18,555 nucleotides of DNA from contig NYZA01000174.1 of the NCBI GenBank assembly GCA_002686955.1, forward strand, positions 1 through 18,555, given 5' to 3'. Every line of letters starts with the position of its first letter. The first letter of the stretch is position 1. Source of the stretch: Gemmatimonadota bacterium. Lineage in GTDB: Bacteria > GCA-2686955. The position numbers and the translations under genes were made by a program. The notes beneath the pieces were generated by a model. The model did not search any database and had not been told where the DNA came from. It worked only from the letters and a program-made list of their open reading frames with translations. This document shows, piece by piece, positions 1 to 18,555 of this stretch.

Positions 1-168
1 CATTTCTCACCAACTTTCGTCGCGAGGCGGCGCAGATTCGTGCCCTGGCGGTGCTTCGCACCGTTTCGCGCGGAGGCGTGCTGGTTGCACGCCGCACAAA
101 GCGAAACGGGGGGAAGTGCCGCCAGGGTGCGGAGATGCGCCGCCATAGCAGAAAGCTGGTGAGAAATG
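1..168. repeat. 168-bp imperfect palindrome (MITE- or REP-like unit)
   Basis: The whole stretch folds on itself around a centre near base 84. The outer arms CATTTCTCACCAACTTTC (1-18) and GAAAGCTGGTGAGAAATG (151-168) match at 17 of 18 positions. Inner paired blocks follow in register: 26-34 with 136-144, 43-51 with 119-127, 54-57 with 113-116, 61-69 with 101-109, and an apical hairpin 75-81 with 87-93 enclosing TGGTT. Unpaired segments are of similar length on both sides. It encodes nothing obvious. It sits 4 nt past the stop codon of the leftward gene at 173, so it could act as a transcription end or mRNA stabiliser, although no U-tract is seen. The length, symmetry and intergenic site suggest a non-autonomous mobile palindrome; this is inference. 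Since it begins at window base 1, it may extend further left. Confidence 0.8.
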
Positions 169-172
169 CGGG

Positions 173-2272
173 CTAGGGAAGCAGGTTGAAGCTGCGGATG
201 ATCGGTCGTGTCGCCCGTGACCGGAAGGGCTCCGGGAGCTCCGCGATCGCCACGGACGCGTCGTCCTTGCTCGCGAACGATCCGTAGGCGAGCAAGAAGC
301 ACTTGCGGCCGTCGATGTAGATCGGCTTCAGGATGGCGGCCGTGTCGCCCACGAATCTCGCCAGATTGTCTCTTGCCGCCCACTCCTCGCAATTTGTTTC
401 GAGCATCAGGGTCGAGTTCGACTTCGGCTCCGATTCGAGCATTGCATCCCAGGCGTCCGCAGCCCCGTGGATATCCGCCCGCTCCAGGAATTCCAGGGCC
501 ACTTCGTACGCCACCCAATTGCTGAAGGGGCTGTCTACGCTTGGCCCCACCTCTTCCAGTGCGGCCGCCGGCTCAACCGTCGGCTCTTCCTCGATTTCCG
601 CAGAGGTGGTCGTTGCGATCGCCGGGGGCGGCGACTCGATGGTTTCCGGCGGCATCGCGCCATCGGCCGGGTCCATCGGCGGTACGGCCTCGTCGCCGGC
701 GCTCCCGAGTTGCGCTTCGAATTCAGCCAGGACCGAAGCCGGGACCTCGAGCTCGATCGCTCCCGGTGGAAGCTCGGGTGGAGCGTCCGTCCGGGGGAGG
801 TAGCGATAAGCGAAAAACGCGAGAATCGCCGCGCAAGCCACGGCCCCCAGCGGGACGATCCACCTCCGCCGCGCCTCGTCCGGGTCCGAGATCGGCTGGA
901 AGGGGGCGGTCTCGGCGTTGGCGTTCGGTTCTCTTGGGTCGATTGCTCCCGCTTCCTCTACACCAACCTCATCCAGCAGGTAGTTTTCCGGCACTTCGAT
1001 CGGAGGGACGCCGTCTTCCCGCTCGATATCGGGTCGATCGCTCACCGACCAATCGTCGGTCTTCGAATCGATCGTCGCCACCCACTCGGTTCGGCCCGTG
1101 TCGGCTCGTTCGTCGGGTTTTTGGATCGGTGGCCATCTTGGTACGCCGAGAACCGGCTCAGTCTCGGGCAGCGGTGGGGCCTCGGTGAGCTGCTCCACGA
1201 ATCGTAGCGGATCGGATCCGATCAGCTGCGTCGATTCGATCAAGAAGGCGCGACCTTCTGTTTCTACCCGTGCGGTGGCGGTCTTGCCCTGCAGATGCGC
1301 CGCCACGGCGACGCAGGGCCGGCAGGGGGCGCTCAGTCCCAGGAACTCATAACAGGGAACCCCGCTTCTGTCGCGACCAGTGCCTACCAGATCGGTCGCG
1401 CTCTCGTTTGCTGCCGTCAGCTGATAAGGCACCGTCACGATGATCGAAGGAGCGGCGTCGATCATCGAGCCCTTCTCCTCCCACGCCTCACCCTCCGGCG
1501 CTTCGATGCCCAGGTCCGCGGCCTCGGCATCGCCGGCGCCGTCGAAGGCGTCGATTTGATCCTCGGAGACGCGCATGGGCAAGATCTTCATCTCGTCATC
1601 GATCTCACTCGCTGCCTCCGCGGCGTCGACGGCGTCTGGACCGATCCCGTTCAGTCGCGAATCGCCTGCTTCCTTCGTCGGTTCCGATTCCAAGGCCTCT
1701 TGCTCGATCATCTGCTCATCCGCGCTCGCCGATCGCGGTGGAGCATTCGGCTTGAGGGTGAACGGATCTTCGTGCATCGGGTCGTCACTGGGAACCCAAC
1801 GTTTGGCCGCTTCGATCCGTTCGACGAGAGCGGCTTCAGCGGAGTCGTCGCCGAGCTCGAAGAGCGCCTCGTCGGCATCGGCGCTCTGATCGCCCATCGT
1901 GTCTTTCAGCCAGAGATCGAGGTAGCGGCTGAGCAGAGCCAGTTGCGACTCGGGCAGCGGCGTTCGGTCCCCAGGATTCTCCCTCGGCACCGCCACGCAG
2001 ACCGCGCCGATCGGATCTCCCAGGGATGACACGATTGGATGGATGAAGAGATGGCCGGAGGCGATCTCTTCCACCTGACTCCGTCCTCGGAGCAGGCTGA
2101 CACGGGTGCGGGACAGAACGCTCGACTCGCTGATTCCGGCGAGCAGTCCCTCTTCTTTGGCCGGATGGTGGACGACTCGGCCATCACCGATCAGGACGAG
2201 TAGGGGAGAGCCGAACTCGGCTCCAAGCTCGGGGAAGCGATTGACCAGGCGTTGTTCGACGCCCGCGCTCAT
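173..2272 (-). CDS. Single-pass membrane protein with GAF-like region, Cys-motif PAS-like region and C-terminal SPOR-like domain
   Basis: The product is 699 aa and of unknown specific function. Residues about 5-125 look like a small GAF-like sensory fold. Residues 126-265 are acidic and probably disordered. Residues 270-365 resemble PAS domains that carry three cysteines (C307, C317 and C320, in CYEF and PCRPC contexts), known from many deltaproteobacterial sensors. One transmembrane helix lies at 471-492, then a Pro/Glu-rich linker. Residues about 585-699 end in a SPOR-like module (YIDGRKCFLLAYGSF, then an LPEPFR turn), which in SPOR families binds denuded peptidoglycan. The inferred topology is sensory half in the cytoplasm and SPOR half in the periplasm. 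The ATG at 2272 was chosen because GAGGAG (2280-2285) lies 7 nt upstream; an upstream TTG at 2317 has no such site. A role joining intracellular sensing to the cell wall is inference. Confidence 0.85.
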   Translation of the reverse strand: MSAGVEQRLVNRFPELGAEFGSPLLVLIGDGRVVHHPAKEEGLLAGISESSVLSRTRVSLLRGRSQVEEIASGHLFIHPIVSSLGDPIGAVCVAVPRENPGDRTPLPESQLALLSRYLDLWLKDTMGDQSADADEALFELGDDSAEAALVERIEAAKRWVPSDDPMHEDPFTLKPNAPPRSASADEQMIEQEALESEPTKEAGDSRLNGIGPDAVDAAEAASEIDDEMKILPMRVSEDQIDAFDGAGDAEAADLGIEAPEGEAWEEKGSMIDAAPSIIVTVPYQLTAANESATDLVGTGRDRSGVPCYEFLGLSAPCRPCVAVAAHLQGKTATARVETEGRAFLIESTQLIGSDPLRFVEQLTEAPPLPETEPVLGVPRWPPIQKPDERADTGRTEWVATIDSKTDDWSVSDRPDIEREDGVPPIEVPENYLLDEVGVEEAGAIDPREPNANAETAPFQPISDPDEARRRWIVPLGAVACAAILAFFAYRYLPRTDAPPELPPGAIELEVPASVLAEFEAQLGSAGDEAVPPMDPADGAMPPETIESPPPAIATTTSAEIEEEPTVEPAAALEEVGPSVDSPFSNWVAYEVALEFLERADIHGAADAWDAMLESEPKSNSTLMLETNCEEWAARDNLARFVGDTAAILKPIYIDGRKCFLLAYGSFASKDDASVAIAELPEPFRSRATRPIIRSFNLLP

Positions 2273-2603
2273 TCGGATACTCCTCGCGGTTCGGATCAAG
2301 GGGGGGATTAGGGGCAATTATCACTGCTCGCGAACGGAAACCGCCATCCGGCAGCAATTGCCGATCTCAAGAGGGCTTTCGTCGAACGACTTGAATGCTT
2401 GAACTTCACGGGGCGATCGGTCCAAACTCCCCGAAGTCTACGACGTGGCGAGACCATGATCGCACAGACCCCATGAAGAGATCCGGCATTGGGTCGATTC
2501 ACAAGAGACCCGGTCGCCGTTCTGCCTCCCGGAGCGTGCGAAGCACGTCCCGGCGGCTTCGCGCGGTGCGATCACATCGGTTTCCTGATGGGAGACCTTC
2601 CTC
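2273..2603. other. 331-bp divergent intergenic region
   Basis: This separates the leftward SPOR-protein gene from the rightward kinase gene and must contain both promoters. Short ORFs here lack ribosome sites and coding character. On the minus strand, GATAAT (2317-2322) is a fair -10 hexamer, but no matching -35 lies 17 nt upstream. A small dyad around GCAATTGC is present near 2353-2360 and a tight hairpin at 2535-2547. No sigma-54 motif (GG-N10-GC with TTGC) was found on either strand. No riboswitch or tRNA is recognisable. Confidence 0.6.
2535..2547. repeat. Small perfect stem-loop in kinase leader
   Basis: CGTGC-GAA-GCACG forms a perfect 5-bp stem with a GAA loop, flanked by CCGG/CCCGG that could lengthen it imperfectly. 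It lies about 57 nt upstream of the kinase start codon at 2604, so it may be in the 5' leader or serve as an operator. No function is demonstrated by sequence alone. Confidence 0.4.
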
Positions 2604-4055
2604 TTGACGCGACGGCCAACACTTCAGGCGCCTCTGACGGAGCTCGAATCCGCCCAGGCATTGATCGACGCGATCGACGTCCCCGCGGTGCTCACGAGCC
2701 GCGCGGGGGAGACGCTCCACGTAAACGACGCCGCCACGCGGATCTTGACGCAGCTCCCTGAGGCGGGCTCGCTCTTCGATTCGCTCTGCGTAGGCACCGA
2801 CGAGGAGGAGCTGACTCCGCCCACGACCGGCACACTCGTACTCGAGACGCGCCGGATCGAGTGGACGGCTCGCCCCATCGAGAGCTCCTCGGACGACTGC
2901 GTCATCTTCACTTTTCATGACCGCGACGAACGCGACTCGCTGGCGCGCCAGGTGGCCCATCTCGATCGCCTCGCGTCGGTCGGTGAGGTCATGGCCAGCA
3001 TCGCCCATGAGCTGAACAATCCCCTGACCTCGATCATCATGGCGATGGAGGTCCTCCCCAAGAAGGGGCGTGAGGCCAGGCGGGAGCTCTTGCGGCAGGT
3101 GCGCAAAGACACCGCCCGCGCCCTGGATCTGGCGCGCAAGGTGCTGGCATTCGGGCGGAACGGCTCGGGTGGTGTAGAGCTGATTCGACCAAACGCCTTG
3201 CTGAAATCGGCGCTCGATCTCGTGGGAGCCGACCTGCGCAAGAGCGATATTCAGGTTCGCTTCCGCCAGGGGCGCGGGCTGCCGCTGATCGAAGGTGATC
3301 TCGTCGAGTTGCGACAGGTGCTCGTGAATCTGCTGATCAACGCGCGTCAGGCACTGGAGGGCTGCGGAGCGCGGCGCGAAGTCGAGCTGAGATCGCGACG
3401 CGGGAGCCGGCACGTAGAGATCGAAGTGAGCGATTCGGGGGCCGGCATCGAACCGGCTGTGCTGCGCAGGATCTTCGAGCCCTTCTATACTACCAAGCCG
3501 AAAGGTGAGGGGACGGGGCTGGGGTTGTGTATCTCTCGGGGCATCATCGAGGCGCACCGCGGCGAGCTCTCGGTGCGAAGCGCGCCCGGCGAAGGCTCGA
3601 CCTTTACGATTACCTTGCCCCCAGCGAAGGCGACCCCCTCCGACTCCGCGCCCGCGCCTGAACCCCTGGATGAAGTCGAATGCGACGGGACGAAACGGGT
3701 TCTCGTTGTCGACGACGAGGAAGTGCTTGCGGAGCTGCTTCGCGAGATCCTCGAAGAGGCCGGTTACGAGGTGGATACCGCTTGTTCGGTGGAGTCGGCG
3801 CTCGAACGCATCAACGCCCAGGTGTTCGACATCATCATGTCGGATGTCAGGATGCCGGGCCTCGGTGGGCGCGACCTCTATCGGAAGCTGGAGCAGGACG
3901 AGCCTTCATTGGCCCGTCGCATGGTGTTCATGACCGGAGATGTGGTCAGCCCGGAGACGGTGCGTTTCTTCGAGAGAACGCGCGCCCCCCACCTCTCGAA
4001 GCCGTTCCGGCTGAGGGAGCTCAACCAGGCGCTACGTTCCCTGAATCAGAGCTGA
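2604..4055 (+). CDS. Cytosolic hybrid histidine kinase (PAS-like, HisKA, HATPase_c, REC)
   Basis: This 483-aa sensor kinase has no membrane segment, so it should sense a cytoplasmic signal or partner. Residues 12-105 form a PAS-like domain. HisKA follows with H135 in SIAHELNNP as the predicted phospho-acceptor. The HATPase_c domain has an N box (LVNLLINARQA, about 239-250), G1 (SDSGAG), F (FEPFYTTK) and G2 (GEGTGLGLCIS). A C-terminal REC domain (about 365-480) has acidic DDEE, acceptor D414 in MSDVRMPG, and K466 in SKPF. All catalytic residues are present, so an internal His-to-Asp relay is likely. The TTG start is supported by GGAGA (2591-2595) 8 nt upstream. The last 35 bp overlap the oppositely oriented cyclase gene. 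No output domain follows the REC, so a separate phosphotransfer partner, or REC feedback, is expected. Its cognate regulator is unknown; the adjacent REC-GGEEF protein is a candidate only by proximity. Confidence 0.93.
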   Translation: MTRRPTLQAPLTELESAQALIDAIDVPAVLTSRAGETLHVNDAATRILTQLPEAGSLFDSLCVGTDEEELTPPTTGTLVLETRRIEWTARPIESSSDDCVIFTFHDRDERDSLARQVAHLDRLASVGEVMASIAHELNNPLTSIIMAMEVLPKKGREARRELLRQVRKDTARALDLARKVLAFGRNGSGGVELIRPNALLKSALDLVGADLRKSDIQVRFRQGRGLPLIEGDLVELRQVLVNLLINARQALEGCGARREVELRSRRGSRHVEIEVSDSGAGIEPAVLRRIFEPFYTTKPKGEGTGLGLCISRGIIEAHRGELSVRSAPGEGSTFTITLPPAKATPSDSAPAPEPLDEVECDGTKRVLVVDDEEVLAELLREILEEAGYEVDTACSVESALERINAQVFDIIMSDVRMPGLGGRDLYRKLEQDEPSLARRMVFMTGDVVSPETVRFFERTRAPHLSKPFRLRELNQALRSLNQS

Positions 4056-5019
4056 CCGGGCCGGACTCCTCTTCCGCGGGCACAAGCCCTTCGACTGGTG
4101 CCGATCCCGAGGCGACCAGGACGCGGTTTCTTCCCGAGCTCTTCGCTTCGTACAACGCCTCGTCGGCCAGCGCGATCAGATCCGCCGGGCTCTGAGCCTG
4201 CTCCCCGAATTGCGCGATGCCGACGCTCACCGTGACATGGAACGACTCGCCGGCGAAGCTCATCGTTTCCGATTCGATCCTCGCTCGGAGACGTTCCGCG
4301 ACTCGGCGGGCACCGTGGGAGTCGGCGTCCGGCAGTATGACGCAGAACTCCTCACCACCGAAGCGAGCCACGACATCACAGCGGCGCACCGAAGAGACCA
4401 CCGACGTGGCGACCGAGCGGAGCACCTCGTCGCCGCAGAGATGCCCGCGTGTATCGTTCACCCGCTTGAAATGATCGATGTCGACCATTGCCACCGCGAG
4501 CGGAGCGTGAACCCGTTCCAATCGTGCGACCTCTTCCTCCAGGCGAGCGTCCAGATAGCCGCGGTTGAAGAGACCGGTGAGCGCGTCGCGAATCGATACC
4601 TCCTTGAGAGACTGATTGCTGACCCTCAGCTGATCCTGCTGTCCCTTGAGCCGAAGCTGAGCACGGACACGCGCCAGCAGCTCTTTCGGGCTGAAAGGCT
4701 TGGAGATGTAGTCGTCTGCGCCGGCGTCGAGCCCCTCCACCCTGTCGCCCTCTTTCGCGCGGGCGCTGACCAGAATGATCGACGCATTCGAGAGCGATTC
4801 CTCGCTCTTCAAACGACGACAGACTTCGAGGCCGTCCATGCGAGGCATATTGATGTCGAGGAGGATCAGATCGGGCGCGGTTTCGGTCGCCCGTTCGAGC
4901 GCCTCGACACCGTCGCGCGCCACGGCGACCCGGTAGTCGTTCCTCGTGAGCAGCTGCTCCAAAATGAAGATGTTGTCTTTGTGATCGTCGACGACCAGGA
5001 TTCTCGCGCCATCGGCCAT
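4021..5019 (-). CDS. Response-regulator diguanylate cyclase (REC-GGEEF, PleD/WspR-like)
   Basis: This 332-aa protein makes c-di-GMP from two GTP under control of receiver phosphorylation. The N-terminal REC (about 5-122) has VVDD at 9-12, acceptor D55 in LLDINMPRMDG and K107 in SKPFSP. A helical linker leads to a GGDEF domain beginning at DALTGLFNRG (145-154). The active-site loop reads GGEEF (221-225). An allosteric inhibitory I-site, RxxD, is intact at R212-D215, exactly five residues before it, so product feedback is expected. A Ser/Pro/Glu-rich tail follows. The ATG at 5019 is preceded by GGAGG with 9 nt spacing; a longer reading frame to 5259 is not protein-like. It lies 97 bp downstream of the lamin-tail gene on the same strand, so both may share the sigma-54-type promoter at 6111-6127. 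It overlaps the kinase gene tail-to-tail. Confidence 0.94.
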   Translation of the reverse strand: MADGARILVVDDHKDNIFILEQLLTRNDYRVAVARDGVEALERATETAPDLILLDINMPRMDGLEVCRRLKSEESLSNASIILVSARAKEGDRVEGLDAGADDYISKPFSPKELLARVRAQLRLKGQQDQLRVSNQSLKEVSIRDALTGLFNRGYLDARLEEEVARLERVHAPLAVAMVDIDHFKRVNDTRGHLCGDEVLRSVATSVVSSVRRCDVVARFGGEEFCVILPDADSHGARRVAERLRARIESETMSFAGESFHVTVSVGIAQFGEQAQSPADLIALADEALYEAKSSGRNRVLVASGSAPVEGLVPAEEESGPVSSDSGNVAPG

Positions 5020-5116
5020 AGAGACGCCCCTCCGGTTGAAGCTCCCCACCTCTACTATTCGGCATCGCGCAACGCGAACATGACCGTCTTGGAGGCGAAA
5101 CCTCGTTCGAAGGCTT

Positions 5117-6064
5117 CTACCTCTGCGCCTGCTGGTCGACCGTCGACGCGTCGCTTCCCACATCGACCGTTCCGAGGGTGAACTCGACGATCTCCGGCGC
5201 GAGCGATTGGTTCTGCCCGAACGAGACCTGCTTGACCAGCCAATCGCCCGATGGCGCATGCTCGGGGATCTTCCAGCTCTGATGGAAGGTCTGCTGCTCC
5301 CCCGGGCCCAGCGAGAAGACGATTCCCGGCTCGACGATCGCTTCGTCTTCTTCGGGGTCGATCGTGCGTGTCTGCAGCTTTCCCGCTGCCGGGTACGGGC
5401 TGCGGTTGCCTAGGGTGGTCCAGAGATGCAGGAACTCCAACTGCTGGTAGTACTCCCGCTCCTTCTGCACCCGCATGTGGACGGCCACAGCGGAGTTCTG
5501 AAGCGCCGGCGTGCCCACGATCCACGGGCTCTTGCTGGGTCGCCAGAAGATCTCGTTGTGGTCGAAGAACGAGACGATCTTCTCGAGCGAGGGTCCGTCG
5601 CCGTCACCGCCGATAGAGTTGATGTAGGTGATCTCGTCCTGAAATCCGCCGCCCTCGTCCTCCAGCCGAAGGGTCACACGATGTGGCTGGATCAGCCCGA
5701 AATCGTGCCCTTCGGCATCGATGATCGTGGCTTGGTGGTGCGGGAAGCCGTTGCCGGAATGGTAATAGGCGGAGTAGAAGAGCCCGTCCTGGTCTGGATC
5801 GCTCAGATCCTGACGCGCCACAATCAGAAAGCCGTGGGGGGCGATTCGACACTGCGGGAGGGTGAAACCGTTGAGAGTCCATCCGGTCAGGGTCTGGATC
5901 TCGCCGCGGGCGTTGTAGAGCTCGATCCACTGAAAGTCTTCGGGTCCGCCCATTCGCTCATGGGGGTGGTACATCACCTCGTTGATGAAGACACCGACTC
6001 TCTGCGGCTCGTATGGCTCGCCGCTGACCGCCAGCGCGGCCGCGAGCATGAAGGGATAGGTCAT
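5117..6064 (-). CDS. Secreted lamin-tail-domain (LTD) protein
   Basis: The product is about 315 aa, with a short hydrophobic N-terminus (MTYPFMLAAALAVSG) resembling a signal peptide, though it lacks basic residues. Residues 25-190 match the bacterial lamin-tail domain pattern: INEVMYHP, then DFQWIELYN, GWTLNGF, HGFLIVARQ and a GPSLEKI block. A second beta-rich region (about 205-300) follows. Bacterial LTD proteins are extracellular or surface proteins, often in nucleases, lipoproteins and adhesive multidomain proteins; no nuclease motif or sorting tail is seen here. The ATG at 6064 has GGGAG (6076-6080) 11 nt upstream; an in-frame ATG at 6082 is an alternative with a poorer site and six more residues. 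A predicted sigma-54 promoter sits directly upstream. The molecular role is unknown. Confidence 0.85.
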   Translation of the reverse strand: MTYPFMLAAALAVSGEPYEPQRVGVFINEVMYHPHERMGGPEDFQWIELYNARGEIQTLTGWTLNGFTLPQCRIAPHGFLIVARQDLSDPDQDGLFYSAYYHSGNGFPHHQATIIDAEGHDFGLIQPHRVTLRLEDEGGGFQDEITYINSIGGDGDGPSLEKIVSFFDHNEIFWRPSKSPWIVGTPALQNSAVAVHMRVQKEREYYQQLEFLHLWTTLGNRSPYPAAGKLQTRTIDPEEDEAIVEPGIVFSLGPGEQQTFHQSWKIPEHAPSGDWLVKQVSFGQNQSLAPEIVEFTLGTVDVGSDASTVDQQAQR

Positions 6065-6110
6065 GAGTGGGCAAGCTCCCATTGGGAATCAGTGCATCCG
6101 CTACGACTTG

Positions 6111-6127
6111 GGCAAGTATCGCGCCAG
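6111..6127 (-). promoter_or_regulatory. Candidate sigma-54 (-24/-12) promoter for the LTD gene
   Basis: On the minus strand the sequence reads CTGGCGCGATACTTGCC. Against the sigma-54 consensus YTGGCACG-N4-TTGCW it keeps the -24 GG, the -12 GC and the GG-N10-GC spacing, and differs only by A to G within the -24 box and W to C at the end. Transcription would start near 6100, giving a leader of about 36 nt before the ATG at 6064. The gene immediately upstream encodes a sigma-54 activator, which supports the call. Motif matching by eye only. Confidence 0.6.
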
Positions 6128-6191
6128 TCGAGCCAAGACCCCGCAGGCTCTTTGACGGTGGCGCCCAATGCTACCCCCTCGCTGGGAAGGG

Positions 6192-6205
6192 CGACGAAAT
6201 TGTCG
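6192..6205. promoter_or_regulatory. Minor dyad upstream of the candidate sigma-54 promoter
   Basis: CGAC-N6-GTCG (plus strand CGACGAAATTGTCG) is centred about 98 bp upstream of the predicted LTD transcription start, a position typical of enhancer sites. Arms are only 4 bp, so chance occurrence is quite possible. Confidence 0.25.
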
Positions 6206-6220
6206 AAAACGTGAACATGA

Positions 6221-6238
6221 TTGCGCGGATCTGCGCAA
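6221..6238. promoter_or_regulatory. 18-bp inverted repeat, candidate activator binding site
   Basis: TTGCGCGGATCTGCGCAA is palindromic at 16 of 18 positions; only the pair 27/32 (bases 6227 and 6232) mismatches. It lies about 130 bp upstream of the predicted sigma-54 start and just after the stop codon of the sigma-54 activator gene. Length and symmetry resemble NtrC-family enhancer sites. Alternatively the same dyad could form an mRNA hairpin ending the activator transcript, but no U-run follows. Confidence 0.45.
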
Positions 6239-6247
6239 GTTCGGCGC

Positions 6248-9200
6248 TCATCTCCGCCGTGGATTCTCGATTCCGTGCTTCTTCATCTTGTATCGGAGCA
6301 CCCGCTCGCTGATACCGAGCTTTCTCGCCGCCCGGGTTTGGATCCATTCGGCCTGCTCGAGCGCCGCGATCAGGATCTGCCTCTCCGTTCCGCTCAAGGT
6401 CTTGCTCGGCTCAGCCTTGGTCTCGACGAGCCAGGGAGGAAGATCGCGGGCACTCAGAGCGTCCCCGCGGCACATGACCACCATCCCCTCGAGCGTGTTC
6501 TGGAGCTCTCGCACGTTCCCGGGCCAGTCGTGGGCGAGCAGCGCGTCGCGCACCTCGGGCGAGATCGAGTCGACGCCTCGTCCGATTCGTTCTTTCATCT
6601 TCTCGAGGAAATGGGCCGTGAGAGGGACGATATCGGAGCGTCGCTCACGCAAGGGCGGCAGCGAAATCGGAACGATGTTGATCCGAAAGAAGAGATCCTC
6701 GCGGAATCTCCCTTCGTCGACTTCACTCCTCAGATTTGTGTTCGTGGCGCAGACCACGCGCACATCGACCCTTCGGGGACGGGTGTCGCCCAGTCGGCGG
6801 ACCTCGCTCTCCTGAAGCACTCTCAGCAGCTTCGTCTGGAGTCCCGGTTCCATATTGGTGATCTCATCGAGGAAGATCGTGCCCCCGTCGGCCTCCTCGA
6901 AGAGCCCCGCCTTGTTCGATACCGCCCCGCTGAATGCTCCCCGGCGGTGGCCGAAGAGCTCCGACTCGATGATCGTGGGCTGCAATGCACCGCAATCCAC
7001 CGCCACGAAACGTTTGTCGGCACGATCGCTCTCGTAGTGGATCGCCCGCGCGAGGACCTCCTTGCCGGTCCCGGTTTCTCCGAGCAGAAGCACGGTCGAG
7101 CGGGTCTTGGCGACCTTTCGAACCACCTCGGCGACCCGCTGCATCGCGGGACTGCGCCCGACGACGCTCGGAAGCTCCCATTCCTCACGCGCTTCTCGTT
7201 TGAGCTCCCGGTTTTCTTCAACCAACCTCTGCGTCAGAGCGGCGTTCTCGACGGCGACAGCGGCCAGCGAGGCGAAGACCTGCATGAAGACGGCGTCGGA
7301 ACGATCGAAGCGATTGACGACGCTGCGGTTGTCGACATAGATGGTTCCGATCGCCCTCCCGCGCGTCACCATCGGGACGCAGATGAACGATACGATTCTG
7401 TAGCGCGCCACGCTCTGGAAGTGCTTGAAATCCTCGTCACTCTGCGCGTCATCGCTGAAGAGCACGGTTTGCTCGGCCAGGGTTCGCTCCAGGATCGTCC
7501 TGGAATGATGAGCGGCGTCCTCGCTCGTCTCGGCGTCCATGTTGCGCGCCACTCGAATCTCGAGACCGCCGTCGTTCGGCTCGACCAGGAAGATCTGGCC
7601 GCGCTCCGCGCCGATCGTCTCCAGCACGATCGACAGTGCACCCTCCAGCACCTCGTCGGGATCGCCGAGCCCGGTGAGCATCGAGCCCACCCTCCGCAGG
7701 ATTTGAAGGGGATCGGGGTCGGTCCGCGAGGGCTTCGCCGCTTCGGATCCGCTCTGACGCAATCGATTGCCCATGTCGTCGAAGCCCTCTCGCGCGAGCC
7801 TGCGCGCTCTCTCCGCATCCGATGCATCGCCGCAACATTCAGCCGCATCACCCAAGGCAGCATATGCCAAGCTCTGCGCCAGTCGGCCGCCCCATCGGGC
7901 GTGATGCTCGATCGCGCGCTCGAAACGCTCCCGAGCCTCGGCCGGACGACCTCTGGCCGCGAGCAGCTCTCCCTCCATCCTCAGACACTCACCCTCTTCG
8001 GGGTCGCCCACTCCGCGTCGCAGCGAAGTCCATGCCTCTCCATGGTGGACCATAGCCTTTGGCAGATCGCCGGCCGCGATGTGGACCTGGGCCAAGCGCC
8101 TGTGAATCGGCGCGTTGAGTGAGGGTGCGACACCACCATCGCGGCTCAGCTCGAGCACCTGGTCGGCCAGACGGCACCCCTCCGCTCCCTCGCCGAGAGC
8201 GAGCCTGGCATCGATCGCGGCGAGCAGCGCGTGGATCGTTCGCGGCCCCTCGCCCCCTTGAAGATCGACCGCCGTCATGGCCGTGGACAGCGCCAACTCC
8301 GGATCGCCCGACGCTAGATGTGCCGCCGCGCGATGCTCGAGAACCGAGAGGCGCAGGCTCTCGTTGCTGGCATCGCTCGCGTGGGCGCTCGCCTCGTCCA
8401 GCAGCCGATGCGCGCGACCGGGATCGCCCGCGCGGAGCACGATCGACGCAAGATTGACGCGCGAGTTGGCCACGCCCTCCGCGTCATCGAGATCGTTCTT
8501 GATCTCGATCGATTGCTCCAGACAGGCGATCGCGTCATCGAGCTTTCCGCGAGCGGAGTGCAGGAGCGCGAGGTTGTTCAGGGTCTTCGAGATGTCGGCC
8601 GGGATCGCCAGCCGCCGCCGGAGCACGAGCGCCCGCTCGAGATGGCGCGCCGCCGTCGCGTGCTCCCCCTTCGTGTAGTAGAGCGCCCCCAGGTTGTTGT
8701 GCGAGTCGGCGATCCTCTTCGGATCGCCGATCCTCATCCGGTACCGCAGGCTTTGCTCCAGCGCGGCGACCGAGACTTCGCCGTCTCCTGCGCGATGCGC
8801 GGCGATTCCGAGATTGTCCCATGCGGTCGCCTGCTTCGCGAGGTCTCCGAGATCGTCCTGGAGCTTCAGGCCCCGTTCGAAGCGCTCCCGAGCCCGCGAC
8901 CACTCCGAGCGCGTCATGGCGGCGATTCCGAGATTGTTCAAGGCGGCGGCTTCCTCCTTCCGGTCACCCTCCGCGCGGGACGACTCGAGCACCCTTCGCA
9001 GCTCCCTTTCGGCTTCCTCTCCCCTCCCCTGTGCGAGCAGCAACGATCCCAGCACGTTGCGGCTCTCCCTTTCTTCCGGGGAGGAGCGTGCGGCGGCTTC
9101 GAGAGCCGCCTCCGCGCGCCTCAGCGCCCCGGCGGCGTCGCCACGACCCTCCTGTATTCGGGCCAGCCGCAGCGAGGCTCTCGCAACCTCGGCCCGCGAT

Positions 9201-11299
9201 CCCGTGCAGCTCGAAGACGCCTCGAGCCGCACCGACTCCAGATCGACTTCGGCTTCGTCGAAGCGGCCGCATCTGGCGAGCAGCTCCCCCCGAATGCGAA
9301 GGCGCCGTGGACCGGGATCTTCAGGGGCATCGGCGATCATCTTCAGCGCGTCATCGACACGACCGAGCCGCCCCAGACACTCGGCCAGCTCCTCTCTGAT
9401 CCGCTCGAGCCGATTCGGATCGGGGGCGGATCTGATCGCCCGCTCCAGCGCCTCGATCCGCTCTTCGGTCGACGCGTCGGGGTGGCGAGCGGCGAGCAGC
9501 GAGTCGGAGTGAGCGCGTGTGGAATCTCCGGCCATCTCCCCGTGCCGGCTTCGTTCCAAGATCTCCTGAGGAGTCACGTATCCTCTCAGCGCACCGCCGA
9601 TCGCGCCGTGTAAGGTCTCACGTTCTGACTGCGTCATTCCCGCGGAGAGGCGCTTGCCCAGATCGGCGAGCGCAATGGCGAAAAGAGGGCTCCCCGTGTC
9701 GCTGCCGCTTCGCTGCGTCACGACTCCGATCCGAGCCAGCGATTCCAACTCCTTCCGGCTCTCGTCTTCCGAGAGATCGCGCGCCATGGCGACGACGTTG
9801 CGGCTAACCGGCAACTGCAGAAGCGCCAGCAGATTCAGCACCGAGCGTGTGGTCCCGGGGAGTGTGGCCACCCGCTCGAGGAGCAGGTCGACCACTGAAT
9901 CGGGGATGCGCGCCGAGCCGGGCGGACCTGATTCCATCACCGCCGAGAGAAAGCGGGGGTTTCCACCGGTCGAGCGATGCAGCTTCACCGAGAAGCGTTC
10001 CGCGGCTTCGCGCCCCCAGACTCGCGTGGCCAGGATCATCACCTCTCGCCGGTCGAGAGGAGGCAGTTCGATCACCCGCTCGTTGTCGGCTCCGGTTGGG
10101 TGATCGCTGAGTAGGATCAGCGGCAGGTCGAAGGCGGCCGCGGCGCACTGCCGGGCGACCACCATGGCGTCGGGCTTGCCCCGCGTCTCCAGGGCGAGCA
10201 GCGTCGGGCGGTCTTCGCGACCCACCCGATCCACACTCGCCAGCACCGCGTCGAGAGGGTCGGTCTCGAAGGGCGACCGGCCCGTCGTGAACGAGCCCAA
10301 CGCGCTCCTCAGGCGCGCGGCGAAACCGCTTCCTTTCGCGGCTACGCGAGCCGCCGGCAGCCCCTGGAGCTGGGCGCGGCGCACGGCCTCGATCAACAGG
10401 CGGCTCACTCCGCCACCCTCCGCCGCGCGGAGCACGAAGATCCGCCCGCTGCCCTCCCGTCTCGCCGATTCGAGAGCGCAGGCGATCGCATCGAGGATCG
10501 ATTCACGCCCGGTGAACTCGCGGTCGCCCCCGCGCGGCGGATCCGCCGAGATCGGCATCGAGTCGATGGCCTGCTCGGCGCATTCACAGCGCTCGGCCGG
10601 ATCGGGCGCCAAGAGCGATGCGGCCCAGTCGCCCCAGGCGCCTCCTACTCTTTTGCGGGCACGCTCTACGATCGCGTCCCCCTCTTCGATCTTCTCCTGC
10701 GCGAGCGCGTTTCCGCCCGGCGAGCGAAAGGGCAGCCCGCCGGACCAGAGGTGCACGAGCAGGAGACCGACCGAATAAAGATCGGCACGTTGGTCGATCG
10801 TCTCGCTACGCAGGAGCTCGGGCGCGAAGTACGGGATGGTTCCGGCGATGCCGTCTCCACGGTCGCCGATCTCTCGTGCAAGACCGAGATCGACGAGGCG
10901 AGGAGGGGAGCCCGGCAGGTAGAGGAGGTTGTCCGGCTTGAGATCGAGGTAGACTAGGCTGTTTCGGTGGAGGTAGGCCAGCGCGTGCAGAATCGCTCCG
11001 AGGATCTTGGCGAGCTCCGCCGCGCCGGTCGGCCCCAGAGGCGCCGGCGCCCCACCCTCCACCCAGGTCTGCGTGAAGGCGGCGCGCCCTCCCGGCTCGA
11101 CCCCCAGGTCGATTCCGACTGGCAATACGGAGTGTCGAAGGCGAGAGAGCAGGCCGAACTCTTGGCGTATTCGGTCGTCGTGTTCCGGCGCCGAGCTCGT
11201 CTTCAGCGCCACAATTTCGCCGCTGCCGCGATCCCGGACCCGACGGACCCTCGCCATCCCACCTATCCGCGGCTCCCCCAGATCCTCGAATCTCTCCAC
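6248..11299 (-). CDS. Ser/Thr kinase - degenerate ATPase - TPR - GAF - sigma-54 activator - Fis HTH fusion regulator
   Basis: This 1683-aa protein has six modules. (1) Ser/Thr kinase, residues 4-240: Gly loop IGGMARV, K33, catalytic D119 in YLDLKPDN (the usual HRD is YLD), D137 in DLG, and APE at 159-161. (2) NTPase-like region 258-560 whose expected P-loop reads AEGGGVSRLL, with valine where lysine should be, so ATP use is doubtful. (3) TPR superhelix about 610-1175, with clear 40-residue repeats such as ALNNLGIAA and SHNNLGALY. (4) GAF, 1195-1360. (5) Sigma-54 AAA+ domain, 1379-1625: Walker A GETGTGKE (1407-1414), sigma-contact loop GAFSGA (1454-1459), Walker B GGTIFLDE. (6) Fis-type HTH, about 1640-1680. 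It should drive open-complex formation at sigma-54 promoters, with kinase, TPR and GAF parts as inputs. The GTG start is preceded by GGAGAGG with 10 nt spacing. Divergent from the glycosyltransferase gene across 135 bp. Confidence 0.93.
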   Translation of the reverse strand: MERFEDLGEPRIGGMARVRRVRDRGSGEIVALKTSSAPEHDDRIRQEFGLLSRLRHSVLPVGIDLGVEPGGRAAFTQTWVEGGAPAPLGPTGAAELAKILGAILHALAYLHRNSLVYLDLKPDNLLYLPGSPPRLVDLGLAREIGDRGDGIAGTIPYFAPELLRSETIDQRADLYSVGLLLVHLWSGGLPFRSPGGNALAQEKIEEGDAIVERARKRVGGAWGDWAASLLAPDPAERCECAEQAIDSMPISADPPRGGDREFTGRESILDAIACALESARREGSGRIFVLRAAEGGGVSRLLIEAVRRAQLQGLPAARVAAKGSGFAARLRSALGSFTTGRSPFETDPLDAVLASVDRVGREDRPTLLALETRGKPDAMVVARQCAAAAFDLPLILLSDHPTGADNERVIELPPLDRREVMILATRVWGREAAERFSVKLHRSTGGNPRFLSAVMESGPPGSARIPDSVVDLLLERVATLPGTTRSVLNLLALLQLPVSRNVVAMARDLSEDESRKELESLARIGVVTQRSGSDTGSPLFAIALADLGKRLSAGMTQSERETLHGAIGGALRGYVTPQEILERSRHGEMAGDSTRAHSDSLLAARHPDASTEERIEALERAIRSAPDPNRLERIREELAECLGRLGRVDDALKMIADAPEDPGPRRLRIRGELLARCGRFDEAEVDLESVRLEASSSCTGSRAEVARASLRLARIQEGRGDAAGALRRAEAALEAAARSSPEERESRNVLGSLLLAQGRGEEAERELRRVLESSRAEGDRKEEAAALNNLGIAAMTRSEWSRARERFERGLKLQDDLGDLAKQATAWDNLGIAAHRAGDGEVSVAALEQSLRYRMRIGDPKRIADSHNNLGALYYTKGEHATAARHLERALVLRRRLAIPADISKTLNNLALLHSARGKLDDAIACLEQSIEIKNDLDDAEGVANSRVNLASIVLRAGDPGRAHRLLDEASAHASDASNESLRLSVLEHRAAAHLASGDPELALSTAMTAVDLQGGEGPRTIHALLAAIDARLALGEGAEGCRLADQVLELSRDGGVAPSLNAPIHRRLAQVHIAAGDLPKAMVHHGEAWTSLRRGVGDPEEGECLRMEGELLAARGRPAEARERFERAIEHHARWGGRLAQSLAYAALGDAAECCGDASDAERARRLAREGFDDMGNRLRQSGSEAAKPSRTDPDPLQILRRVGSMLTGLGDPDEVLEGALSIVLETIGAERGQIFLVEPNDGGLEIRVARNMDAETSEDAAHHSRTILERTLAEQTVLFSDDAQSDEDFKHFQSVARYRIVSFICVPMVTRGRAIGTIYVDNRSVVNRFDRSDAVFMQVFASLAAVAVENAALTQRLVEENRELKREAREEWELPSVVGRSPAMQRVAEVVRKVAKTRSTVLLLGETGTGKEVLARAIHYESDRADKRFVAVDCGALQPTIIESELFGHRRGAFSGAVSNKAGLFEEADGGTIFLDEITNMEPGLQTKLLRVLQESEVRRLGDTRPRRVDVRVVCATNTNLRSEVDEGRFREDLFFRINIVPISLPPLRERRSDIVPLTAHFLEKMKERIGRGVDSISPEVRDALLAHDWPGNVRELQNTLEGMVVMCRGDALSARDLPPWLVETKAEPSKTLSGTERQILIAALEQAEWIQTRAARKLGISERVLRYKMKKHGIENPRRR

Positions 11300-11434
11300 T
11301 CTTGTTCAGCCTCTCCGGGATCGATCGTTCATCGCCGTTGCTCGCATAGTCCGATTGTAATCAAGCGCCGGTGCCGGAGTCGCCGATGATTGAAGTGGGG
11401 CGAATCGGTGGATCTCATTTGGAGCCTGAAGAAC

Positions 11435-12727
11435 ATGCATATAGTTCTCTGCTCACGCCACTATCCTCCGGAGACGGGACGAGGGGGATTGGGAACCTAC
11501 ACCCAGAATCTCGCCAGATCCCTCAGCGAGGCGGGTCACCGCGTACTGGTCGTGTCGAGCTCCGCCGCCGCCACGGTTGAAGAACGCGACGGAAGAGTCC
11601 GGGTCTTTCGATTCGAATACCGCTGGCGCAAACACCACTTCTTTCCCAAGTTCCGCAACGCTCTTCGCTATTCGCGCGGCGTGGCGCGCCAACTCCGCCG
11701 AATCATGAGGGACAGGCCGATCGATATCATCCAGTTCCCCGACCTTCTGGGGGAAGGGGCACATTTCGCTTTCCGCCGCCGTGCAAACGACCCACCTTTC
11801 GTCGTTCGGTCGGCGATGCGCATCCCAGATCTAGAGGGGATCAACCGAAGAGCGTGGCCCGCCAACCCGCTGGAACGGATCGATCATCGCTTGGCGGCCT
11901 GGGTGGAGGGGATCCCGCTCCGGCGCGCGGCGGCGCATCTCGTGCCCTCAGCCTATTCAGGCCTCGATCTCGAGCAGAGGATGGCGGCGGAAGTCTCGCC
12001 GAAGATCATCCCGAACGGAACCGATCTCGATCGATTCCGCCCCGCCGATAAAGCAGCGGCCCGAAGAGCGGCGGAGATTCCCGAGGAGGCAACAGTTTTT
12101 CTATACGCGGGGCCGCTGGAATTTCGCAAGGGGGTTCAGCTTCTTCCCGCCGCGTTCAGACAGGTCGCCTCCGAGATGCCCGACGCGATGCTGGTTATCG
12201 CCGGCACCGACCACCTGACCGCACCGGGATCGGGATCGATGCGCCGTTGGCTCGAGATTCGCTTCGAAACAGAAGGGATCGACGAGCGGGTTCTCTTCCT
12301 GGGAACGGTGTCGCATGAACGAATGCCCGAGATCTACGCGGTGGCCGATGTCCTGGTCGCCCCGACCTACCGCGAAAGCTTCGGAAACTCGATCCTGGAG
12401 GCGAGCGCGTCGGGAGTACCGGTAATCACGAGCGACGAGGGGGGACAGACCGAGATCGTCGCCGATGGGCGCACTGGGTTTCTGATTCCTCGTGGAGATG
12501 CTCAGGCTCTGGCGGGTGCGATGTGCGATGCGGTTTCGAATCGCTCCGCTCTGCTTCAGGCGGGCAAGGAGGCGCGAAGGGAAGCGTTGGCCCGCTTCGA
12601 CCGCAAACTGATGGGACGAAGAACAGTCTCCTTCTACCGCGAAGTTCTCGGAGAAAAGGAAGAAGGCGCCGGTACCGTTGAGAACGGGGCGTCGAAGCCC
12701 GAGGAGGAGGAAGCGCCTACCGGGTGA
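11435..12727 (+). CDS. GT4-family glycosyltransferase
   Basis: This 430-aa GT-B-fold retaining glycosyltransferase is predicted to transfer a sugar from a nucleotide-sugar donor in cell-envelope or exopolysaccharide synthesis. The N-terminal Rossmann half starts with HIVLCSRHYPPETGRGGLGTY, whose glycine-rich loop is typical of the family. The hinge carries IPNGTDLDRF (192-201). The C-terminal donor half has LYAGPLEFRKGV, and the retaining-GT motif E-x7-E at E314-E322 (RESFGNSILEASASGVPVI). The C-terminus is Glu-rich and likely disordered. No membrane helix is seen. The ATG at 11435 was chosen over a TTG at 11390 because family proteins begin directly at the first beta strand, and GGAG lies 10 nt upstream. 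Its stop is 4 bp from the end of the convergent sulfatase-like gene. The acceptor and donor cannot be read from sequence. Confidence 0.92.
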   Translation: MHIVLCSRHYPPETGRGGLGTYTQNLARSLSEAGHRVLVVSSSAAATVEERDGRVRVFRFEYRWRKHHFFPKFRNALRYSRGVARQLRRIMRDRPIDIIQFPDLLGEGAHFAFRRRANDPPFVVRSAMRIPDLEGINRRAWPANPLERIDHRLAAWVEGIPLRRAAAHLVPSAYSGLDLEQRMAAEVSPKIIPNGTDLDRFRPADKAAARRAAEIPEEATVFLYAGPLEFRKGVQLLPAAFRQVASEMPDAMLVIAGTDHLTAPGSGSMRRWLEIRFETEGIDERVLFLGTVSHERMPEIYAVADVLVAPTYRESFGNSILEASASGVPVITSDEGGQTEIVADGRTGFLIPRGDAQALAGAMCDAVSNRSALLQAGKEARREALARFDRKLMGRRTVSFYREVLGEKEEGAGTVENGASKPEEEEAPTG

Positions 12728-12731
12728 CCGA

Positions 12732-14582
12732 TCAGTTCAAATAGCCGAGCGCTCGCAACCGTTCGGCGGTTTTGGGATCGATCGATCCGCCTTCATCCGC
12801 CAGGCTCCCCGATGACGCACATCGCTCCGACCATTGCCGAAAGCGGTCGATGGCGTCTTCATAGAGTGCGAGATCGCCGGTGGAAAGATCCTCCGACTCA
12901 TGAGGGTCTATCTTCGCCGAGCGATGAACGACTCGCTCGAGCTGATCTCCACTGAAGAACGCCTTGTGCTTGCCCCAAACCATTGCCCGGGCATCCCCCC
13001 ATTCCGAAATCGCGACGCGTTCTTCGAGCGCCTCGGGCCCCTCGATCAGGGCCGGCAGCAGCGATTCGCCGTGAAGCGTCGGAGGCGCGGGGACCCGCGC
13101 CAGATCGAGAATCGTCGCGGTCACATCGACCAGAGAGACGGTCTTTTCGATCTCGGCCCCTTCGAGGCGCGCATCGACCTCTCCGGCGAGTCGAATCACC
13201 AGTGGAACATGAAGAAGTTCTTTGTATAGCGAGTTGCTGTGAAAGAGACGGTCGTGCTCTCCGAAATGTTCGCCGTGATCGGCGGTGAGGATTACCGTGG
13301 TTTCATTCCAAAGACCGCGGGCCTTGAGCTCGGAGAAGAGGCGGGCCAACTGCTGGTCAGTGTAGCGGACCTCATCGTCATATAGTTGCGTCAGCGCCGG
13401 AACGAGGGCGCGACGCTCATCATCAGCCGAGAGACGATGCGAACGCGTTTGGAGAATTGTCGTAATCGCGGCGTTGACGCGCGCCGCCTTGCCTCCGTCG
13501 CTCACGCCGGGTGGTGAATAGGGGTAGTGCGGATCCATGATATTGACGAAGGCGAAAAAGCTGCGTTCGCCCACTCGGTCCAATGCGCTCAGCACATGAT
13601 CGATCGTGCTCGACGCAACCGCGGGCTCCATAAAGCCGAGCTTCCTTGCCCCCATGGCTAACCAGAGCCTTGGCGTCATCCCGATCTTGGACAAGAGCGC
13701 GACCGCGGGCGTCTTCTCCAGCCAAACGCCGGGACTGGCGCCGGCAACGATGCTGTCGTCGTAGAGATGAAAACCCTGATTCCACCCGAACATCTTCGTC
13801 AGGGAGAGGTTCGAGACGACGCCGAAGGTCGCGTAGCCGTGCTGCCTCAGGACCTCCGGGAGCGTGAGGTTGGCGTCCGACAAGAAGCGTTCCTTCCCTT
13901 TCACGCCATGACGCGAGGGATAGGTACCGGTCAGCAACGACGCATGTGAAGGGGGCGTATGGCAGGAGGTAGACAGTGTATTGGTAAAGGCCACCCCCTC
14001 GGCGGCCAGGGCATCGATCGCCGGCGTGAGATGATCGGGATTGCCGTGAACGCCGAGGCGATCCGCGCGAAAAGTATCGATCACGATCAGAACGACATTC
14101 TGTCGATCCGCCTTCCCGCCCACACCATCGAAGGGGTCTGTGCCCTCCCTCATCAGAAGGGGGGCGATGACGAGCAGAGAGAGCGCGACCCCGGCCCCTG
14201 CGACCGTACACGTCAAGGTGCGGGCGGAAAGGCTGGGCGCCAGGGTCGCGAGGATGCGTCCCGCGAGTGCGCTACCTGCGGTGAGGGCCAGGATCACCGC
14301 CACCCCCCAGAGCGTGCCGACCTCGACCGCTTCAGGCAGCCATCGGAAGAAGGCCAGGGCTCCGAAGCTGAGAAAGAGGGCGGCGGAGGCGCCGATCGTG
14401 GCGCCACCGCGAGGAGAGCGGGCCCCTGCCATCGCAAGAAGCGCTACGCCGGACCCGGCCACCAGCCCAAATACGAGATAGACGCCCACCGCCACCAGTC
14501 CGAAGATCGGGTGAGGCAGTCCCCCGCGGTCGCTCAGATAGTGAAGAGCATCGATCGAACCGACCGCCAGCTCGACCAGCAC
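12732..14582 (-). CDS. Membrane-anchored sulfatase / alkaline-phosphatase-superfamily enzyme
   Basis: The N-terminal third holds about five hydrophobic helices; the rest is a sulfatase-family domain, presumably facing the periplasm. Seen motifs, numbered from the GTG at 14582: metal-binding NVVLIVIDTFRADRLG (D169), a nucleophile region SCHTPPSHASLLTG, and a late metal site TADHGEHFGEH. In true sulfatases the nucleophile position is Cys or Ser converted to formylglycine; here alignment to the (C/S/T)-x-P-S motif puts Thr209 there, as in phosphotransferase-type relatives. The enzyme may therefore act on phospho- rather than sulfo-esters; substrate unknown. The start is unresolved. GTG 14582 is the first standard codon after the upstream gene's stop, but the first helix seems to begin earlier, and an ATT at 14615, overlapping that stop, has GGAG 10 nt upstream. 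ATG 14762 would overlap the neighbour by about 150 bp. Last gene of the operon. Confidence 0.85.
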   Translation of the reverse strand: MLVELAVGSIDALHYLSDRGGLPHPIFGLVAVGVYLVFGLVAGSGVALLAMAGARSPRGGATIGASAALFLSFGALAFFRWLPEAVEVGTLWGVAVILALTAGSALAGRILATLAPSLSARTLTCTVAGAGVALSLLVIAPLLMREGTDPFDGVGGKADRQNVVLIVIDTFRADRLGVHGNPDHLTPAIDALAAEGVAFTNTLSTSCHTPPSHASLLTGTYPSRHGVKGKERFLSDANLTLPEVLRQHGYATFGVVSNLSLTKMFGWNQGFHLYDDSIVAGASPGVWLEKTPAVALLSKIGMTPRLWLAMGARKLGFMEPAVASSTIDHVLSALDRVGERSFFAFVNIMDPHYPYSPPGVSDGGKAARVNAAITTILQTRSHRLSADDERRALVPALTQLYDDEVRYTDQQLARLFSELKARGLWNETTVILTADHGEHFGEHDRLFHSNSLYKELLHVPLVIRLAGEVDARLEGAEIEKTVSLVDVTATILDLARVPAPPTLHGESLLPALIEGPEALEERVAISEWGDARAMVWGKHKAFFSGDQLERVVHRSAKIDPHESEDLSTGDLALYEDAIDRFRQWSERCASSGSLADEGGSIDPKTAERLRALGYLN

Positions 14583-14610
14583 GAAGGCGGCCAGAGCCGA
14601 TCGGAAGTAG

Positions 14611-15774
14611 TCAATCCTGTCTCGTCTCCGGAGGATCGTCTTCCTCGGTTCTAATGGGCTGCTCGGGGGGAGCAAATACACCGCCGCCCGTTTCGAGCGG
14701 TGCACTCGTTTCCGAAGAGGGAGCCACGTCGCTTCGCTTTGCGTCGAAAAGTCCCTCGTCATCCGGCGCGAAGTGTACACCACCGGAGCCGGGAGCGCCG
14801 GTAAAGGAACCGCCTCCACCACCGCCATTCCCGTCTCGTGTTCCGAAGCGCGTCAGCACGACGGCTCCCAAGCCTCCGGTCCACGCGGCGTACTCGACCA
14901 GGAAACCGGCGATCCCGATCACCAGGGCGAGGGGAGCGATCAGGCCTCCCACCCCGGCGAGCAGATCAGCGAAAAGCGTTAGAAACATCAACGCGGCCGA
15001 CCCCACGAAGAAGAGCCGGAATCGCCCATCGGCCCAGCTCCAGTCGAGGCGATCTCGCACCGCCCGCCCCACCAGCCGCGATATTCCGGCCCAACCCAGC
15101 AGGAAGGCGAGCGAGATTCCGAGCAGGGCGGAAGGGATGAAGATGATGAGGACCGGGATGCCGATGATCGAGATGGCCAGAACTAGGATGCTCACCACGA
15201 ATGCTGGTACGAAAAAGACCTCGACCAGGAGCCCGACCAGGAGCGCCTTCCATGGCGCGCCGATCGCCGCCGCCTCTACCCGCTCGACCCCCTTCGGTCC
15301 GATCAATTGGGCCGCCGATGCGAGCAGGCCCAGCACCAGAATCATCACCAGGTCGAGAACCGCTTCGCCCAGGTCGCCCTCATCATCGTCTTCTCCGATC
15401 GTGATCGTGCGCGACACCGAATGAGAGCCGTTCCCCGTTCCCACTCCGAAGAAACCCGCCTCCACGAGCTCGCCGTGGATCTCCGCGCCAGGGGCCTTGT
15501 GCACGCTTCCGCCGACCGCCACGACGTCGCCGTAGACCGTGGCCTCCGGACCGAGGTTCACCGAACCCATCACGGCAACCACGTCTCCGTCGACCTCGCC
15601 ATCGATCCGCACCGAACCGCCCACGGCCACGACGTCGCCATCGACCCGCTCGTCCGCCGCGACATGAACGCTCCCGCCGATCCGCACCACCTCTTCCCGG
15701 TTCCGCATCGATCGCCGCTGCGCCGATGATCCGATATCGACCGACGGGTCATCCCCCTCATCGTTGATCTCCAC
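14611..15774 (-). CDS. Bactofilin-like (polymer-forming) multi-pass membrane protein
   Basis: The 387-aa product has short beta-helix repeats at residues 30-105: GGSVHV, DGDVVAVGGSV, DGDVVAVMGSV and YGDVVAVGGSV. These are the hallmark of bactofilin or polymer-forming cytoskeletal proteins. A charged linker follows, then about five membrane helices between 138 and 302, then a Gly-rich and acidic tail (314-387). Classical bactofilins are soluble and short, so this is a fusion that would place a polymerising head on the membrane. The GTG at 15774 is the only usable start, because an in-frame TGA lies seven codons upstream. It overlaps the preceding 85-aa gene by 17 bp, and its stop overlaps or nearly touches the sulfatase-like gene, so translational coupling is likely. 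An envelope scaffold role is inference from family knowledge. Confidence 0.87.
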   Translation of the reverse strand: MEINDEGDDPSVDIGSSAQRRSMRNREEVVRIGGSVHVAADERVDGDVVAVGGSVRIDGEVDGDVVAVMGSVNLGPEATVYGDVVAVGGSVHKAPGAEIHGELVEAGFFGVGTGNGSHSVSRTITIGEDDDEGDLGEAVLDLVMILVLGLLASAAQLIGPKGVERVEAAAIGAPWKALLVGLLVEVFFVPAFVVSILVLAISIIGIPVLIIFIPSALLGISLAFLLGWAGISRLVGRAVRDRLDWSWADGRFRLFFVGSAALMFLTLFADLLAGVGGLIAPLALVIGIAGFLVEYAAWTGGLGAVVLTRFGTRDGNGGGGGGSFTGAPGSGGVHFAPDDEGLFDAKRSDVAPSSETSAPLETGGGVFAPPEQPIRTEEDDPPETRQD

Positions 15775-16015
15775 CTTGATCGAGAATCCGTATCAGCCCG
15801 AAGAGAATCGACCCTTTCGCCCACCGCCGGGAGAGGATCGGCCTGGTGCCAGCGACCACCGCCGCCATCACCTGCTCGACAAAACGACCCGCGGGAACCG
15901 GGTTTGGAAGGCCGCGAAGCACTCCTCGGAAAAGGTGATCGGCCTCTTCTTCCGATCCGGCCGACTCGGCCGCGAGCCAGTGCTCGACAATTCTTTGGTT
16001 GTTTCTTCGGGTCAT
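15758..16015 (-). CDS. Small protein, putative degenerate anti-sigma factor
   Basis: This 85-aa protein directly follows the ECF sigma gene (31 bp gap) and overlaps the next gene by 17 bp, the usual place for an anti-sigma factor. It has an N-terminal helical acidic part (about 1-35), then LPNPVPAGRFVEQVMAAV, which resembles the segment after the anti-sigma domain in many membrane anti-sigma proteins. A weakly hydrophobic C-terminus follows (GSILFGLIRIL). It lacks the zinc-binding HxxxCxxC motif and a convincing transmembrane helix. ATG 16015 has GGAG 11 nt upstream; starts at 16039 (ATG) and 16066 (GTG, overlapping the sigma gene) remain possible. The function rests on position and a faint motif. 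Confidence 0.65.
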   Translation of the reverse strand: MTRRNNQRIVEHWLAAESAGSEEEADHLFRGVLRGLPNPVPAGRFVEQVMAAVVAGTRPILSRRWAKGSILFGLIRILDQGGDQR

Positions 16016-16046
16016 ATCGAATCGTACTCCGGCCCCCATACGCCCC

Positions 16047-16667
16047 TTATGGGTCAGTGGTTTCACCCCACCCCGCGGCCCGCATGAGCGACGCCATCTC
16101 TCTCCGTCCTCTGTGTAGATAGGTTTTGACCGTTCCGAGCGGTAGACCGGTCACGTCGACAATTTCGGAATAGCTGAGATCCAGCTGGAAGCGCAGTAGC
16201 AACACTTCGCGATAGTCGGGCCGGATCTTGGCCAGCGCGCGCTCGAGCGCGCCCGCCAGATTCTCGCGCTCCACTCGCCCAGAGGGAGCATCACTCTTCT
16301 CGTCCTCCAGGAAATCGCCCAATGACGCACTCCCGCTCTCGGTCGCGGCATCGAGCGACACCGTGGAAACCCGCTTCTTCCGCAGATGGTCGACCGCCAC
16401 GTTGTGCGCGATGCGGAAGATCCAGCTCGAGAAGCGGTAGCTCGGATCGAACTTCCCTAAGAAACGGTGGGCCCTGATGAATGCGTCCTGGCAGATATCG
16501 TTCGCAAGCTCCGGATCTCGGACGATCCGAACGACCACGGAATAGACAGGACGCTCGTAACGTCGAACCAGCTCGGCGAAGGCAGTCTGCTCTCCCCGGA
16601 GCGTCAGTTCCACCAGCCGCGCGTCTGCGGGCTCGGGTGCTCCACTGGGGATTTGTCGCTCAGGCAT
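16047..16667 (-). CDS. ECF (sigma-70 group 4) RNA polymerase sigma factor
   Basis: The 206-aa protein has sigma region 2 at about 25-97 (FAELVRRYERPVYSVVVRIV, then DICQDAFIRAHRFLGKF and FSSWIFRIAHNVAVDHLRKK) and region 4 at about 143-191 (RPDYREVLLLRFQLDLSYSEIV, then GLPLGTVKTYLHRGRREM). It lacks regions 1 and 3, as expected for ECF factors, and the length is usual. It should direct RNA polymerase to promoters of a specific stress regulon. The ATG at 16667 was chosen because the reading frame upstream is the shadow of the neighbouring gene. It starts 17 bp after the stop of the exported protein gene, so the two are probably cotranscribed. The small downstream protein is a candidate anti-sigma partner. 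Its promoter specificity cannot be read here. Confidence 0.95.
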   Translation of the reverse strand: MPERQIPSGAPEPADARLVELTLRGEQTAFAELVRRYERPVYSVVVRIVRDPELANDICQDAFIRAHRFLGKFDPSYRFSSWIFRIAHNVAVDHLRKKRVSTVSLDAATESGSASLGDFLEDEKSDAPSGRVERENLAGALERALAKIRPDYREVLLLRFQLDLSYSEIVDVTGLPLGTVKTYLHRGRREMASLMRAAGWGETTDP

Positions 16668-16684
16668 CGCTTCCGGTTGGGGAT

Positions 16685-17590
16685 CTACTCCTTCTCCCAG
16701 GCCATCTCGCCGATCCTGTGCACTTGGTACTTCCGCATCCCCTCGAAGCCCTCGATCCGCTCGTCGATCAGCGCCTTGGTGGTCATCGTTCCCTTGCTGT
16801 CGAGGGTCATCGCATCGATCGCGTCCGGCAGAAAGAAAAGCACTTTCTGCATGAAGCCCATCAGGCCTCGCTTCTCTCCCCCGATGCCACTGACCTCCAT
16901 GAAACCGACTCGCTCTTCGCTCTTGGAGATCATCCCCCGAACGAGATAGCCCTCCCACTCGGCGGGGTCCTCGGAAAAGATGTCGACGACACTGGCGAGC
17001 TCACCTGTTCCAATCTTCAGATTTGCGTCGAGCACCTCCTTCTGGAAGCGGTGCTTGTACTGTGTATCGAATATGGCGAGGATGTCGCACTGGAACGAGC
17101 TGTCCGCCGCGGCGCGTTCAGGGTTCGGAATGTAGGCGAAAAGTCGCATGTTCTCGATCGGCAGAGCGAGCCCGGGGGTGAGCGACAGATCGGCCATGGC
17201 TCGCTGCACCGTACGCCCGTCCATGTAGATCAGAGTGTTGGTGTCACGGGCGAGCGACGCGATGGCCCCCATGGAGCGGAGCATCGTCAGGCTATCTTCG
17301 GAGCAAGCCTGAAAATAGTCGCTCAGGTCGTCGAAGGTGGAACGGGCCGCCAGTATGCCGTTCCCTCCGAGCAGCGGGGCTACCCGCTCATCCACGTCGA
17401 GAACGTGGCGTTCGTGCTCGATCATCCGCTTGAGATGGGCCAGAAAGGCGGGCCTATCTCCGTAGGCTGGATCGGTCTCGAAGCTCTCCATCAGGCTCCG
17501 GCGGAGCTCATCGAGGTCCACGTCCGGCGGCGGGTCGGCCGCGACGCTGGTAGTGGCGAAGGTCAGGATCAGTGCGAGTAGGGTTCTCAT
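16685..17590 (-). CDS. Exported protein of unknown function
   Basis: I do not recognise this 301-aa protein. It begins with a convincing signal peptide (MRTLLALILTFATTSVAA, cleavage likely before DPPPDVD). The mature part is mixed alpha/beta, with LTMLRSMGAIASLARDTNTL, ALPIENMRLFAYIP, and a block around EWEGYLVRGMISKSEERVGF. The C-terminal half (DAIDAMTLDSKGTMTTKALID, then KYQVHRI) loosely resembles periplasmic beta-clam proteins of the LolA type, but this is not secure. Only one Cys pair seems possible (in FQACSED and SFQCDIL). It is the first gene of the presumed sigma-factor operon and may be an envelope sensor or a target; nothing in the sequence decides this. The ATG at 17590 has only a weak GAGATGAG upstream. 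Confidence 0.8.
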   Translation of the reverse strand: MRTLLALILTFATTSVAADPPPDVDLDELRRSLMESFETDPAYGDRPAFLAHLKRMIEHERHVLDVDERVAPLLGGNGILAARSTFDDLSDYFQACSEDSLTMLRSMGAIASLARDTNTLIYMDGRTVQRAMADLSLTPGLALPIENMRLFAYIPNPERAAADSSFQCDILAIFDTQYKHRFQKEVLDANLKIGTGELASVVDIFSEDPAEWEGYLVRGMISKSEERVGFMEVSGIGGEKRGLMGFMQKVLFFLPDAIDAMTLDSKGTMTTKALIDERIEGFEGMRKYQVHRIGEMAWEKE

Positions 17591-17607
17591 GGGCTCATCT
17601 CGTGTGT

Positions 17608-17618
17608 GTGACCGTCAC
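17608..17618. repeat. Short perfect dyad upstream of the operon
   Basis: GTGAC-C-GTCAC is a perfect 5-bp inverted repeat with a 1-bp centre, next to a TG-rich run, 18 bp upstream of the exported-protein start codon. It could be an operator or be coincidental. Confidence 0.3.
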
Positions 17619-17918
17619 GGCTGAGGCAGCAGAGGGCACCCTACCCCGCCCGCATGGAACGCGTCAGGGGGAAGAGCCTCCGTCCGCTGATTTCCTTCTT
17701 CTCGGGGAACTGGGATGACCGCGCACTGCGGGGCTGGTCCCCGTCATTCAGGTCCAGGCACGCCCCGTGGCTCCGCTCGTCCCGAACCGGCGATCGAGCT
17801 TGCCCACGCCCCGATGAAGGCGAGACTTCCTCGGGTGCTGTCGGTGCGGGGAGGCGGTGCTCCCGCGAACACGAATTGCCGGTCCGGCATCCCATGGGCC
17901 AGGAAGAGCACGGAATGA

Positions 17919-17940
17919 GCGGGCGCGCTGGAAGGCCCGC
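17919..17940 (-). terminator. Possible stem-loop after the SnoaL-like gene
   Basis: GCGGGC (17919-17924) and GCCCGC (17935-17940) pair across a 10-nt loop, 14 nt past the stop codon of the leftward gene ending at 17955. There is no U-tract, so an intrinsic terminator is only a weak call. Confidence 0.25.
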
Positions 17941-17954
17941 CGGCGCAGGCTGCA

Positions 17955-18362
17955 TCACCCTTTCCTCGCAAGCAGCAGACGCTCCGCGAGGTCGGTGATG
18001 AACCAGTCCTCCGCGATGAGATCCTCCCAGAATCGACTGACCACCATGTCGCGCCACACGATCGGGCGGCCGGTGGCGGGGAAGCCCTTGAAACTACCCT
18101 TGTGCGTGGCACGGAAAGTCCGTTGCCAGGCAACTCGGTCCTTGCCCTCCTCGAGAATCTCGACTTCGACCCGGATGTCTGGAAAGGCACGCCGATACAT
18201 GCCGAGCACTTTTCGAATCGCGCCGTGGTCCCATGTCGCGTCTTCGTCCGTCAGATGGACGACATAGTCTGGCGTGAAAAACTGGGCAATCGCATCGAGG
18301 TTTCCATCAGCGATGAGTATCGAGTTGGCTGCTTCGATCTTCGATGCCAGTAGTCGGCTCAT
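17955..18362 (-). CDS. SnoaL-like / ester-cyclase (NTF2-fold) protein
   Basis: The 135-aa product has the single-domain length and pattern of SnoaL-like proteins: an N-terminal helix with NLDAIAQFFTPDYVVH, then DATWDHGAIRKVLGMYRRAFPDIRVEVEILEEGKDRVAWQ, and the family-typical THKGSFKGFPATGRPI followed by a strand. The fold is a cone-shaped alpha+beta barrel that binds small hydrophobic molecules; some members are polyketide cyclases, most are uncharacterised. No biosynthetic genes are nearby, so a role in polyketide synthesis is not supported. The ATG at 18362 has an excellent AAGGAG (18370-18375) 7 nt upstream. It starts 15 bp after the stop of another leftward gene at the window edge, so the two are likely cotranscribed. 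Confidence 0.88.
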   Translation of the reverse strand: MSRLLASKIEAANSILIADGNLDAIAQFFTPDYVVHLTDEDATWDHGAIRKVLGMYRRAFPDIRVEVEILEEGKDRVAWQRTFRATHKGSFKGFPATGRPIVWRDMVVSRFWEDLIAEDWFITDLAERLLLARKG

Positions 18363-18377
18363 GTGTCGGCTCCTTTC

Positions 18378-18555
18378 TCACTCACTGTCGCTTGCGCGAA
18401 CCCAATCTAGGAGCCTGTTGCGCATGGTCTTCGCTTCGCCCAGCATCCGTCTTCGTTCCGATCTCTGCGTCGCCAAGTCCTTGAAAGGCAACCAGCCTTC
18501 CCGCGGACTCAGCTCCTTGATCTCGAAACGAACTCGAACACTGGGCTCGAAAGCC
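18378..18555 (-). CDS. 3' end of a leftward gene cut by the window edge
   Basis: One minus-strand frame is open from the window end to a TGA at 18378-18380 and gives 58 residues of plausible protein: it contains VRVRFEIKELSPREGWLPF, KDLATQRSERRRMLGEAK and ends NRLLDWVRASDSE. The charged, helical C-terminus and the 15-bp gap to the SnoaL-like start suggest a real gene. The family is not recognisable from this fragment; its start lies outside the window. Confidence 0.6.
   Translation of the reverse strand, partial: AFEPSVRVRFEIKELSPREGWLPFKDLATQRSERRRMLGEAKTMRNRLLDWVRASDSE

Follow-up and report, generated by a model that had tools for sequence, protein, structure and literature searches.

The enhancers of NifA carry the consensus TGT-N10-ACA and, as with other one-component GAF-type sigma-54 activators, lie about 100 bp upstream. 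NifA-type one-component activators (solved chain 9qq6) share a GAF-AAA+-Fis helix-turn-helix (HTH) order, Walker motifs, and a GAFTGA-type loop, in which a T to S change occurs in the validated activator BkdR, according to the part of PMC3162934 drawn on here. In that same part, sigma-54 control of bacterial exterior components appears as a known theme. For Desulfovibrio vulgaris, the sections of the sigma-54 regulome study considered here describe inverted-repeat or palindromic activator sites upstream of sigma-54 promoters, as well as FlrA-type inverted repeats with arms around a 6-bp spacer, for example yGTCA-N6-TGACr (PMC4641369).

The window analyzed here (the whole stretch of DNA, 18,555 nucleotides) encodes EBP1, a 1683-aa protein with Ser/Thr kinase, TPR, GAF, sigma-54 activator, and Fis-type HTH regions assigned from Pfam domains (positions 6248–11299 including the stop codon, minus strand). 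A preliminary description of this DNA had taken the gene product for a sigma-54 activator and its HTH for one of the Fis type, and Pfam bears this out with matches to PF00158 for the AAA+ domain (231 bits) and PF02954 for the HTH (45.8 bits). EBP1 resembles NifA-type activators in domain order and in its Walker A, Walker B, and loop motifs (GETGTGKE, GGTIFLDEI, and GAFSGA, the last with the serine also found in BkdR), and NifA 9qq6 is the closest solved chain for its AAA+ and HTH regions. Unlike NifA, EBP1 contains about 1200 extra N-terminal residues with the Ser/Thr kinase and TPRs; the predicted kinase (Pkinase, 98.7 bits) retains the Hanks-type catalytic motifs YLDLKPDN, DLG, and APE. No kinase-EBP fusion of this form was found in a literature search, which does not prove that none exists.

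The proposed EBP1 operator has the form TCGAC-N6-GTCGA, in which TGT-N10-ACA is absent by inspection. It shares palindromic arms and a 6-bp spacer with the Desulfovibrio vulgaris and FlrA-type sites, but the arms and targets differ, and a kinase fusion is not described in the sections of PMC4641369 considered here. The predicted EBP1 targets are exported proteins, in line with the sigma-54 exterior theme; the exterior classes listed in the part of PMC3162934 drawn on here include neither LTD proteins nor operons for Cys-rich peptides and thioredoxins. The predicted LTD1 circuit appears genuine: a new, well-supported example of a familiar type of sigma-54 circuit, unusual in its kinase fusion and in having exported LTD proteins as targets. 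EBP1 combines a Ser/Thr kinase and a sigma-54 activator in one protein for which a DNA site and exported targets can both be predicted, and any coupling of the kinase to the activator is approachable in vitro without culturing the organism.

Probable sigma-54 promoter and proposed operator upstream of LTD1

An intergenic gap of 183 bp (6065–6247) separates the stop of EBP1 from the start of LTD1, which encodes a secreted-looking lamin-tail-domain protein of 315 aa (5117–6064, minus strand; ATG at 6064, with an upstream start at 6082 also open). Its LTD domain scores 33.9 bits, slightly below the Pfam cut-off of 34.3, while its ortholog and paralogs exceed the cut-off at 47 bits. The -24/-12 element on the minus strand facing LTD1, previously described as near-consensus, has an exact core at 6112–6126 (TGGCGCG-ATAC-TTGC; TGGCGCGATACTTGC), including an exact GG-N10-GC, and nowhere else in the window is TGGCNCG-N4-TTGC matched without a mismatch. 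Across the genome (G000), 31 exact matches to this core were counted and 11 to the reversed pattern used as a control, so that about two thirds of the exact-core sites exceed chance by this control. At the rate of the reversed control, about 2e-4 sites would be expected on a single strand of the gap. The genome encodes rpoN (PF04552, E 7.1e-63), the predicted transcription start at about 6100 lies 36 nt before the ATG, and no sigma-70-like site was found in 4900–6400. Comparison was made within a phylum set of G000 and one relative, G001, both draft genomes 83–85% complete. The LTD1 ortholog in G001 (58%, contig C400) lies behind an unrelated gene and is preceded by a -24/-12-like element, CGGCATGTTTGTTGC, that keeps 9 of 11 core positions in this one relative. 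We consider the sigma-54 promoter at 6112–6126 very probably real.

The best-conserved island common to the gap and the upstream region of the G001 ortholog is a different site from the dyad emphasized in the preliminary description. It lies at 6192–6206 on the minus strand (TCGAC-AATTTC-GTCG), centered about 98 bp upstream of where transcription is predicted to start, and is our candidate for the EBP1 operator, or enhancer. The window copy TTCGACAATTTCGTC and the G001 copy TTCGACAATTTTGTC are identical at 14 of 15 positions, a value reached in 5 of 3000 shuffles, figures that understate the extent of the search since the operator family was defined post hoc. In G001, the site TCGACAATTTTGTCGA stands 97 bp before CGGCATGTTTGTTGC. 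The window operator carries one arm mismatch and is 74 bp from the -24 GG, compared with 94–100 bp at most other loci.

A matrix built from four operators at other loci ranks 6190–6207 first across the whole window. In 78,147 positions around the 29 other exact sigma-54-type sites of G000, no operator-like site scores as high as or higher than the window site, and no operator was found upstream of those 29 sites. When the matrix is applied to a broader and mixed collection of loci, a few sequences equal or exceed this score, so the operator is convincing by position and conservation, not by score alone. Exact matches to TCGACNWWWWNGTCG occur in only three places in G001, two of which are sites of the LTD1-ortholog and peptide-operon set described below; the third, on contig C693, has no good -24/-12 element nearby. 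The pattern TCGACNNNNNNGTCGA alone was rejected as an operator signature, being too common (92 forward matches in G000) without the AT-rich core. Taken together, the operator at 6192–6206 is probably genuine, and its recurrence supports the earlier idea of an enhancer upstream of the LTD promoter. That the whole gap serves as the regulatory region of LTD1, combining a sigma-54 promoter with a nearby EBP1 operator, also appears likely, with slightly less assurance.

The sequences themselves hold a predicted promoter and operator, their recurrence at orthologous targets, rpoN, and intact activator motifs. In the mechanism that we propose, sigma-54 RNA polymerase would sit as a closed complex on the -24/-12 element at 6112–6126, and an EBP1 dimer would bind the palindrome at 6192–6206 through its Fis-type HTH. 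Once activated, EBP1 would assemble into an AAA+ ring and reach sigma-54 by DNA looping, making contact through the GAFSGA loop; promoter opening would then lead to expression of the secreted LTD protein. The same operator would drive a second operon elsewhere in the genome, encoding an exported Cys-rich peptide and a TlpA-like thioredoxin.

Proposed second target operon and alternative readings

The EBP1 ortholog of G001 (71% identity over 476 aligned residues, with an identical recognition helix) does not adjoin the LTD1 ortholog. On contig C782 it faces an operon of an exported-looking, Cys-rich peptide of 77 aa followed by a TlpA-like thioredoxin, and upstream of this operon stand two operators, TCGACAAAGTGTCGA and TCGACAATAATGTCGA, and then the -24/-12 element TGGCACGGCGTCTGC. 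The orthologous operon of G000 (contig C108) is unlinked to EBP1 and presents CTCGACAAAGTTGTCGAG, CTCGACATAATCGTCGAG, and TGGCACAAGCGATGC in the same order. In both genomes the full form TCGAC-N6(AT-rich)-GTCGA recurs in tandem, 94–137 bp before the -24/-12 element, and when the two upstream regions are aligned, operators and -24/-12 elements are among the main conserved islands; sequence identity is 43% between the encoded peptides and 49% between the thioredoxins. EBP1 therefore neighbors a different member of one two-target set in each genome, LTD1 in G000 and the peptide-TlpA operon in G001, which is the strongest evidence that it acts through the operator. The presence of the operator beside the EBP1 ortholog also favors the earlier proposal that the neighboring fusion kinase is the regulator. 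From this linkage and the identity of the HTH, EBP1 is likely the ligand of the operator, and we infer that it activates LTD1. A guess from one sequence has in this way become a testable predicted regulon: in each of two genomes from a little-studied lineage, a single activator and a single operator sequence are paired with two target operons.

Six cysteines are spaced regularly along the small exported-looking peptide, which Pfam does not match in either genome (L146:2234–2458 on C108; L123:986–1219 on C782), and in both genomes the TlpA-like thioredoxin always comes after it. A further LTD-domain protein is encoded after the operon in G000 (L146:3400–4350, C108), so that LTD proteins cluster around the EBP1 regulon in this genome.

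The preliminary description had assigned the enhancer role to an 18-bp dyad at 6221–6238 (TTGCGCGGATCTGCGCAA; TTGCGC-GGATCT-GCGCAA, no strand), which is present exactly there, with its center 129.5 bp upstream of the predicted start. Binding of EBP1 to this dyad would agree with its perfect 6-bp arms and 6-bp spacer and with its distance of 105 bp from the -24 GG, near the 94–100 bp of other loci. Against it, the scan for TTGCGC-N6-GCGCAA returned a single occurrence in G000, the orthologous gap of G001 holds no counterpart (best match 10/18), and no copy exists at the other targets, including the peptide-TlpA operon. When the gap is shuffled with dinucleotides preserved, 4.6% of the shuffles contain a perfect dyad with 6-bp arms and a 6-bp spacer, a share that rises to 29.5% with spacers of 3–10 allowed. 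The assignment of the enhancer to this dyad is not supported, and of the gap as first described the promoter element is retained in G001 and the dyad is not. We regard EBP1 binding at the dyad as improbable; the dyad is probably incidental, and at most an accessory site.

Equally improbable is a variant in which promoter and operator are real, but the operator belongs to some other activator, with EBP1 working at other sites. Activator domain matches are numerous (about 29–31 per genome, some of them weak), and adjacency of EBP1 and LTD1 alone is no proof of regulation. The swapped linkage speaks against this variant, as does the recognition helix of EBP1, which is unlike those of the other activators compared (a subset of all) except for the remnant of a third activator, EBP3, on G001 contig C743. 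More doubtful still is mere co-transcription of LTD1 from EBP1 with a chance -24/-12 match and no promoter. The two genes do lie on one strand and the gap has no terminator-like site on the minus strand, but an exact core in so short a gap is hardly expected by chance at the rate given above, and the promoter-operator unit is kept in G001, where the LTD1 ortholog does not follow EBP1. The reading of the gap as a sigma-54 promoter with an EBP1 operator is the one carried forward here.

Neighboring cyclase and paralogous activator-LTD pairs

Downstream of LTD1 lies a response regulator-GGDEF diguanylate cyclase gene (4021–5019, minus strand; Pfam Response_reg and GGDEF), possibly on the LTD1 transcript. 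Its start is 97 bp downstream of the LTD1 stop, no -24/-12 or sigma-70-like site was found between the two genes, and expression by read-through from the LTD1 promoter is possible. Beside the LTD1 ortholog of G001, a convergent beta-helix-type ORF takes the place of the cyclase. The nearest cyclase relatives in G001 are only 40–42% identical and none of the reported matches is on the LTD1-ortholog contig, so control of c-di-GMP is not supported by conservation. The earlier suggestion that one circuit governs both LTD1 and the cyclase is thus supported for LTD1, at whose ortholog promoter and operator recur, and is weak for c-di-GMP, the cyclase linkage not being conserved.

Adjacent activator and LTD genes also occur on contigs C135 of G000 and C837 and C743 of G001. 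On C135 and C837, a 22-bp palindrome comes after the LTD gene (GAGTTCACGAAATTGTGAACTC and AAGTTCACAATTTTGTGAACTT, respectively); it stands 100 bp (C135) or 124 bp (C837) ahead of a -24/-12 element that precedes a gene for a small exported-looking protein. EBP2 on C837 and EBP1 have different recognition helices, THRQVCYRIAKYGL and SERVLRYKMKKHGI, and the arms of their proposed operators are also different, although the six AT-rich bases at the core resemble each other. These parallel differences in helix and arms suggest that related activators of one family each use a private operator. EBP2 of G001 likewise carries a kinase domain, as do two further G001 activators. Tentatively, and with less than even confidence, we extend this to a family of activators, in a phylum that has barely been sampled, that unite Ser/Thr kinase, TPR, GAF, and sigma-54 activator parts in a single polypeptide; each would have a palindromic operator of its own and would be dedicated to exported LTD proteins and to operons for Cys-rich peptides and thioredoxins. 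If true, a eukaryotic-like kinase module would directly gate sigma-54 transcription.

Several observations accompany these paralogs. An LTD paralog on G001 contig C780 has a -24/-12 candidate, and a clear operator was not found there. On C743 (L065:1–352), the end of the third activator, with an HTH near that of EBP1, comes before a third LTD gene; TTCGCC-GAWWTG-GTCG sites recur in the gap between them, and a -24/-12 candidate lies at 352. This pair was left out of the evidence for the operator, its related sites being imperfect. On C135 of G000, the EBP2 gene runs straight into LTD2 (L127:3936–3946); compared with the intact C837 pair of G001, EBP2 lacks its last ~150 residues (the AAA+ end and the HTH) and LTD2 its first ~52, a junction that reflects either a deletion or a misassembly. 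Two more Ser/Thr kinase-sigma-54 activator fusions are encoded in G001 (L125 on C412 and L126 on C244), both cut by contig ends, and the C412 fusion gene and a GGDEF gene are divergently oriented.
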